From Salipiger bermudensis HTCC2601 (GTDB lineage: Bacteria; Pseudomonadota; Alphaproteobacteria; Rhodobacterales; Rhodobacteraceae), in NCBI RefSeq assembly GCF_000153725.1, contig NZ_DS022276.1, forward strand, positions 2,776,853-2,840,852: DNA of 64,000 bases. Direction: 5' to 3'. A program made the position numbers and the translations under genes. Below are positions 1-64,000 of this stretch, piece after piece (within the stretch, counting starts at the first letter, position 1; each line of letters starts with the position of its first letter). Under the pieces are notes generated by a model, which searched no databases, was not told the DNA's origin, and was given only the letters and a program-made list of their open reading frames with translations.

Positions 1-2
1 AC

Positions 3-644
3 GAGAGCGAGCGGCTGGTCGGCGTGATCACCATCGACGATGCCATGTCGGTTCTTGATGAAGAGCACGAGGAGGACATCCTGCGCCTCGCCGGTGTCGG
101 CGAGGAGAGCCGGCTGTCGGACGGCACGGTCGAGACGGTGCGGCAGCGCCTGCCGTGGCTCGCGGTGAACCTCGCGACGGCGGTGCTGGCCTCGTTGGTC
201 ATCGCGCAGTTCGAGGACGTGCTGGCGACGGTGGTGGCGTTGGCGGTGCTGATGCCGATCGTGGCCTCCATGGGGGGCAACGCGGGCACGCAGGCGCTGA
301 CGGTGGCGGTGCGTTCGCTGGCCACCAAGGACCTGACCTCCAGCAACGTCTGGCGCATCATCCTGCGCGAGCTGTCGGTGGGGCTGGTGAACGGGATCTG
401 TTTCGCTGTGGTCATGGGGGTGCTGGCGCTGCTCTGGTTCGGCTCGCCGGTGCTCGGGGGCGTGATCGCGGTGGCGATGATCATCAACCTGGTCGTCGCG
501 GGGTTGGCCGGCATCGGGGTGCCGGTGGTGCTGGAACGCTTCGGTGTCGACCCGGCGCTTGCCTCGGGCACCTTCGTGACCACGGTCACCGACGTGGTGG
601 GCTTCTTCGCCTTCCTCGGCCTCGCGTCGGCGGTGCTGCTGTGA
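3..644 (+). CDS. mgtE: MgtE-family magnesium transporter, C-terminal part (5' truncated)
   Basis: The reading frame is open from base 3, so the gene begins before the window. It starts with the last residues of a CBS domain (VGVITIDDAM), which in MgtE senses cytosolic Mg. The membrane domain that follows carries family hallmarks: PWLAVNL at the first helix, MPIVASMGGNAGTQ in the pore region, and a final DPALASGTFVTTVTD helix where MgtE coordinates Mg. Five hydrophobic segments are visible, as expected for the MgtE channel. The protein mediates Mg (possibly Co) influx through the inner membrane. Its stop overlaps the GTG start of the next gene by three bases, so the two are probably co-translated. 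The N-domain cannot be assessed. Confidence 0.92.
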   Translation, partial: ESERLVGVITIDDAMSVLDEEHEEDILRLAGVGEESRLSDGTVETVRQRLPWLAVNLATAVLASLVIAQFEDVLATVVALAVLMPIVASMGGNAGTQALTVAVRSLATKDLTSSNVWRIILRELSVGLVNGICFAVVMGVLALLWFGSPVLGGVIAVAMIINLVVAGLAGIGVPVVLERFGVDPALASGTFVTTVTDVVGFFAFLGLASAVLL

Positions 645-1207
645 GCGAGGCGGCTCTGGCCGAGGTCAAGGCGGCGGCCCGCAAGGCCGCCTTCGCGCGG
701 CGCAAGGCGGCGCATGAGGCCGATGCCGGCGCCGGGGCAGGGCGGCTCTCGGAGCTCTTGGCGGGCCATCGCGGCGTGCCGCTGGCGGGCTACCTGCCGA
801 TCCGCAGCGAGATCGATCCCCGCCCGGCGATGGCCGAGGCCTCGGCCTATGGGCCCGTGGCGGTGCCGGTGATCGAGGCCGCCGGCCAGCCGTTGCGCTT
901 CGCGCTCTGGGAGCCTGAGATGCCGCTGGTGCCGGGTCCGTTCGGTGCCATGGTCCCGGAGGCGCCCGAGTTCGTCACCCCCGAGATCCTGATCGTGCCG
1001 CTGGTGGCCTTCACCCGTGCCGGCGCCCGCCTGGGCTATGGCGGCGGCTTCTACGACCGCACGCTGGCGGGGCTGCGCGGGCAGGGCGCGGCACTGGCGA
1101 TCGGCTTCGCCTACGGCGCGCAGGAAGCCGAGACCCTGCCACTCGATCCGTTCGACCAGCCGCTCGACCTGATCGTCACCGAAACCGAGGTGATCTCTCC
1201 GATCTGA
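641..1207 (+). CDS. 5-formyltetrahydrofolate cyclo-ligase
   Basis: A 188-residue protein, the usual length for the family. It converts 5-formyl-THF to 5,10-methenyl-THF with ATP, recycling a dead-end folate. Visible motifs are RSEIDPRPAM in the N-terminal half (substrate and ATP contacts) and the signature LGYGGGFYDRTL near residues 127-138. A basic N-terminus (KAAARKAAFARRKAA) is typical. The GTG start at 641 overlaps the mgtE stop; an open frame continues upstream but only as a shadow of mgtE, so the coupled GTG is preferred. The rest of the transcript after 1207 carries no further gene before dps. Confidence 0.93.
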   Translation: MSEAALAEVKAAARKAAFARRKAAHEADAGAGAGRLSELLAGHRGVPLAGYLPIRSEIDPRPAMAEASAYGPVAVPVIEAAGQPLRFALWEPEMPLVPGPFGAMVPEAPEFVTPEILIVPLVAFTRAGARLGYGGGFYDRTLAGLRGQGAALAIGFAYGAQEAETLPLDPFDQPLDLIVTETEVISPI

Positions 1208-1319
1208 CGGAACCCGCGCGGCGGTCGCGACGTTGACAGACCGAAGCCCGGGTCCGCCCGGGGGCGCCCCCTCCACACACCCGGGTGCCATCCCCTGTTG
1301 ACGACTAGGAGTGAGAGAT

Positions 1320-1805
1320 ATGCCGCAGAATTTTGTTCCCTTCCTGAGCGAAAACGCCCGCACCGAGATGATCGGCGTCCTCAATGATCGTCTTGCCGAC
1401 ACCATCGATCTGTCGCACGCGGTGAAGCAGGCGCACTGGAACCTCAAGGGCACCGGTTTCATCGGTGTGCACGAGCTGCTCGACGACGTCACTGCCCACC
1501 TGCGCGAAGGATCGGACATGATGGCCGAGCGCGTGGCGATGATGGGCGGTCTGGCGCAGGGCACCACCCAGACCGTGGCCGAGAAGAGCTCGCTCGAACC
1601 CTATCCCACCGAGCTGGTTTCGGTCGAGGACCACGTTCAGGCCCTCGTGAGCCGCTTCAACGACTACACCGTGAAGCTGCGCCAAGCCATGGAAGCCGCC
1701 GACGAGGCTGGCGATGAAGACACTGCCGACCTTCTGACCGAGGTCAGCCGCAACGCCGAGAAGGACGCCTGGTTCATCGGCTCGAACAGCGCCAAGGCCG
1801 CCTGA
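1320..1805 (+). CDS. dps: Dps-family DNA-binding ferritin-like protein
   Basis: A 161-residue four-helix protein of the Dps/bacterioferritin-like group. Dps dodecamers oxidise and store Fe(II) with H2O2 and coat DNA under oxidative stress. The ferroxidase helix is visible as AHWNLKG, followed by HELLDDV with the conserved His, Asp and Glu ligands. The C-terminal residues FIGSNSAKAA are short and lack a long basic tail, so DNA binding may rely on the N-terminus. ATG at 1320 is chosen because TAGGAG lies about 7 bases upstream; an in-frame GTG at 1311 overlaps that ribosome site. The gene is monocistronic, ending in a strong terminator. Confidence 0.94.
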   Translation: MPQNFVPFLSENARTEMIGVLNDRLADTIDLSHAVKQAHWNLKGTGFIGVHELLDDVTAHLREGSDMMAERVAMMGGLAQGTTQTVAEKSSLEPYPTELVSVEDHVQALVSRFNDYTVKLRQAMEAADEAGDEDTADLLTEVSRNAEKDAWFIGSNSAKAA

Positions 1806-1836
1806 TCCCGGCGAGCCCAACCGTCCGGCACTGAAA

Positions 1837-1866
1837 AAAGGGCGCTCCCGCAACGGAGCGCCCTTT
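1837..1866 (+). terminator. Rho-independent terminator after dps
   Basis: Perfect 12-bp stem AAAGGGCGCTCC / GGAGCGCCCTTT around a 6-base loop, beginning 31 bases after the dps stop. The A-rich left flank and T-rich right flank suit termination in both directions. Confidence 0.9.
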
Positions 1867-1934
1867 GCCATGCAGCAGGACGGCGCGCGCCGGCCCGCCA
1901 CCGGGCCCGAAGGCCGTCATCCAGCGCGTCCCCC

Positions 1935-1999
1935 GTCTTCTCTGGTTCTAAAATACCTCGGGGGAGTCGCAGCTTTGCTGCGACGGGGGCAGCGCCCCC
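1935..1999 (+). repeat. Composite intergenic repeat, copy A (box + two hairpins)
   Basis: A conserved box (TCTTCTCTGGTTC then AAAATACCTCGGGGG, 1936-1964) is followed by a hairpin with arms GTCGCAGC/GCTGCGAC (1966-1984) and then a hairpin GGGGGC-AGC-GCCCCC (1985-1999). The same order occurs at 5056-5119 and 31048-31113. It lies between the convergent dps and purD genes. Function unknown; it could be a bidirectional 3'-end element or a structured RNA. Confidence 0.75.
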
Positions 2000-2070
2000 G
2001 AGCTTCATGATCGTCAAGCTCTACGCGACGGGGACATACCTCTGAGCAGTTCAGCCCGAAGCGCGCGCCC

Positions 2071-3333
2071 TCAGAGCGCCCGCCAGCCGATGTCGCGCCG
2101 GCAGAACCCCTCCGGCCAGTCGACCCCGTCCACCAGCGCGTAGGCGCGCTCCGCGGCTTCGGCCAGCGTCGCGCCGCGCGCCGTTGCGTTGAGCACTCGA
2201 CCGCCGCTGGCCACCACCTTGCCGTCCTTCTTCGAGGTCCCGGCGTGGAACATCTGGTGGAAGCTGTCCTCGGTCAGCCCGTCGAGCCCGCCGATCACCG
2301 TGCCCTTCTCGTAGGATCCCGGGTAGCCCTCGGCGGCCAGCACCACGGTCATGGCGTGATCGTCGGCCCAGGTCACCTGCGCCTCCGCCAGACGCCCCTC
2401 GGCGCAGGCATGGATCAGGTCGAGCGCCTGCGCGCCCAGACGCATCATCAGCACCTGGCATTCCGGGTCGCCGAAGCGGACGTTGTACTCGACCAGCCGC
2501 GGCTGGCCGTTCTCGATCATCAGCCCGGCATAGAGCACGCCGGAATAGGGCGTGCCGCGCCGCGCCATCTCGCGCATGGTGGGCTTCACGATCTCCTCGA
2601 GCGCCTTCTCGGCCACTGCGTCCGACAGCACCGGGGCAGGGGAGTAGGCGCCCATGCCGCCGGTGTTCGGCCCGGTATCGCCTTCGCCGACGCGCTTGTG
2701 GTCCTGCGCGGTGCCGATCGGCAGCACGTCCTCGCCATCGACCAGCAGGAAGAAGCTGGCTTCCTCGCCGGTCATGAACTCCTCGATCACCACCTCGGCC
2801 CCGGCGCCCCCGAAGGCGCCGCCGAACATGTCGTCGATGGCGGCCTCCGCCGCTTCCACGGTCTCGGCGATGATGACGCCCTTGCCGGCGGCAAGCCCGT
2901 CCGCCTTGACCACGATCGGCGCGCCTTGGTCACGCACGTAGGCCTTCGCGGCCTCCGCATCGGTGAAATGCCCGTAGGCCGCGGTGGGCGCCTTCGCGGC
3001 GTCGCAGATTTCCTTGGTGAAGCTCTTCGAGGCCTCGAGCTCGGCGGCGGCCTTCGAGGGGCCGAAGACCGGGAAGCCCGCGTCGCGCAGCGCGTCGGCC
3101 ACGCCGGCGGCCAGCGGCGCCTCGGGGCCGATGATGATCAGGTCGATGGCGTTCTCGCCGGAGAACTCGACCACCGCGCCGCCATCCTCGATGTCGAGCG
3201 AGGCGCATTCGGCGATCTGCGCGATGCCGGCATTGCCCGGCGCCACGATCAGCTTGTCGCATTTGGGGTTCTGCATCACCGCCCAGGCCAGCGCGTGCTC
3301 CCGTCCGCCGCCACCGAGAATGAGAATGTTCAT
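2071..3333 (-). CDS. purD: Phosphoribosylamine--glycine ligase (GARS)
   Basis: A 420-residue ATP-grasp enzyme catalysing the second step of de novo purine synthesis: ribosylamine-5-P + glycine + ATP to GAR. The N-terminal Rossmann-like motif LGGGGREHALAW and the GPEAPL loop near residue 73 are characteristic. The ATP-grasp core has KADGLAAGKGV and the Mg site around EYNVRFGDPECQ. Length matches the family. ATG at 3333 gives the canonical MNILILGGGG N-terminus; the open frame upstream runs into the divergent xseA promoter region and is not used. The gene is convergent with dps and divergent from xseA, with 163 bases between start codons. Confidence 0.97.
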   Translation of the reverse strand: MNILILGGGGREHALAWAVMQNPKCDKLIVAPGNAGIAQIAECASLDIEDGGAVVEFSGENAIDLIIIGPEAPLAAGVADALRDAGFPVFGPSKAAAELEASKSFTKEICDAAKAPTAAYGHFTDAEAAKAYVRDQGAPIVVKADGLAAGKGVIIAETVEAAEAAIDDMFGGAFGGAGAEVVIEEFMTGEEASFFLLVDGEDVLPIGTAQDHKRVGEGDTGPNTGGMGAYSPAPVLSDAVAEKALEEIVKPTMREMARRGTPYSGVLYAGLMIENGQPRLVEYNVRFGDPECQVLMMRLGAQALDLIHACAEGRLAEAQVTWADDHAMTVVLAAEGYPGSYEKGTVIGGLDGLTEDSFHQMFHAGTSKKDGKVVASGGRVLNATARGATLAEAAERAYALVDGVDWPEGFCRRDIGWRAL

Positions 3334-3496
3334 GTCCGAAACCCCTTCCGCTTGGTTCTTTCGCCGTCCTAGCCCCGGCTCCGCAAGCGCGCAAGACGCG
3401 GCGGCGCCGCGCGCGCCGGCAAACCGCCCCTCGCGGGCGCGAAATCGCGCTTGGAAGGCATTTTCTTCCCCGTGCCGCGCCGCTAGTCTGCGCCAC

Positions 3497-5029
3497 ATGG
3501 ATCTTCTCGACGACGACACCGGCAACACCCCCGAATTTTCCGTCTCCGAACTCTCGGGGGCGGTCAAACGCACGATCGAGGGCGAGTTCGGCCATGTTCG
3601 CGTGAAGGGCGAGGTCGGGCGGGTGTCGCGGCCGCGCTCGGGCCATATCTACCTCGACCTCAAGGATGACCGCTCGGTGATCTCCGGCGTGGTCTGGAAG
3701 GGCGTGTCGGCGCGGCTCGAGACCCAGCCCGAGGAGGGCATGGAGGTGGTCGCCACCGGGCGCCTCACCACCTTCCCGGGCCAGTCCAAGTACCAGATCG
3801 TCATCGAGGACATCCGCCCGGCCGGGCTCGGCGCGCTGATGGCGATGCTCGAGAAGCGCAAGGCGCAACTGCAGGCCGAAGGTCTCTTCGATCCCGCCCG
3901 CAAACAACCCTTGCCTTACCTGCCCGAGATCATCGGGGTGGTGACCTCGCCCTCGGGCGCAGTGATCCGCGACATCCTGCATCGTCTGCGCGACCGCTTT
4001 CCGCGCAAGGTGCTGATCTGGCCGGTGGCGGTGCAGGGCAAGTCCTGCGCCCCCGAGGTCGCCCGCGCCATCGAAGGCTTCAACGCGCTCAGCCCGGGTG
4101 GTGCGATGCCGCGGCCCGACCTGCTGATCGTCGCCCGCGGTGGAGGCTCGGTGGAGGATCTCTGGGGCTTCAACGAAGAGATCGTGGCGCGCGCCGCCGC
4201 CGCCTCCGACATCCCGCTGATCTCTGCCGTGGGGCACGAGACCGACACCACGCTGATCGATTACGTCTCGGACCGCCGTGCGCCGACCCCGTCCGCCGCC
4301 GCCGAGATTGCCGTGCCGGTGCGGATGGAGCTGCTGGGCTGGACCGGCGAGGCCGGCGCCCGCATGACCCGTGCCATGGGCCAGCGCATCGAGCTGCGCA
4401 GCCAACGCCTGCGCGATCTCTCCCGCGCGCTGCCGCGGGCCGAAACCCTGCTCGATCAGCCGCGCCAGCGCCTCGACCTGCTGGGCGAGCGCCTGCCGCG
4501 CGGCCTGATCCGCGGCACCGAGCAGCGCCGCGTCGTCCTGTCCGATGCGGCGGGCGCGCTGCGCCCCTCGCTTCTGTCGCGGGTTATCGCCCATGGTCGC
4601 GAATCCTTGGGCCGCCGCACCGACCGCCTGTCGCTGCGCCCCATCGAGCGCGAGATGCGCCAGGGCCGCGAGCGCCTCGCCACGCTGACCCGCCGCCTCG
4701 ACGAGGCCGGCACCCGCCGCCTCGAGACCCCGCGGGGCACGCTCGACGGGCTCACGCGCTTGCTTGAGACGCTGAGCTACAAGGGCACGCTGCAACGCGG
4801 CTACGCGGTGGTGCGCAGCGGCGAGAACGAGATCCTGACCCGTAAGTCCGCAGCCGAGGCTGCCGCCTCGCTCGAGATCGAGTTCGCCGATGGCCGCCTG
4901 TCGCTCGGCGCCCCGGGCGCGGCCTCCGCCCCGGCCAGCGCCCCGACCTCTGCGGCCAGGTCCAAACCCGCCGCGGCGCGCCAGAAACGCAAGCCCACCG
5001 ACACACCGGACCAAGGCAGCCTGTTCTGA
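3497..5029 (+). CDS. xseA: Exodeoxyribonuclease VII large subunit
   Basis: A 510-residue XseA, the catalytic subunit of the ExoVII single-strand exonuclease, which acts with several XseB subunits. An N-terminal OB-fold covers about residues 20-115 (SVSELSGAVKRTIEGEF, HIYLDLKDD). The catalytic domain follows with PSGAVIRDILHR, RGGGSVEDLWGFNEE and GHETDTTLIDYVSDRRAPTP, all diagnostic. A long charged helical segment and a C-terminal Ala/Lys-rich tail end in GSLF, where XseA proteins commonly end. The ATG at 3497 places the start of the OB-fold correctly; the upstream extension is antisense to purD. xseB is not adjacent. Confidence 0.96.
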   Translation: MDLLDDDTGNTPEFSVSELSGAVKRTIEGEFGHVRVKGEVGRVSRPRSGHIYLDLKDDRSVISGVVWKGVSARLETQPEEGMEVVATGRLTTFPGQSKYQIVIEDIRPAGLGALMAMLEKRKAQLQAEGLFDPARKQPLPYLPEIIGVVTSPSGAVIRDILHRLRDRFPRKVLIWPVAVQGKSCAPEVARAIEGFNALSPGGAMPRPDLLIVARGGGSVEDLWGFNEEIVARAAAASDIPLISAVGHETDTTLIDYVSDRRAPTPSAAAEIAVPVRMELLGWTGEAGARMTRAMGQRIELRSQRLRDLSRALPRAETLLDQPRQRLDLLGERLPRGLIRGTEQRRVVLSDAAGALRPSLLSRVIAHGRESLGRRTDRLSLRPIEREMRQGRERLATLTRRLDEAGTRRLETPRGTLDGLTRLLETLSYKGTLQRGYAVVRSGENEILTRKSAAEAAASLEIEFADGRLSLGAPGAASAPASAPTSAARSKPAAARQKRKPTDTPDQGSLF

Positions 5030-5055
5030 GCCCGAGGGCCGGTCACGGCGCCCCT

Positions 5056-5119
5056 GTCTTCTCTGGTTGAAAAATACCTCGGGGGAGGCCGCGCTCGCGC
5101 GGACGGGGGCAGCGCCCCC
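5056..5119 (+). repeat. Composite intergenic repeat, copy B (box + two hairpins)
   Basis: The same conserved box as copy A (TCTTCTCTGGTTG then AAAATACCTCGGGGG), then a first hairpin whose arms differ in sequence (CCGCGC/GCGCGG, 5089-5102), then the invariant GGGGGC-AGC-GCCCCC hairpin (5105-5119). It sits between convergent genes and ends directly at the stop codon of the minus-strand gene at 5120. Confidence 0.75.
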
Positions 5120-5515
5120 TCAGACCCCGATCTCGGGGCCGAGGCACATCATCGGGGCCTCGTCCTGACGCGCCTCGTAGAGCACCGTGCTTTCGGGGTC
5201 GTTCTCGAACACCGCCCTGAGCCCCGAGCCCTCGCGGAAAAAGCTCCAGCATTGCGGGGTCGGTTGGTCGTCGTAGACGAAGCAGATCTGTCCTGCGTCC
5301 TCGTACCAGAGGCCGTCCTTGCACTTGCCGTCAAGGAAGGACCAGCGCACGCGGCGGTCGGGGAGGTATTCCTCGACCCCGTAGGCGCTGCCGGCGAGCC
5401 CGAAATACAGCGTCTTGCCGAGGGTGTAGCGCTCGAACTCGGCGCCGCTCATCGGCTCGGCGGCGAGGCCGGGCAGGGGCAGGCACATGAGGAGGAGCAG
5501 GAGGATCTGGCGCAT
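5120..5515 (-). CDS. Small secreted protein of unknown function
   Basis: A 131-residue protein with a clear Sec signal peptide (MRQILLLLLMCLPLPGLAA, cleavage about residue 19). The mature part contains four cysteines and patterns such as YTLGKTLYF, RRVRWSFLDGKCKDG and QPTPQCWSFF. This resembles a recurrent Rhodobacteraceae periplasmic family without assigned function. ATG at 5515 is preferred over an upstream in-frame ATG at 5557 because it places the signal peptide at the N-terminus. The gene has no same-strand partner; it ends against repeat copy B. Confidence 0.75.
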   Translation of the reverse strand: MRQILLLLLMCLPLPGLAAEPMSGAEFERYTLGKTLYFGLAGSAYGVEEYLPDRRVRWSFLDGKCKDGLWYEDAGQICFVYDDQPTPQCWSFFREGSGLRAVFENDPESTVLYEARQDEAPMMCLGPEIGV

Positions 5516-5681
5516 GGTCCAACCCTGCCAGAGCTTGCGCGCCCGGGGAAGGGGCATGCGCCATCAGGTTGGCCAATCCGAGCGAAAATATCGGGTTTGA
5601 CTGCGCCCGAGCCAAGCAAAAGACTCGGGATTTGAAGGCTGAGTAATTCTATCAACCATATGAATTCATTGAAGAAAAATC

Positions 5682-5710
5682 TTGACGGTCTGGCCGGGAG
5701 CACCTATCTA
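5682..5710 (+). promoter_or_regulatory. Putative sigma70-type promoter for the four-Cys protein gene
   Basis: TTGACG at 5682-5687 is followed after 17 bases by TATCTA at 5705-5710, in a locally AT-rich stretch about 95 bases before the gene start at 5804. The -35 is good and the -10 is weak; alphaproteobacterial promoters tolerate this. Confidence 0.45.
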
Positions 5711-5803
5711 ACACTCAACGCCAGCCAGCCACGCACCCAGCGAAACGCCCGGTCCGCAGCCCGCCAGCGATTTTCCCGATTTTGCCCCGGAAGGAGTCCA
5801 GCC

Positions 5804-6001
5804 ATGGCCACTGCAGCCTGCAAGACCTGTGCATTCTACGAAGATCACGTCGCCAACGATGCCCACACGCTCGACGATGCGGGCCTGTGCCGCGCCAACC
5901 CGCCGGTGAGCCAGACCCAGCCCGACAGCCGCGGCCTGTGGCCGGTGGTCAATGCCACCGACTGGTGCGGCAAGTTCGCCACCGGCTTTGCGGCCGAGTG
6001 A
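5804..6001 (+). CDS. Four-cysteine mini-protein, putative metal or Fe-S binder
   Basis: A 65-residue protein with cysteines at 6, 9, 29 and 55 (CKTC, GLC, DWCG), spaced so that they could hold one metal ion or Fe-S cluster. The pattern CxxC...C-x-x-PP...WPxV...DxCG is similar to that of the small subunits of benzylsuccinate synthase-type enzymes and to HiPIP-like mini-proteins, but no radical enzyme is nearby. A strong ribosome site AAGGAG lies 7 bases before the ATG. A promoter is visible upstream and no partner gene is on the same strand. Function unknown; a small redox or zinc protein is the best guess. Confidence 0.8.
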
Positions 6002-6070
6002 GGCCGCAGCGCCTTTCATGACATACGGCAACGGGGCGGGCCATCGCGGCCCGCCCCGTTGCGTTTGGCC

Positions 6071-7102
6071 TCAGGCGCCGCTCCAGCGCCGGGCGCGGCG
6101 ATCCATCAGGCGCCGCCAGACCGGCGGAATGAGGGCGAGCACCGCCATGACTGGCAGCGCGTGCGGCAGGATCGGCATCGCATCCCGGTCGATCTCGAGC
6201 CCCGGATAGGGGCGGGCCGGGCGGGCATGGTGGTCGGAATGGCGCGGGGCGTTCAGCATCAGCGCCGAGGAGGCCGGCATCGGGGCGTTCCAGCTGTGCT
6301 GCGGCCCCACCGGCTCACGCCGCCCCGGGGCCAGCTCCCGCCGCCGCAGCCCGTAGTGCTGCACGTAATCCGACAGCAGAAGCTGCGCCTGCGCGTAGGC
6401 GCAAAGCCCGAACAGCGCCAGCATCCCGGCGCCGCCCGCCAGCAACCATGCCAGGCCCAGCGACAGCACCGCGCCACCTGCATAGATCCCATAGGGATGA
6501 AGCCCTCGGCGCGATGAGGCGCGGCGGCGCAGCGCGGTCTCGGCGCGTAGTCCCTGCCGGAAGCTGCCGATCCAGGCGCGTGGCGCGAAGGCGTAGTAGC
6601 TCTGTCCCAGCGGCGCCGAATTGGGGTCGGCATCGGTGGCCGCATGCACGTGATGCACCCGCAGGTGCGCCGAGACGTGGTGGCCGAAAAGCAACGAGGA
6701 ATAGACCGCGATGCCCAGTCGGCGCAGCCGGCGGTCTGGGCGGTGGATCAGCTCGTGGGCGTTCGAGTTGCCGACCTGCCCGAGAAACAGCGACAGCGCG
6801 AAGAACAGCGCCACGCGGGCTGTCGCGTCGTGCCCGCCGCCGCCGGAGATGGCCCAGACCCCGCCGTAGAGCAGCGGAAAGTGCAGCAGCCCCAGCGCAA
6901 CGGCAAGCCCGTCCCCGGCGGGAAATTCCTCACCCGGATGGTCCGGGGCCGCGAGTGCGGTCAGCTTGTCCAGCGCGAACACCCCGACGGTGATCCCGAG
7001 CAGCGCCGCCAGCGCCCAGACATCGCTCCACGCCCCGTTCGAGACGATCGTCGCGCCGAGGAGCGCCGCCATTGTCAGTGTCGCGAACGCGAAACGCGCC
7101 AT
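6071..7102 (-). CDS. AlkB-like integral-membrane di-iron monooxygenase
   Basis: A 343-residue membrane protein of the fatty-acid hydroxylase/alkane monooxygenase superfamily. The three histidine clusters that bind the di-iron centre are present: HELIH, H-LRVHHVH-ATDADPNSA, and RHSDHHARPARPYPGLE. About six membrane segments are visible, and QHYGL matches alkane hydroxylases. It probably hydroxylates medium-chain alkanes or a related hydrophobic substrate and needs rubredoxin and reductase, neither of which is adjacent. It is somewhat shorter than classical AlkB (about 400). The ATG at 7102 has AGAGGA 7 bases upstream; an in-frame TTG at 7117 is less likely. It lies 25 bases behind the transglycosylase gene, so co-transcription is likely. 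Substrate uncertain. Confidence 0.85.
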   Translation of the reverse strand: MARFAFATLTMAALLGATIVSNGAWSDVWALAALLGITVGVFALDKLTALAAPDHPGEEFPAGDGLAVALGLLHFPLLYGGVWAISGGGGHDATARVALFFALSLFLGQVGNSNAHELIHRPDRRLRRLGIAVYSSLLFGHHVSAHLRVHHVHAATDADPNSAPLGQSYYAFAPRAWIGSFRQGLRAETALRRRASSRRGLHPYGIYAGGAVLSLGLAWLLAGGAGMLALFGLCAYAQAQLLLSDYVQHYGLRRRELAPGRREPVGPQHSWNAPMPASSALMLNAPRHSDHHARPARPYPGLEIDRDAMPILPHALPVMAVLALIPPVWRRLMDRRARRWSGA

Positions 7103-7127
7103 CTGTCGTCCTCTCAACCGTCACGCC

Positions 7128-8036
7128 TCAGGAATTGCTGAACACGGCGCAGGTGCAGCCGCTTTTCTTGAGCCGCGCGCAGAGCTGGAACGCCTCGCCG
7201 CGGTCGCGCCGTCCGATCCGCGCCATCCAGTAACCGCCCTTGGGGCTGGCGCGGCTCTTCTGCCAGACGAGGTCGGGCTCCTCGCCCCGCACGAGCGAGG
7301 GGCAGATCCGCGTACGGTCGCGATATTGCGACAGCGCGCGGGTCTTCGTGGTGCCATAGGCCAGCTGCACCCCCCACGGCGCGAGGCGGGGTTCGGGCTC
7401 GGGATAGGCGGTGAGGCGGCGGTCCCGCGCCAGCTCGAAGCACGCCTCGGCGAAGGGCTTGCCGGGCTGCAGGCTGTAATCGTGGGCCTCGGGCGGGTCC
7501 TCGGCCCAGTCTTCCGCCGCGACACCGGTGATGATGCGCACATAGTCCACCGTCTCGCGGGGCAGGGCGGCAGTGCTGTCGGCCACCAGCGCCTCGGCCC
7601 GGCGCTCGCCGCCGTTATAGGCCACCGCCGCGAGGCCGGGATTGCCGAAGCGGCGGGCCAGTTCGCCAAGATACTCGGCGGAATATTCCATCGCTTCGGC
7701 GGGATTGTAGGGATCGACCAGCCCGCGCAGCTCGGCGGTGGAGGGGATGAACTGCGCGATCCCCTGCGCATTGGCATGGCTCAGCGCGTTGGGATCGAAG
7801 CGGCTTTCCTGCCAGAGGAGCCGGGCGAAGAAGCCCGGGTCGAGCCCGTGACGGGCGGCAAAATGGCCGATTGCCTGGCAGGTGTCGTGCACCGCATGGC
7901 TGGGACGGATGCACTGCACCGGCCCGAAGGCACCGGCCGAGCAGAGCGTGCCGGGCTCGTCCGGTGGCGGTGTCTGATCGGCCGCGAGCGGGCCGGTCAG
8001 GAAGAAAAGGGAGAACAGGATCGCGACACGCCACAT
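7128..8036 (-). CDS. Periplasmic lytic transglycosylase with C-terminal SPOR-like region
   Basis: A 302-residue protein starting with a signal peptide (MWRVAILFSLFFLTGPLAA). A SLT lysozyme-like domain covers about residues 55-160: the catalytic Glu is in LLWQESRFDPNALS, followed by NAQGIAQFIPSTA and VAYNGGERR, the standard SLT motifs. It cleaves the MurNAc-GlcNAc bond of peptidoglycan to anhydro-MurNAc. The C-terminal 80 residues (WQKSRASPKGGYWMARIG, ARLKKSGCTCAVF) look like a SPOR-type peptidoglycan-binding fold, suggesting recruitment to denuded septal glycan. Divergent from ftsY with 100 bases between starts. Confidence 0.9.
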   Translation of the reverse strand: MWRVAILFSLFFLTGPLAADQTPPPDEPGTLCSAGAFGPVQCIRPSHAVHDTCQAIGHFAARHGLDPGFFARLLWQESRFDPNALSHANAQGIAQFIPSTAELRGLVDPYNPAEAMEYSAEYLGELARRFGNPGLAAVAYNGGERRAEALVADSTAALPRETVDYVRIITGVAAEDWAEDPPEAHDYSLQPGKPFAEACFELARDRRLTAYPEPEPRLAPWGVQLAYGTTKTRALSQYRDRTRICPSLVRGEEPDLVWQKSRASPKGGYWMARIGRRDRGEAFQLCARLKKSGCTCAVFSNS

Positions 8037-8136
8037 GTGGTTCACTTGGCCTCGCGGGCCTGCGCAGGTCAACTCACACTTTTCACTGACGCCCGGGCGT
8101 ATTACTTGGGGAGCAGGTACAAAAGGGGTCCGCCAC

Positions 8137-9525
8137 ATGTCCTTCTTCGGCAAGCTCAAGAGCAAGCTGTTCAAGTCGTCCTCGAAGCTCGAGGAAGGGC
8201 TCGACGCCATCGTGCAGGAGGGCGGGTCGGAAGACGCGCCCGAACCGAGCGCGCCGGAGCCCGCTGCACCGCCGGCCCCGACGCCGTCCGCACCGGAGCC
8301 GACACCCTCCGCGCCGCCGGCCCCGGCGGATGTGCCGCCGCCGCCTGCCGAGACGCCGGAGCGCCCCTCCGAGACTCCGCCGGTCGCGCCCGACGAGGCC
8401 CCGTCCGAGGCGCCAGAGGAGGCCCCCGCACCGGTCGACCCGACGCCGAGCCCGCTGCCCGACCCGGCAGAGACGCCGGAGCCGGGCCCCGACGTGACGC
8501 CGCCCGCCGATCCGATCCCGGGGCCGCCCTCCGAGATCCCGTCAGCCCCGCCGCTCGAGATGCCGGCGCCGCTCGATCCGACGCCGGTGGCACCGCCGCA
8601 GGAGACGCCGACCCAGACGCCCTCCAGCGCGCGGCCCGGCCTGCTGGGCCGGCTTTTCGGCCGCGAGACGCCGAGCGCGCCGGTGGTGCGCCGGGTGCTC
8701 GACGACGACATGCTCGAAAGTCTTGAAGAGCTGCTGATCGCCTCTGACATGGGCGTCGACACCGCCCTGCGGGTCTCGGCCAACATCGCCGAAGGCCGCT
8801 ACGGCAAGCGGGTCTCCACCCAGGAGATCAAGGCCGCGCTGGCCGCCGAGGTGGCGCGGGTGATGGACCCGGTGGCCAAGCCGCTGCCGCTCTATCCCAA
8901 GAAGCCTCAGGTTGTTCTGGTGGTCGGGGTGAACGGCTCCGGCAAGACCACCACCATCGGCAAGCTCGCCTCGCAGTTCCGCGCCGCCGGCAAGTCGGTG
9001 GTGATCGCCGCGGGCGACACCTTCCGCGCCGCCGCGGTCGAGCAGCTTCAGGTCTGGGGCGATCGCGCCGGGGTGCCGGTGCTGACCGCGCCCGAGGGCT
9101 CGGATCCGGCAAGCCTTGCCTTCGATGCGATGACCAAGGCGCAGGCCGAGGGCGCGGACCTTCTGATGATCGACACCGCCGGACGGTTGCAGAACCGGCA
9201 GGACCTGATGGAGGAGCTGGCCAAGATCGTCCGGGTGATCCGCAAGAAGGATCCCGACGCGCCGCACAACACGCTTCTCGTGCTCGATGCCACGACCGGT
9301 CAGAACGCCCTGACGCAGGTCGAGATCTTCCGGCAGGTCGCGGATGTGTCAGGTCTGGTGATGACCAAGCTCGACGGCACCGCCAAGGGCGGCGTTCTGG
9401 TGGCGCTGGCAGACAAGTTCGGCCTGCCGATCCATGCCATCGGCGTGGGCGAGCAGATCGACGATCTGGCGCCCTTCGACCCCGAGGAGTTCGCCGCCGC
9501 GCTCACCGGGCTTGAGCAGGGCTGA
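8137..9525 (+). CDS. ftsY: Signal recognition particle receptor FtsY
   Basis: A 462-residue SRP-receptor GTPase that docks ribosome-SRP complexes at the membrane. The N-terminal basic segment MSFFGKLKSKLFKSSSKLEEGL matches the amphipathic membrane-binding helix. Residues about 30-170 form a Pro/Glu/Ala-rich acidic linker in place of the E. coli A-domain. The NG domain follows: N-helices around LEELLIASDMGVDTA, P-loop GVNGSGKTTTIGKLA, insertion-box motif DTFRAAAVEQLQ, G3 DTAGR, and G4 TKLDGTAKGG. ATG at 8137 gives the canonical start; earlier in-frame codons lie in the divergent promoter region. Confidence 0.97.
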   Translation: MSFFGKLKSKLFKSSSKLEEGLDAIVQEGGSEDAPEPSAPEPAAPPAPTPSAPEPTPSAPPAPADVPPPPAETPERPSETPPVAPDEAPSEAPEEAPAPVDPTPSPLPDPAETPEPGPDVTPPADPIPGPPSEIPSAPPLEMPAPLDPTPVAPPQETPTQTPSSARPGLLGRLFGRETPSAPVVRRVLDDDMLESLEELLIASDMGVDTALRVSANIAEGRYGKRVSTQEIKAALAAEVARVMDPVAKPLPLYPKKPQVVLVVGVNGSGKTTTIGKLASQFRAAGKSVVIAAGDTFRAAAVEQLQVWGDRAGVPVLTAPEGSDPASLAFDAMTKAQAEGADLLMIDTAGRLQNRQDLMEELAKIVRVIRKKDPDAPHNTLLVLDATTGQNALTQVEIFRQVADVSGLVMTKLDGTAKGGVLVALADKFGLPIHAIGVGEQIDDLAPFDPEEFAAALTGLEQG

Positions 9526-9579
9526 GCGCGGGCTGATTTCCGAACGTCTGTCGAGGACCGCGTTAGCGGCCCTCGCCGC

Positions 9580-10074
9580 TCACTCGTCGCGCGCCTGCTC
9601 GGGCCAGAACCATGTCTCGAAGGCGCGCACGATCGTGAGTACCACAACGACGATCAGCGTCGTCATGGCTGCAAGCGGCATCTGCCCTGCGCCGCAGCCA
9701 AGCCCCACCGCGCCCGCGAGCCACAGCGACGCGCCGGTGGTGGTGTTGCGCACCTTGCCGCCGCTGGTGAAGATGATCCCGGCGGCAAGGAAGGCCACGC
9801 CCGCGGTCACCGCCTCGATCATCCGCAGCGGATCGTTGCGCTGCTCGTCTCCGCCGAACTCCATCGCTGCCAGTTCGCGCCCGAGGATCACGAAGAGGCA
9901 GGCGGCGACCGAGACGAGGATGTGGGTGCGCAGCCCGGCCGGCTTGCCACGCCGTTCGCGTTCGAAGCCGATGCACGCGGCCAGAAAGATCGCCGCCAGC
10001 AGACGCGCGAAGGCCACTGAGGGCGGCACCGCAGAAAAGGTGCCCGTGAATTCGTCTAGGATCTGCTCGAACAT
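9580..10074 (-). CDS. MgtC/SapB family membrane protein
   Basis: A 164-residue protein with about four membrane segments and the MgtC core GFERERRGKPAGLRTHILVS, followed by VTAGVAFLAAGIIF and LWLAGAVGLGCG, all diagnostic of MgtC/SapB. The C-terminal ACT-like domain of virulence MgtC is absent, as in many environmental homologues. Members modulate Mg homeostasis or F-ATPase; the exact role here is unknown. ATG at 10074 is preceded by GCGGAGGGG. It is divergent from yciB. Confidence 0.9.
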   Translation of the reverse strand: MFEQILDEFTGTFSAVPPSVAFARLLAAIFLAACIGFERERRGKPAGLRTHILVSVAACLFVILGRELAAMEFGGDEQRNDPLRMIEAVTAGVAFLAAGIIFTSGGKVRNTTTGASLWLAGAVGLGCGAGQMPLAAMTTLIVVVVLTIVRAFETWFWPEQARDE

Positions 10075-10182
10075 GTCCCCTCCGCTTTGACGTGTGGGCT
10101 CAACCCACGGTGAAGCGTCCGGGTTCCCATTGTGAAGGGGCGGGGCAGGGGCTATCTCTGCGGCGACAGAACCGGAGGCCGC

Positions 10183-10785
10183 ATGAGCGCGAAACAGATC
10201 AACCCCTTCCTCAAATCGGCGCTCGAGATCGGCCCGATCATCGTCTTCTTCGCCGCCTACCTGCTGCTGAAGGACCGGGTCTTCACCATCGGCGGCACTG
10301 ACTATCAGGGCTTCATCCTTGTCACCGCCGGCTTCATTCCCTTGATGCTTGTCTGCACCGCGGCGCTGTGGAAGCTCACCGGCCACCTGAGCCCGATGCA
10401 GATCGTCACCGCGGTGCTGATCGTGGTCTTCGGCGGGCTCTCGGTCTGGCTCAATGACGAGCGCTTCTTCAAGATGAAGCCCACCTTGATCTATCTGATG
10501 TTCGGCGTGGCACTGGGCATCGGCCTGCTGCGCGGCGAGAGCTACCTGCGCAAGGTGATGGAAGGCCTAATGCCGCTGCGCCACGAGGGCTGGATGATCC
10601 TGACCAAGCGCGTCACCGCGCTTTTCTTCGGGCTGGCGCTGCTCAACGAGGTGATCTGGCGCACCATGAGCACCGAGACATGGGTCTATTTCAAGACCTT
10701 CGGCCTGACCGCGGCGGTGTTCCTGTTCTTCATGACGCAAGGCAGCCTGTTCAAGCGCTACGGGCTGGAGCAGGAGGGCGAATAG
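10183..10785 (+). CDS. yciB: Inner-membrane septation protein YciB (IspZ/IspA)
   Basis: A 200-residue protein with about six hydrophobic segments and family motifs: NPFLKSALEIGPIIVFF at the N-terminus, KPTLIYLMFG, and a C-terminal WVYFKTFG plus TQGSLFKRYGL. YciB homologues affect envelope integrity and septation and interact with elongation/division proteins. ATG at 10183 with GGAGG 5 bases upstream (ACCGGAGGCCGC). It ends before a strong palindromic terminator shared with the convergent MFS gene. Confidence 0.93.
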   Translation: MSAKQINPFLKSALEIGPIIVFFAAYLLLKDRVFTIGGTDYQGFILVTAGFIPLMLVCTAALWKLTGHLSPMQIVTAVLIVVFGGLSVWLNDERFFKMKPTLIYLMFGVALGIGLLRGESYLRKVMEGLMPLRHEGWMILTKRVTALFFGLALLNEVIWRTMSTETWVYFKTFGLTAAVFLFFMTQGSLFKRYGLEQEGE

Positions 10786-10820
10786 GCCCTTGCGCTTCCT
10801 CAGATCTCTGCAAATGCAAA

Positions 10821-10848
10821 ACGGGGCCGGCAGTCTTGCCGGCCCCGT
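10821..10848 (+). terminator. Bidirectional terminator between yciB and the MFS gene
   Basis: Perfect 12-bp stem ACGGGGCCGGCA / TGCCGGCCCCGT with a GTCT loop, flanked by A-rich sequence on the left and ATCGTTT on the right, between convergent genes. Confidence 0.85.
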
Positions 10849-10886
10849 ATCGTTTCAGACGTTGGCGTCCTGGAAGGCGTCTTGTC

Positions 10887-12188
10887 TCAGACCTTGCCGC
10901 GGGCGCTTGCCACGATGCAGAACAGCGTCACCAGCGCTGCCGCCAGCAGGTAGTAGCCGACATAGGCAATGCCGTATGTGCCCTGCAGCCAGGTCGCGAT
11001 GTAGGGCGCGAGCGAGGCGCCCACGATGCCCGCGAAGTTGAAGGTGATCGACGAGCCGGTATAGCGCACACGGGTCGGGAAGGGCGCCGCCAGCGCGGTA
11101 CCGATCAGGCCGTAGGTCATCCCCATCAGCGCCATCGCCAGCGTCACGAAACCAAGGATGCGGGCCTCGTTCTCGACCATCAGCACCGGCACGAGGAACG
11201 AGAAGGCTGCAATCGCCAGCGTGGTGCCGATCAGCACCTGGCGGCGGCCCAGCCGTTCGGCGGTGAGGCCCGCCACCGGGATGAACAGGCCGAAGACGAT
11301 CGCACCCCAGATCTGGATCGCCAGCGCGTCGGTGAACGGGATCTGCACGACCTTGACGTTGTAGCTCAGCAGGTAGGCGGTGCTGAGATAGAACAGCACG
11401 AAGGTCGCCAGCGCCACGAAGGTGCCGAGCACGATGGAGATCTTGTGGTTGGCAAAGAGCTCGATCACCGGGACCGCCACGCGCTCCTCGTTGTCGATGG
11501 CCTTCTGGAAGTCCGGCGTCTCGGTGATCGAAAGCCGCACCCAGAGCCCGACGATGATCAGCAGGATGGAGGCGAGGAACGGGATCCGCCAGCCCCAGCT
11601 CAGCAGGGTTTCCTCGGGCATGAACTGCAGCAGCAGCCAGAACATTCCCGACGACAGGAACAGGCCCACCGGCGCGCCGAGCTGCGGGAACATGCCGTAC
11701 CAATTCTTCTTGCCCTCGGGTGCGTTCTCGGTCGCCATCAGCACCGCGCCGCCCCATTCGCCGCCGAGGCCGAAGCCCTGACCGAAACGGCAGAGCGCCA
11801 ACAGCGCCGGTGCCGCCACGCCGATCTGGGCGTAGGTCGGCAGCAGGCCGATCACCACGGTCGAGATGCCCATGGTCAGCAGCGCCGCAACCAGCGTCGC
11901 CTTGCGGCCGATGCGGTCGCCGAAATGGCCGAACACGATGGCCCCCAGTGGACGGGCGAAGAAGGCGATCGAGAAGGTGGCAAAGGAGGCCAGCAGCGCC
12001 GTCATCGGGTCGCTGTTGGAAAAGAACAGCGCCGGAAACACCAGGACTGCCGCCGTGGCATAGACGTAGAAGTCGAAAAATTCGATGGTGGTTCCCACAA
12101 GGCTCGCGAGCAGAACCTTGGCAGGAGAGTTGAGCGCCGGCTGCCCCGCGGGGGCGGCCGTTTCAAATTCGGCGGTGCTGTCAGTCAT
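10887..12188 (-). CDS. MFS transporter of the metabolite:H+ symporter (MHS) type
   Basis: A 433-residue, 12-helix transporter. The MHS-subfamily signatures are present: GTTIEFFDFYVYATAA at helix 1, motif A GHFGDRIGRK, and CRFGQGFGLGGEWGGAVLMA in helix 4. This places it with the ProP/KgtP/ShiA group importing osmolytes or carboxylates with protons; the substrate cannot be told from sequence. ATG at 12186-12188 gives the start MTDSTAEF; the preceding in-frame region contains regulatory DNA. The gene stands alone and is divergent from the helicase. Confidence 0.92.
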   Translation of the reverse strand: MTDSTAEFETAAPAGQPALNSPAKVLLASLVGTTIEFFDFYVYATAAVLVFPALFFSNSDPMTALLASFATFSIAFFARPLGAIVFGHFGDRIGRKATLVAALLTMGISTVVIGLLPTYAQIGVAAPALLALCRFGQGFGLGGEWGGAVLMATENAPEGKKNWYGMFPQLGAPVGLFLSSGMFWLLLQFMPEETLLSWGWRIPFLASILLIIVGLWVRLSITETPDFQKAIDNEERVAVPVIELFANHKISIVLGTFVALATFVLFYLSTAYLLSYNVKVVQIPFTDALAIQIWGAIVFGLFIPVAGLTAERLGRRQVLIGTTLAIAAFSFLVPVLMVENEARILGFVTLAMALMGMTYGLIGTALAAPFPTRVRYTGSSITFNFAGIVGASLAPYIATWLQGTYGIAYVGYYLLAAALVTLFCIVASARGKV

Positions 12189-12239
12189 TTTCTTTCTTAT
12201 CCGTTCGCGTCCGGGACATATTTCTCTTGTGCATGTTCC

Positions 12240-12269
12240 GTTAACGCGAACACCGGCGAGTGTTAACGC
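12240..12269. promoter_or_regulatory. Paired GTTAACGC motifs upstream of the MFS gene
   Basis: GTTAACGC occurs at 12240-12247 and again at 12262-12269, 22 bases apart, i.e. about two helical turns on one face of the DNA, 52-81 bases upstream of the MFS start. This is the spacing expected for a dimeric regulator, but no regulator is identified. Confidence 0.3.
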
Positions 12270-12449
12270 CACCTTCTCTGCTCATTTTACAGTCCCGCCA
12301 TGTGTCTGCTGCATTGCCCTGGGGCGGGCGGCACAAAGAAACCCGTATACAAACGCCCGCATCTGCGTTAGAGGAGCGCCTTCCTGACGCGATGCGCCCT
12401 TCTTGAGTCGGCCCGTTCCGCGTCCCACTTCCTCGCAGATCGGCCTCCC

Positions 12450-14633
12450 ATGATTCAGACCCTTTCCGATGCGCTCGCAGAGCGTGGCTATGACACGTTG
12501 ACCCCCGTTCAGGAGGCGGTCACCAACCCCGACCTTCAGACCTCCGACCTTCTGGTCTCGGCCCAGACCGGCTCCGGCAAGACCGTGGGCTTCGGCCTCG
12601 CCATCGCGCCGACCCTGCTCGACGAGGCCGGGATGCTGGGTGAGGCGAGCCTGCCGCTGGCGCTGATCGTGGCGCCCACGCGCGAGCTGGCCTTCCAGGT
12701 CAAGCGCGAGCTCGAGTGGCTCTATGCCAAGGCAGGCGCCCGCGTCGTCTCCTGCGTCGGTGGCATGGACATGCGCGACGAGCGCCGGGCGCTGGAGCGT
12801 GGCGCGCATATCGTCGTCGGTACTCCGGGGCGCCTGGTCGACCACATCCAGCGCGGCTCTTTCGACATGAGCGCGCTGCGCGCCATCGTGCTCGACGAGG
12901 CCGACGAGATGCTCGACCTCGGCTTCCGCGAGGATCTCGAGTTCATGCTGGGCGAGGCGCCGGAAGAGCGGCGCACGCTGCTGTTCTCGGCCACCGTGCC
13001 GCCGATGATCGCCACGCTGGCGCAGCTTTACCAGCGCGATGCCGTGCGCGTGACCACGATCTCCGAGCGCAGCCAGCACGCCGACATCACCTATCAGGCG
13101 CTGCGCGTGGCACAGCATGACGCCGAGAACGCCATCATCAACATGCTGCGCTACCACGATGCGCAGAACGCCATCGTCTTCGCCAACACCCGCGCCACGG
13201 TGAACCGGCTGACCGCGCGCTTCAGCAACCGCGGCTTCGCGGTGGTCTGCCTTTCGGGCGAGCTCAGCCAGACCGAGCGCAGCCACGCGCTGCAGGCGAT
13301 GCGGGACGGCCGCGCCAAGGTCTGCGTCGCCACCGACGTGGCGGCGCGTGGCATCGACCTTCCCAACCTCGAGCTGGTGATCCATGCCGAGCTGCCCTCG
13401 AACACCGAGGGCCTGCTGCACCGCTCCGGCCGCACAGGCCGGGCCGGGCGCAAGGGCATCTCGGCCCTCGTGGTGCCGCCGAAGCTCACCAAGAAGGCCG
13501 AGCGCCTGCTGAAATGGGCCAAGGTCACCGCCGAATGGATCGAGGCGCCGAGCGCCGAGGAGATCCTGCGCCGCGACGAGGAGCGCCTGCTGGCCGATCC
13601 CACCTGGTCCGAGGAGATCACCGAGGACGAGGCCGGGTTCGCCGCGCGCCTGCTGGCCGAGCAGTCGCCCGAGACCGTGGCTGCCGCCTATCTGCGCCTC
13701 TACCGCGATCGCCACTCGGCGCCCGAGGAGCTCTCGGCACCGGATGCGCGCCCCGAGCGCCCCGAGCGCAAGGAGCGCGCGGCGTTCGGCCCGAGCCGGT
13801 GGGTTGCCCTGTCGGTCGGCCGCGATGACCGTGCCGAGGCGCGCTGGCTGCTGCCGCTGCTGTGCCGTGCCGGCGGGCTCGACAAGGATGCCATCGGCGC
13901 CATCCGGGTGCAGGACAGCGAGACCTTCGTGGAACTCTCCGAGCCGGTGGTCGAGGGCTTCCTCGGCGGTCTCGGCGACGGCAGCACGCTCGAGGACGGT
14001 GTGACTGTACGCGCCGTCGAGGGCACGCCGGAATTCGCCAGCCGCCCGCCGCGCCGCGACGGCCCGCGCTCCGACGGTCCCCGCAATGACCGCCCGCGCA
14101 AGGACGGCCCGCGCAAGCCGCGCCCCGAGGGCGATGCGCCGGCGCGCAAGCGTCCCGATGGCGAGGCCTGGGGGGCCAAGGGCGGCTCTGCCAAGGGCGA
14201 CAAGCCGAAGGGCAGCTTCAAGCGCGACGACCGTCCCAAGGGCGACAAGCCCAAGTACGACAAGCCGCGCGGCGATAAGCCCTGGGGCGACAAGCCGCGT
14301 GGTGACCGTCCGAAGAGCGACAAGCCCTGGGGGGACAAGCCCCGCGGCGAGGGTGGCAAGGACTGGAAACCGAAGCGCGATGGCGAGGGCGGCGGCAAGC
14401 CCTTCAAGTCCAAGCGCCCTGGCGAGGGCCGTGACGGCCCGTCCAAGGGCTTCGGCGGCAAGCCGGGCGGGCGTCCGGCGCGTCCGGCGGCGCAGGGTGA
14501 CAAGCCCAAGCGTCCGGCCAATGCCGCCGACACCTCGCAGCGCTTCGACCCGACCGGCCGCGCCTCCAAGGGCGCGCGCCCGGGAAAGCCGCGCCAGGGC
14601 GGCATGCAGCCGCCGAAGCGCGGCAAATCCTGA
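12450..14633 (+). CDS. DEAD-box RNA helicase with DbpA-type RNA-binding domain and basic tail
   Basis: A 727-residue ATP-dependent RNA helicase. All motifs are visible: AQTGSGKT (I), PTREL (Ia), TPGR (Ib), DEAD (II), SAT (III), and in lobe 2 ATDVAARGIDLPNLE (V) and HRSGRTGRAGRKG (VI). A DbpA-like RNA-binding fold follows at about residues 445-525 (WVALSVGRDD, GAIRVQDSETFVELS). The last 190 residues are a low-complexity run of KGDKP/RGDKP/WGDKP units, an unstructured RNA-binding tail. It probably functions in ribosome assembly or RNA turnover in the cold (DeaD/CsdA-like). Its 5' leader is about 180 bases. Confidence 0.95.
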   Translation: MIQTLSDALAERGYDTLTPVQEAVTNPDLQTSDLLVSAQTGSGKTVGFGLAIAPTLLDEAGMLGEASLPLALIVAPTRELAFQVKRELEWLYAKAGARVVSCVGGMDMRDERRALERGAHIVVGTPGRLVDHIQRGSFDMSALRAIVLDEADEMLDLGFREDLEFMLGEAPEERRTLLFSATVPPMIATLAQLYQRDAVRVTTISERSQHADITYQALRVAQHDAENAIINMLRYHDAQNAIVFANTRATVNRLTARFSNRGFAVVCLSGELSQTERSHALQAMRDGRAKVCVATDVAARGIDLPNLELVIHAELPSNTEGLLHRSGRTGRAGRKGISALVVPPKLTKKAERLLKWAKVTAEWIEAPSAEEILRRDEERLLADPTWSEEITEDEAGFAARLLAEQSPETVAAAYLRLYRDRHSAPEELSAPDARPERPERKERAAFGPSRWVALSVGRDDRAEARWLLPLLCRAGGLDKDAIGAIRVQDSETFVELSEPVVEGFLGGLGDGSTLEDGVTVRAVEGTPEFASRPPRRDGPRSDGPRNDRPRKDGPRKPRPEGDAPARKRPDGEAWGAKGGSAKGDKPKGSFKRDDRPKGDKPKYDKPRGDKPWGDKPRGDRPKSDKPWGDKPRGEGGKDWKPKRDGEGGGKPFKSKRPGEGRDGPSKGFGGKPGGRPARPAAQGDKPKRPANAADTSQRFDPTGRASKGARPGKPRQGGMQPPKRGKS

Positions 14634-14654
14634 CGCGCCAGGCGTGACGAATTG

Positions 14655-14686
14655 AAAGGGCCCCGTCCGGCTGGACGGGGCCCTTT
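14655..14686 (+). terminator. Bidirectional terminator between helicase and AEC genes
   Basis: Perfect 14-bp stem AAAGGGCCCCGTCC / GGACGGGGCCCTTT with GGCT loop, between convergent genes. Confidence 0.9.
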
Positions 14687-14710
14687 GTCATTTCAGGATG
14701 TCAGGCTGGC

Positions 14711-15640
14711 TCAGGGCAGAAGGTGCAACCACACCCAGCTGGTGAAGAGACACAGGCCGGTGGCCAGCAGCACCGAGGACGCGGCGACGCGCTTGGCCCG
14801 GCCATACATGTTGGCAAAGACATAGGCGTTCACCCCTGGTGCCATCGCCCCGGTCATCACCGCCGAGCGCAGCGAGTCGGTCGAGAGGCCGAAGCCGTGG
14901 CCGAGCGCGAAGGTGATCGCCGGGTGCAGCGCCAGAGAGATCGCGCAGACATAGAGGATGGTCCGCAGGTCGCCCTCGGGGCGGTAGCGGAACAGCACGC
15001 CGCCGAGCGCGAAGAGCGCCGCCGGCAGGGCGGTGCGGGTGATCATGTCGAGCGCCTGCATCACCGGGGCGGGCAGGGTGACGTTGCCGAGGTTGAAGGC
15101 GACGCCGATCATGATGCCGATCACCAGCCCGTTGCGGAACATGGCGCGGCCGACGGTCAGCGGCAGATGGCGCAGTTCCGTTCCGCGGGCGCGGGCGATC
15201 TCCATCGCGGTGATGCCGAGCGCGTAGCAGAACGGCGAATGCATGGCGATGATGGCGTAATTGCCCGAGAGCGCATCCGGCCCGTAGGCGCGCTCGGTGA
15301 TCGGCAGGCCGAGCAGCAGTGAATTGGAGAACAGGCAGGCAAAGCCGATGGCGACGGAATCTTCCCAGTCGCGTCCAAAGATGTAGCGCGCCCCGAGCAG
15401 ACCGGCGACGAAGCCGCTGGCGGCCCCGAGATAGAAGGAGATCAGGATCGGCGGGGAAAAGTTCGTCCCGAGGTCGAGCTGCCAGATCGCGGTGAAGAGC
15501 AGGCAGGGAATGGCGATGGTCTGGGTGAAGCCCATCAGCCCGTCGACCGCATTGTCGGGCAGCAGGCCGCGCCAGCTGGCGAGGTAGCCGGCGCCGATGA
15601 CCAGGAAGACCGGCAGAATGATGTCGAAAAGAGCTTGCAT
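14711..15640 (-). CDS. AEC-family (auxin efflux carrier-like) transporter
   Basis: A 309-residue membrane protein with about ten hydrophobic helices in two five-helix halves. It begins MQALFDIILPVFLVIGAGY, the classic AEC start, and has ITERAYGPDALSGNYAIIA and FALGGVLFRYRPEGD, with GAMAPGVNAYVFANMYGRA near the C-terminus. Bacterial AEC members export or import small organic acids such as malate or malonate. No metabolic neighbour suggests a substrate. It ends at a strong terminator shared with the helicase. Confidence 0.9.
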   Translation of the reverse strand: MQALFDIILPVFLVIGAGYLASWRGLLPDNAVDGLMGFTQTIAIPCLLFTAIWQLDLGTNFSPPILISFYLGAASGFVAGLLGARYIFGRDWEDSVAIGFACLFSNSLLLGLPITERAYGPDALSGNYAIIAMHSPFCYALGITAMEIARARGTELRHLPLTVGRAMFRNGLVIGIMIGVAFNLGNVTLPAPVMQALDMITRTALPAALFALGGVLFRYRPEGDLRTILYVCAISLALHPAITFALGHGFGLSTDSLRSAVMTGAMAPGVNAYVFANMYGRAKRVAASSVLLATGLCLFTSWVWLHLLP

Positions 15641-15717
15641 GTCAGTCTCTTGCGAAGAGGTTTTGCGCCGCGCTGCGCGCGTCGCCGGGGGCGCGCCGGT
15701 TTGGCGCTGCGCCCGGG

Positions 15718-15776
15718 TCCCGGCGGCGGGAGGGCCGGTCGGGGCGGAGTTGAGTATTTGCGACGTAGAGAAGATG
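15718..15776 (-). repeat. Box-type repeat, copy D1
   Basis: TCCCGGCGGCGGGAGGGCCG followed by a variable stretch and GAGTATTTGCGACGTAGAGAAG. The last part is the reverse complement counterpart of the box in the composite repeats (TTCTCT...AAATAC), so this copy is in opposite orientation. Confidence 0.65.
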
Positions 15777-15827
15777 GTGGCGCGACGTGAGGCGGCGAGG
15801 GGGGCGTGCTTGTCGGGACGCGCTGGT

Positions 15828-15886
15828 GTCCCGGCGGCGGGAGGGCCGGAGAGGGCGGATGTGAGTATTTGGGACGTAGAGAAGAT
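15828..15886 (-). repeat. Box-type repeat, copy D2
   Basis: Near-identical to the 59 bases at 15718-15776 (same GGCGGCGGGAGGGCCGG head and GAGTATTTGGGACGTAGAGA tail), 110 bases further on in direct orientation. The 51 bases between the copies are not repeated. Confidence 0.65.
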
Positions 15887-16011
15887 CAGGACGCGGCGCG
15901 GGGAGGCGAAGGCGGCGCGGTTTGTGAGCGTGGGGGAGCACGCTCCTGGTCCGGTGGCGAGGTTTGCTGAGACGGGTCTTGTGAGGCTGCGGGCTTCGGG
16001 CGTGGTCGGTC

Positions 16012-16812
16012 TCAGAGCGCATAGCGCAGGACCATGCCGTCATAGGCCGGGCGGATGTGATCCGGGGTCTCGGCGGCGACGATGTCATGGTCGAGATCGA
16101 TATGCATGTTGGTGAGCACAGCCTCTTTCGGCTGCGCCTTGGCGATCCATTCCAGCGCGAGGTCGAGATGCGCGTGGGTCGGATGCGGGGTGCGGCGCAG
16201 CGCGTCGAGGATCCAGCAGTCGAGCCCCTGAAGATGCGCCCAGCTGGCCTCGGGGATGCGGATCACGTCGGGCAGGTAGGCGACGTCGGCGATGCGGAAG
16301 CCGAGCGCGTCGATGCTGCCGTGGTCGACCTCGAAGGGCGTGAGCGTGATCGGGCCGCCGGCGCCTTCGATTGTGAACGGCCCGTCGCCGATCGTGTGCA
16401 TCTCGAGGATCGGCGGGTAGGGGCTGCCTTCGGGCTGCACGAAGGCGTAGCCGAACCGCGCGAAGAGCGCGTTCTGGGTGTCGCCATCGGCCCAGACCGG
16501 CAGCCGGTCGCGCCGGTTGAAGACGATCTGGCGCAGGTCGTCGAGCCCGTGCGTGTGATCGGCATGGCTGTGGGTCCAGGCCACCGCGTCGAGATGGCCG
16601 ATGCCGGCGTCGAGCAGCTGCTGGCGCATGTCTGGCGTGGTGTCGATCAGCACCCGCGTGGTGCCTTGGGCACCGTCGCGCTCGACCAGCATCGAGCAGC
16701 GCCGCCGTGTGTTTCGCGGGTTGGCCGGGTCGCACTCGCCCCAGTGGCCGCCAAGGCGCGGCACGCCGCCCGAGGAGCCGCAGCCCAGGATGGTGAAACG
16801 CAACTCGCTCAT
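16012..16812 (-). CDS. MBL-fold metallo-hydrolase, PhnP-like
   Basis: A 266-residue metallo-beta-lactamase-fold phosphodiesterase-like protein. It begins FTILGCGSSGGVPRLGG, typical of the PhnP/RNase Z-like branch, and carries the metal motif THSHADHTHG plus later ligands in FEVDHGS, DALRRTPHPTHAH and NMHIDLDHD. PhnP cleaves cyclic ribosyl phosphates, but no phosphonate genes are nearby, so activity is unassigned. Its ATG overlaps the tatD stop (ATGA), showing translational coupling. The tatD/MBL pair is a common alphaproteobacterial arrangement. Confidence 0.9.
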   Translation of the reverse strand: MSELRFTILGCGSSGGVPRLGGHWGECDPANPRNTRRRCSMLVERDGAQGTTRVLIDTTPDMRQQLLDAGIGHLDAVAWTHSHADHTHGLDDLRQIVFNRRDRLPVWADGDTQNALFARFGYAFVQPEGSPYPPILEMHTIGDGPFTIEGAGGPITLTPFEVDHGSIDALGFRIADVAYLPDVIRIPEASWAHLQGLDCWILDALRRTPHPTHAHLDLALEWIAKAQPKEAVLTNMHIDLDHDIVAAETPDHIRPAYDGMVLRYAL

Positions 16813-17615
16813 GCGGTCTCCGGGGCCCAGGCGGCGGCCTTGGCGAAGAGGCGCTCGAAGTTCGCTTCGGTGGCGCGGGCGAAGTCGTCGTAAGACAGGC
16901 CGAAGGCCTCGGCGCCGACCCTGGCGGTGTGCACGGTGTAGCCGGGCTCGTTGCGCTTGCCGCGATAGGGCGGCGGCGCGAGATAGGGACTGTCGGTCTC
17001 CACGAGGATGCGCTCGAGCGGTGCGCTCGCGAAGATCTCGCGCAGCTCTTTCGACTTCGGAAATGCCGCGATGCCGGACATCGACAGGTAGAAGCCGCAA
17101 TCGAGCGCCGTTTTGGCGAGCTCCGGGGAAGAGGAGAAGCAATGCATCACGCAAGCATAGGGCCTGGCGCGGTAGGCCTCGGAGAGGATTTGCGCCATGT
17201 CATCGTCGGCGGCGCGCGCGTGGATGATCAGCGGCAGGCCGGTTTCCTGCGCCGCCTCGATATGAATGCGCAGCGAGGTTTTCTGAACCTCGGCGCTCTC
17301 GGCGGTGTAGTGATAGTCGAGACCGGTCTCGCCGATGCCGACGAATTTCGGGTGCTGCGACAGGGCGACCAGTTCGCCCACGGACGCCAGCGGCTCTTCG
17401 GCGGCGCTCATCGGGTGGGTGCCGGCGGCGTAGAACACCGGGTCGTTGGCCTCGGCGATGGCGCGCACCTGCGGCTCGTTGCGCAGGAGGGTGCAGATTG
17501 TCACCATGCGGTGCACGCCGGCGTCAACGGCGCGGGCGATGACGTCCGGGCGCTCGGCGTCGAAATCCGGGAAGTCGAGGTGACAGTGGCTGTCGGTGAT
17601 CAGGGGAGTGGTCAT
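16809..17615 (-). CDS. tatD: TatD-family metal-dependent deoxyribonuclease
   Basis: A 268-residue amidohydrolase-fold protein. The N-terminal metal motif ITDSHCHLDFPDFD, the GETGLDYHYT strand with a metal Glu, LPLIIHARAADDD and ILVETDSPYLAPPPYRGKRN are all TatD signatures. Homologues are 3'-5' DNA exonucleases or D-aminoacyl-tRNA deacylase-like enzymes. Of two adjacent ATGs, the one at 17615 is chosen because AAGGA lies 7 bases before it, while it is only one base from the ATG at 17621. Its stop overlaps the start of the metallo-hydrolase gene. The btu operon ends 108 bases upstream. Confidence 0.93.
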   Translation of the reverse strand: MTTPLITDSHCHLDFPDFDAERPDVIARAVDAGVHRMVTICTLLRNEPQVRAIAEANDPVFYAAGTHPMSAAEEPLASVGELVALSQHPKFVGIGETGLDYHYTAESAEVQKTSLRIHIEAAQETGLPLIIHARAADDDMAQILSEAYRARPYACVMHCFSSSPELAKTALDCGFYLSMSGIAAFPKSKELREIFASAPLERILVETDSPYLAPPPYRGKRNEPGYTVHTARVGAEAFGLSYDDFARATEANFERLFAKAAAWAPETA

Positions 17616-17723
17616 GGTCATGTCCTTTGCGCCGGTTGTGGGGGATGGCGCCGGCAGGGTCAAGCGGATGCGGCTGGCGTGCTGGCGCTGCGGGGCGGGG
17701 CGCTCACGCGGCGGGCAGGCGGC

Positions 17724-18473
17724 TCAGCCCAGCACGTCGAGCGCCTGTAGCAGCGGGCCGTCCGCGGTGTCCAGCATGTGGCCGCGCAGGTGGAAGACCT
17801 CGGCCAGCCGGGCCTCGCTCAGCACCTCGAGCGGCGGGCCGTCGGCGGCGATGCGGCCGCGATCGAGCAGGATGAGCCGGGTACAATGGCGCGCCGCCAG
17901 CGTCAGGTCGTGCAACGAGACGAGCACCGCGTGGCCCTCCTTTGCGAGGTCCTGAAAGACCCGCAGCGTGGCGATCTGCGCCGCCGGGTCGAGCCCGGCG
18001 ATGGGCTCGTCGGCCATCAGCAGCGGCGCCTCCTGCGCCAGGGCGCGGGCGATCAGCACGCGAGCCTGCTCGCCGCCCGAGAGCTCGGTGGCGCGGCGCT
18101 GTGCGAAGGCGGTGAGGCCCATGCGATCAAGGGCGCGCAGGACGGCTTCGGCGCGCAGGTCTCCGGCGCGGCTGTCATGCGGCAGGCGGCCAAGCGCCAC
18201 CAGCGTCTCGACGGTCACCGGCCAGGCGATCTCGCGCGCCTGCGGCAGCCATGCGGCGGCGCGGGCGCGCTCGCGGGCGGGCAGGTCGGTGAGCGAGGAG
18301 CGGCCCTCGTGCCTCATGAGGCCGAGGGCGGCGCGCATCAGGGTGGTCTTGCCGGCGCCGTTGGGGCCGATCAGCCCGACGCATTCACCGGGCGCGATCT
18401 GCAGGCTGACGCCGTCGACCACCGGGCAGGGGCCGCGCTTGACCGTCAGCGCCTCGAGCGACAGCAGGCTCAT
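17724..18473 (-). CDS. btuD: Cobalamin ABC transporter ATP-binding protein
   Basis: A 249-residue ABC ATPase. Walker A is GPNGAGKTT, the Q-loop region is WLPQAREIAWPVTVE, the signature is ELSGGEQARVLIARAL, Walker B is LLMADEPIAGLD and the switch His is in VSLHDLTLAARHC. Sequence alone fits any FecCD/BtuCD importer; the riboswitch upstream of the operon assigns it to cobalamin. Its ATG overlaps the stop of btuC (ATGA). Confidence 0.9.
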   Translation of the reverse strand: MSLLSLEALTVKRGPCPVVDGVSLQIAPGECVGLIGPNGAGKTTLMRAALGLMRHEGRSSLTDLPARERARAAAWLPQAREIAWPVTVETLVALGRLPHDSRAGDLRAEAVLRALDRMGLTAFAQRRATELSGGEQARVLIARALAQEAPLLMADEPIAGLDPAAQIATLRVFQDLAKEGHAVLVSLHDLTLAARHCTRLILLDRGRIAADGPPLEVLSEARLAEVFHLRGHMLDTADGPLLQALDVLG

Positions 18474-19447
18474 CCGCCCCTCCGTGTCTTGTAGATCAGG
18501 TGCAAAAACAGCGGAGCGCCGATCAGCGCCATGACCACGCCGAGCTTGAGGTCGCGCTCGGGCAGCACCAGCCGCACCGCGATGTCGGCGGCGAGCAGCA
18601 TCGCCGCGCCGCCGAGCGCCGAGGCCCAGAGCAGCCGGGAGGGCCGTGCGCCGCAGAGTGGGCGCAGCAGGTGCGGCACCACGAGGCCGACGAAGCCCAT
18701 CGCACCGGCCACTGCCGTCGCGGCGCCAACGGCGGCGGCGGTGCCGAAGAGCAGCTTCAGGCGCAGCGCCGTCATCGACACGCCAAGCGCCTGCGCCCCG
18801 TCCTCGCCCAGCGTCAGCGCGTCGAGCCCACGGCCCAGCGTCAGCAGCACCGCGGCCCCGATCGCCACCAACGGCGCAGCAAGGGCGAGGTGGTTGAGCG
18901 AGCGGTCGGCGACCGAGCCCATCATCCAGAACACGATCTCGAAGGTGGCATAGGGGTTCGACGAGAGGTTCAGCGCCAGCGACGTCAGCGCGCCCGCCAG
19001 CGCCGAGACCGCGATGCCTGCGAGGATCAGCGTCAGCGAGCCGCCGCGCGGGCCGGCGAGCAGCAGGATCAGCGCCACCGCGGCAAGCGCGAAGAGCAGC
19101 GCCATCAGCGGCAGGGCGAGCGCGAAGGCCGCCGACAGGCCAGTCTGCAGCGCGAGCACCGCGCCGAGCGCCGCGGAACCCGAGACGCCGATCAGCCCCG
19201 GTTCGGCCAGCGGATTGCGCAGGTAGCCCTGCATCGCGGCGCCCGAGAGCCCGAGAGCGGCACCCACCAGCGCGGCGAGTGCGGTGCGCGGCAGGCGGAT
19301 CTCCTGCATCACCATGACATGCAGCGGATCGCCATTGCCCAGAACGCCGCCGAGCACGGCGGAGAGCGGCAGCGGCGCATATCCCAGCGACAGCGAGGCG
19401 AGCAGCAGAGCCAGCACGAGGGTCGAGAGCGCGAGGGCCAGTTTCAT
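18470..19447 (-). CDS. btuC: Cobalamin ABC transporter permease
   Basis: A 325-residue FecCD-family permease with about ten membrane helices. Conserved segments: RLPRTALAALVGAALGLSGA, MQGYLRNPLAEPGLIGVSGS, and FVGLVVPHLLRPLCGARPSRLL, the helix that couples to the ATPase. It overlaps the binding-protein gene upstream by four bases and btuD downstream by four, so the three are translated as a unit. Confidence 0.92.
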   Translation of the reverse strand: MKLALALSTLVLALLLASLSLGYAPLPLSAVLGGVLGNGDPLHVMVMQEIRLPRTALAALVGAALGLSGAAMQGYLRNPLAEPGLIGVSGSAALGAVLALQTGLSAAFALALPLMALLFALAAVALILLLAGPRGGSLTLILAGIAVSALAGALTSLALNLSSNPYATFEIVFWMMGSVADRSLNHLALAAPLVAIGAAVLLTLGRGLDALTLGEDGAQALGVSMTALRLKLLFGTAAAVGAATAVAGAMGFVGLVVPHLLRPLCGARPSRLLWASALGGAAMLLAADIAVRLVLPERDLKLGVVMALIGAPLFLHLIYKTRRGG

Positions 19448-20280
19448 CGGGTGGCCTCCCAGTCGCGGCGCAGGTTGCGCATCGCTTCGACCGCATCAAG
19501 AACAAAGGGCGTGCCACAGATCCAGTTCTGCCCGTCGGGGATCTCGTGCAGGGTGCCGGTGGACCGCAGTACCGGGTGCTGCAGCAGCGCTGTGGCCTGC
19601 GCCGGGCTGTCATAGGGCTGGCCCACGAGGATCATGTCGGGCTGCGCGAGCACCAGTTCCTCGAGCGGCAGCCGGCCGCCATAGGGCAGGCCGCGCGACT
19701 CGGAGATGTTCGCCATCCCGGCAGCGGCAAGGATCTCGCCGGTGAGCGACTGGACCCCGGCGGTCTCGTTGAAGGGCAGGTAGTAGGCCACGACCGGGCG
19801 TGTCTCGGGGGCATCGCTCAGCTCGGCGAGGCGGGCGTCGAAGTTTGAGAGCAGGGCGTCGGCCTCGGTCTCGCGCCCGAGCAGGGTGCCCATGCGCAGG
19901 ATGTTGTCGCGCACATCCTCGAGGGAGTTGGCCGGGTTGAAACGTTCGACGCGGTAGCCGAGCTGGTCGAGCATGTCGGTGGCGGCGCGGGCGGTGAAGT
20001 TGCCGGCGAGAACGAGATCGGGCTCGAGCAGGGCGATCTCCTCGGCATGGGCGTGATTGGCGGGCAGGGCACCGGCCTCGCGCGCCATCGCCGAACTGCG
20101 CGGGTCATGCGCGAGCGGCGAGACCGAGATCAGCTGGCCGGGCGCCGCGAGCAGCAACGCGAGCTGGTCGGTGCAGACGTTGAGAGAGACGACGCGGGCC
20201 GGGCCCGCGTCGTCGGCCGCCGCCGCGCCTGCCATGAGGAGCAGGGCGGCGGCGAGCGTGGTGGGCCTAGAAGCGCGCAC
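19444..20280 (-). CDS. btuF: Periplasmic cobalamin-binding protein
   Basis: A 278-residue helical-backbone class III binding protein. A signal peptide (LAAALLLMAGAAAADD) precedes RVVSLNVCTDQLALLLA, typical of BtuF/FhuD/HemT. The conserved lobes contain EIALLEPDLVLAGN, LLGRETEADAL, LPYGGRLPLEELVLAQPDMI and a C-terminal Trp-Asp helix. Start chosen at GTG 20280, which overlaps the btuB end by 14 bases; longer versions would run deep inside btuB and displace the signal peptide. Confidence 0.88.
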   Translation of the reverse strand: MRASRPTTLAAALLLMAGAAAADDAGPARVVSLNVCTDQLALLLAAPGQLISVSPLAHDPRSSAMAREAGALPANHAHAEEIALLEPDLVLAGNFTARAATDMLDQLGYRVERFNPANSLEDVRDNILRMGTLLGRETEADALLSNFDARLAELSDAPETRPVVAYYLPFNETAGVQSLTGEILAAAGMANISESRGLPYGGRLPLEELVLAQPDMILVGQPYDSPAQATALLQHPVLRSTGTLHEIPDGQNWICGTPFVLDAVEAMRNLRRDWEATR

Positions 20281-22129
20281 GGATCCCCGCGTAGTAGGCG
20301 CGGCCCGTGGTCTGGTAGTCCGGCACGATCTGGTAATCCTCGTCAAAGAGGTTCTCGATGCGGACGTAGCCCTCGAAGCCGTTGCCGAAATCGTAGCTCG
20401 CCTGCGCGTTGACCACAGTGTGATCGTCGCTTTCGTCCTGAACCGTCACGCCCCAGGTTTCGGCATAGTCGGCCTTGTGCACAACGCTGAGGCCTGCGCG
20501 CAGCTGGTCGGTGATGTCGGCATCGAGGCGCATGGCGAGATCGTAGCGCGGCACGCGTGCCAGCGGATCATCGTCGTCGTCGCGCGCATCGGTGTAGGTG
20601 TAGCTGCCCGAGAGCGTGAAGCGGTCGCCGAGCGGCACGCTCCCGGCAAGCTCGAGGCCCTTCGACACGGAGGTGCCGGAGACCTGGGCGTAGCCTGTCC
20701 CCTCGTATTGGATCAGGTCGTCGATCTCGGTGTAGAACCAGGTCGCGCCCAGCGTGGCGCCATTTGCAAAGGCATAGTCCGCGCCGATCTCGCCACCGCG
20801 GCTGGTTTCCGGCTCGAGGCCGTCATTGCCGTAGGACGGGCTGTAGAGCTCGTAGAGCGACGGGGCACGATAGCCCTTGGCGAGGGCGCCGCGCAGCGTC
20901 AGCGCCTCGGTGGCACGCCAGGACACGGTCGCGCGACCGCTCCATTCGCCGCCGAACTCGGAATGATCGTCGTGGCGCACGGTGACCACGGCATCGACAT
21001 CCGGCGTGAAGGCCCAGGCAAGCTCGGCATAGGCGCCGGTGTTGTCGATCGACTCGCTGTTTTCCGCGGTGCCGACGCGCGAGAAGAAGGCATCATAGAC
21101 CGGAGCGCTGAAATCGGCCTCTTCGAGGCTGTGATCGGCGCCGAAGCTCAGGCTGCGGCCGGCGGCGAATTCCCATGTGCCGCTATAAGTCCACTTGTCG
21201 CGGGTCGAGCCGAAGCTGTCACTCCAGCCGGCGGCGTCGGTGTCACGGTCGATCTGGTAGCGCGAGTAGGCTAGCTCGTGCGCCACGGCACCGGTCTGCA
21301 GCTGGGCATAGGCGCGCAGGCCATAGCTCTCGGTGTCGGTCGTGCCACTCTCGGGGGCGGTCCAGTCGTTGGAGTCGTAGTCGCCCTCGGCGTCGAAGCG
21401 GAAGCCCGAAAGGCCGACGCGCAGATCCGGTGTCGCCTGGAAATAGCTGTCGAAGGCCAGCTGGGTCGCCGCAAAACCATCATCCTCGTCGTAGTCGTCG
21501 GCCTCGACCGCCGAGAACCCGTCGGTCACGAAGCGCGTCGCGCTGAACGCGACACCGGCACGCTCGGTCGCGGCGCCGTAGCTCAGGGCCGCGCTCTTGG
21601 TGTTGTAGGTGCCGGCCTCGGCGCCCACCTTCGTGGTCTGGCCGGGCTCTTCCGGCGCACGGGCGAGGTCGATCGCGACGATCCCCGCGACCGCATCTGC
21701 ACCGTAGAGCGCCGACTGAGCACCTTTGAGCACCTCGACGCGGCTCACGCCGCCGGGAAGGATGTTGCCGAAGTTGAAGCTGCTCTGCGTCGACGAACTG
21801 TCGGTCACTTCGATGCCGTTGATATAGACCGGCGCATAATAGGAGGGCAGGCCGCGGATGCTGACCGCGCTGCTGGTGCCGGGGCCGCCATTGGTTACGA
21901 CGTTGACGCCGGGCAGCGTGTCGAGCGTATCGGCCAGCGTGGTCTCGGGGCTGTCGTCCAGATCGCGCTCGGTGAGGACCGACACCGAGGTGCCGGTGCG
22001 GCCGAGCTCGAACGGCGTGCTGTTGGCATAGAGCGTCAGCGTCGGGAGTTGGTAATACTCGGCATCCTGCGCGAGCAGGGGCGTGGTGCTCAGAGCGAGC
22101 ACCGAGGCGGAGGTGAGGACATGCTTCAT
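20267..22129 (-). CDS. btuB: TonB-dependent outer-membrane cobalamin receptor
   Basis: A 620-residue TonB-dependent receptor, about the size of BtuB. A signal peptide ends at LLAQ; a TonB-box-like segment LPTLTLYANS follows. The plug domain contains LADTLDTLPGVNVVTNGG, SIRGLPSYYAPVYINGIEV and GGVSRVEVLKGAQSALYGADAVAGIV, and the 22-strand barrel ends in RAYYAGIRARF with a terminal Phe, the signal for barrel insertion. Acidic loops (DDYDEDDG, DARDDDDD) could bind Ca as in BtuB. It is directly downstream of a cobalamin riboswitch. Confidence 0.94.
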   Translation of the reverse strand: MKHVLTSASVLALSTTPLLAQDAEYYQLPTLTLYANSTPFELGRTGTSVSVLTERDLDDSPETTLADTLDTLPGVNVVTNGGPGTSSAVSIRGLPSYYAPVYINGIEVTDSSSTQSSFNFGNILPGGVSRVEVLKGAQSALYGADAVAGIVAIDLARAPEEPGQTTKVGAEAGTYNTKSAALSYGAATERAGVAFSATRFVTDGFSAVEADDYDEDDGFAATQLAFDSYFQATPDLRVGLSGFRFDAEGDYDSNDWTAPESGTTDTESYGLRAYAQLQTGAVAHELAYSRYQIDRDTDAAGWSDSFGSTRDKWTYSGTWEFAAGRSLSFGADHSLEEADFSAPVYDAFFSRVGTAENSESIDNTGAYAELAWAFTPDVDAVVTVRHDDHSEFGGEWSGRATVSWRATEALTLRGALAKGYRAPSLYELYSPSYGNDGLEPETSRGGEIGADYAFANGATLGATWFYTEIDDLIQYEGTGYAQVSGTSVSKGLELAGSVPLGDRFTLSGSYTYTDARDDDDDPLARVPRYDLAMRLDADITDQLRAGLSVVHKADYAETWGVTVQDESDDHTVVNAQASYDFGNGFEGYVRIENLFDEDYQIVPDYQTTGRAYYAGIRARF

Positions 22130-22289
22130 CCCTGTCCATCCTTTCCATGTCGGCCCTTCAGGCAGAAGGGCGGCTGTCGTGGTGTTCGCGGAAAGAGAGG
22201 ACGGAGTCCGGATCCCGTGAACGGTGCGGATGTCACCACGAACGGAAAGACCGTACCCCGAAGCGCAGCCCCGCGCATGGGGAGGGTGA

Positions 22290-22455
22290 TCACCTTGGCA
22301 GGTCTCCTGACTTGCGGGTCATCGCGCGACGCGGGCCTTCCCGGGCGTTTCGCCCAGTGGCATATGCCGGTCGCACTCACCGCTCACAGTTGCGGGGGCA
22401 GTCGCGGGTTTGCACCGCGTTCCCTATTCTCCGGACAAGGCCCGGAACCGAGGCC
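22290..22455 (-). promoter_or_regulatory. Cobalamin (B12) riboswitch controlling the btu operon
   Basis: On the minus strand the transcript contains the conserved aptamer core GGTGCAAACC...CTGCCCCCGCAACTGTGAGC, a B12-box-like GCCACTGG about 30 bases further, and the 3' segment GATGACCCGCAAGTCAGGAG ending in ACCTGCC. These are the invariant blocks of the AdoCbl riboswitch. About 160 bases separate it from the btuB start and would hold the expression platform. Boundaries are approximate. Confidence 0.93.
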
Positions 22456-22826
22456 CGCTCCGCTTAATGCGGCGCGTCGCACCACACAAGTGCTTCCTTG
22501 GTGCCAGCCGCCGGGCGCGTGGATTCGGGGCCGCATGGGAATGGATGGCACCGCGCATGGGATTGCATGGAACTGATTTGGGAAATACTGCCCCCGCGTG
22601 GGTCAGAGCGCGCATCACGGCCGGATTTTCAGGTGATTCATCGGGTCTGGTGCGCCCGAATCCGGGTTGATCTCAGGAGGCCTAAATTCGTGTGTTTCGC
22701 AAGAAAACATTTTTGGGATTTTGCGGCCCGTGACATCCTCACGACAGCGTGACTATATGTAGTTGCGTGCAGGTTCCCGCTTACCACATGTTTGTGAGAT
22801 TTTGTCGAATGGGCCTCTACATGTTG

Positions 22827-22849
22827 TTTTCCACAGGGGGTGTGGACAA
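22827..22849. promoter_or_regulatory. Inverted pair of DnaA-box-like sites upstream of mraZ
   Basis: TTTTCCACA (22827-22835) and TGTGGACAA (22841-22849) are each one mismatch from the consensus TTATCCACA and its complement, facing each other across 5 bases. Weak evidence; binding untested. Confidence 0.35.
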
Positions 22850-22865
22850 GAACTTGTGCTTTCTC

Positions 22866-22900
22866 CCGAAATTCCCCGTTGCCTCCCATGAATTCCCATG
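22866..22900 (-). promoter_or_regulatory. Putative MraZ operator (four half-sites at 10-bp phasing)
   Basis: Read on the minus strand there are TGGGA (22896-22900), TGGGA (22886-22890), CGGGG (22876-22880) and CGGGA (22866-22870), each exactly 10 bases apart. MraZ of E. coli binds direct TGGGN repeats with 5-base spacers upstream of mraZ; this array has the same unit and phasing. It lies about 260 bases upstream of mraZ, at the likely promoter of the leader. Confidence 0.6.
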
Positions 22901-22914
22901 ACATACCTTTAACC

Positions 22915-23136
22915 ACGATGAGGGACGGGACAGAGGGCAAAAAACAAAGCCCCGGCAAACACCCACAATAATAAAAGAGCAGGTTCATACAGGCACCCGC
23001 CCTCATCGAAACACAGAGATCCGGCGCGCGAGCGAGCAGACATCCCCCCCAGGTGGCGCGCGCAGCTGGACCAGCCCGCACAGCGGGTCAAGGCGGCGGG
23101 TTGATCGGTGGCAGCAGATCAACCCGCCGTATTTCG
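22915..23136 (+). ncRNA. upsM: UpsM-like small RNA / mraZ 5' leader
   Basis: The roughly 220 bases between the putative operator/promoter and mraZ contain no gene and end in a strong hairpin followed by TATTTCGTTT. In Rhodobacter sphaeroides the sRNA UpsM (about 206 nt) is the 5' leader of mraZ released by partial termination at a Rho-independent terminator. Position, length and terminator agree here; primary sequence conservation was not checked. The 5' end is a guess. Confidence 0.6.
23094..23136 (+). terminator. Terminator hairpin in the mraZ leader
   Basis: Perfect 13-bp stem CGGCGGGTTGATC / GATCAACCCGCCG, 10-base loop, followed by TATTTCGTTT, ending 25 bases before the mraZ start. It must be read through for dcw expression, so it is an attenuation point. 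Confidence 0.85.
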
Positions 23137-23160
23137 TTTCAAGGGGCGTGAGTAGGGACA

Positions 23161-23670
23161 GTGGGCCGCAGGCTGAGGTTCAGAGGCGAAAGTCGGCACA
23201 AGGTCGACAGCAAGGGCAGGGTGTCCATCCCGGCCTCTTTTCGCCGTGTGCTTGAAGCCGGTGATCCCGACTGGACCGAAGGTCTGAGCCCCAATTTCGT
23301 GATCGTCTACGGCGACCAGCGCCGCAAGTATCTCGAATGCTTCACCATCCAGGAAATCGAGGCCATCGAGGACCGCATCAGCAACATGAAGCGTGGCTCG
23401 CGCAAGCGGCGCCTGCTCGAGCGGCTGATCTCGGGCCAGTCGGTCACGTCGAGCGTTGACGACACCGGTCGGATCGTGATTCCTGTCAAGCTGCGCGACA
23501 AGATCGCGCTCGAGAACGAAGCGCAGTTCATCGGCACCGTCGACACCTTCCAGATCTGGGAGCCCGCGGCCTACGAGGCCGATCTCGAGGAGACCGAGGA
23601 CGAACTGGCCGATTTTGACGGCGACCCGCTGGAACTGCTCGATGAAGACGATGAGGACGAGGAGATCTGA
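23161..23670 (+). CDS. mraZ: Transcriptional regulator MraZ
   Basis: A 169-residue protein with two AbrB-like SpoVT/MraZ repeats: [20 protein letters not shown] and [20 protein letters not shown]. MraZ forms ring oligomers and binds repeats upstream of the dcw operon, repressing it. The C-terminus is an acidic tail (DEDDEDEEI), longer than in E. coli MraZ and common in this bacterial family. GTG at 23161 gives the expected start GRRLRFRG with GTAGGGA just upstream. First gene of the dcw cluster; rsmH begins after one base. Confidence 0.95.
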
Positions 23671-23671
23671 G

Positions 23672-24664
23672 ATGGCACCTGCGGCGGATCAAGATAACGG
23701 CGCGCCGCATGTCCCGGTTCTCCTGCGGCCGCTTCTGAAGGCCGTGGCGCCGGTCAGCGGCACCTGGGTCGACGGCACCTTCGGGGCAGGGGGCTACGCC
23801 CGCGGTCTGCTCGAGGCCGGGGCCGACAAGGTGATCGGCATCGACCGCGATCCGCTGGCACACCAGATGGCGCAGGCCTGGATCGGCGACTATGGCGACC
23901 GGCTCGAGCTGGTCGAGGGCAATTTCGCCGACATGGACAAGGTTATCAGCGGCGCCGACGGGGTGGTGCTGGACCTTGGTGTGTCGTCGATGCAGCTCGA
24001 TATCGCCGAACGCGGGTTCTCGTTCATGAAGGACGGTCCGCTCGACATGCGCATGGAGCAGTCGGGCGAGAGCGCCGCCGATCTGGTCAAGCGGCTCGAC
24101 GAGACGGCGCTGGCCGACGTTCTCTATACCTATGGCGAAGAGCGCGCCTCGCGCCGCATCGCGCGGGCCATCGTGAAGGCCCGCGACCAGGAGCCGATCG
24201 AGACCACGGCGCGGCTGTCTTCGATCGTCGAGGCCTGCCTGCCGCGTCCGAAGCCCGGCCAGTCGCATCCGGCCACCCGCAGTTTCCAGGCGCTGCGCAT
24301 CGCGGTGAACGACGAGTATGGCGCGCTCTGGCGCGGGCTGATGGCGGCCGAGCGGGCGCTGAAGCCCGGCGGCTGGCTCTGCGTCGTCACCTTCCATTCC
24401 GTCGAGGACCGCATGGTCAAGCGCTTCTTCCAGGCGCGCACCGGCCGCCTCGACACCGTCAGCCGCCACGCCCCGGTCACCGAGACCGAGGCGCCGCGCT
24501 TCGAGCTCCTCACCCGCAAGGCCGTCGGCCCTGATGACGAGGAACTCGCCGCCAATCCGCGCGCCCGCTCGGCCCGGCTGCGGATCGGAAAACGCACCGA
24601 CGCCGCGCCCGGCGAGATCGGCGCGGACAAGCTCAACATGCCTCAGCTCAAGGGGAAACGCTGA
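23672..24664 (+). CDS. rsmH: 16S rRNA (cytosine(1402)-N4)-methyltransferase
   Basis: A 330-residue class I SAM-dependent methyltransferase (MraW) that methylates N4 of C1402 in the ribosomal P site. Motifs: [16 protein letters not shown]-binding [51 protein letters not shown] and [20 protein letters not shown] at 23672 lies one base after the mraZ stop; its stop overlaps the ftsL start by one base. Confidence 0.97.
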
Positions 24665-25008
24665 TGCGGACGCTGCTCTACGTGACCACGTTCCTCGGCC
24701 TGATCGGCCTCGCCTTCTGGGCCTATCGCGAGAATTACGAGACCAAGGCGGCGCTCGACAATGTCGAGCGCCTGCACCGTGACATTGCCGACGCGCGCGC
24801 GAGGCTGGCGATCCTCAAGGCGGAATGGGCCTATCTCAACCGCCCCGACCGGCTGCGGGATCTGGCCGAGATCAACTTCCCCCGGCTCGAGTTGCTGCCG
24901 ATGCGGCCCGACCAGTTCGGTCGCGTCGATCAGGTCTCCTACCCGGTGACCCAGCCGCTGGTGGTGATGGAGCCGATCGACGTCTCGAGCGCGGGGGCAA
25001 CGCAATGA
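24664..25008 (+). CDS. ftsL: Cell division protein FtsL
   Basis: A 114-residue bitopic membrane protein. One N-terminal membrane helix (LLYVTTFLGLIGLAFWAY) is followed by a periplasmic coiled coil (ALDNVERLHRDIADARARLAILKAEW) and the conserved YLNRPDRLRDLA motif. Together with FtsB and FtsQ it activates FtsWI. Identified by domain layout and position between rsmH and ftsI, since FtsL sequences diverge strongly. ATGA overlap with ftsI. Confidence 0.92.
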   Translation: MRTLLYVTTFLGLIGLAFWAYRENYETKAALDNVERLHRDIADARARLAILKAEWAYLNRPDRLRDLAEINFPRLELLPMRPDQFGRVDQVSYPVTQPLVVMEPIDVSSAGATQ

Positions 25009-26795
25009 CCCGCACGCCGCTCCGCCCGCTCGCCCGCATTCTCGAGGCTCGCCAGAAGGGCGAGAACCCCGACGCCATCGAACGCGAGAACCTGCGAATC
25101 CGCCACGAGCAGATGCGCGACAAGGCGCGGGTCCGGGCCGAGGGCCGCCTGCTGGTGATGAGCGTGATGTTCCTCGTGGCCTTTGCCGTGGTCGGCGCCC
25201 GCATGGGCATGCTTGCCGCCTCCGAGCCGGCCGAGCCGCGCGCCCATGCCAGCGGCGCCTCGATCATCGCCAGCCGCGCCGACATCACCGACCGGCACGG
25301 CCGCATCCTCGCGACCAACATGGAGACCCACTCGCTCTACGCCCACCCGCAGCAGATGATCGAACCGCTGCGCGCCGCCAAGGAGCTGAAGGCGATCTTC
25401 CCGGATCTCGAAGAAGAACGCCTGGTGAAGGATTTCACCGACCCCAAGCGCAAGTTCCTTTGGGTGAAGAAGAAAATCAGCCCCGAGCAGATGCAGGCGG
25501 TGCACGATATCGGCGAGCCGGGCCTGCTGTTCGGCCCGCGCGAGATGCGTCTCTACCCCAACGGCGCGCTGGCCTCGCACGTCATGGGCGGCGCCAGCTT
25601 CGGGCGCGAGGGTGTGGCCTCGGCAGAGGTGATCGGCACCGCCGGCATCGAGAAGTTCTTCGACGCCGAACTGCGCGACCCGGCTCGTGGCGGGGCACCG
25701 CTGGAGCTGTCCATCGACCTATCCGTGCAGGCCGCGAGCGAGCGCGTGCTCGACGCCGGGATGCGACTGCTCAACGCCAAGGGCGCCGCTTCGGTGCTGA
25801 TGGACGTCCATACCGGAGAGGTGATCTCGATCGCGTCGCTGCCGGATTTCGACCCCAACGACCGCCCGCGCCCGCCGACCTCGGGCAGCCCTTCGGACAG
25901 CCCGCTGTTCAACCGTGCTGTGCAGGGGGTCTACGAGCTGGGGTCGACCTTCAAGATCTTCGCGGCGGCGCAGGCGATGGACCTGGGCCTCGTGCGGCCC
26001 GACACCATCATCGACACCCGCCCGCCGTTCAAGGTCGGCGGCCACCGCATCGGCGAGTTCGAGGGCCACAACTACGGCGAGATCCCGGTCGAGGAGATCA
26101 TCATCAAGTCCTCGAACCGCGGCACCGGCAAGATGGCGCTGGCCATCGGCATCGACCGCCAGCAGGACTTCCTCAAGAAGCTGGGCTTCTTCGAGCCGAC
26201 ACCGCTCGAGATCGTCGAGGCGGCGGGCGGCAAGCCGCTGCTGCCGGCGCGCTGGACCGATCTGTCCTCGGTGACGATCTCCTATGGCCACGGCCTGTCG
26301 TCCTCGCCGCTGCACCTCGCGGCGGCCTATTCGGCCATCGCCAATGGCGGCACGCTGGTGAAGCCCACGCTGCTCAAGCAGCAGGGCGCACAGTTCGGCG
26401 ACCGGGTGATGTCGCCGCAGGTGGCGGCGGCCTCGCGCGACATGCTGCGCAAGGTGGTGAGCACCGGCACGGCAAGCTTCGGCGAGGTGCCGGGCTATCA
26501 CGTGGGCGGCAAGACCGGCACCGCCGACAAGCCGCGCGAGCAGGGCGGTGGCTATTACAAGGACAAGGTCATCGCCACCTTCGCCGCGATGTTCCCGGCG
26601 CATGATCCGAAATACGTGCTCATCGTGACGCTGGACGAGCCGGTCGAAACCTCGGGCTCGAAGCCGCGCCGCACCGCCGGCTGGACCGCCGTTCCGGTGG
26701 CCGCCGAGATGATCGGCAGGATCGCGCCGCTTCTGGGCTTGCGTCCGGATTACGATATGGGAGAAGTGGCAGAGGTCACGCTGGTCCGGCAGTGA
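25005..26795 (+). CDS. ftsI: Septal peptidoglycan transpeptidase FtsI (PBP3)
   Basis: A 596-residue class B penicillin-binding protein. A cytoplasmic N-terminus and one membrane helix (LLVMSVMFLVAFAVVGARMG) precede the pedestal domain (RADITDRHGRILATN, R-L-YPNGALASHVMGG). The transpeptidase domain has the active-site STFK (GVYELGSTFKIF), SSN (IIKSSNRGTGKM) and KTG (HVGGKTGTADK). It crosslinks septal peptidoglycan with FtsW. Full length for the family. Confidence 0.97.
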   Translation: MTRTPLRPLARILEARQKGENPDAIERENLRIRHEQMRDKARVRAEGRLLVMSVMFLVAFAVVGARMGMLAASEPAEPRAHASGASIIASRADITDRHGRILATNMETHSLYAHPQQMIEPLRAAKELKAIFPDLEEERLVKDFTDPKRKFLWVKKKISPEQMQAVHDIGEPGLLFGPREMRLYPNGALASHVMGGASFGREGVASAEVIGTAGIEKFFDAELRDPARGGAPLELSIDLSVQAASERVLDAGMRLLNAKGAASVLMDVHTGEVISIASLPDFDPNDRPRPPTSGSPSDSPLFNRAVQGVYELGSTFKIFAAAQAMDLGLVRPDTIIDTRPPFKVGGHRIGEFEGHNYGEIPVEEIIIKSSNRGTGKMALAIGIDRQQDFLKKLGFFEPTPLEIVEAAGGKPLLPARWTDLSSVTISYGHGLSSSPLHLAAAYSAIANGGTLVKPTLLKQQGAQFGDRVMSPQVAAASRDMLRKVVSTGTASFGEVPGYHVGGKTGTADKPREQGGGYYKDKVIATFAAMFPAHDPKYVLIVTLDEPVETSGSKPRRTAGWTAVPVAAEMIGRIAPLLGLRPDYDMGEVAEVTLVRQ

Positions 26796-26858
26796 CGCCG
26801 CCACGGGCTCCCGCCGGATCCGGACCTCCCTAAACCACCAAACGCTTCGGGGGCAGAT

Positions 26859-28343
26859 ATGAGCGGTGAGGAAAAGAGCCTGTCGGATCTCGGCCTGACG
26901 GCCCGCGGCGGCCGCGACGCCCGGGTCACGGGCATTTCGGTCGACAGCCGCGCGGTGATGCCGGGCCATCTCTTTGCGGCGATGCCGGGCACCAAGGTGC
27001 ACGGCGCAACCTTCATCGACACTGCGCTGGCGCAGGGCGCCGTGGCGGTGCTGACCGATGCCGAGGGGGCGCGCCTCGCCGAGGCGGCACTGGCCGAGAG
27101 CGACGTGGCGCTGGTGATCGCCGCCGAGCCGCGCGCGGCGCTGGCCTATGCCTGCGCGCTGTTCTTCGGCGCGCAGCCGGCGACGATGGTCGCGGTGACG
27201 GGCACCAACGGCAAGACCAGCGTGGCGAGCTTCGTGCGCCGGCTCTGGCAGGAGCTGGGCTACCGCGCGGTCAATCTCGGCACCACCGGGGTCGAGGGCG
27301 ACTGGCAGGCGCCACTGCGACACACCACGCCCGAGCCGATCACCCTGCACAAGGCACTGGCCGAGGCCGCGAGCGCCGGCGTCGAGCACGCCGCGATGGA
27401 GGCCTCTTCGCACGGGCTCGACCAGCGCCGGCTCGACGGCGTGCAGCTGGTTGCGGCGGGCTTTACCAACTTCACCCAGGACCACCTCGACTATCACGCG
27501 GACTTCGAAGAGTACTTTGCCGCCAAGGCCGGTCTCTTCGCCCGCGTGTTGCCCGAAGAGGGCACCGCGGTGGTCAATATCGACGATGCCCGCGGCATCG
27601 ACATGCTCGCCATCGCACGCGCCCGCGGGCAGGAGGTGCTGACCGTGGGCGAGAGCGAAGGCGCCGACCTGCGCCTGCTGGGCCAGCGCTTCGATGCCAC
27701 CGGGCAGGAGCTGCGCCTGAGCTGGCATGGCGTGGTCGAGCAGCTCCGCCTCAACCTCATCGGCGGCTTCCAGGGGCAGAACGCGCTGGTCGCGGCGGGC
27801 CTCGTGATCGCCTGCGGCGCCGAGGCCGAGGACGTGTTCCGCGCGCTGCCCCGGCTCGAGACGGTGCATGGCCGGATGCAGCTCGCCGCGACCCGCGACA
27901 GCGGCGCGGCGGTCTATGTCGATTACGCCCACACGCCCGACGCGGTGGCCACCGCCATCAAGGCGCTGCGCCCGCATGTCATGGGCCGGCTGATCGCCAT
28001 CGTCGGCGCCGGCGGCGACCGTGACGCCGGCAAGCGCCCGCTGATGGGCCGCGCCGCCGCCGAGAACGCTGATCTCGTCATCGTCACCGACGACAACCCG
28101 CGCTCCGAGGATCCGGCGGCGATCCGCGCGCAGGTGCTCGAGGGGGCGCCCGAGGCCACCGAGGTGGGCGACCGCGCCGAGGCGATCCTGCGCGGTGTCG
28201 ATCTGTTGCAGCCGGGCGACGCGCTGCTGGTCTGCGGCAAGGGCCACGAGACCGGGCAGATCGTCGGCGACACGGTCTATCCGTTCGACGATGTCGAACA
28301 GGCCAGCGTGGCCGTGGCGGCGCTGGACGGGAGGGGCCTGTGA
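26859..28343 (+). CDS. murE: UDP-MurNAc-L-Ala-D-Glu:meso-diaminopimelate ligase
   Basis: A 494-residue Mur ligase. ATP-binding loop TGTNGKTSVASF, central EASSHGLDQRRLDG and TNFTQDHLDYH, and the C-terminal YAHTPDAVATAI. The motif DNPRSEDP contains the DNPR tetrad that selects meso-DAP over lysine, so the cell wall is DAP-type. It starts 63 bases after ftsI with GGGG upstream of ATG 26859 and overlaps murF by four bases. Confidence 0.97.
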   Translation: MSGEEKSLSDLGLTARGGRDARVTGISVDSRAVMPGHLFAAMPGTKVHGATFIDTALAQGAVAVLTDAEGARLAEAALAESDVALVIAAEPRAALAYACALFFGAQPATMVAVTGTNGKTSVASFVRRLWQELGYRAVNLGTTGVEGDWQAPLRHTTPEPITLHKALAEAASAGVEHAAMEASSHGLDQRRLDGVQLVAAGFTNFTQDHLDYHADFEEYFAAKAGLFARVLPEEGTAVVNIDDARGIDMLAIARARGQEVLTVGESEGADLRLLGQRFDATGQELRLSWHGVVEQLRLNLIGGFQGQNALVAAGLVIACGAEAEDVFRALPRLETVHGRMQLAATRDSGAAVYVDYAHTPDAVATAIKALRPHVMGRLIAIVGAGGDRDAGKRPLMGRAAAENADLVIVTDDNPRSEDPAAIRAQVLEGAPEATEVGDRAEAILRGVDLLQPGDALLVCGKGHETGQIVGDTVYPFDDVEQASVAVAALDGRGL

Positions 28344-29773
28344 CACTCTGGACGGCCAAGGACGCGGCTGCCGCCACCGGCGGGCAGGTCGCGGGCGACT
28401 GGGAGGCCAACGGCGTCTCCATCGACACCCGCACGATCGCCAAGGGCGATCTCTTCGTGGCGCTGAAGGCGGCGCGGGACGGGCATGATTTCGTGGCGCA
28501 GGCGCTGGAGAACGGTGCGAGCGCGGCGCTGGTCAGCCGCATCCCGGAGGGCGTGGACCCGGCGAATCTGCTGATCGTGGATGACGTGCAGGCCGGGCTC
28601 GAGGCGCTGGGCCGCGCCGCGCGGGCGCGCACGCGGGCCAGGGTCGTGGCGGTCACCGGCTCGGTCGGCAAGACCTCGACCAAGGATATGCTGCGCGTGG
28701 TGCTCGGCGCGCAGAGCCGCGTGCACGCCGCCGAGAAGAGCTACAACAACCACTGGGGCGTGCCGCTGACACTGGCGCGGATGCCCGAGGATGTGGATTT
28801 CGCAGTCATCGAGATCGGCATGAATCACCCCGGCGAAATCGCCCCTCTGTCGGACATGGCGCGCCCTGATGTGGCGATGATCACCATCGTGGCGCCGGCG
28901 CACCTTGCCGCGTTCGAGAGCCTCGAGGGCATCGCGCGCGAGAAGGCGGCAATCTTCGAGGGGCTGGAGCCCGGCGGCACGGCGGTGGTGAACGGCGATC
29001 TGCCAGTCTCGCCGCTGCTGGTGGCGGCCGGGGAGGCGAGGGCCGCGCATGTGATCACCTTCGGCGAGGCCGAGGGCAACCATCACCGTGTCACCCATGT
29101 CGATATCGGCGACAGCACCACGGTGGTGCAGGGCCGGGCCTGGCGCTCGCCAGTGCTGTTCAAGGTCTCCGTGCCGGGGCGGCATTTCGCGGTCAACGGC
29201 ATGGGCGTGCTGGCTGTGGCGCATGCGCTAGGGCTAGACCGGGCTCTGGCGGTCACCGCGCTGGGGCAGTGGACCGCTGGCGCCGGGCGCGGCCAGCGCG
29301 AGACCATCCTGCTCGACCCGGTGGAGACCCATCTCTCTCTCGAGCTGATCGACGACGCCTACAACGCCAACCCGGCCTCGCTCGCCGCCTCGCTCGAGGT
29401 GCTGGCGGGCGCAAAGACCCGAGACGGGGTGGGGCGCGTCTCGCATGGGCGGCGCATCGCCTATCTCGGGGACATGAAAGAGCTCGGCGCCACCGAGGCG
29501 GCATTGCACCGCGCGGTGGCAGATCTGCCGGCCATGGAACGGATCGATCTCGTGCATTGCGTTGGTCCGCTGATGCGCACCCTGTGGCAGGCGCTGCCGC
29601 AGCACAAGCGCGGCCACTGGACCGAGACCGCCGATGGCATGGCGGCGCGGGTGCGGCATGATATGGATGCGGGCGATGTCGTGCTGGTGAAGGGCTCGCT
29701 CTCCACCGGGCTCGGGCGCGTGGTTGACGCGATCCGGCGCATGGGCGTATCCCCCGCGGGCGGCAACGGGTAA
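28340..29773 (+). CDS. murF: UDP-MurNAc-tripeptide--D-Ala-D-Ala ligase
   Basis: A 477-residue Mur ligase completing the UDP-MurNAc-pentapeptide. ATP loop [14 protein letters not shown], the conserved [17 protein letters not shown] and [11 protein letters not shown], and the C-terminal [18 protein letters not shown]. Start is GTG 28340, overlapping the murE stop (GTGA), so translation is coupled. mraY follows after 13 bases. Confidence 0.97.
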
Positions 29774-29786
29774 CGAGGACCACAGC

Positions 29787-30869
29787 ATGCTTTACTGGCT
29801 CACCGAACTGAGCGACGGCGGCGACCTGTTCAACCTGTTCCGCTATATCACCTTCCGCGCCGGCGGCGCCTTCCTGACCGCTCTGATCTTCGGCTTCATC
29901 TTCGGACGCCCGCTGATCGACGTGCTGCGCAAGCGGCAGGGCAAGGGCCAGCCGATCCGCAACGACGGCCCCGAGGGGCATTTCGTCAAGGCCGGCACGC
30001 CCACCATGGGCGGGCTGCTGATCGTGGGCGCGCTGCTGACCTCGACGCTGCTCTGGGCGCGGCTGGACAATCCCTTCGTGTGGATGGTGCTCTTCGTGAC
30101 CATGGGCTACGCCGCCATCGGCTTTGCCGACGATTACGCCAAGGTGGCCAAGCAGAACACCGCAGGCGTTTCCGGCAAGATCCGGCTTTTGCTGGGCTTT
30201 CTGATCGCCGGTCTGGCCGCGGGATGGGCCGCATGGCACCACCCGGCCGAGTTGACCGGCGAGTTGGCCTTCCCGGTGTTCAAGAACGCGCTGCTGGATC
30301 TGGGGATTTTCTTCGTGCCCTTCGCGATGATCGTCATCGTGGGGGCGGCAAACGCGGTGAACCTCACCGACGGGCTCGACGGGCTCGCCATCATGCCGGT
30401 GATGATCGCCGCGGGCACGCTGGGCATCATCGCCTACGCGGTGGGCCGCACCGACTTCACCGAGTATCTCGACGTGCACTACGTGCCCGGCACCGGCGAA
30501 ATCCTGATCTTCTGCGCCGGCCTGATCGGAGGCGGGCTCGGGTTCCTGTGGTACAACGCGCCGCCCGCAGCGGTGTTCATGGGCGATACCGGCTCTCTGG
30601 CGCTCGGCGGCGCGCTGGGGGCGATCGCCGTGGCCACCAAGCACGAGATCGTGCTGGCCATCGTCGGCGGGCTCTTCGTGGTCGAGGCGCTCTCGGTCAT
30701 CATTCAGGTGTTCTACTTCAAGCGCACGGGAAAGCGGGTGTTCCTGATGGCGCCGATCCACCACCATTACGAGAAGAAGGGGTGGGCCGAGCCGCAGATC
30801 GTGATCCGGTTCTGGATCATTTCGCTGATCCTCGCGCTGATCGGGCTCGCCACGCTCAAGCTGCGCTGA
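29787..30869 (+). CDS. mraY: Phospho-MurNAc-pentapeptide translocase MraY
   Basis: A 360-residue, ten-helix enzyme transferring phospho-MurNAc-pentapeptide to undecaprenyl phosphate (lipid I). Motifs: [12 protein letters not shown], the aspartate-rich [37 protein letters not shown] and the cytoplasmic [11 protein letters not shown] loop. Typical length. The next cluster gene, murD, is 336 bases away, separated by a composite repeat, so transcription may weaken here. Confidence 0.97.
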
Positions 30870-31205
30870 TTTGGCGGCGCGCGTCCGCGGGCCGCGCACA
30901 GGTCACGTCGACCGGGGGCGTGGCCCCGGTCTCCACGGCTCTGGCGGGCGTGACGCCTTTGCCGCGAGCGGTTCCGATTGCGCCGGACGGCCTGCCTCCG
31001 GCGGGAGTATTTTCGACGAAGAGAAGCCAGGGGCGCGGCGCTCCTGGCTTCTTTGGTTCAAAAATACGTCGGGGGTGAATTGGCGCACAGCGCCAAGAGG
31101 GGGCTGGCCCCCTCACGCGCCGCGCTCGAGCCGTTCGCTGCTCTGGTCATGGTGCGGCGCTTGCGGTAGCGCTGGGGCGAATGTGAGAGAGCGAGGGCAG
31201 GGCGA
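30870..31205. other. Gene-free gap in the dcw cluster, mostly repeat sequence
   Basis: 336 bases between mraY and murD. Open frames are low-quality and lack ribosome sites. The centre holds an inverted pair of the repeat box plus two hairpins (copy C); the last 90 bases may carry a murD promoter, but no convincing hexamers were seen. Confidence 0.7.
30993..31113 (+). repeat. Composite intergenic repeat, copy C, with an extra inverted box
   Basis: A minus-oriented box (GGCGGGAGTATTTTCGACGA then GAGAAG, about 31000-31026) faces a plus-oriented box (CTTCTTTGGTTC then AAAAATACGTCGGGGG, 31048-31075); their inner ends form a perfect inverted repeat AGAAGCCAGG (31022-31031) / CCTGGCTTCT (31043-31052). 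Behind it come hairpins TTGGCGC/GCGCCAA (31080-31096) and AGGGGGC/GCCCCCT (31098-31113). Confidence 0.75.
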
Positions 31206-32609
31206 ATGATTCCGGTAACCGGGTTCAATGGTCAGACGGTGGCGGTGCTGGGGCTCGGGCGCTCCGGCCTCTCGGCGGCGCGGGCGCTGCGCGAGGGCGG
31301 GGCGCAGGCGCTGTGCTGGGACGACAACCCCGCGGCACGAGCCGCGGCGGAGGCCGAGGGTTTCGAGACCCGCGATCTTTCCGCGCAGGGCGGTTTTGAC
31401 GGCGTCGCCCGGCTGGTGGTGTCGCCCGGCATCCCGCATCTTTATCCTGCTCCGAACCCGGTCATCGCTGCGGCGTGGGAGGCAGGCGTGCCGGTCGACA
31501 ATGACATCGGCCTGTTCTTCCGCTCCTTCGGCAGCGGCGCGTGGGAGATGTTCGACCAACCTCCCAAGGTGGTTGCGGTCACCGGGTCCAATGGCAAGTC
31601 GACCACCTCGGCGCTGATCCATCACATCCTGCAGAGCGCCGGGCGCGGCAGCCAGCTTGCCGGCAATATCGGCCGCGGCGTGCTTGACATCGAGCCGCCG
31701 GAGGAGGGGGGCGTGGTCGTGCTCGAGCTGTCGAGCTACCAGACCGATCTCGCCCGCGCGCTGACCCCGGACGTGGCGGTGTTCACCAATCTCTCGCCGG
31801 ATCATCTCGACCGGCATGGCGGCCTCGGGGGCTACTTCGCCGCCAAGCGCCGGCTCTTTGCCGAGGGCGGCCCGGACCGCTGCGTCATCGGCGTCGACGA
31901 GGCCGAAGGCCGGTACCTGGCGAACCAGCTTGCCGAGGGGGCGGTGGATGACCGGCTCATCCGGGTCTCGGCGGCGCGCAAGCTGAGCGGACCCGGCTGG
32001 GATGTCTTTGCCCGCAAGGGCTTCCTCACCGAGTGGCGCAAGGGGCGGCAGGTGGCTTCGATCGACCTGCGGCAGGTGCGTGGGCTTCCCGGCGCACACA
32101 ACCACCAGAATGCCTGCGCGGCCTACGCGGCGGCGCGCGCGCTGGGGGTGGCGCCGCGGGTGATCGAGGCGGCGTTCCACTCCTTCGAGGGGCTGCCTCA
32201 CCGGTCCCAGATCGTCGCCGACGCCGGCGGCGTGGTCTATGTCAACGACAGCAAGGCGACCAACGTGGACGCGGCGCTGAAGGCTCTGCAGGCCTTCCCT
32301 CGGATTCGCTGGATCTGCGGCGGGCTGATGAAAGAGGGCGGGCTCGAGGCGCTTGCGCCGGGTTTCGACCATGTCGCCAAGGCCTATGTCATCGGCCGTG
32401 AGGCAGCGGGCTTTGCGCTCGGGCTTGCCGGGGTCGAGGCCGAGGTCTGCACCGACATGGACACCGCCGTGGCGCGTGCCATGGCCGATGCCGAGCCGGG
32501 GGAGACGGTGCTTCTGGCGCCGGCGGCGGCGAGCTTCGACCAGTACGACAATTTCGAGCAGCGCGGCGACGACTTCGCCGCCCGCGTCAAGGCGCGGCTG
32601 GCGGGCTGA
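31206..32609 (+). CDS. murD: UDP-MurNAc-L-alanine--D-glutamate ligase
   Basis: A 467-residue Mur ligase adding D-Glu. N-terminal Rossmann [31 protein letters not shown] loop [36 protein letters not shown] and the C-terminal [17 protein letters not shown]. Length slightly above E. coli MurD (438). Convergent with the next gene, from which it is separated by only three bases. Confidence 0.97.
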
Positions 32610-32612
32610 GGC

Positions 32613-33311
32613 TCAGGCGCCGGTGCCGATCCGGGACCGGCGCAGCGGCGCGTAGAGCCCCTTTTTGACGGCATCCCGGTGCACGGCGCCGATCTGAACC
32701 GGGATTTCGGGGAGCTCGAGGATCTGCGCGATCGCGAGGCGGTGGATGCCGCCGCTTGCCGCGCGCAGCGGAGCGCCGTTGCGGTCGATATGGATCAGGA
32801 TGCCGCCATGCTCGCGGCGGAAGAAATCGGGCAGCTCGGCCTTGCTCAGGAGGCGCCCGCGGCGACGGGTCTCTTCGAAGACCCGATCCAGCGACTCGTA
32901 GCGGTTGAGGATGTCGTCGCGGCTGGCGCATTCGTCGGGTCGCTCGCCGGCGGCGATCTTGCCCATCAGGCTGTCGAAGAGCGGGGTCTGCTCCCAGTCG
33001 ACGCCATCGAGATAGCGCATACGGCAACTCACCACCTTGACGTTGCCGCCGAAGGTCGTGCGCGACAGGTCCCAGTCGCCTGCGACGACCATGCCGCTCT
33101 GGCGCCGGCGCAGGCGGGGGCCGCCCGGCATTGTCCGGCAGGTTTCCCGCACCGCCAGCGGATCGATGTAGATCGCCTCGTCCGACAGCGGCGCCTCAGC
33201 GCCGTAAAGTGCCTTGTTCCACGCATCGCGGACGAGCTTGCGCGGCACCTGTGCCTTGAGGTCGCGAATCCAGTTCGTCGGGTGCAGCGTGGGATGATCG
33301 GCGAACGCCAT
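32613..33311 (-). CDS. ParB-like-domain protein of unknown function inserted in the dcw cluster
   Basis: A 232-residue soluble protein. The C-terminal part (GGILIHIDRNGAPLRAASGG, then IHRLAIAQILELPEIPVQIG) resembles the ParB/sulfiredoxin-like fold, in which a substrate-binding loop precedes HRLA. The N-terminal half (TNWIRDLKAQVPRKLVRDAW, YIDPLAVRETC) matches nothing recognised. Similar proteins occur near cell-surface or sulfotransferase genes in marine bacteria, but no such genes are here. Antisense to its murD and ftsW neighbours; 54 bases downstream of the flavoprotein gene on the same strand, so probably co-transcribed. Confidence 0.75.
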   Translation of the reverse strand: MAFADHPTLHPTNWIRDLKAQVPRKLVRDAWNKALYGAEAPLSDEAIYIDPLAVRETCRTMPGGPRLRRRQSGMVVAGDWDLSRTTFGGNVKVVSCRMRYLDGVDWEQTPLFDSLMGKIAAGERPDECASRDDILNRYESLDRVFEETRRRGRLLSKAELPDFFRREHGGILIHIDRNGAPLRAASGGIHRLAIAQILELPEIPVQIGAVHRDAVKKGLYAPLRRSRIGTGA

Positions 33312-33365
33312 CGGCTCGTCTCCGTAACAAACAGACGACGAAAATGTAACGTTTCGATCTCGTTT

Positions 33366-34556
33366 TCAAGAGGCGGCGCGGCGGGAGGCGATCTCGCGAC
33401 CGCAGGCGGTGCCGGAAGACCACGCCCACTGGAAATTGTAGCCGCCAAGCCAGCCGGTCACGTCGACCGCCTCGCCGATGGCGAAGAGGCCGGGGACGGA
33501 CTTGGCCTCCATGGTCTTCGACGACAGCGCCGCGGTCGAGATGCCGCCGAGCGTGACCTCGGCGGTGCGCCAGCCCTCGGTGCCCTGCGGGCGCAGGTGC
33601 CAGCCCTGAAGCGCCTCGGCCAGTTCGGCGATGCGGCGGTCCGACAGGTCGGCGAGATTGCCCGCGAGCGGCAGGCTCTCGGAGAGATGCGCCACCAGCT
33701 TCGGCGGCAGCAGGTGCCCCAGCGCGGTGGTGACGGCGCGGCGACCGTTCTCGCTGCGGGCGGTTTTCAGCGCTGCCGCCAGATCCTGTCCCGGCAGCAG
33801 GTCGACAGCGATGTCCTCGCCCTCGTGCCAGTAGCTCGAGACCTGCAGCATCGCCGGGCCGGAGAGCCCGCGATGGGTGAACAGCATCGCCTCGTCGAAC
33901 GCCGCCTGTCCGGCGCGTGCCCGCACCGGCAGCGACAGGCCCGAGAGCGTCGAGAAGCGTCCGTCGGGGAAGGTGAAGGGCACCAGCCCGGCGCGGGTCG
34001 GCACCAGCGGCAGACCGAACTGCGCGGCAATGTCGTAGGCCAGCCCGGTGGCGCCCATCTTCGGGATCGACTTGCCGCCGGTGGCGAGCACGAGGTTGTG
34101 CGCTTTCACTGTCTCCGAGCGGCCCTCGCGGGTCAGTCGCGCGATGAAGCAGCTGCCATCGTGGCTGAGCTCGGCCAGCTCGGTGGAGAGCCAGAGCTCG
34201 GCGCCCGCGGTCTCCATCTCGGCGCGCAGCATGGCGACGATCTGGGTCGCCTTGTCATCGCAGAACAGTTGGCCGAGGGTCTTTTCGTGCCACGCGATGC
34301 CGTGACGGCTGACCAGCTCGATGAAATCCCACTGTGTGTAGCGCGCCAGCGCGGATTTGCAGAAATGCGGGTTCCCGGAGAGGAAGCGCGCCGGTTCGAC
34401 CTCGAGATTGGTGAAGTTGCAGCGCCCACCGCCGGAAATGCGGATCTTTTCGCCCGGGGCGCGGGCGTGGTCGATGACCAGCGTGCCGGGCCCGGCATGG
34501 GCGGCACACATCATGCCGGCGGCACCGGCGCCGAGGATGAGCGTTTCGATCTGCAT
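33366..34556 (-). CDS. HI0933-like (BaiN/RdsA) FAD-binding oxidoreductase
   Basis: A 396-residue flavoprotein. The FAD motif GAGAAGMMCAAHAG is followed by the family signature KIRISGGGRCNFTN; later come LVLATGGKSIPKMGATG, FTHRGLSGPAMLQVSSYW, and the C-terminal GLFAIGEAVDVTGWLGGYNFQWAWSSG. It belongs to the aminoacetone oxidase-like/PP_4765 group; the physiological substrate is unknown. ATG at 34556. It lies antisense between murD and ftsW and may share a transcript with the ParB-like gene. Confidence 0.9.
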   Translation of the reverse strand: MQIETLILGAGAAGMMCAAHAGPGTLVIDHARAPGEKIRISGGGRCNFTNLEVEPARFLSGNPHFCKSALARYTQWDFIELVSRHGIAWHEKTLGQLFCDDKATQIVAMLRAEMETAGAELWLSTELAELSHDGSCFIARLTREGRSETVKAHNLVLATGGKSIPKMGATGLAYDIAAQFGLPLVPTRAGLVPFTFPDGRFSTLSGLSLPVRARAGQAAFDEAMLFTHRGLSGPAMLQVSSYWHEGEDIAVDLLPGQDLAAALKTARSENGRRAVTTALGHLLPPKLVAHLSESLPLAGNLADLSDRRIAELAEALQGWHLRPQGTEGWRTAEVTLGGISTAALSSKTMEAKSVPGLFAIGEAVDVTGWLGGYNFQWAWSSGTACGREIASRRAAS

Positions 34557-34768
34557 GAGGCGCTCAGGAACACGGATCGCCGCGCCGCGCAAGGGCTTGG
34601 GGCTGTCCCCGGCTGCGCGGGCGGGCTTTGCCGGCTGCCGACACGCGCCGCAACCAGCGCTTCCCAACCGGGCCGGGCTTTGCTAAGCTTTTTCCACAAG
34701 ATCCGGGACAACCCGGACGATACAGGCAGTTTGCCGGCTCTGCGCCGGCCATCACGAGCGGTGATCCC

Positions 34769-35938
34769 ATGACGGAAATGGTTTACGGCACGGTGTCCTC
34801 CGTGCGCGAGGGCGAACCCGTTCTGCCCAAATGGTGGCGGACGGTGGATCGCTGGGCATTGTCCTGCATTCTCATGCTCTTCGGCGTCGGCATCCTGCTG
34901 GGGCTGGCCGCGTCTCCGCCGCTGGCCGAACGCAACGGCTTTGGCCATTTCCATTACGTGCAGCGGCAGGCCTTCTTTGGCGGGCTGGCGCTGACCGCAA
35001 TGCTTCTGACCTCGATGATGACGCCGGTGCAGGTGCGCCGGATCGCGGTGATCGGCTTCCTCGGCGCCTTCATCGCGCTGCTGGGGCTGCCCTTCCTCGG
35101 CACCGATTTCGGCAAGGGCGCGGTGCGCTGGTACTCGCTGGGCTTTGCCAGCGTGCAACCCTCGGAGTTCCTCAAGCCGCTCTTCGTCATCGTCGTGGCC
35201 TGGCTGATGGCCGCCAGCCAGGAGATCGGCGGCCCGCCGGGCAAGCTCTGGTCTTTCGGGCTCACGGTGACCATCGTGCTGACGCTGGCGCTGCAGCCGG
35301 ATTTCGGGCAGGCCTGCCTGGTGCTCTTCGGCTGGGGCGTGATGTGGTTCGTGGCAGGGGCGCCGATGCTGCTGCTGGTGGGGCTTGCCGCGCTCGTGGT
35401 GCTGGGCGGCATGGTCGCCTATAACAACTCCGAGCACTTTGCCCGCCGCATCGACGGCTTCCTCACCCCCGAGGTCGATCCCACCACCCAGCTCGGCTAC
35501 GCCACCAATGCCATCCAGGAAGGCGGCTTCTTCGGCGTGGGCGTGGGCGAGGGCACGGTGAAATGGTCGCTGCCCGATGCCCATACCGATTTCATCATCG
35601 CCGTGGCGGCGGAGGAATACGGCCTGATCCTCGTGCTGGCGATCATCGCGCTCTACACCACCGTGGTGGTGCGCTCCATGATGCGCCTGATCCGCGAGCG
35701 TGATCCGTTCATCCGCCTCGCTGGGACCGGCCTTGCCGCGATGTTCGGCGTGCAGGCGATGATCAACATGGGCGTGGCGGTGCGGCTGCTGCCCGCCAAG
35801 GGCATGACGCTGCCCTTCGTGAGCTATGGCGGCTCGTCGCTGATCGCCGGGGGCATTGCGCTTGGCATGCTGCTGGCCTTCACCCGGACCCGCCCGCAAG
35901 GCGAGATCGGCGAAATCCTGCGCGGGCGCGCCCGCTAG
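34769..35938 (+). CDS. ftsW: Septal peptidoglycan glycosyltransferase FtsW
   Basis: A 389-residue SEDS protein with about ten membrane helices that polymerises lipid II at the septum with FtsI. Motifs: GTDFGKGAVRWYSLG, SVQPSEFLKPLFVIV, LQPDFGQACLVL, PDAHTDFIIAVAAEEYG with the catalytic-loop Asp, and RLLPAKGMTLPFVSYGGSS. ATG at 34769 with a purine-rich GAGCGGTGA upstream. A separate promoter is likely because the two preceding genes are antisense. Confidence 0.96.
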   Translation: MTEMVYGTVSSVREGEPVLPKWWRTVDRWALSCILMLFGVGILLGLAASPPLAERNGFGHFHYVQRQAFFGGLALTAMLLTSMMTPVQVRRIAVIGFLGAFIALLGLPFLGTDFGKGAVRWYSLGFASVQPSEFLKPLFVIVVAWLMAASQEIGGPPGKLWSFGLTVTIVLTLALQPDFGQACLVLFGWGVMWFVAGAPMLLLVGLAALVVLGGMVAYNNSEHFARRIDGFLTPEVDPTTQLGYATNAIQEGGFFGVGVGEGTVKWSLPDAHTDFIIAVAAEEYGLILVLAIIALYTTVVVRSMMRLIRERDPFIRLAGTGLAAMFGVQAMINMGVAVRLLPAKGMTLPFVSYGGSSLIAGGIALGMLLAFTRTRPQGEIGEILRGRAR

Positions 35939-36067
35939 GCTGGGTTTTCCCCGCCGCCTGTGCTCTGAGGCGGCGTCGGGCCGCAGGGGCGGCCTGCAGG
36001 CAATGAACAACAGCCGGCGCGGCGCTCAGCCGCGCTTCGGCGGACAAGAACGGGAGATCACGGGATC

Positions 36068-37201
36068 ATGGCAGAGCAGTTCCGGCGCCCTCTACTGGTC
36101 ATCGCGGCGGGCGGCACCGGCGGGCACATGTTTCCGGCGCAGGCGCTGGCGGAGATCATGCTGCGGCGCGGCTGGCGGGTGAAGCTCTCGACCGACGCGC
36201 GCGGCGCGCGCTACACCGGCGGCTTCCCCCATTCCACCGAGATCGAGCAGGTGAGCTCGGCCACCTTCGCCCGGGGCGGGGCGCTGTCCAAGCTCGGCGT
36301 ACCGTTCCGCATCGCCGGCGGCGTGCTGTCGATGATGCGGCGCTTCCGTCGCGACCGGCCCGACGTGGTGGTGGGGTTCGGAGGCTACCCCTCGATCCCG
36401 GCGCTGGGGGCGGCGCACCTGATGAAGCTGCCGCGGATGATCCACGAGCAGAACGGCGTGCTGGGCCGCGTCAACGAGATCTTTGCCAAGAAGGTCGACT
36501 GCGTCTGCTGCGGCACCTGGCCCACCAAGCTGCCCGAAGGCATCGAGGGCGTGCACACCGGCAACCCGGTCCGCATGGCGGTGCAGGAGCGCGGCGGCGC
36601 GGGCTACATCGTGCCCGGTGACTACCCCATGTCGCTGTTGGTGATCGGCGGCAGCCAGGGCGCGCGCATCCTGTCGGACATCGTGCCGCCCGCCATCGAG
36701 CGCCTGCCTATGGAGATCCTGCGCCACCTCCGTGTCAGTCATCAGGCGCGCGACGAGGATGGCGAGCGGGTCGCGGAGTTCTACCACCAGCACGGCATCG
36801 ACGCCGACGTGCAGCCGTTCTTCACCGACATTCCCGCCCGCATGTCCGAAGCGCAGCTGGTGATCTCGCGCTCGGGCGCCTCGTCGGTGGCGGATATCTC
36901 GGTGATCGGGCGGCCCTCGATCCTCGTGCCGTACGCGGTCGCGGCGGGCGACCACCAGACGGTGAACGCGCAGGGGCTCGTGGATGCGGGCGCCGCGATC
37001 CGCATGCCCGAGAGCAAGCTCAGTGTCGACAGCATGGCCGAGGCCATCGCCGCCGTGCTCGGCAATCCCGAGGGCGCGCTGCAGATGTCGCGCGCGGCGC
37101 TGTCGGTGGCGAAACCGAACGCAGCAGAGCATCTCGCGGTTCTGGTGGAGCATCTCGCGGGATTGGGACAGGAACAGGCAGCAGAGGACGGGCAGGCATG
37201 A
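36068..37201 (+). CDS. murG: UDP-GlcNAc:lipid I N-acetylglucosaminyltransferase
   Basis: A 377-residue GT28 enzyme making lipid II. Motifs: [60 protein letters not shown] and the UDP-GlcNAc site [20 protein letters not shown]. About 130 bases separate it from ftsW with a good GGGAGA ribosome site before ATG 36068. Its stop overlaps the murC start (ATGA). Confidence 0.97.
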
Positions 37202-38634
37202 AACACGAACGCGCAGACGCAGGGGGCATGATGAACGCCGCAACCAAACTTCCCGGCGATGTCGGGGCGATCCATTTCGTCGGCATCGGCGGCATCGGCA
37301 TGTCGGGCATCGCGGAGGTGCTGCTCAACCATGGCTACACCGTGCAGGGCTCGGACCTGAAGGCCTCGAAGATCACCGAACGGCTGGAGAGCCTCGGCGC
37401 GCATGTGTTCGAGGGCCAGCGGGCCGAGAATCTCGAGGCCGCCGAGGTGGTGGTGATCTCCTCGGCGATCAAGCCCGGCAACCCCGAGCTCGACGAGGCG
37501 CGGCGGCGTGGCCTGCCGGTGGTGCGCCGGGCCGAGATGCTGGCCGAGCTCATGCGGCTGAAATCGAACGTCGCGGTGGCCGGCACGCATGGCAAGACGA
37601 CCACCACGACGATGGTGGCGACGCTGCTCGATGCGGGCCAGCTCGACCCCACTGTGATCAACGGTGGCATTATCCACGCCTACGGCTCCAACGCCCGCGT
37701 CGGACTTGGGGAGTGGATGGTGGTCGAGGCCGACGAGAGCGACGGCACTTTCAACCGCCTGCCGGCGACCATCGCCATCGTCACCAATATCGACCCCGAG
37801 CACATGGAGCACTGGGGCTCGATCGAGAACCTGCGCGACGGCTTCTACCAGTTCGTCTCGAACATCCCGTTCTACGGTCTGGCGGTGTGCTGCACCGACC
37901 ATGCCGAGGTGCAGGCGCTGGTGGGTCGGGTCAGCGATCGTCGGGTGACCACCTACGGTTTCAACGCCCAGGCCGACGTGCGCGCGGTCAACCTGCGCTA
38001 CGAGAAGGGCATCGCCCATTTCGACATCCTGCTGCAGGGCGAGGACAGCAAGATCGAGGAGTGCACCCTGCCGATGCCCGGCGATCACAACGTGTCGAAC
38101 GCGCTGGCCGCCGTGGCGGTGGCGCGCCATCTCGGCATGACGCGCGAAGAGATCCGCGCGGCGCTCGCGGCCTTCGGTGGCGTCAACCGCCGCTTCACCC
38201 GCGTGGGAGAGGTCAACGGGGTGACGGTGATCGACGATTACGGCCACCACCCGGTTGAGATCGCCGCGGTGCTCAAGGCTGCGCGCCAGGCCAGCGAGGG
38301 CCGGGTCATCGCGGTGCACCAGCCGCACCGCTATTCGCGCCTGCACACGCTGTTCGACGATTTCTGCGCCTGCTTCAACGAGGCAGACGTGGTCGCAATC
38401 GGCGATGTCTACGGCGCTGGCGAGGACCCGATCGAGGGCGCCAGCCGCGACGATCTCGTCGCCGGGCTGATCCGCCACGGCCATCGCCATGCCCGCGCCA
38501 TCCACGACGAGGACGATCTCGAGCGGCTGGTGCGCGAGCAGGCGCGCCCGGGCGACATGGTGGTCTGCCTCGGCGCCGGCACGATCTCGAGCTGGGCCAA
38601 CAACCTGCCGGATCGTCTGAGCCGCGAGGCCTGA
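37198..38634 (+). CDS. murC: UDP-MurNAc--L-alanine ligase
   Basis: A 478-residue Mur ligase adding the first amino acid. N-terminal [35 protein letters not shown] loop [39 protein letters not shown] and [16 protein letters not shown]. Start at 37198 is coupled to murG; in-frame ATGs at 37228 and 37231 give the more usual MMNAATKLP and cannot be excluded. Confidence 0.96.
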
Positions 38635-38641
38635 GCCGGCG

Positions 38642-38665
38642 AAGATTTTTCGTCCGAAAAATCTT
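38642..38665. repeat. Palindrome after murC, first of two
   Basis: Arms AAGATTTTTCG and CGAAAAATCTT separated by TC; 11-bp perfect stem. Begins 7 bases after the murC stop. Shares the core TTTTCG-N2-CGAAAA with the palindrome 41 bases downstream. Confidence 0.8.
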
Positions 38666-38682
38666 GTCCGACCCTGCGCCTG

Positions 38683-38710
38683 ACAGGAATTTTCGTACGA
38701 AAATTCCTGT
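38683..38710. repeat. Palindrome after murC, second of two (28 bp, perfect)
   Basis: Each half reads ACAGGAATTTTCGT on its own strand, so the whole 28 bases are self-complementary. It is followed by TTCTTCC. It could act as a terminator in RNA or as a protein-binding site in DNA. Confidence 0.8.
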
Positions 38711-38779
38711 TTCTTCCGCTTGCGGGGGGGAGGCCGGCGGGGCAGGCTAACCACGTCGTCACCGCGAAAGGACCGCCCC

Positions 38780-39034
38780 ATGCCCGTCTCGCTGTTGCTG
38801 GCCTGCGCCTGGGGCATCGTGGCCAATCTCGCCGCCATGCTGCCCTCGCGCGACAACCACTGGACCCGCGCCTATCTGCTGATCGCCAGCGGCCTGCCGA
38901 TCCTCGGCTACGTGGTCTGGGAGAGCGGCCCGTGGATCGGGCTGGTTGTCTTGCTCGCGATGATGAGCGTGTTGCGCTGGCCGGTGCTCTACCTCTGGCG
39001 ATGGCTGCGCCGGCGGTCTCGTCCCGGCGCATGA
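38780..39034 (+). CDS. DUF2484 small membrane protein
   Basis: An 84-residue protein with two to three membrane helices, conserved NLAAMLPSRDNHW and a C-terminal SVLRWPVLYLWRWLRRR. This family is typically encoded between murC and murB in Rhodobacteraceae, implying an envelope role that has not been defined. Here it follows murC but murB is missing. ATG at 38780 with AAAGGA about 8 bases upstream. Confidence 0.88.
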   Translation: MPVSLLLACAWGIVANLAAMLPSRDNHWTRAYLLIASGLPILGYVVWESGPWIGLVVLLAMMSVLRWPVLYLWRWLRRRSRPGA

Positions 39035-39037
39035 CAA

Positions 39038-39056
39038 AGGGGGCACACGGCCCCCT
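39038..39056. terminator. Hairpin between convergent DUF2484 and znuA genes
   Basis: AGGGGGC-ACACG-GCCCCCT, 7-bp stem just after the DUF2484 stop, no long T-tract. Probable weak bidirectional terminator. Confidence 0.5.
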
Positions 39057-39084
39057 CTGGTGATCTTGGTTCTGCGAGCGTCGC

Positions 39085-40173
<1,089 letters not shown>

Positions 40174-40176
40174 CTC

Positions 40177-40189
40177 GTTATAGTATAAC
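40177..40189. promoter_or_regulatory. Zur operator between znuA and zur-znuCB
   Basis: The perfect palindrome GTTATAGTATAAC lies 4 bases before the znuA start codon and about 60 bases before zur. It matches the alphaproteobacterial Zur motif, an inverted GTTATA with one central base. A second half-site TATAAC occurs at 40215-40220. One site can repress both divergent units when zinc is sufficient. Confidence 0.85.
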
Positions 40190-40250
40190 ATCGCGGGCTT
40201 GATACTGGCCACGCTATAACATATCAAGCCCATAATTGATGGAGGCCGCC

Positions 40251-40730
40251 ATGGACGCGCTCGGGTTCACCCACCACGATCACCAGCATTGCATCTCGCA
40301 GGCGATGAGCGCCGCCGAGGAAACCTGCGCCGAGCAGGGGCTCCAGCTCACCCCGCAGCGCCGCCGGGTGCTCGAGATCCTGCTCGAGAAGCATCGCGCC
40401 ATGGGCGCCTACGAGCTGCTCGACGTGCTGCGTGCCGAGGGGATCGGCGCGCAGCCGCCGACGGTCTACCGGGCGCTGGATTTCCTCGTGGGCAACGGCT
40501 TTGCACACAAGATCGAGCGGCTGAACGCCTTTGTCGCCTGCGCCCATCCCGGCGAGCGCCACGCCCCCGCCTTCCTGATCTGCTCGGACTGTGGCGCGGT
40601 GGCCGAGATGCCTTCGCGCGAGATCGCGCAGGCGGTGCGCAAGGCTGCCGGCACGCTCGATTTCGAGGTGGCGCGCATGGTGATCGAGGCCGAGGGACGC
40701 TGCCCAGACTGCCGGACGGCCGCGGCATGA
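40251..40730 (+). CDS. zur: Zinc uptake regulator (Fur family)
   Basis: A 159-residue Fur-family repressor. The winged helix contains LTPQRRRVLEILLEKHRAMGAYELLD and PPTVYRALDFLVGNGFAHKIE; the structural zinc is held by CSDCG and CPDC, as in Zur. The N-terminus is His-rich (FTHHDHQH). ATG at 40251 has GGAGG 5 bases upstream; another ATG at 40239 lacks a ribosome site. Overlaps znuC (ATGA). Confidence 0.94.
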   Translation: MDALGFTHHDHQHCISQAMSAAEETCAEQGLQLTPQRRRVLEILLEKHRAMGAYELLDVLRAEGIGAQPPTVYRALDFLVGNGFAHKIERLNAFVACAHPGERHAPAFLICSDCGAVAEMPSREIAQAVRKAAGTLDFEVARMVIEAEGRCPDCRTAAA

Positions 40731-41506
40731 ACCTGATCGAGGCGCAGCGTCTCGAGGTGACGCTCGGCAGCCACAAGGTGCTGAGCCATGTCGACTTTCA
40801 CGTCGCGCCGGGCGAGATCGTCACCATCGTGGGCCCGAACGGGTCGGGCAAGTCGACCCTCTTGCGGACGCTGTTGGGCGCGCTGCGCCCGGATGCAGGC
40901 AAGGTGACCCGCAAGCCCGGCCTGCGGCTGGGCTACGTGCCGCAGAAGCTGATGATGGATCCGACCCTGCCGATGAACGTGATGCGCTTCCTGTCGTTGC
41001 CGAAGCGCGTACCGGCGGCCGAGCGGCAGGCGGCGCTCGACGAGGCTGGGGCGGGCACGCTCGGCGAGCGGCCGATGTCCGGGCTCTCGGGCGGGCAGTT
41101 CCAGCGCGTGTTGCTGGCGCGCGCGCTGCTCGAAAAGCCCGACCTGTTGCTGCTCGACGAGCCGACGCAGGGGCTCGACCAGCCCGGCTCGGCGGCGTTC
41201 TATAGGCAGGTCGAACATATCCGCGAGCATCTGGGCTGTGCCGTGGTGATGGTCAGCCACGAGTTGCACGTGGTGATGAGCGCCTCGGACCGGGTGGTGT
41301 GCCTGAATGGCCATGTCTGCTGTCAGGGCCACCCGGAGGTGGTGGCGCAGGCGGCGGAGTACCGGGCGCTTTTCGGCACCGGCACCGCCGGCGCGCTGGC
41401 GCTCTATCGGCATGAGCACAGCCATCGCCATGATGCGGCCTGCGATCACGATCATGGTCACGCGCACGATCACGGCCACGCGCATACCCGTTCGGAGGCA
41501 AGCTGA
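40727..41506 (+). CDS. znuC: Zinc ABC transporter ATP-binding protein with His-rich tail
   Basis: A 259-residue ABC ATPase: Walker A GPNGSGKST, signature LSGGQFQRVLLARAL, Walker B LLLLDEPTQGLD, switch His in VMVSHELHVVMSAS. HVCCQGHPEVV is typical of ZnuC. The last 30 residues are a His/Asp-rich tail (HRHDAACDHDHGHAHDHGHA), likely a cytoplasmic zinc buffer or sensor. Translationally coupled to zur; znuB starts directly after its stop. Confidence 0.95.
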   Translation: MNLIEAQRLEVTLGSHKVLSHVDFHVAPGEIVTIVGPNGSGKSTLLRTLLGALRPDAGKVTRKPGLRLGYVPQKLMMDPTLPMNVMRFLSLPKRVPAAERQAALDEAGAGTLGERPMSGLSGGQFQRVLLARALLEKPDLLLLDEPTQGLDQPGSAAFYRQVEHIREHLGCAVVMVSHELHVVMSASDRVVCLNGHVCCQGHPEVVAQAAEYRALFGTGTAGALALYRHEHSHRHDAACDHDHGHAHDHGHAHTRSEAS

Positions 41507-42295
41507 ATGCTCGACGATTTCCTCGTGCGTGCCGCGCTGGCGGGGCTGGGCCTTGCCCTCGCGGCGGCGCCGCTGGGCTGTTTCGTGGCGTGGCGGCGCA
41601 TGGCCTATTTCGGCGATGCCACCGCCCATGCGGCCATCCTCGGCGTGGCGCTGTCGCTTGCCCTGTCGCTGCCGGTGGTCATCGGCACGATGGTCGTGGC
41701 GCTGCTGATGGCCTTTCTGGTGGGCTCGCTCACCGACCGGGGGCTGGCGATGGACACGGTGCTGGGGGTGCTGGCCCATAGCGCGCTGGCCCTGGGTCTC
41801 GTGGCGGTGACCTTCGTGCCCGGGGTGCGACTCGATCTCTCGGCCTATCTTTTCGGCGACATCCTCGCGGTGACCAAGGTCGACCTCGCGGTGATCTGGG
41901 CCGGGGCGGGCGCGGTGATCGCGCTGATCGCGTGGCGCTGGCAGGCGCTGCTGACGGCCACGGTCTCGCCGGATCTGGCCTATGCCAGCGGGCTCGACCC
42001 GCGGCGCGAGCAGCGCATCCTGACGCTGGCGCTGGCGCTCACCGTGGCGGTCGCGATCAAGGTGGTGGGGGCGCTGCTGGTCAGCGCCATGCTGCTGATT
42101 CCCGCCGCCGCCGCCCGGCCGCTGGCGCGCAGCCCGGAGGGCATGGCGCTGATCGCCGCCGGCATCGGCGCAATGGCGGCGCTGTCCGGGCTGTGGGGGG
42201 CATTCCTGCTCGACACGCCGGCGGGCCCGTCGATGATCAGCGCCGCGGCCCTGCTTTTTGCCGCCACCAGCGCGGTGCGTCTTCTGAAGAAATAA
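41507..42295 (+). CDS. znuB: Zinc ABC transporter permease
   Basis: A 262-residue ABC-3 family permease with about eight hydrophobic helices. Conserved GCFVAWRRMAYFGDATAHAAILG, a SLTDRGLAMDTVLGVLAHSALALG segment and the C-terminal KVVGALLVSAMLLIPAAAAR are diagnostic of ZnuB/MntB. CGGAGG precedes the ATG, which abuts the znuC stop. No terminator with a T-tract was seen before tRNA-His. Confidence 0.94.
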   Translation: MLDDFLVRAALAGLGLALAAAPLGCFVAWRRMAYFGDATAHAAILGVALSLALSLPVVIGTMVVALLMAFLVGSLTDRGLAMDTVLGVLAHSALALGLVAVTFVPGVRLDLSAYLFGDILAVTKVDLAVIWAGAGAVIALIAWRWQALLTATVSPDLAYASGLDPRREQRILTLALALTVAVAIKVVGALLVSAMLLIPAAAARPLARSPEGMALIAAGIGAMAALSGLWGAFLLDTPAGPSMISAAALLFAATSAVRLLKK

Positions 42296-42409
42296 GCCCG
42301 GCGCCCTCCGGGGCGTCGCAACGATTCGCGGCACACCGCGCGCGACAGAGCCCGTCGATCAGGGACGCGGCAACCCGCGATCAGGCACCAAAATCTTGGA
42401 GGGGGAGGG

Positions 42410-42486
42410 TGGTACCGCCTTCCCGGTTCGAACGGGAGACCTCTTGATCCACAATCAAGCGCTCTAACCTACTGAGCTAAGGCGGC
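42410..42486 (-). tRNA. tRNA-His (anticodon GTG)
   Basis: A 77-base cloverleaf on the minus strand. Acceptor arm starts GCCGCCT and ends AGGCGGT, then A73 and encoded CCA. D-arm TAGCTCAGTAGGTTAGAGC, anticodon stem CTTGA/TCAAG with loop TTGTGGA (anticodon GTG), T-arm loop TTCGAAC. A73 and the absence of an unpaired G-1 are unusual for tRNA-His generally but known for alphaproteobacteria. Confidence 0.97.
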
Positions 42487-42552
42487 ACGTTGGGGGGAAA
42501 TACCGTCGGCTCCGGAGGATTGCAAGTCAAAATCCGGACCTTGTTCCGGCGA

Positions 42553-43044
42553 TCAGAGTGGGCGCTCCCAGACCTGCTCGACCAAGGCCTGGCCGTAGTT
42601 CCGGATCGGTGTCGAACGCGTGCAGGCAAAGCCGTTCCGGGCATAGAGCGCACAGGCCGCGCGGTGGCTTTCATGGGTGCCGAGAACAATCTGGCGATAG
42701 CCATGCCCGCGTGCGAAGCCCATGCAGGTCTCGAGCAGGCGTCGGCCTTGGCCAGTGCCGCGCGCCTCCGGTTCCAGCAGAAACAGGCGCAGCCGCGCGG
42801 TGCGGTCGTCCTCGCGAACGCAGAAGATGCTGCCGAGCCGACGCGCCCCGTCGCGCAGGATCCAGCCGCGCTCGCACGTGGGGTCGTGAGCCGTCTCGAA
42901 ATCCCGCAGAACCGCATCGACCACGACCGGGAAGCTGGCATCGAAGCCGTTCTCGGCGGCGTAGAGGCGGCCATGGGCCTCGACCAGCCAGTCATGATCG
43001 GCGCTGGTATAGGGGGTGATCTCGGGCAGGGTCATGGCAGTCAT
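42553..43044 (-). CDS. GNAT-family N-acetyltransferase
   Basis: A 163-residue acetyl-CoA-dependent transferase. Motif A is RLRLFLLEPEARGTGQGRRL (RGTGQG binds the pyrophosphate), followed by ETCMGFARGHGYRQIVLGTH and the motif B region HRAACALYARNGF. A MarR-less relative of the MarR/GNAT fusions; acceptor unknown. ATG at 43044 or 43035 are both possible starts. Confidence 0.88.
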   Translation of the reverse strand: MTAMTLPEITPYTSADHDWLVEAHGRLYAAENGFDASFPVVVDAVLRDFETAHDPTCERGWILRDGARRLGSIFCVREDDRTARLRLFLLEPEARGTGQGRRLLETCMGFARGHGYRQIVLGTHESHRAACALYARNGFACTRSTPIRNYGQALVEQVWERPL

Positions 43045-43142
43045 GGCGCCACGGTTCCACCGCGCGGCTTGCAAATCAAGCCCGCCGGGGCTACCTCGCA
43101 GGGATGCCGCGCGGGGTTGCGCGGCCAGACGAGGACGAGGCC

Positions 43143-43337
43143 ATGGGTATCAACACCGAACGCGACATCGAAGCCAACCTGCAGATCGGTCCGACGGATC
43201 AGGCCATGGTCCGGATCTTCGTGGCCGCGGGAGACGCCGAGATCCCGATGGATTTCGAACCCGAAGAGGCCGAGGAAATCGCAGAAGAGATCCGCGCCGC
43301 CGCCGCCGCCGCGCGCAAGATGAAGGGCCGCCGCTAA
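43143..43337 (+). CDS. Small acidic conserved protein (DUF6324-like)
   Basis: A 64-residue protein beginning MGINTERDIEANLQIGPT, with VRIFVAAGDAEIPMDFEPEE and an acidic/alanine helix ending in KMKGRR. It corresponds to a short family widespread in Rhodobacteraceae; the DUF number is from memory. No function known. Ribosome site GAGG lies about 4 bases before the ATG. Convergent with mmcB. Confidence 0.8.
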   Translation: MGINTERDIEANLQIGPTDQAMVRIFVAAGDAEIPMDFEPEEAEEIAEEIRAAAAAARKMKGRR

Positions 43338-43357
43338 GGCCTTGAAATGCAGCCGGC

Positions 43358-43825
43358 CTAGCCGATCCGGCCATCCAGCATCGCGCCGGGATCGCGCAAC
43401 GCCTGCAGCCGGCGTGCCGCGTGGATCGCGAAACGCCGGGTGAGCGCGTTGCGTCGGGCGCCCGCGAGCTTGCTCTCGGGGCCCATGCGCAGGATTTCCG
43501 CGTCGTAGGCATCGGCGATGATCAGCCCGGTGCCCTCGGGCAGCAGATCGGTCGGAAACGCCTCGTCCACCGCCCAGAAATAGCGGTCGCACCAGTCGAG
43601 ATAGCCCTGCCACTTGCCGTCCGACATGAAATCGGCGCGGCTGCTCTTGCACTCGATCACCCAGATCTCGCCCTTCGGTCCCAGCGCCATCACGTCGACG
43701 CGCTTGCCGCGCTCGGGCACGAACTCTTCGACCACGGCGAAGTTATGCGCCCCCGAGAGGTGACGGCACACGCCGCGCGCCAGAAGCTGGCCGGGCATCA
43801 GGACGGGATCGGACTGAAGGGTCAT
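43358..43825 (-). CDS. mmcB: MmcB-family DNA repair protein (DUF1052)
   Basis: A 155-residue protein with a PD-(D/E)XK nuclease-like core: VVEEFVPERGKRVDVMALG and WVIECKSSRADFMSD contain the D-x(n)-E-x-K catalytic pattern, followed by KWQGYLDWCDRYFWAV. In Caulobacter mmcB is SOS-induced and protects against mitomycin C. An alphaproteobacterial SOS box lies 11 bases upstream of the start codon, in agreement. Confidence 0.92.
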   Translation of the reverse strand: MTLQSDPVLMPGQLLARGVCRHLSGAHNFAVVEEFVPERGKRVDVMALGPKGEIWVIECKSSRADFMSDGKWQGYLDWCDRYFWAVDEAFPTDLLPEGTGLIIADAYDAEILRMGPESKLAGARRNALTRRFAIHAARRLQALRDPGAMLDGRIG

Positions 43826-43836
43826 GGCGCAAGTAT

Positions 43837-43851
43837 GAACAATCCGTGAAC
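43837..43851 (-). promoter_or_regulatory. LexA (SOS) box upstream of mmcB
   Basis: On the minus strand GTTC-ACGGATT-GTTC, an exact match to the alphaproteobacterial GTTC-N7-GTTC LexA site, 12-26 bases before the mmcB start. Confidence 0.88.
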
Positions 43852-43935
43852 AAACGCAAGCATCTGCCCCGTCACTCTTCCTTGAGCGCTGGAAGCCCCT
43901 AACTTCTTACAAATGTGCTTACGGGAGACCCGCGT

Positions 43936-45336
43936 ATGAGTGACGAGAGGATGAGCGACGAGACGGGGATGCCCCGCCATCAGGCGCGGCGCGTGCGCCA
44001 TGCCCGCGAATTGCAGGACCACCTGAACTGGCTCGACACGTTTTCGGGCACCGCGCTCGGCGTGCTGGCGGTGGCGTCCGGGATCTACACCTATCTCGGC
44101 GTGTCCTCGCTGCTCGACGACAACGGCGCGATGACGGTGTTTGCCGCCATCGCTTACTCCGTCGCCGTCTCGGTCGGGATCTTCGTGTTCTGGTCCTACC
44201 TGATGCGACTGTTCCCGGCGGTGCGCACGGCGCGGGCGCGGATCGGCCTGCTGGGCGCGATGGGGCTCGGCAGCCTCGCCATCGTGGCCATGTCCTCGTG
44301 GCTCAATGCCGCGGCGCTGGCGGGCTCGGCAGCCATCGAGCAGCATCTCGCCAAGACCGTGCAGGATTACCAGTCCTCGCTCGAGCGCACCCATGAGATC
44401 GCGCTTTCGGCGCAGGCGCTGGAGCGTGACGTGTCGCGGGTGCGCCAGAGCTTCGAGGACCTCTCCGAGCAGGAGGCGCAGGGCACGCTTTCGGGGCTTG
44501 CCGGGCGCGGTGCGGTGTTCCGGGTGCTGCGGCAGAAGGCGGCGGAGCTCTCGGCGCTCGAAACCCAGATCGCGGGTCAGACGCCGCTGGTGCAATCCGC
44601 CTTTACCGAAGGCAACACCATCCTGTCGCAGATGCGGGCGCTGACGGTCGAACCCGGCCCGGTCGAGGCGCGCTCGGTCGAATTCTCCGAGGCGGCGGTG
44701 CAGCTGCAGGGGCTGATCGCGCAGCTGCGGCAGCTCTCGGTGGCACCGCTGGTGGAGCGCGCGGCGCAGGATCTCTCGGCGTCCGTGGTGCTGCCAGAGC
44801 TCGACGGCAGCACCGAGGAAATCCGCGGCAACCAGACCGCCACCATCGACTCGGTGCTCGAGGCGCTGGCCAGCCGGGCGGCGACGCTGGAACAGGCGGC
44901 GCGCGAGGTCATGGCGATGACGCCCGCGGCGGAGGTGACCTACACGCCGGTCTCGGCGGCGGATGCGGTGATCCTCTACGCCCGCAACTTCGTGCCCTCC
45001 TGGGCCGGGGCCATCGCCATCGACCTGTTGCCGGCGGTGCTGGTGCTGATCCTCGCCGTGACGCAGGCGGCGATCCGCGAGAACCGCGAGGATGCCGCCA
45101 TCGAGGACACCATGACGCTCAGCGAGCTGCGCTCGGCGCTCTCGGCGCTGCGCGACGTGGAAACCGACATGTCGCGGATGCCTGAGGTGCGCGACCGGGC
45201 AGGGGATCCGCCCGGCGATCTGCCCGAGAGCACCGCACGGCCGATCTCGCCCGCGGTGGAGGAGGCTGAGTCGCCAGACCCATCGCCCACTCGTCGCGAA
45301 GCGGATGTGGCGCGGCTCAAGGGCGCGGGCAGCTGA
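43936..45336 (+). CDS. Membrane protein with large periplasmic coiled-coil domain, unknown function
   Basis: A 466-residue protein with three N-terminal membrane helices (about residues 30-58, 63-90, 98-126), a helical, Gln/Glu/Ala-rich extracytoplasmic region of about 220 residues (AIEQHLAKTVQDYQSSLERT onwards) predicted to be coiled coil, and a fourth helix near 355-380 (AIAIDLLPAVLVLILAVTQA). The C-terminal 75 residues are acidic and proline-rich, ending RREADVARLKGAGS. No enzymatic motif is seen. It overlaps the ClpP-like gene by one base, so the two products probably work together. GGGAGA before ATG 43936. Confidence 0.8.
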   Translation: MSDERMSDETGMPRHQARRVRHARELQDHLNWLDTFSGTALGVLAVASGIYTYLGVSSLLDDNGAMTVFAAIAYSVAVSVGIFVFWSYLMRLFPAVRTARARIGLLGAMGLGSLAIVAMSSWLNAAALAGSAAIEQHLAKTVQDYQSSLERTHEIALSAQALERDVSRVRQSFEDLSEQEAQGTLSGLAGRGAVFRVLRQKAAELSALETQIAGQTPLVQSAFTEGNTILSQMRALTVEPGPVEARSVEFSEAAVQLQGLIAQLRQLSVAPLVERAAQDLSASVVLPELDGSTEEIRGNQTATIDSVLEALASRAATLEQAAREVMAMTPAAEVTYTPVSAADAVILYARNFVPSWAGAIAIDLLPAVLVLILAVTQAAIRENREDAAIEDTMTLSELRSALSALRDVETDMSRMPEVRDRAGDPPGDLPESTARPISPAVEEAESPDPSPTRREADVARLKGAGS

Positions 45337-46085
45337 TGCGCGGGCTGACGGTCGGGCGGGTGCTGACCGGCATCCTCGCCTTCCAGATCACCATCGGCGC
45401 CTTCCTCGTTCTGGGCGACATGCGCGCCAACGGCTTTCGCCTGCCCAGCATGACCCCCGCGGCGCCGCGCTTGTCCGAGCCGGTGCGCCCGGGCGATCAG
45501 CGCCGGGTCTTCGATCCGTCGCGTCAGCGTCCACCGCTCGACCCGGCGCGCGATGCCGGTGAGTTGCCCGAGCGGCTCACGCTGACGGAGACCGGCACCG
45601 GCGGGGAATGGCGGCTCGAGGGGGCCATCGCGCCGGGCGATGGCGCGCGCGTGATCGGGCTGATCGAGGCGGCCGATCCGGCGGTCGAGACGCTGGTTCT
45701 GCAAAGCCCCGGCGGCTCGGTGGGCGATGCGCTCGAGCTTGGCCGGCACCTGCGCGAGGCCGGTATCGGGACGCGGATGTTGCGGGGCGAAATCTGCTAT
45801 TCGGCCTGCCCCTATCTTCTTGCGGGCGGTGCGCGCCGCGACATCGAGGAGGGCGCCTCGGTGGGCGTGCACCAGCACTACTTCGGCAAGAGCACCATTC
45901 TCCCGGCCTTCGTGGCGGTCGAGGACATCCAGCGCGGGCAGGGCGAAGTGATGATCTATCTCGAGGAGATGGGCATCGACCCGCTGGTGATGAGCCACGC
46001 TCTGACCACGCCCTCGGACGAGATCTACCTGCTGCTGCCGGAAGAGCTGGAGCGTTACAATTTCGTGACGGTCGAAGAAGGCTGA
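45336..46085 (+). CDS. Periplasmic/membrane-anchored ClpP-like serine hydrolase
   Basis: A 249-residue protein with an N-terminal membrane anchor or signal (TGILAFQITIGAFLVLGDM), then a crotonase/ClpP fold: ETLVLQSPGGSVGDALELGR (oxyanion loop), EICYSACPYLLAGGARRDI with the nucleophile Ser in SAC, and VGVHQHYFG supplying a His. This is the layout of the secreted ClpP/SppA-like proteins common in alphaproteobacteria. Substrate unknown. It is translationally coupled to the upstream coiled-coil membrane protein gene. Confidence 0.85.
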   Translation: MRGLTVGRVLTGILAFQITIGAFLVLGDMRANGFRLPSMTPAAPRLSEPVRPGDQRRVFDPSRQRPPLDPARDAGELPERLTLTETGTGGEWRLEGAIAPGDGARVIGLIEAADPAVETLVLQSPGGSVGDALELGRHLREAGIGTRMLRGEICYSACPYLLAGGARRDIEEGASVGVHQHYFGKSTILPAFVAVEDIQRGQGEVMIYLEEMGIDPLVMSHALTTPSDEIYLLLPEELERYNFVTVEEG

Positions 46086-46470
46086 ATTCGCAGCAAGCCC
46101 TTGCCGAACCGGCTGGTCGCGACTATCTCGCGCTCAGGCGGGTTCTGCCCTTCTCGTTCATGGTTGCATTCCGGTGGCCTTAAGCAATTCCGAGGGAGTT
46201 GGCTCTGTCCGGGCCCTGGTCCGGTTATCTGACGCCCACCTGTATATACAGGTCCTCGGGAATGAGATAACCCCACGGTTGGTGTGGTTCCCGCCGCTAT
46301 CCCACAGCACTCACTTGATCGACAGGCGCGATGTGCCTGCGAGTCCGCTATCGGCGGAAGGGAAACCGGCCTGTGCCAAGTTCGGTTGGGCGCGTGTCGC
46401 CCACAAGGCCTGAAGGGCTTTTCCCTCAAAGCGTTGCGGCGCGATCCTCATGCTGTTCGGCGGGGCGATC
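46086..46470. other. Gene-free stretch with nested palindrome
   Basis: 385 bases between the ClpP-like gene and a convergent small membrane protein gene. Base composition is less GC-biased than the flanks. Short open frames on both strands lack ribosome sites and family features. A nested inverted repeat (46223-46272) is the only clear structure. It does not show the SRP RNA tetraloop/A-rich core or a recognisable 6S fold. Confidence 0.6.
46223..46272. repeat. Nested palindrome (outer GGTTATCT/AGATAACC, inner 16-bp palindrome)
   Basis: Outer arms GGTTATCT (46223-46230) and AGATAACC (46265-46272) enclose a perfect 16-bp palindrome ACCTGTATATACAGGT (46238-46253), with 7- and 11-base connectors. 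An outer-outer pairing ATTCCGAGG / CCTCGGGAAT also flanks the left side. Could be a recombination or operator site, or a stable RNA fold. Confidence 0.75.
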
Positions 46471-46725
46471 TCAGGTCTTTTCGTCGTCCGACGACCGGTT
46501 GATCTCGGGGTCATTGTAGTCGTTGGGATCGTAATCCACGGGATCGTAGGCTTCTTCGTGCTCGGGGATCCCGGTGACATGCGTGGTGCCGGTTTCTTCG
46601 TTGTAGACCAGCCCGTAGCTGGCGCGGCCCTCGGTGCGGTATCTCAGATATTCGTGGATGCATGCGTAGAGGAAGGCCAGTGCGAAGGGCACGATGATCA
46701 GGAAGGCAATCGTCTGAGCTTGCAA
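46471..46725 (-). CDS. Small membrane protein with acidic tail, unknown function
   Basis: An 84-residue protein: one membrane helix (TIAFLIIVPFALAFLYACIH) followed by a soluble region rich in Asp/Tyr/Asn (AYDPVDYDPNDYNDPEINRS). No ATG exists at the N-terminus; TTG at 46725 with AGAGGA 8 bases upstream is the likely start. The reading frame further upstream is not plausible protein. Not recognised; possibly a small stress or envelope protein. Confidence 0.6.
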   Translation of the reverse strand: MQAQTIAFLIIVPFALAFLYACIHEYLRYRTEGRASYGLVYNEETGTTHVTGIPEHEEAYDPVDYDPNDYNDPEINRSSDDEKT

Positions 46726-46896
46726 GGAGGAGGTCCTCTTCGTTGTGATCGGTCGATTGTCGGCTGCGGTCGCCGCACCGTGCGGGCCGCGGCCGGCGGC
46801 ATCCGAGGACGCGCGCACCGGCACCGTAGGATGAAACAACGTTACCAAACTGTCATTGTTCCTGTCTAAGCCCAAGGCCATATGGCCAGAACAGAC

Positions 46897-46920
46897 AAAA
46901 GCGCCCCATGGGGCGCTTTT
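46897..46920 (-). terminator. Terminator for the small membrane protein gene at 46956
   Basis: 24-base perfect palindrome built from AAAAGCGCCCC / GGGGCGCTTTT with a 2-base loop, 36 bases after the minus-strand stop; T-rich tail on both strands. Confidence 0.85.
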
Positions 46921-46955
46921 TCCGTCTCCGGATAACGGGACCGTGACGTTTAGGC

Positions 46956-47285
46956 TCAGTGACGGCGACGCGTCAGCTGGTTGCGGGGCGCCTGATCCAC
47001 CGGCACGCGTACCGGCTGGTAGTCGAGCACCATGTCGCGCTTGCCACCGGACGGGGGCGTGCCGTTGTCCTGCATGCGCATCACCGAGATGGCGAACTGG
47101 ACACCGGCAAAGACCAGCCCGTTGAACAGCCAGAGCAGGAAGACGGCCAGCAGGCCGGCCTCGGTATGGGTGACGAGATGGTAGAGATTCGCGACGTTCT
47201 GCCAGAGAAGGATGCCGACGAATACGGTCGACAGGCCGAAGCCGGCAAGGATCTGAAGGATGTACAGACGGATCAAACGGGGCAT
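46956..47285 (-). CDS. Small two-helix membrane protein, unknown function
   Basis: A 109-residue protein with two membrane helices (LYILQILAGFGLSTVFVGILL and AGLLAVFLLWLFNGLVFAGV) linked by NVANLYHLVTHTE, and a basic C-terminal tail ending NQLTRRRH. ATG at 47285 with GGAGA 8 bases upstream. Divergent from the RND operon; no functional assignment. Confidence 0.78.
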   Translation of the reverse strand: MPRLIRLYILQILAGFGLSTVFVGILLWQNVANLYHLVTHTEAGLLAVFLLWLFNGLVFAGVQFAISVMRMQDNGTPPSGGKRDMVLDYQPVRVPVDQAPRNQLTRRRH

Positions 47286-47531
47286 TGCGAAGTCTCCTTC
47301 CTCTTGAAGGCAAGGTATCTCACATCGGTCCGATGGCAAGCGCAAAGCGCCTCTCGAGACCGTTATATCTCTAATGTGGAATGCATTGGCCGGTTTTGCA
47401 AGCAGTGCGCCACCGGAGGGCAGGCTTGCGCTGCGGTGTCGGGATTCTTTTCGAAACATGCGACGGAAACTGGCCTTTGCATCGTGTTAGACCAGTTGAG
47501 CAGAACTCGAGACAATCGAACGAGAGGTTTC

Positions 47532-48725
47532 ATGCACCGAGCTTGCGTCTATCGCCCGTCATGGCTTGCAGGATTTTCCATGGCGACAGTCATCTTGTCG
47601 TCTTGGGGAGGAGACAGCAGCGCACAACAGGCCGGAGGCGCCCAGGGGGGAGGGGCGACCGAGGTCGGGGTCATCACGTTGGAGCGCGAGCCGGTGCCCT
47701 TCACCACCACCGTGCCGGGCCGCGCCGTGGCCTACCAGCAGGTGGATATCCGGCCGCGGGTCGGGGGGATGATCTCGGAGATCGTCTACGAGTCGGGTCG
47801 CCCTGTCGCGGCGGGCGACGTGCTCTTTCGCATCGAGGACGACACCTACCGCGCCGATGTCGCCTCGGCGCAGGCCGCCGTCGATCTGGCGCAGGCCTCG
47901 GTCGATGCGGCGCAGGAGACGGTGACCCGCTACGAGAACCTGCTCGGTACCGGCGTCACCGCCGAAGATATGGCCACCGCGCGCGTCTCGCTCAAGCAGG
48001 CCGAGGCCGATCGCAGCTCGGCGCAGGCGGCTCTCGAGGTGGCGCGGCTCGATCTCGAACGCACCGAGATCACCTCGCCGATCTCGGGCTATGCCACGGT
48101 GCCGACCGTCTCGGTGGGGGCGCTGGTGACCGAGAACCAGACCGATGCGCTTACCACGGTCACGCGGCTCGATCCGATCTATGTCGACGTGGCCGAATCG
48201 AGCCGCCGCGTCGGAGAGATCCGCAACCGTTTCGACACCGGCTCGTTGCAGCGCGGCGACCGGCTCGAGATCAATCTCGAGCTCGAGACCGGCGACACCT
48301 ATTCCGGTGAGGGCGAAATGGTGTCGCCCGGCACCACCGTCTCGACCACCACCGGCACCACCGAGATGCGCCTGCGCTTCGAGAATGCCGAGCGCCGCAT
48401 CATGCCGGGCCAGTACCTGCGGGTCGACATCACGATCGGCACGATTCAGGCGGTGCTGGTGCCGCAGGGCGCCACCTCGCGCGCCTCGAACGGCGAGTTG
48501 ACCGCCTTCGTGGCCGTGGACGGCCTTGCGGAGGAGCGTGTGCTCGAGGATCAGGGCAGCTACCGCAATGCCTGGGTGGTGACCGAGGGTGTCGAGGCCG
48601 GCGAGAGCCTGATCGTCGACGGGCTCAGCAACCTGCAGGACGGCGCGGCGGTGAGCACGCTGCCGGTGACGATCTCGGAGGACGGGGTCGTGACCGAGGT
48701 CCAGGACAGCGCGGACGAGGGCTGA
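47532..48725 (+). CDS. RND efflux periplasmic adaptor (membrane fusion protein)
   Basis: A 397-residue AcrA-like adaptor. An N-terminal export signal (SWLAGFSMATVILSSWGG) is followed by the lipoyl halves around VDIRPRVGGMISEIVYESGR and LERTEITSPISGYATVPTVS, a helical hairpin (VDLAQASVDAAQETVTRYEN, then VSLKQAEADRSSAQAALEVA), and beta-barrel/MP domains (PGQYLRVDITIG, VLVPQGATSR). It links the RND pump to the outer-membrane channel. CGAGAGG precedes the ATG. The permease gene starts 4 bases after its stop. Confidence 0.94.
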   Translation: MHRACVYRPSWLAGFSMATVILSSWGGDSSAQQAGGAQGGGATEVGVITLEREPVPFTTTVPGRAVAYQQVDIRPRVGGMISEIVYESGRPVAAGDVLFRIEDDTYRADVASAQAAVDLAQASVDAAQETVTRYENLLGTGVTAEDMATARVSLKQAEADRSSAQAALEVARLDLERTEITSPISGYATVPTVSVGALVTENQTDALTTVTRLDPIYVDVAESSRRVGEIRNRFDTGSLQRGDRLEINLELETGDTYSGEGEMVSPGTTVSTTTGTTEMRLRFENAERRIMPGQYLRVDITIGTIQAVLVPQGATSRASNGELTAFVAVDGLAEERVLEDQGSYRNAWVVTEGVEAGESLIVDGLSNLQDGAAVSTLPVTISEDGVVTEVQDSADEG

Positions 48726-48729
48726 GACA

Positions 48730-51700
48730 GTGGGAACCTTCTTTATTCGCCGCCCGGTCTTTGCCTGGGTGCTGGCGCTCATGACCATGCTCGCCGGAGC
48801 GTGGTCCTTCCTCTCCCTGCCGGTGTCGCAGTATCCCGATATCGCCCCCACCACCGTGCGCGTCTCGGCCAGCTATCCCGGCGCCACCGCCGAGGCGGTC
48901 GAGAACTCCGTCACCCGGGTGATCGAGGATTCGATGACCGGGCTCGAGGGCATGATCTACATGACCGCGCGCTCCTCCCAGGGCTCGGCCTCGTTGTCGC
49001 TGACCTTCGATGACAGCGTCGATCCGATCGATGCTCAGAACGAGGTGCAAACCAAAGTCAGCCAGGTCGAGAGCCAGCTGCCCTCGGCGGTGCAGAGCCA
49101 GGGTGTCAGCATCCGCCGCTCGACCTCGTCGATCCTGATGGTCGGTGCGCTGGTCTCGACCGATGGCGCGCATTCGACGCTCGAACTGGGCGACATCCTG
49201 AGCGAGACCGTCGAGGGGCCGATTCAGCGTACCGACGGCGTGGGCGGCATCAACGTCTTCGGCTCGGGCTATGCCATGCGCATCTGGCTCAAGCCGCTGG
49301 CGCTGGCGCGCTACCAGCTGACCCCGTCGGATGTGGTCGCGGCGGTGCAGAACCAGAACACCACCGTCTCGGTCGGCTCGCTGGGTGAGCAACCCACGGT
49401 CCAGGGCCAGCAATTCACCGCCACCATCACCGCGCAGAGCCAGCTTACCGGCGTCGAGCAGTTCGAGCGGATTCTGCTCAAGACCGAGGAGGATGGCGGC
49501 GCCGTACGGCTGGCCGACGTGGCCGATGTGGAGATCGGGCAGGAGAGCTACGGCGGCGACTCGCGCTTCAACGGACTCAACGCCGCGGGCTTCGGGGTCA
49601 ACCTCGAGACCGGCGCCAATGCCGTCGACACCGCCAATGCGGTCAAGGCGACGATGGCGCGGCTCGAGAACACGCTGCCCGAGGGCGTCGCGTTCCGCAT
49701 CTCCTACGACACCTCGCCCTTCGTCGAGCTGTCGATTGAACAGGTCTATCACACCCTGATCGAGGCGGTGGTGCTGGTCTTCCTCGTGCTGATCGTCTTC
49801 CTGCAAAGCTGGCGCGCCACGCTGATCCCGCTGATCGCGGTTCCTGTGGTGCTTTCGGGCACTTTCGCGGTGCTCTATGCCACCGGCTTCACCATCAACA
49901 CGCTGACCATGTTCGCCATGGTGCTGGCCATCGGCCTTCTGGTCGACGATGCCATCGTGGTGGTCGAAAACGTCGAGCGCATCATGGACGAGGAGGGGCT
50001 TTCGGCCCGGGAGGCCACCAAGAAGAGCATGGGGCAGATCACCTCGGCACTTCTCGGCATCAACGTGGTGCTGGCGGCGGTGTTCCTGCCGATGGCGTTC
50101 TTCGGCGGCTCTACCGGTGTGATCTACCGGCAGTTCTCGATCACCATGGTGACGGCGATGACCCTGTCGCTTCTGGTGGCGATCATCCTGTCGCCGCCGA
50201 TGTCTGCCAAGCTGCTGCGCCCGCGCGACGAGATGATCCGCTTCGCACCGGCGCGCTGGTTCAACCGCAGCCTCGACCGCGTCACTGACGCCTATGGCGG
50301 GGGCGTCAAGGCGAGTCTGCGCGCGCCTGCTGTGATGCTGGGGCTGCTGGCGCTGGTGCTGGGCGGCGCGTGGTGGGTCAACGAGCGGCTCGAGAGCTCG
50401 TTCATCCCGACCGAGGATCAGGGCGTCCTGATCACCATGGTGTCGCTCTCGGAAGGCGCGACCTCGCAGCAGACCCTGGAAACCGTCAAGGAGGTCGAGA
50501 CCTATCTGCTTGAAGAGGAGGGCGAGGCGGTCGAGGCGACCTTCGCGGCGCTGGGCTTCGGCTTCGGCGGCAGCGGACAGAACAGCGCGATGGTCTTCGT
50601 GAAGCTGCGCGACTTCGAGGCGCGGCAGGACGATCCCGCGCTCTCTGCCGCCAATGTCTCGGCCCGCGCCAACGCGCGCTTTGCCGGGCACCGGGCGGGG
50701 CGGGTGATGATCATGCAGCCTCCCGCGATCCCGGGCCTCGGCAACACCGGCGGCTTCTCGATGTATCTCATCGACCAAGCCGGCAACGGCGCCGAGGCGC
50801 TCAAGACCGCGGCGGAGCAGCTGGTGGCGCTGGGCGAGGAGAACGCGCTGGTGACCAATGTTGATGCCCGCGGCACCGAGGAGGACAGCGCGCTGCGAAT
50901 CGACATCGACCAGGAAAAGGCCGAGAGCTTCGGCGTCTCGCTGTCGGCGGTGAACAGCATGCTGTCGGTGATCTTCGCCGGCTCCGACGTGAACGATTTC
51001 GTCCTCGGCGCCTCGCTGCGCCCGGTGATCGTGCAGGCCGCGCCCGAGCACCGGATGCAGCCCGAGGACATCATGAAGTGGTACGCGATCAACGCCAGCG
51101 GAGAGATGGTGCCGTTTTCGGCCTTCATGACCACCGACTGGGAGCCCGTCGCACCGTCTCTGCAACGCTACGGCGGCACCGCGGCGCTGGAGATCTCCGG
51201 TTCGGCGGCGAACGGCGTCAGCTCCGGCGCGGCGATGGATGCGATGGAGGAGATGGTCGCCAGCCTTGATGGCGGCTACGGCAGCGCCTGGACCGGAATC
51301 AGCTACCAGGAGCGGCAGTCCGGCGATCAGGCGCCGTATCTCTACGCCATCTCGGCGCTGGTGATTTTCCTCGCCCTCGCGGCTCTCTACGAGAGCTGGT
51401 CGATTCCGTTCTCGGTGATGCTCGCTGTGCCGGTCGGGGTTCTTGGGGCGTTGCTTGCGGCCTGGGCCTTTGGCCAGTCCAACGATGTCTACTTCAAGGT
51501 AGGCATGTTGACGACCATCGGTCTGGCGGCGCGAAACGCCATCCTGATCGTCGAATTCGCCGAGGAATTGCGTCGCGAGGGCCGCTCGATCACCGAGGCC
51601 GCGGTCGAGGCGGCCCGCCTGCGCCTTAGGCCGATCCTGATGACCGCGCTGACCTTCATCCTCGGCGTGGTTCCGCTCGCAACCGCCAGCGGGGCAGGGG

Positions 51701-51843
51701 CAGCGGCGCAAAACGCCATCGGCACCGGGGTGATTGGTGGCATGATTGCCTCAACTTTCGTCGGGATTTTCTTGGTCCCTGCCTTTTATGCTTTAATCAT
51801 GCAAATACTGTCGGCAACGCGTTCCAGAGTATCGAGCAGATGA
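48730..51843 (+). CDS. RND (HAE1-family) multidrug efflux permease
   Basis: A 1037-residue AcrB-like proton antiporter. Starts FFIRRPVFAWVLALMTMLAG; porter domain has QYPDIAPTTVRVSASYPGA. The proton-relay aspartates are D406/D407 in LAIGLLVDDAIVVVENVER. The partner lysine of helix 10 (AcrB K940, usually in SAKNAILIVEF) is arginine here (R935, LAARNAILIVEF). ASALGGVVPLA-type C-terminal helices and PILMTALTFILGVVPLATAS are standard. Start is GTG 48730. Its stop overlaps the start of the outer-membrane gene (ATGA). Confidence 0.95.
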   Translation: MGTFFIRRPVFAWVLALMTMLAGAWSFLSLPVSQYPDIAPTTVRVSASYPGATAEAVENSVTRVIEDSMTGLEGMIYMTARSSQGSASLSLTFDDSVDPIDAQNEVQTKVSQVESQLPSAVQSQGVSIRRSTSSILMVGALVSTDGAHSTLELGDILSETVEGPIQRTDGVGGINVFGSGYAMRIWLKPLALARYQLTPSDVVAAVQNQNTTVSVGSLGEQPTVQGQQFTATITAQSQLTGVEQFERILLKTEEDGGAVRLADVADVEIGQESYGGDSRFNGLNAAGFGVNLETGANAVDTANAVKATMARLENTLPEGVAFRISYDTSPFVELSIEQVYHTLIEAVVLVFLVLIVFLQSWRATLIPLIAVPVVLSGTFAVLYATGFTINTLTMFAMVLAIGLLVDDAIVVVENVERIMDEEGLSAREATKKSMGQITSALLGINVVLAAVFLPMAFFGGSTGVIYRQFSITMVTAMTLSLLVAIILSPPMSAKLLRPRDEMIRFAPARWFNRSLDRVTDAYGGGVKASLRAPAVMLGLLALVLGGAWWVNERLESSFIPTEDQGVLITMVSLSEGATSQQTLETVKEVETYLLEEEGEAVEATFAALGFGFGGSGQNSAMVFVKLRDFEARQDDPALSAANVSARANARFAGHRAGRVMIMQPPAIPGLGNTGGFSMYLIDQAGNGAEALKTAAEQLVALGEENALVTNVDARGTEEDSALRIDIDQEKAESFGVSLSAVNSMLSVIFAGSDVNDFVLGASLRPVIVQAAPEHRMQPEDIMKWYAINASGEMVPFSAFMTTDWEPVAPSLQRYGGTAALEISGSAANGVSSGAAMDAMEEMVASLDGGYGSAWTGISYQERQSGDQAPYLYAISALVIFLALAALYESWSIPFSVMLAVPVGVLGALLAAWAFGQSNDVYFKVGMLTTIGLAARNAILIVEFAEELRREGRSITEAAVEAARLRLRPILMTALTFILGVVPLATASGAGAAAQNAIGTGVIGGMIASTFVGIFLVPAFYALIMQILSATRSRVSSR

Positions 51844-53230
51844 CCCCGAAAAAAACAGCCCTACTTTCCCTTACATTGGGACTCGCGGCCTGCACCGTCG
51901 GGCCCGAGTATCAAGCCCCCAGCGAAACCCTCGCCGTGGCCTTTGCCGAAGGCAGCGCCCAGCCGATCGGGCAGGCGGCCCAGCAGTACTGGTGGCGTGC
52001 CTTCAACGACAACATGCTGAACGAGCTGGTGCAGACCGGTCTCGACCAGACCTCGACATCCAGACCGCGGTCGCGCCGGTGGCGGAAGCACAGGCCGTGG
52101 CCCGGGCGACGGGCCTTCCGAGCCTGGTGAGCGGCAACCTCTCGGCGCAGAGAAGCGTTTCCGGCAATGAGATGATCGACAACACCGCGACCAACTCGGG
52201 GTCGTTCAACCCTGCGATCGTGCTCGACCTGTTTGGTGGCGAACGGCGCTCGCGCGAAGCGGCGCTGGTTTCGCTGCAATCGGCAGAGCTGAGCGTCGGC
52301 ACCGCCCGGCTGGCCTACCTGTCGTCGCTGGTGACCAACTATATCGACATGCGCTACTTCCAGAACGCGCTCGCGATCAACCGTCAGACGATTGAGACCC
52401 GGCGCGAGACCCTGTCGCTGGTGCAGAGCCAGCGCGAGGCGGGGGCGGCCACCGCACTCGACGAGGCGCAGGCTCAGGCCAGCCTCGATGCCGACCTCGC
52501 GTCGCTGCCGGGGCTGGAGTCCGGGTTCTACTCGGCCACCTACGCCATCGCGACGCTTCTGGCGCAGCCGGTGCAGAGCATCGAGGACCGCCTCGAGCGT
52601 GGTGCCGCGCAGCCGCGTCCCGCTTCGGGCGCAGATGTCGGCGTACCTGCGGACCTGGTGCGCAACCGCCCCGACGTGCGCGCCGCCGAGCGCAACCTCG
52701 CCGCCGCCACCGCCGAGATCGGCATTGCCGAGGCGGCGCTTTACCCGTCGCTGACGCTGGGCGGCACGATCACCCGTACCGAGGGCTTCAACTCGTGGAC
52801 CTTTGGCCCGTCGGTGGTTCTGCCGGTGCTGAACCAGCCGGCGCTGCGCGCCCAGCGTGACCAGCAGGCCGCGCAGGCCGAGCAGTCGGAGTTGCAGTGG
52901 CGTTCCTCGGTGCTTGACGCCGTGGAAGAGGTGCAAAGCGCCCAGACCAGCTATCTGCGCAACCGTCGCGCCGTGGCGGGCTACCAGCGCAGCGTCGCTT
53001 CGAACGAGCGCGTGGTCGAGTTGTCGCGCGAAACCTATCGCGGCGGCACCACGACCCTGCTCGACCTGCTGACCGTGCAGCGCGCGCTCTCGAGCGCACG
53101 CCTGACGCTGGCCTCGAGCGTGCGCGATCTCGCCACCAGCTGGGCGTCGCTTCAGGTGGCTGCCGGCAAGGGCTGGTCGGTTCCGACCGCCGCGTCGAGC
53201 GCCACGCCGACCGTCGCCGGCGACAGCTGA
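51840..53230 (+). pseudogene. RND outer-membrane channel (OprM/NodT family), interrupted by a -1 frameshift
   Basis: The first frame (from ATG 51840) encodes a lipoprotein signal (LSLTLGLAACTVGPEYQAP, lipobox LAAC) and ends out of frame. From about 52050 a second frame carries the rest of the channel: LDIQTAVAPVAEAQAVARAT, VPADLVRNRPDVRAAERNLA (family signature), IGIAEAALYPSLTLGG and YRGGTTTLLDLLTVQRAL. Restoring one base in CCAGACCTCGAC (to read QNLDIQ) joins both into a normal protein of about 464 residues. Either a real mutation or a sequencing error; the pump would otherwise need another channel such as TolC. Confidence 0.85.
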
Positions 53231-53280
53231 GCCGTACCGGCCCGCCCGTCGCAAGGCGGACGGGGAAGCTGAAAAACATT

Positions 53281-53315
53281 GGGCCGCGCCCGGGGATCCC
53301 GGACGCGGCCCTTTT
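53281..53315 (+). terminator. Terminator of the RND operon
   Basis: Stem GGGCCGCG / CGCGGCCC extended inward by CCGGG/CCCGG pairing, followed by TTTT. Lies 50 bases after the outer-membrane channel stop, between convergent genes. Confidence 0.85.
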
Positions 53316-53341
53316 CATGTGCGCTTCAGACGCGTGGGCGC

Positions 53342-53941
53342 TTAGAAGCGGTAGTTCAGGCCCACGGTCGCGGTGGTTGCGCCGATCTCGAGGTCGTCAT
53401 CGTCAAAATCGCTGAACTCGTTGTACTTCACGTCGCCGCTGAGGGTGACGTTGTCGGCCACGTAGGTCTCGGCACCGACGCCCACGTAGTAGCCGTTGGA
53501 GTCGCCGGCATCGAGGCTGCCACCATCGGTCATGGCGCGGGCATAGCCGCCCTGGCCGTAGACCATGGTCGTGCCGAGGTCATAGCCGACGCGGCCACCG
53601 ACACGCGCCATGCTCTCGAGGTCACCTGCCTCGCCGAGGTCGATATCGGCGCCTTCATATTCCACGCCGGCACCGGCGATCCAGTTGCCAAAATCGTGGT
53701 CGTAATAGGCGTTGAGGCCGTAGACCGCGCCGTCGGAGGTCTCGTCTTCGGGGCCGTCAGGATCGGCATAGCCGTAGCCCAGCTGAACACCGACCGAGGG
53801 ACCGGTCCAGTCGCCGGTGACCGGCGACGCGACGGGGGCGACGGGCGCCACCGGCGCGGGCTCGACCGGGGTCTGATCGAGAGAACCCGCGAAGGCCGGG
53901 GTGGCGAGGAAGGGGACGAGGATGAGCGGTTTGAAGGTCAT
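53342..53941 (-). CDS. Outer-membrane beta-barrel (OmpA-like/opacity) protein
   Basis: A 199-residue protein. Signal peptide MTFKPLILVPFLATPAFA; a short Pro/Ala/Val linker; then eight-strand barrel features: GPSVGVQLGYGYADP, GAGVEYEGADIDLG, VGGRVGYDLGTTMVYGQGGY, YYVGVGAETYVADNVTL and a C-terminal TVGLNYRF ending in Phe for barrel assembly. Similar to Omp25/Omp31-type porin family proteins of alphaproteobacteria. ATG at 53941. Confidence 0.9.
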   Translation of the reverse strand: MTFKPLILVPFLATPAFAGSLDQTPVEPAPVAPVAPVASPVTGDWTGPSVGVQLGYGYADPDGPEDETSDGAVYGLNAYYDHDFGNWIAGAGVEYEGADIDLGEAGDLESMARVGGRVGYDLGTTMVYGQGGYARAMTDGGSLDAGDSNGYYVGVGAETYVADNVTLSGDVKYNEFSDFDDDDLEIGATTATVGLNYRF

Positions 53942-54428
53942 GTCTTCTGCTCCATTGCTTTTGTGTCTCGCGCCGTTCCGGGGGAGGTCCGGTGCGGCGA
54001 CTGGGGACATAACCATGGGGCGGGCGATCCGCTCCACACGCACCGGTCACATGATTTTGCTGTTGCGGAACAGCGACGGATTTGCGGGTTTTTCGCCATG
54101 TTTGCAGGAACATGCCGGCGCGTGAGCGGCCTCCGGCAAGGATTGGCTCAACGCACGCAACGTCAACGGAACCTTTCCTTGCGGGGCGGTCCGACGCGGC
54201 CGGGGGCGGCGTTCCTCGCGTGTGGGGTCGCAGGTCGAAACGTCAAGCCGGGTGCGCGGGGCGCCGCCAGCGCGAAGGGCCGGTTCCGGCAAGACCTCGC
54301 TGTCTACCGTGGCGCGCGTGCGTTCCCCCTTTGAAGCGGCGGGGCAGGCTGCATAGCTCTGGGAAGACGGCGCGGGATGCCCCTGCGCCCGACGACACAG
54401 ACAACCGGAACCCCCGGAAGGAGACGTC
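53942..54428. other. Long intergenic region between divergent envelope genes
   Basis: 487 bases between the barrel protein and the DUF4168 gene. No open frame with a ribosome site and recognisable features. Promoters for both genes must lie here; a TTGACG on the minus strand (54161-54166) lacks a fitting -10. No repeat or RNA structure recognised. Confidence 0.6.
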
Positions 54429-54881
54429 ATGAAACTCAACGGTATGCTTCTCAAGTCCACCGTCATTGCTGCCCTCGTCGCCGCGCCCGTCGCGCCGGTG
54501 ATGGCTCAGACGATGCAGGACGATCCTGCCGCCACCGAGGCGCCGGCTCAGGCCGCGCCCGAAACCATGCCCGAGACCCCGTCGACAGGCTTCAGCGAGT
54601 ACGAGCTGACCTCCTTCGTCGATGCGGCGATGGAAGTGCAGGCGGTGCAGCAGGACTACATGGCCCAGATCGAGGCCGCGCCCGAGGATGCCGAGCGCCA
54701 GGCGCTGGTGCAGGAGGCACAGCAGGAGATGGCCAACGCGGTCGAGGAGACCGAGGGCATGGACGTGCAGACCTACAACGAGATCGGTCAGGCCGCCCAG
54801 ACCAACCCCGAGCTCAACGAGCGTATCCTCGCGATGCTGCAGACCCGCCAGCAGGGCGGCGCAGAGACCATGACGGAATGA
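54429..54881 (+). CDS. Secreted DUF4168 domain protein
   Basis: A 150-residue protein with a Sec signal (STVIAALVAAPVAPVMAQ), a disordered Pro/Ala/Glu linker and a C-terminal helical DUF4168 domain (FSEYELTSFVDAAMEVQAVQ, then MDVQTYNEIGQAAQTNPELN). DUF4168 proteins are periplasmic and of unknown function; the IxxxxxxDPEL-like end is visible as AQTNPELNERI. AAGGAG lies 7 bases upstream of the ATG. Monocistronic. Confidence 0.88.
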   Translation: MKLNGMLLKSTVIAALVAAPVAPVMAQTMQDDPAATEAPAQAAPETMPETPSTGFSEYELTSFVDAAMEVQAVQQDYMAQIEAAPEDAERQALVQEAQQEMANAVEETEGMDVQTYNEIGQAAQTNPELNERILAMLQTRQQGGAETMTE

Positions 54882-54908
54882 TCCGGGACTGACAGTATGA
54901 CAAAAGGG

Positions 54909-54934
54909 AAAGCCGCCCCTCGGGGCGGCTTTTT
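54909..54934 (+). terminator. Terminator of the DUF4168 gene
   Basis: Perfect 11-bp stem AAAGCCGCCCC / GGGGCGGCTTT with TC loop and following TT, 27 bases after the stop. Confidence 0.9.
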
Positions 54935-55089
54935 CATTGGCTTCACACAACATGATTTGTGAAGCCGCGCGATCGCCATCGTGGTGGGCGGGGCAGCGAT
55001 TGGGCCTTGGCCTGCGGTCTTTATTCCGCGCGCACGACGTACAGCCGTTCGCTCACGCTTGAGGACAATTGCTCCTGTCGCCAAAGAGA

Positions 55090-55114
55090 AAGGGGCGCCC
55101 CGTGGGCGCCCCTT
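55090..55114 (-). terminator. Terminator of lepA
   Basis: Stem AAGGGGCGCCC / GGGCGCCCCTT with a 3-base loop; the minus-strand tail reads TCTCTTTGG. It starts 27 bases after the lepA stop. Confidence 0.8.
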
Positions 55115-55141
55115 CGCAAATCCAAACCTGGGCCGAAGACC

Positions 55142-56944
<1,803 letters not shown>

Positions 56945-57089
56945 GATTTGCTGGATATGCGGGTGTTTCGCTGGCCGGTCAAGGTGAGTTGTGGGCCTTG
57001 GGCGGGTCTTTTGGCGCTGCCCCGCCACAGACTGAAGCAGGGCGCGGCTGCCGACCCGGTCGACGGCGCTTCTGACGGGCTGGTGAATT

Positions 57090-57107
57090 GAAACCGTGCA
57101 CGGTTTC
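57090..57107. repeat. 18-bp perfect palindrome upstream of the lipoprotein gene
   Basis: GAAACCGTGCACGGTTTC is fully self-complementary and sits 80 bases before the lipoprotein start and 146 bases upstream of lepA, i.e. in a divergent promoter region, where it could serve both genes. Confidence 0.7.
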
Positions 57108-57186
57108 GGGCATCTTGTCGCAAAAGCTCCCGACAGAGCAGGGCGACAAGCCCGGGGGAGCGCCGAGCGGAAAAGGTGACAGGCGG

Positions 57187-57531
57187 ATGAAAGCGATTTC
57201 CTGTGTTTTGGCGCTGGCCCTCGTGGCCGGTTGTGGTGGCGGCGGTGGATCGTCCAACGATTACCGTGTCGTGCGGATGGCCAGCGGACCGGTGAGCAAT
57301 GCGTGCAACAGCTCGCAGCGCAGCGCCCGCAATCCCCAGCTGTGCGGATGTATCCAGGCGGCGGCGGATGTCGAACTGAGCGGCAGCGATCAGCGCCGCA
57401 TGGTGCGCTTCTACGACGATCCGCACGAGGCACAGGAGGTGCGCCAGTCGGACCGCGCCCGCGACGAGGAATTCTGGAAGCGCTACAGCGCCTTTGTGAA
57501 CCGCGCCGAGAGCATGTGCACCGGGCTCTGA
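57187..57531 (+). CDS. Small lipoprotein of unknown function
   Basis: A 114-residue lipoprotein: signal [16 protein letters not shown] with lipobox LVAGC, a Gly-rich linker, and a mature region with four cysteines (NACNSS, QLCGCI, ESMCTG) and [17 protein letters not shown] homologous Rhodobacteraceae family is sometimes labelled arginine transporter without support. ATG at 57187; ribosome site AGGCGG is close. Function unknown. Confidence 0.82.
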
Positions 57532-57707
57532 TCCACGGACAGCTTACTCTGGGAGGCGCCCCCCAGCGGGGAGGCGCCGCAGCAGCTTATGCACGGCCCC
57601 GGCGTTGGTCGATCAACGTCGAGCATGCCGCGCCCGTCTGACAGGCCGGGCTGGCCGCGGCTTTGGTCTTGGGGCGTCGCGCGCGCTTGATCGTCGTGGC
57701 TCGGAGC

Positions 57708-59021
57708 CTACGCCCCAGCAGCCGCCCGCGGGCTGCGGGCGCGCCCGAGTGGCAGCCGTGCCTCGGCGGCGCGGGCGTGGCCCTCCATGCCCTCGGCCCG
57801 GGCGATGCCGGCGCTGGCCCCTGCGAGATCCGGCAGGGCCTGGTCCTCGACCCGCTGCCAGGTCACGCATTTCAGGAACTTGTGCACCGAGAGACCGCCG
57901 GTATAGCGCGCCGCGCGGCCGGTGGGCAGCACGTGGTTCGGACCCGCCGCCTTGTCGCCGAAGGCCACCGTGGTCTCGGCCCCGAGAAACAGCGAGCCAT
58001 AGGCGCGCAGCCGCCCGCGCCACCAGTCGGGATCGGCGGCCTGCACGTGCAGGTGCTCGGGCGCGTAGAGATCCGCCTGCGCCGCCATCGCCTCGCGGTT
58101 TTCGGCCAGCATGACCTCGCCGAGCGCCGCCCAGGCCTCGGCGGCGGCGCTGCGGTTGGGCTCGGGCAGGGTGGCGATGATGCGGGGCACCTCGCGCAGC
58201 ACCGCCTCGGCGAGCGGCCTGTGGGTCGTGACCAGCCACACCGGGGAATTGCCGCCATGCTCTGCCTGGCTGACTAGATCGAGCGCCACCGTCTGCGCGG
58301 AGGCGGTGGCGTCGGCGAGGATCATCGAATCCGTGGGGCCCGCCACCATGTCGATGCCGATCGGGCCGAAGAGCTGGCGCTTGGCCTCGGCCACGAAGGC
58401 ATTGCCGGGCCCGACGAGGATGTCGGCCTCGGGCAGGTCGAACAGCCCCAGCGCCATCGCCGCGATCCCCTGCACCCCGCCCATGGCGAGCACCCGGTCC
58501 ACGCCGGCCACGTGTATGGCGTGCAGGATCGCCGGGTGGGGCCCGTCCTTGCCCGGGGGCGTGCAGGCGATGACGCTCTCGACCCCGGCGGCGCGGGCGG
58601 TGGTCAGGCTCATCAGCGCCGAGGCGATATGGGCGTAGCGCCCGCCGGGCACGTAGGCCCCGGCACAGCCCAGCGGGATCAGCGTCTGTCCGGCGAAGAG
58701 CCCGGGGCGCAGCTCGGTCTCGAACTCGGTGACAGAGGCGCGCTGTGCCTCGGCGAAGGCGCGGATATTGGCGTGGGCATAGGCGATGTCCTCAACCAGC
58801 GTCACCGGCAGCCGGCGCTGCGCCGTGACCAGCGCCTCCGGCGTGATCTCGGGGGGGCCGTCAGTTCTGTCGAGCCGGCGGGCATAGTCCCGCGCGGCAT
58901 CCTCGCGCCCCGTGCGCAGCCGGGCGAGCATGATCGCCACGGTGTCGGAAATGTCGGCGGCGCTCTGCGGCGGCAGGCCGGGGGCGGGTTTCAGCTGCTT
59001 GATCTGGGGGGCTTGGGACAT
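57708..59021 (-). CDS. HisD-family dehydrogenase, probably sulfopropanediol 3-dehydrogenase (HpsN-like)
   Basis: A 437-residue zinc-dependent, NAD-linked oxidoreductase. Catalytic Glu-His are in DLYAPEHLHVQ; NAD/Zn features appear in QAEHGGNSPVWLVT and GPNAFVAEAKRQLFGPIG. It differs from biosynthetic HisD at diagnostic places: VPGGRYAHIASALMSLTTAR and ACTPPGKDGPHPAIL resemble HpsN (2,3-dihydroxypropane-1-sulfonate oxidation) more than the VPGGTAAYPSS of histidinol dehydrogenase. No his genes are nearby, and a LysR gene is divergent, which suits an inducible catabolic enzyme. Substrate remains inferred. Confidence 0.8.
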   Translation of the reverse strand: MSQAPQIKQLKPAPGLPPQSAADISDTVAIMLARLRTGREDAARDYARRLDRTDGPPEITPEALVTAQRRLPVTLVEDIAYAHANIRAFAEAQRASVTEFETELRPGLFAGQTLIPLGCAGAYVPGGRYAHIASALMSLTTARAAGVESVIACTPPGKDGPHPAILHAIHVAGVDRVLAMGGVQGIAAMALGLFDLPEADILVGPGNAFVAEAKRQLFGPIGIDMVAGPTDSMILADATASAQTVALDLVSQAEHGGNSPVWLVTTHRPLAEAVLREVPRIIATLPEPNRSAAAEAWAALGEVMLAENREAMAAQADLYAPEHLHVQAADPDWWRGRLRAYGSLFLGAETTVAFGDKAAGPNHVLPTGRAARYTGGLSVHKFLKCVTWQRVEDQALPDLAGASAGIARAEGMEGHARAAEARLPLGRARSPRAAAGA

Positions 59022-59111
59022 GACGGCAACGCTTGACCTTGAGGGGAGGGAGTTTCACAAAAGGTGAATATCTGGGGCGCGGTCCGGCCGCGTCGGGGCG
59101 GGAGAGAACCG

Positions 59112-60080
59112 ATGGTGATGAAGGGCGTGACGCTGCGCGGGCTCGAGGTGTTCGAGGCGCTGGCGGCGACCGGCTCGGTGGCGCAGGCGGCCGAGATGAC
59201 CGGGCTGAGCCAGCCCGCGGTGAGCCAGCAGATGCGCAACCTCGAGAGCGCGCTCGGCGCCGATCTGGTCGATCACGGCCGCCGCCCGATGCGGCTGACG
59301 CAGGCCGGGCGCTCGTTCCTGTTGCGCACCCAGTCGGTGCTGAGCCAGCTGCGGCTGGCGCAGAACGAGCTGACGGTCATGGACCTGACCCATCTCAGCA
59401 CGTTGAACCTTGGGGTGATCGACGATTTCGACAACGACCTGACGCCGAAGCTGGTCACCATCCTCGCCGAGAGCATGACGCGCTGCCGCTTCAAGCTGGT
59501 CACCGCGCCAAGCCACGAGATCGCGGAGGCGATGGGCGAGCGCAAGCTCCACATCGCCATCGCCGCCAGCGCCGGCGGAGTCACCGACGGTGTCGTCGAG
59601 TACCCGCTGGTGCGCGATCCCTTCATCCTCGTCTGTGCCCGGGGCGCGCTGGCCGAGGCGGGCGGCGCGGATGCGCTGATGGGCGGGCTGCCGATGCTGC
59701 GCTACGATCGTGACCAGCTCATCGGGCGGCAGATCGAGGCGCATCTGAAACGCCAGAAGCTCGATTTCCCCGAGCGCTTCGAGATCGGCGCGCATCTGTC
59801 GCTGATGACGCTGGTGGCGCGCGGTGTCGGCTGGGGCATCACGACACCGCTGGGCTACATGCGGGCCGGGCGCTTCCATGACCAGATGGAGGCGCACCCG
59901 CTGCCCTTCAGCCCGTTCGCGCGCACCATCTCGCTGTTTGCTGCTGCCGACTGGAGCGACCGGGTGCCGCGCGACGTGGCGCGCACCATGCGCAAGCTGG
60001 TCTCGGAGCTGGTGATCGCACCGGCCTTGCGCCAGCTGCCGTGGCTCGAAGACGATCTGCGCGTTCTGGTCGGAGAGTAG
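59112..60080 (+). CDS. LysR-family transcriptional regulator
   Basis: A 322-residue LTTR. The winged HTH covers residues 5-65 (FEALAATGSVAQAAEMTGLS, then QPAVSQQMRNLESALG); the effector domain contains LNLGVIDDFDNDLTP and ARGVGWGITTPLG. ATG 59112 with GGAGAG 5-6 bases upstream. It is divergent from the HisD-like gene with about 90 bases between start codons, the usual LTTR-target layout, so it likely regulates that gene. Confidence 0.92.
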   Translation: MVMKGVTLRGLEVFEALAATGSVAQAAEMTGLSQPAVSQQMRNLESALGADLVDHGRRPMRLTQAGRSFLLRTQSVLSQLRLAQNELTVMDLTHLSTLNLGVIDDFDNDLTPKLVTILAESMTRCRFKLVTAPSHEIAEAMGERKLHIAIAASAGGVTDGVVEYPLVRDPFILVCARGALAEAGGADALMGGLPMLRYDRDQLIGRQIEAHLKRQKLDFPERFEIGAHLSLMTLVARGVGWGITTPLGYMRAGRFHDQMEAHPLPFSPFARTISLFAAADWSDRVPRDVARTMRKLVSELVIAPALRQLPWLEDDLRVLVGE

Positions 60081-60099
60081 CGCGGGTGGCATCGGGACT

Positions 60100-60119
60100 C
60101 CTTTCTCTCGGGAGAAAGG
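60100..60119. terminator. Hairpin between convergent LysR and hydrolase genes
   Basis: CCTTTCTC-TCGG-GAGAAAGG, 8-bp stem 20 bases after the LysR stop; no T-tract. Probable weak terminator. Confidence 0.5.
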
Positions 60120-60198
60120 GCGCATATGCCGAACGGATCAACCCTTGCGCGTGCGCATTTGAGAAACGGCCCGCACAGTTTCGGTTTTCCTGAAACTG

Positions 60199-60963
60199 TT
60201 AGTCCGTGGCTGCCAGATAGGCGCGCACCGCCGCCTCGAATTCGCGCGGTTTCTCGGCATGTAGCCAATGGCCGGCGCCGGGGATCTTGGCAGAGCGCGA
60301 CTCGGGGAACAGCGCCTTGATGCGGGGGCGGTGCTCGGGTGTCACGTAGTCGCTCTCGCCACCGGACAGGAACAGGGTGGGGCCGTCGAAGCGGCCCTCG
60401 ATCTCCGGGAAGCCGATGATCTTGGGCATCTCCTCGGCCAGCAGGTCGAGGTTCAGCTTCCAGCGCTTTTCCTTGATGTCGAGCGACTGGGTGAAGAACG
60501 AGCGCAGCGTCGGCTCGGGCACGTGTCGGGCAAGCTGGTCATTGGCATCCGAACGCTTCTCGACCGCGTCGAGATCCACCGCGCGCATCGCCTCGATATA
60601 CTGGATCTGGCTGTGATCGTAGGCCACCGGCGCGATGTCGGCGAGGATCAGGCGGTTGACCAGCTCGGGCCGGGTCAGGGCCAGCACCATCGCCGCCTTG
60701 CCGCCCATCGAGTGACCAAGCACGTCGGCCTTGCCGCCATGCGCCTCGATCACCTCGGCCAGATCGCCGGCCATGTCCTCGTAGCCGTGGCGCTCGGTCC
60801 AGGGCGAGTCGCCGTGGTTGCGCTGGTCGACCGCGATCACCTGCCGCTCGTCCGAGAGCCGCTTGGCGATGACGCCCCAGTTGCGCCCCGAGCCGTAGAG
60901 GCCGTGAACGATGAGAAGCGGCGGTTTCGCACCTTCGGTGCCGTGCAAGATGGTGTTCAGCAT
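60199..60963 (-). CDS. Alpha/beta hydrolase, YbfF-like esterase
   Basis: A 254-residue hydrolase. Oxyanion segment LLIVHGLYGSGRNWG, VDQRNHGDSPW, nucleophile elbow LGHSMGGKAAM (Ser about residue 94), acid in FLSGGESDYV and the catalytic His in GAGHWLHAEKP. Resembles YbfF-type acyl-CoA/carboxyl esterases. ATG at 60963. A hairpin with ACAGTTTC/GAAACTGT arms overlaps its stop codon. Confidence 0.9.
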   Translation of the reverse strand: MLNTILHGTEGAKPPLLIVHGLYGSGRNWGVIAKRLSDERQVIAVDQRNHGDSPWTERHGYEDMAGDLAEVIEAHGGKADVLGHSMGGKAAMVLALTRPELVNRLILADIAPVAYDHSQIQYIEAMRAVDLDAVEKRSDANDQLARHVPEPTLRSFFTQSLDIKEKRWKLNLDLLAEEMPKIIGFPEIEGRFDGPTLFLSGGESDYVTPEHRPRIKALFPESRSAKIPGAGHWLHAEKPREFEAAVRAYLAATD

Positions 60964-61085
60964 GGCCCGTTTCTAGGAGAGCGGCGGGGCAAAGGGAATG
61001 CCCGTGTTGCCGATCCGCGCGGTTTGCCCGGCTCCGTGCCCGCGCCCCCTTGCGCCGCCGTGCCAAATCAGGAGATCTGTGGCCC

Positions 61086-61466
61086 ATGTCGATGGATGGC
61101 GCACAGGAAACCAAGGCCGCGGTGGGGCGGCTCGACCGGCTCTTCGAGAGCCGGCTCAAGCTCACCCGGGGCGATTTCGACGCCCGTGCCGCCAAGGCGC
61201 GGCGCCGTCTGCCGCACAAGCTGCGCAAGGATCTGACCCGGATCCTCGAGGCGCGGCGCTTTGCCGACCACCCCAAGCTCGCGCGCACCCTCGATGCGCC
61301 GTCGATCCGCGCCGCGGCGGGGCGGCTCGAGCGTCATCTCAATGCGGTCGATCTCGCCGATCAGCGCAAGGGGCGGATCCTCGGCGTCCTCGCCAGCATC
61401 ATGGCGGGGATCATCGTCGTGGTCGCGCTGGTGGTGATCGTGCTGCGCTGGCGCGGCTTTATCTGA
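61086..61466 (+). CDS. Small basic protein with C-terminal membrane anchor
   Basis: A 126-residue protein: a basic helical cytoplasmic region (RLDRLFESRLKLTRGDFDAR, RRRLPHKLRKDL) and a single C-terminal membrane helix (ILGVLASIMAGIIVVVALVV) ending RWRGFI, a tail-anchored layout. Conserved among Rhodobacteraceae without a known role. ATG at 61086 (or 61092); AGGAGA lies 11 bases upstream, a little far. Confidence 0.75.
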   Translation: MSMDGAQETKAAVGRLDRLFESRLKLTRGDFDARAAKARRRLPHKLRKDLTRILEARRFADHPKLARTLDAPSIRAAAGRLERHLNAVDLADQRKGRILGVLASIMAGIIVVVALVVIVLRWRGFI

Positions 61467-61486
61467 GCGCACGGCAAGGCGACGGG

Positions 61487-62179
61487 TCAGTCCGGCAGCG
61501 CTGTTCCGTTGAGCCGCAGAAACAGGCTTTCCTCGTCATCGTTGCGGAAGAACGGCACCGAGGCGGGCGGACCGACCTCGTGGGCGCGGGCGGCGATCTC
61601 GGCCAGCACCACCTCGGTGATGAACGGCATGTCGAAATTGCGCAGCGCGTCGAGCCCGATCCATTGCAGGTGGCTGAGTTCGTCCGAAGCGGCGGAGAAA
61701 TCGTCTGGATCGGTGGCCAGCGCCTCGGCGTCGACGAGGAAGAACCGCGCGTCGAAGCGCCGGGGACGGCCCGGAGGCGTGATGGCGCGGAACACGAACT
61801 GAAGCCCCGAGGCATCGGGCACGTGGCCGGTGGCTGCGAAGCTGCGCCAGTCGGCGGGCGGCTCGGCCCAGTCTCCGCGCGCGCCGAGAATCAGCCCGGT
61901 CTCTTCCCAGAGCTCGCGAATCGCCGCGACGGCCAGCGGGTGGGCGAGGCCCGCCGGGCTGTCCTCGCCGAGCCGGGTTTCGCAGAGCGCGGGCAGGGGG
62001 CGGCTCAGCGGCACCTGCGCATCCTCGGCATCCACGGCGCCTCCGGGGAACACGAACTTGTTCGGCATGAAGGCCGCCTTGGCGCCACGCTGGCCCATGA
62101 GAATGCGCGGAGCAGTGGCACGGTCGCGCATCACGATCACCGTCGCCGCGTTGCGGATTGCCGTCTTGTCCTGGGTCAT
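61487..62179 (-). CDS. NUDIX hydrolase
   Basis: A 230-residue NUDIX protein. The NUDIX helix AAIRELWEETGLILG carries the catalytic REx2EE-type glutamates, preceded by FPGGAVDAEDAQ with an insertion of about 30 residues inside the box region, as in the NUDT19/acyl-CoA diphosphatase-like branch. It hydrolyses a nucleoside diphosphate-X, possibly CoA esters. ATG 62179. The DUF983 gene lies 37 bases upstream on the same strand, so the two may be an operon. Confidence 0.88.
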   Translation of the reverse strand: MTQDKTAIRNAATVIVMRDRATAPRILMGQRGAKAAFMPNKFVFPGGAVDAEDAQVPLSRPLPALCETRLGEDSPAGLAHPLAVAAIRELWEETGLILGARGDWAEPPADWRSFAATGHVPDASGLQFVFRAITPPGRPRRFDARFFLVDAEALATDPDDFSAASDELSHLQWIGLDALRNFDMPFITEVVLAEIAARAHEVGPPASVPFFRNDDEESLFLRLNGTALPD

Positions 62180-62216
62180 CTGGTCTCCTGCCGGTGTGGC
62201 CGACCGTGCCTCGGGC

Positions 62217-62687
62217 CTAGAACCCGTACATCCGGCGGGCCCATTGGAAGCCCACGATCGCCCCTTTCAGTCTGGGCAGAAGATAGAGGGACAAGCCGAT
62301 GCAGCCAATGGAGAATATGGTGATCAGGATCAGCGGCTCGGGACGCCACGTCACGAAGACGATGTGCAGCGCCGGGGCCATGATGTGGCCGACGATCAGG
62401 ATCGTGAGATAGGCCGGGCCGTCATCGGCACGGTTGTGGTGCAGCTCCTGGCGGCAGACGGGGCAGTGGTCCCGCACCTTGAGATAGCTGCGCAAGAGCG
62501 GCCCCGAGCCGCAATTCGGGCAGCGCCCGCGAAAGCCGCGCCAGACCGCGGGCCAAGCGTCGCGCTCTTCGCCGGCATCGGCGCTGGTGTCGGGCGCGCC
62601 ATCCAGCGGCGCGGCGGCCGGGTCGGTGGTCCTGACGTCCGAGGGCGGCTCTGCGGCGTCCTCACGGGTCGTGGTCGTGTCTTGCAT
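62217..62687 (-). CDS. DUF983 membrane protein with zinc ribbon
   Basis: A 156-residue protein. A disordered acidic N-terminus precedes a zinc-ribbon (RGRCPNCGSGPLL, DHCPVCRQEL), then RADDGPAYLTILIVGHIMAP and a second membrane helix (ILITIFSIGCIGLSLYLLP), ending FQWARRMYGF. This is the standard DUF983 layout; function unknown. Confidence 0.9.
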   Translation of the reverse strand: MQDTTTTREDAAEPPSDVRTTDPAAAPLDGAPDTSADAGEERDAWPAVWRGFRGRCPNCGSGPLLRSYLKVRDHCPVCRQELHHNRADDGPAYLTILIVGHIMAPALHIVFVTWRPEPLILITIFSIGCIGLSLYLLPRLKGAIVGFQWARRMYGF

Positions 62688-62907
62688 CGGTCTCCCTCGC
62701 TCCTCCCCCGAAGCGTGACGAAAGCTCTACGCTAACAGAAGTGCGCAGACTGTCCTTGCGGCGCCATGTCGCAAAGCAGTGTGGAGCGTGCACCTTTGCG
62801 CTGCAACCCGTGCCGTGGGACGGGAAGGGCGACCCGCCATGACAAAACGCCCGGCCGAGGGGCTCGACCGGGCGCTTCGTATGGTTTTTGAGATGCCAGA
62901 GGGACGA

Positions 62908-63387
62908 TCAGCCCTCAGGCATCAGCACGGTGTCGATGGCGTGGATCACGCCGTTAGAGGCTTCCACATCCGGCATCACGATGGTGGCGTCGTTGACCAT
63001 CGGTTCGCTCGAAAGATCGAATGTGACTTCGCCGCCTTCGATCGTGGTGGCAGTCATGCCATCGTCGAGATCTCCCGACATCACCGCACCCTCAATCACG
63101 TGGTAGGTCAGGATGTCGACCAGCTGGTCTTTGTTCTCGGGCATCAGCAGTTCGTCGAGGGTGCCCTCGGGCAGCGCCTCGAAGGCTGCATCGGTCGGTG
63201 CGAGCACGGTGAAGGGGCCTTCTCCCGAGAGGGTCTCGGCAAGGCCAGCGGCCTCGACGGCGGCCAGCAGCGTGGTGAAGTCGCCGGCCTCTTCCGCGAC
63301 GGCAGGGATGGTTTCCATGTGGTGATCGGCAAGAACCGGGCTGGCAAGAACGGCTGCAGTGGCGGCGGTGGCGAAGAACATCTTCAT
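62908..63387 (-). CDS. Secreted fasciclin-domain protein
   Basis: A 159-residue protein with a signal peptide (FFATAATAAVLASPVLA) and one FAS1 domain: FTTLLAAVEAAGLAETLSGE, PFTVLAPTDAAFEALPEGTL, ILTYHVIEGAVMSGDL and the C-terminal ASNGVIHAIDTVLMP, all FAS1 hallmarks. Probably a periplasmic or surface adhesion protein. The ATG at 63387 has GGAAA upstream. Divergent from the LysR gene at 63537. Confidence 0.92.
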   Translation of the reverse strand: MKMFFATAATAAVLASPVLADHHMETIPAVAEEAGDFTTLLAAVEAAGLAETLSGEGPFTVLAPTDAAFEALPEGTLDELLMPENKDQLVDILTYHVIEGAVMSGDLDDGMTATTIEGGEVTFDLSSEPMVNDATIVMPDVEASNGVIHAIDTVLMPEG

Positions 63388-63536
63388 CGTGATTTTCCTT
63401 TCGATTGCGCCCGTCAGGGACCATCCCCGGGGCTTGCCAAAAGACATAGTCGCCACAGAATTTCGACTACGCCGGATTATGAAATGCTCCGTTGCAGCTT
63501 AAAGCGCGATTTTGATGGAACCCGGAGGGAGCCGCT

Positions 63537-64000
63537 ATGGACAGCACCGAACTGAAGATCTTCATTGCCACTGCCGAGGAGGGCAGCTTTGCTGGCGCCG
63601 GACGGAAGCTGCAGATATCGCCAGCCTCGGTGACCCGTGCCATTGCCGCGCTTGAGGCTCGGCTTGAGGTGCGGCTCTTCACCCGGACCACCCGGCAGTG
63701 CCGACTGACCCTCGACGGCGAGCGCTTTCTTGAGCGCTGCGCGCCATTGGTGAGCGAGCTCGAAGACGCAGAGGACGAGATCCGCACCGGCCGCCTTGGT
63801 CCGAACGGAGCGCTGCGGGTGGCGGCGCCACTGTCCTTCGGCCGCCGCCAGATCGCGCCACTGGTCACCGCCTTTCGAAGGAAATACCCCCAGATCTCGG
63901 TGCAACTCACGCTCTCCGACGAAAGCGATGACTTGCTATGGCGCGAATACGATTGCGCACTGCGGGTCGGTCGCCCGACCAAGGGCGAATTCATCACGCG
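63537..64000 (+). CDS. LysR-family transcriptional regulator (3' truncated by window end)
   Basis: The frame is open from ATG 63537 to the end of the window (154 codons). The HTH is complete: IFIATAEEGSFAGAGRKLQI, then SPASVTRAIAALEARLEVRL and TRTTRQCRLTLDGERFLERC. The start of the effector domain follows (GALRVAAPLSFGRRQIAPLV). CGGAGGG precedes the ATG. The divergent neighbour is the fasciclin gene, a possible target; the rest of the locus lies outside. Confidence 0.92.
   Translation, partial: MDSTELKIFIATAEEGSFAGAGRKLQISPASVTRAIAALEARLEVRLFTRTTRQCRLTLDGERFLERCAPLVSELEDAEDEIRTGRLGPNGALRVAAPLSFGRRQIAPLVTAFRRKYPQISVQLTLSDESDDLLWREYDCALRVGRPTKGEFIT

Follow-up and report, generated by a model that had tools for sequence, protein, structure and literature searches.

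Organization of the locus upstream of mraZ

The window analyzed here is a 64-kb stretch of DNA from Salipiger bermudensis HTCC2601. It carries mraZ, the first gene of the dcw cluster, which is followed by a gene of the MraW family (Pfam). The original prediction placed a small RNA (sRNA) resembling UpsM in about 250 gene-free bases directly before mraZ. The stretch without a recognised gene is in fact longer and reaches back to position 22467, the end of a riboswitch, while its last ~246 nt form the leader. This riboswitch is of the cobalamin type (22280-22467, minus strand, 137.9 bits in Rfam), and a TonB-dependent receptor gene (20267-22129) lies downstream of it. The features of the leader are as follows.

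22915-23139, plus strand: UpsM-like RNA of ~225 nt, 5' leader of mraZ and dcw (putative 5' end)
22916-23008, plus strand: R1 domain, closing helix 22916-22924 and 22926-22929 with 22996-22999 and 23000-23008 (z -5.7; arm swap)
23020-23070, plus strand: R2 hairpin with the near-invariant loop sequence CGAGCAGACATCCCCCCAGGTGG, which has one C more in the window (conservation, covariation)
23074-23088, plus strand: R3, a short hairpin, weaker than the others (89% of cells paired)
23093-23130, plus strand: R4 terminator hairpin with the conserved loop RGTGGCAGC (inverted repeat, conservation, covariation, folding)
23131-23139, plus strand: interrupted T-rich tail (sequence)
23161-23670, plus strand: mraZ, GTG start (Pfam MraZ, 64 bits)

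The 5' end of the leader was placed by the distance from the -10 element and by projecting the published UpsM start, 268 nt before mraZ, on Cereibacter johrii. Folding of the whole leader (22915-23160) gave -99 kcal/mol with a z-score of -3.9. The perfect 13-bp hairpin that had been predicted before mraZ is present as an inverted repeat of 13 nt (23094-23106 with 23117-23129), 100% complementary, with its arms 10 nt apart. Together with its tail, the hairpin at 23093-23130 has a folding energy of -29.2 kcal/mol and a z-score of -6.9 relative to 200 dinucleotide shuffles. The tail, TATTTCGTTTC, is T-rich as predicted, but it is interrupted. The predicted distance of about 25 bases to the start of mraZ also holds, at 24 nt counted from position 23136 and 30 nt counted from the end of the stem. 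A mechanical terminator scan of 22500-23500 returned no match; its loop limit of 8 is shorter than the 10-nt loop of the R4 hairpin. In the 64 kb, 7 separate sites have perfect inverted repeats of at least 12 bp with a loop of 3-12 nt, compared with 0-1 in 8 shuffles. Therefore, the 13-bp hairpin is not a product of chance, although such hairpins are not rare in the window. The six other perfect repeats with short loops lie at 1837, 6028, 10821, 14655, 20188, and 38683, and several of them are probably terminators.

Conservation and folding of the leader

A search for mraZ covered 61 genomes, and the 40 upstream regions retrieved all have a tblastn match to MraZ (40/40). The window and 33 regions from its own family were aligned (n=34). 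Seven regions were set aside, namely the upstream region of genome G027, which lacks the motif described below, that of G036, which runs into a contig end, and five from other families. R2, R3, and R4 are common to 30 of the 34 aligned leaders. Covariation was tested on these 30 after the four leaders without R2 had been dropped; 20 of the 30 belong to one genus, so the counts are not independent. Across R2-R4, 98.3% of cells are paired, and 10 pairs show two-sided changes in 48 such cells, with a covariation score of 0.203. None of 500 shuffles reached any of these four values. A fifth covariation measure, the number of pair types, was not above the shuffles (141/500). Sliding the pairing partner breaks the R2-R4 structure in the same 30 leaders, and R2 folded by itself is no more stable than shuffled sequences (z -0.9).

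MAFFT aligned R1 poorly, and this domain was therefore tested by swapping arms among 15 genus representatives. The native arms of the closing helix gave a mean of -18.1 kcal/mol and the swapped arms -12.8, with 0 of 20000 permutations as good, though the native partner ranked first in only 5 of the 15 genera. R1 is closed by a stem of about 11 nt, as in UpsM. Weber et al. describe R1 of UpsM as hardly conserved (PMC5089854). The R1 sequence is variable indeed, yet its closing helix and one motif are kept. This motif, UUCAUACAGGC at 22984-22994, is the longest invariant block of the leader.

Distribution of the leader

Two checks had been proposed along with the original prediction, a search with an UpsM covariance model and an alignment to upsM of Rhodobacter sphaeroides. 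For the first, a model of R2-R4 was trained on 17 of the 30 leaders that have R2, among them that of the window, whose own match scores 131.4 bits. It matched 263 of 295 family genomes (238 of the 260 of high quality), with a single match per genome except for two in G136. A class-wide draw of 240 genomes yielded matches in the own genome and in two family members, and in none of the remaining 237, of which 217 were counted without itemising. The model thus behaves as would be expected for a leader confined to the family. This distribution, as far as model matches tell, agrees with the restriction of UpsM to Rhodobacteraceae stated in the published report (PMC5089854); we infer that the surveyed family is the Rhodobacteraceae.

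The alignment to upsM was run on close proxies. PufX led to three named genomes from the R. sphaeroides group, those of Cereibacter johrii and Cereibacter ovatus and one recorded as Luteovulum azotoformans. In all three, mraZ is preceded by an R2 core without mismatch, together with an R1 motif that differs by a single T-to-C change. The R2 core lies on two contigs in C. johrii, probably one locus assembled twice.

The R1 motif extends beyond the leaders with R2. The four aligned leaders without R2 keep it, as exact TTCATACAGGC in L050, L053, and L063 and as TTGATACAGGC in L062. In further loci, ATACAGGC precedes R2 in 31 of 32. The exception, L196 of genome G178, has TTTCGTACAGGC, the only variant motif there, which keeps a G-U pair with the sRNA described below. 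Among the family genomes without an R2-R4 match, 14 of 32 were checked and 10 had an mraZ locus; 7 of these 10 carry TTCATACAGGC upstream, and it is absent upstream of mraZ in G105, G129, and G100. The five loci from other families have neither an R2-R4 match nor ATACAGGC upstream of mraZ.

No Rfam family reached its threshold for the leader, the best being asX6 with 19.9 bits (threshold 50). When the own genome was searched for further R2 loops, only three matches came up, all with 3 mismatches; the copy in the window escaped this search because of its extra C. Genome G030 was considered as a case of UpsM without mraZ and was ruled out, as an MraZ-like ORF (by eye) that the HMM search had missed follows the leader.

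A candidate partner sRNA

The complement of the R1 motif has exactly one exact second site in the own genome, and this site lies antisense to a 76-nt sRNA gene. When as many as 3 mismatches were allowed, the own-genome search gave 44 matches against 40 for a reversed-pattern control, and only the exact match stands out.

G000:C6:3585150-3585075 (L094 3076-3151), minus strand: 76-nt StsR-like sRNA gene in the own genome (motif search, model)

The sRNA consists of 5' ACTGCTCGATAGGTTTCTTGCCTGTATGAAACCTGCCTC, a hairpin with the loop GCCUGUAU, and a strong terminator with eight T. At 33 of 37 sRNA loci, [CGT]TTG and 18 or 19 nt precede a TAT element (a loose pattern, counted without a chance control). 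These elements may represent an RpoH-like promoter. The sRNA gene adjoins a gene resembling 3-hydroxybutyrate dehydrogenase (by eye), and likewise in the R. sphaeroides group.

BLAST found the sRNA in 37 of 37 family genomes, and the 24 other genomes gave one match, to the terminator only. By covariance model, it is present in 289 of 295 family genomes (258 of the 260 of high quality), with two matches in six of the 289. In the class-wide draw (n=240), strong matches came from the own genome and two family members, and weak ones of 26-31 bits from 4 of the remaining 237. The 39-nt 5' core is identical in 35 of the 37 family genomes and unchanged in all of the 30 best-scoring loci of the model search (30/30), one of which, G030, is also among the 37. 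The first 35 nt occur without mismatch in C. johrii, C. ovatus, and L. azotoformans.

Some genomes, such as G020, G023, G033, G034, and G027, match the sRNA but not R2-R4, and the sRNA therefore has other targets. One published target is rpoE. Conversely, R2-R4 is present without an sRNA match in G178, G200, and G211, whose assemblies are 71-92% complete. A tie between loss of the sRNA and a changed motif was considered and rejected: G178 has the variant motif, but G211, likewise without an sRNA match, has an intact one, and both assemblies are incomplete.

No Rfam family reached its threshold for the sRNA. Below threshold, similarity was found to SorX (27.4 bits, threshold 46.6), Hrs13 (24.1, 52), and BjrC1505 (28.2, 50). 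This weak similarity would fit a partner from another RpoH-dependent family, SorX-like and not StsR, whose match to UpsM is secondary. We consider this unlikely. The Rfam alignments rest largely on the layout of hairpin and terminator, and a conserved, exact complement of the UpsM motif is in keeping with the role published for StsR. In addition, SorX is reported to come from an mRNA 3' UTR (PMC6238624), whereas the sRNA here has promoter-like elements of its own (the loose pattern above, at 33 of 37 loci, without a chance control).

Predicted pairing with the leader

The sites of the leader that are involved in the predicted pairing are the following.

22980-22994, plus strand: site A', CAGGTTCATACAGGC, complementary to the sRNA loop and 3' stem arm with one A of the sRNA bulged (search, duplex prediction)
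22995-23003, plus strand: region matching the published RNase E cut, in the 3' strand of the R1 closing helix (putative; projected via C. johrii, then by eye)
23015-23021, plus strand: site B', AGAGATC, second predicted sRNA contact, G-U pairs included (duplex prediction)
23033-23039, plus strand: site C', CGAGCAG in R2, complementary to sRNA nt 2-8, CUGCUCG (duplex prediction; a 7-mer that may be chance)

Duplexes were predicted between the first 48 nt of the sRNA and the leader in 34 genomes, and in each of them (34/34) the R1 motif is covered. CGAGCAG, which pairs with the 5' end of the sRNA, is present in 31 of the 34 leaders, and a third contact comes from the segment between R1 and R2 in most of the genomes. 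The predicted contacts follow each other in antiparallel order, as one long interrupted duplex requires. In 32 of the 34 genomes, at most 4 of 200 shuffled leaders gave a duplex energy as good; the figure was 11 of 200 in L053 and L062. The lone 7-mer contact CGAGCAG was rejected as significant by itself, since about 0.5 occurrences are expected by chance (arithmetic). Covariation across the duplex between the UpsM-like leader and the sRNA was not found, because changes of the motif are not mirrored in the sRNA: the window's genus has one T fewer, and the Cereibacter group has a C where the sRNA keeps its A. The missing T explains the bulged A of the sRNA at site A'.

In R. sphaeroides, UpsM starts 268 nt before mraZ and the RNA is 206 nt long, as published (PMC5089854), and an RNase E product of 130 nt is given in a second report (PMC6238624). 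Projected on C. johrii, the cut is placed at AGGCACCCGC^TTTCATCC, immediately 3' of the motif and within the R1 closing helix. According to a third report, binding of StsR to UpsM makes a double-stranded region accessible to RNase E (PMC8307010). The sRNA described here is predicted to pair with the UpsM-like leader, as StsR does with UpsM, and the predicted duplex would loop out the region that matches the published cut. This close fit to the RNase E cut and to the role of StsR suggests that the partner is very probably StsR, an identification made from fit and published role.

The pairing also bears on a proposal of Weber et al., who suggested a riboswitch for R. sphaeroides (PMC5089854). 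The leader would then be a metabolite riboswitch with an aptamer in R2 and R3 and the terminator in R4, and the sRNA would be a mere by-product. The R2 and R4 loops are near-invariant, and pairing with the sRNA explains this only in part. Nevertheless, we judge this explanation quite unlikely, as sRNA pairing accounts for the R1 motif as well as for some of the R2 loop, the leader has no Rfam family at threshold, and some family members have the R1 motif without an R2-R4 match. The switch of R2-R4 is, moreover, not conserved in the family consensus according to the same report (PMC5089854). It is very improbable that the hairpin is just a terminator that insulates, or an element acting in translation close to the start of mraZ, with no functional sRNA: the short distance of the stem to the start codon (30 nt) and the interrupted T tail would suit this, but the whole leader is conserved family-wide, its R1, R2, and R4 covary, an sRNA is matched to it, and UpsM is abundant and Hfq-bound in R. 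sphaeroides (PMC5089854).

Putative promoter and upstream repeats

The region before the leader contains the following features.

22752-22764, 22815-22827, and 22846-22858, no strand assigned: NrdR-box-like sites (consensus scan; NrdR identity putative)
22879-22907, plus strand: putative promoter of the leader and dcw cluster, TTGCCT (22879-22884), 17-nt spacer, CATACC (22902-22907) (sequence, family conservation)
22885-22899, no strand assigned: CCCAT-N5-CCCAT direct repeat inside the promoter spacer (sequence)

A sigma-70 consensus scan of 22500-23500 returned no site, and the same scan missed the conserved TTGCCT/CATACC promoter. The strict CCCAT-N5-CCCAT repeat stands upstream of mraZ in 22 of the 34 aligned family regions, in all five loci from other families, and in 14 of 31 further loci, counted without a chance control. 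We take this repeat in the promoter spacer to resemble MraZ operators.

Farther upstream, sites resembling NrdR boxes (scan consensus ACNATATNTNGTG) repeat with a spacing of about 31 bp. A fourth site near 22783 was seen by eye only and has more than 3 mismatches in the window. With up to 2 mismatches, such sites occur in 32 of the 34 aligned upstream regions, compared with 2-7 in 10 mononucleotide shuffles, and pairs spaced 29-35 bp apart occur in 28 of 34, compared with 0-2; 20 of these first 34 regions come from one genus and are not independent. Of 31 further loci, 30 have sites, compared with 2-9 in 20 dinucleotide shuffles, and 20 have spaced pairs, compared with 0-3. The repeats recur in many genera of the family. 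The 64-kb window contains 97 single sites with up to 3 mismatches, but its only spaced pair with at most 5 mismatches in total is 22815/22846. Among control regions without an UpsM-like leader, 2 of 6 have a site. Within the repeat region, an inverted TTTTCCACA..TGTGGACAA at 22827-22849 is common to several members of the genus, which we take to be DnaA-box-like.

In another genome of the class, two NrdR-box-like sites 31 bp apart stand in front of a 689-aa ORF with an ATP-cone match, which is probably a ribonucleotide reductase. A gene with an ATP-cone is also present that is probably nrdR, and the nrdR loci of the window's genus have no NrdR-like site within 1 mismatch (9/9). NrdR boxes are described as having a spacer of 15-16 bp and about three turns between centres (PMC12051234). 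The upstream repeats likewise offer at least two box-like sites with centres about three turns apart, as would be expected of an NrdR operator. Among the paper titles and abstract openings listed in literature searches, none dealt with NrdR at mraZ or dcw in Rhodobacteraceae. A paper on WhiA of Streptomyces contains the words NrdR, dcw, and cell division (PMC3781837). These repeats hint that dNTP status may control the division genes.

Proposed regulation and comparison with known systems

The arrangement before mraZ claimed in the original prediction is borne out by the order of R1-R4, the terminator, the family-restricted model, and the R2 core in the R. sphaeroides group. Beyond that first reading, the locus offers an antisense sRNA partner, a conserved R1 site that fits the sRNA, and operator-like promoter repeats. 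It can be concluded with good confidence that 22915-23139 is an UpsM-type leader of the dcw operon, probably terminated in part to give an sRNA and paired at three sites by an StsR-like sRNA. This conclusion draws on the anatomy of the leader, its structural covariation, its conservation across the family, and its complementarity to the sRNA, all of which are directly observed. Attenuation with release of a free sRNA is supported by homology and by conservation of the terminator. For S. bermudensis itself, the events in the cell (termination with read-through and sRNA release, pairing, and cleavage) and their physiology would follow by analogy with R. sphaeroides.

The leader matches UpsM (RSs0682), the dcw 5'-leader sRNA of R. 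sphaeroides, in its position before mraZ, the layout and order of R1-R4, and the Rho-independent terminator (PMC5089854). It is an mraZ 5' leader with one strong intrinsic terminator and the sequence and structure of R2-R4. It differs in length, ~225 nt compared with 206 nt, and in the probable end of the RNA, ~21 nt before mraZ compared with 62 nt (268 minus 206) for UpsM. The R1 motif also differs, by one T fewer in the window's genus and by a T-to-C change in the R. sphaeroides group. StsR (RSs0827) depends on RpoHI/HII and binds UpsM; the sRNA described here has a putative RpoH-like promoter (by the loose pattern) and fits beside the published RNase E cut. SreA and SreB of Listeria likewise arise from a terminating 5' leader and give trans-acting RNA, but they are SAM riboswitches, whereas the partner of the leader here is an sRNA and no ligand is known (PMC5089854).

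According to the proposed mechanism, one promoter just upstream would give rise to the leader transcript. Most RNA polymerases would stop at the R4 hairpin and release the ~225-nt sRNA, as judged from R. sphaeroides, and a minority would read through into mraZ and the dcw genes. The StsR-like sRNA, from its putative RpoH-like promoter, would then pair with the leader at three sites in antiparallel order. First, the sRNA loop and 3' stem arm, GCCUGUAUGAAACCUG, would pair with CAGGUUCAUACAGGC in R1. Second, GGUUUCU of the sRNA would pair with AGAGAUC between R1 and R2. Third, CUGCUCG at its 5' end would pair with CGAGCAG in R2. As a result of this pairing, the R1 closing helix would come apart, and the RNase E site, which lies between the first and second contacts, would be looped out. 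With R1 opened and the RNase E site exposed, stress and stationary phase would lower free UpsM and dcw mRNA.

As a tentative and somewhat doubtful extension, the dcw cluster in Rhodobacteraceae may be wired to three inputs at one leader, namely an NrdR-like array for dATP/ATP status, MraZ-like promoter repeats for autoregulation, and a terminator leader tuned by a near-universal stress sRNA, which would clamp it at three sites and thereby expose an RNase E site. If the NrdR link is true, a repressor known from ribonucleotide reductase genes would also act on cell division, and the repeats, if bound, would tie nucleotide supply to division. R1, published as hardly conserved, holds here the longest invariant block of the leader and a covarying closing helix. 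The sRNA matched by this block is nearly as widespread as the family, and the story of one species would thereby become a family-wide rule, open to testing, on how stress slows division.
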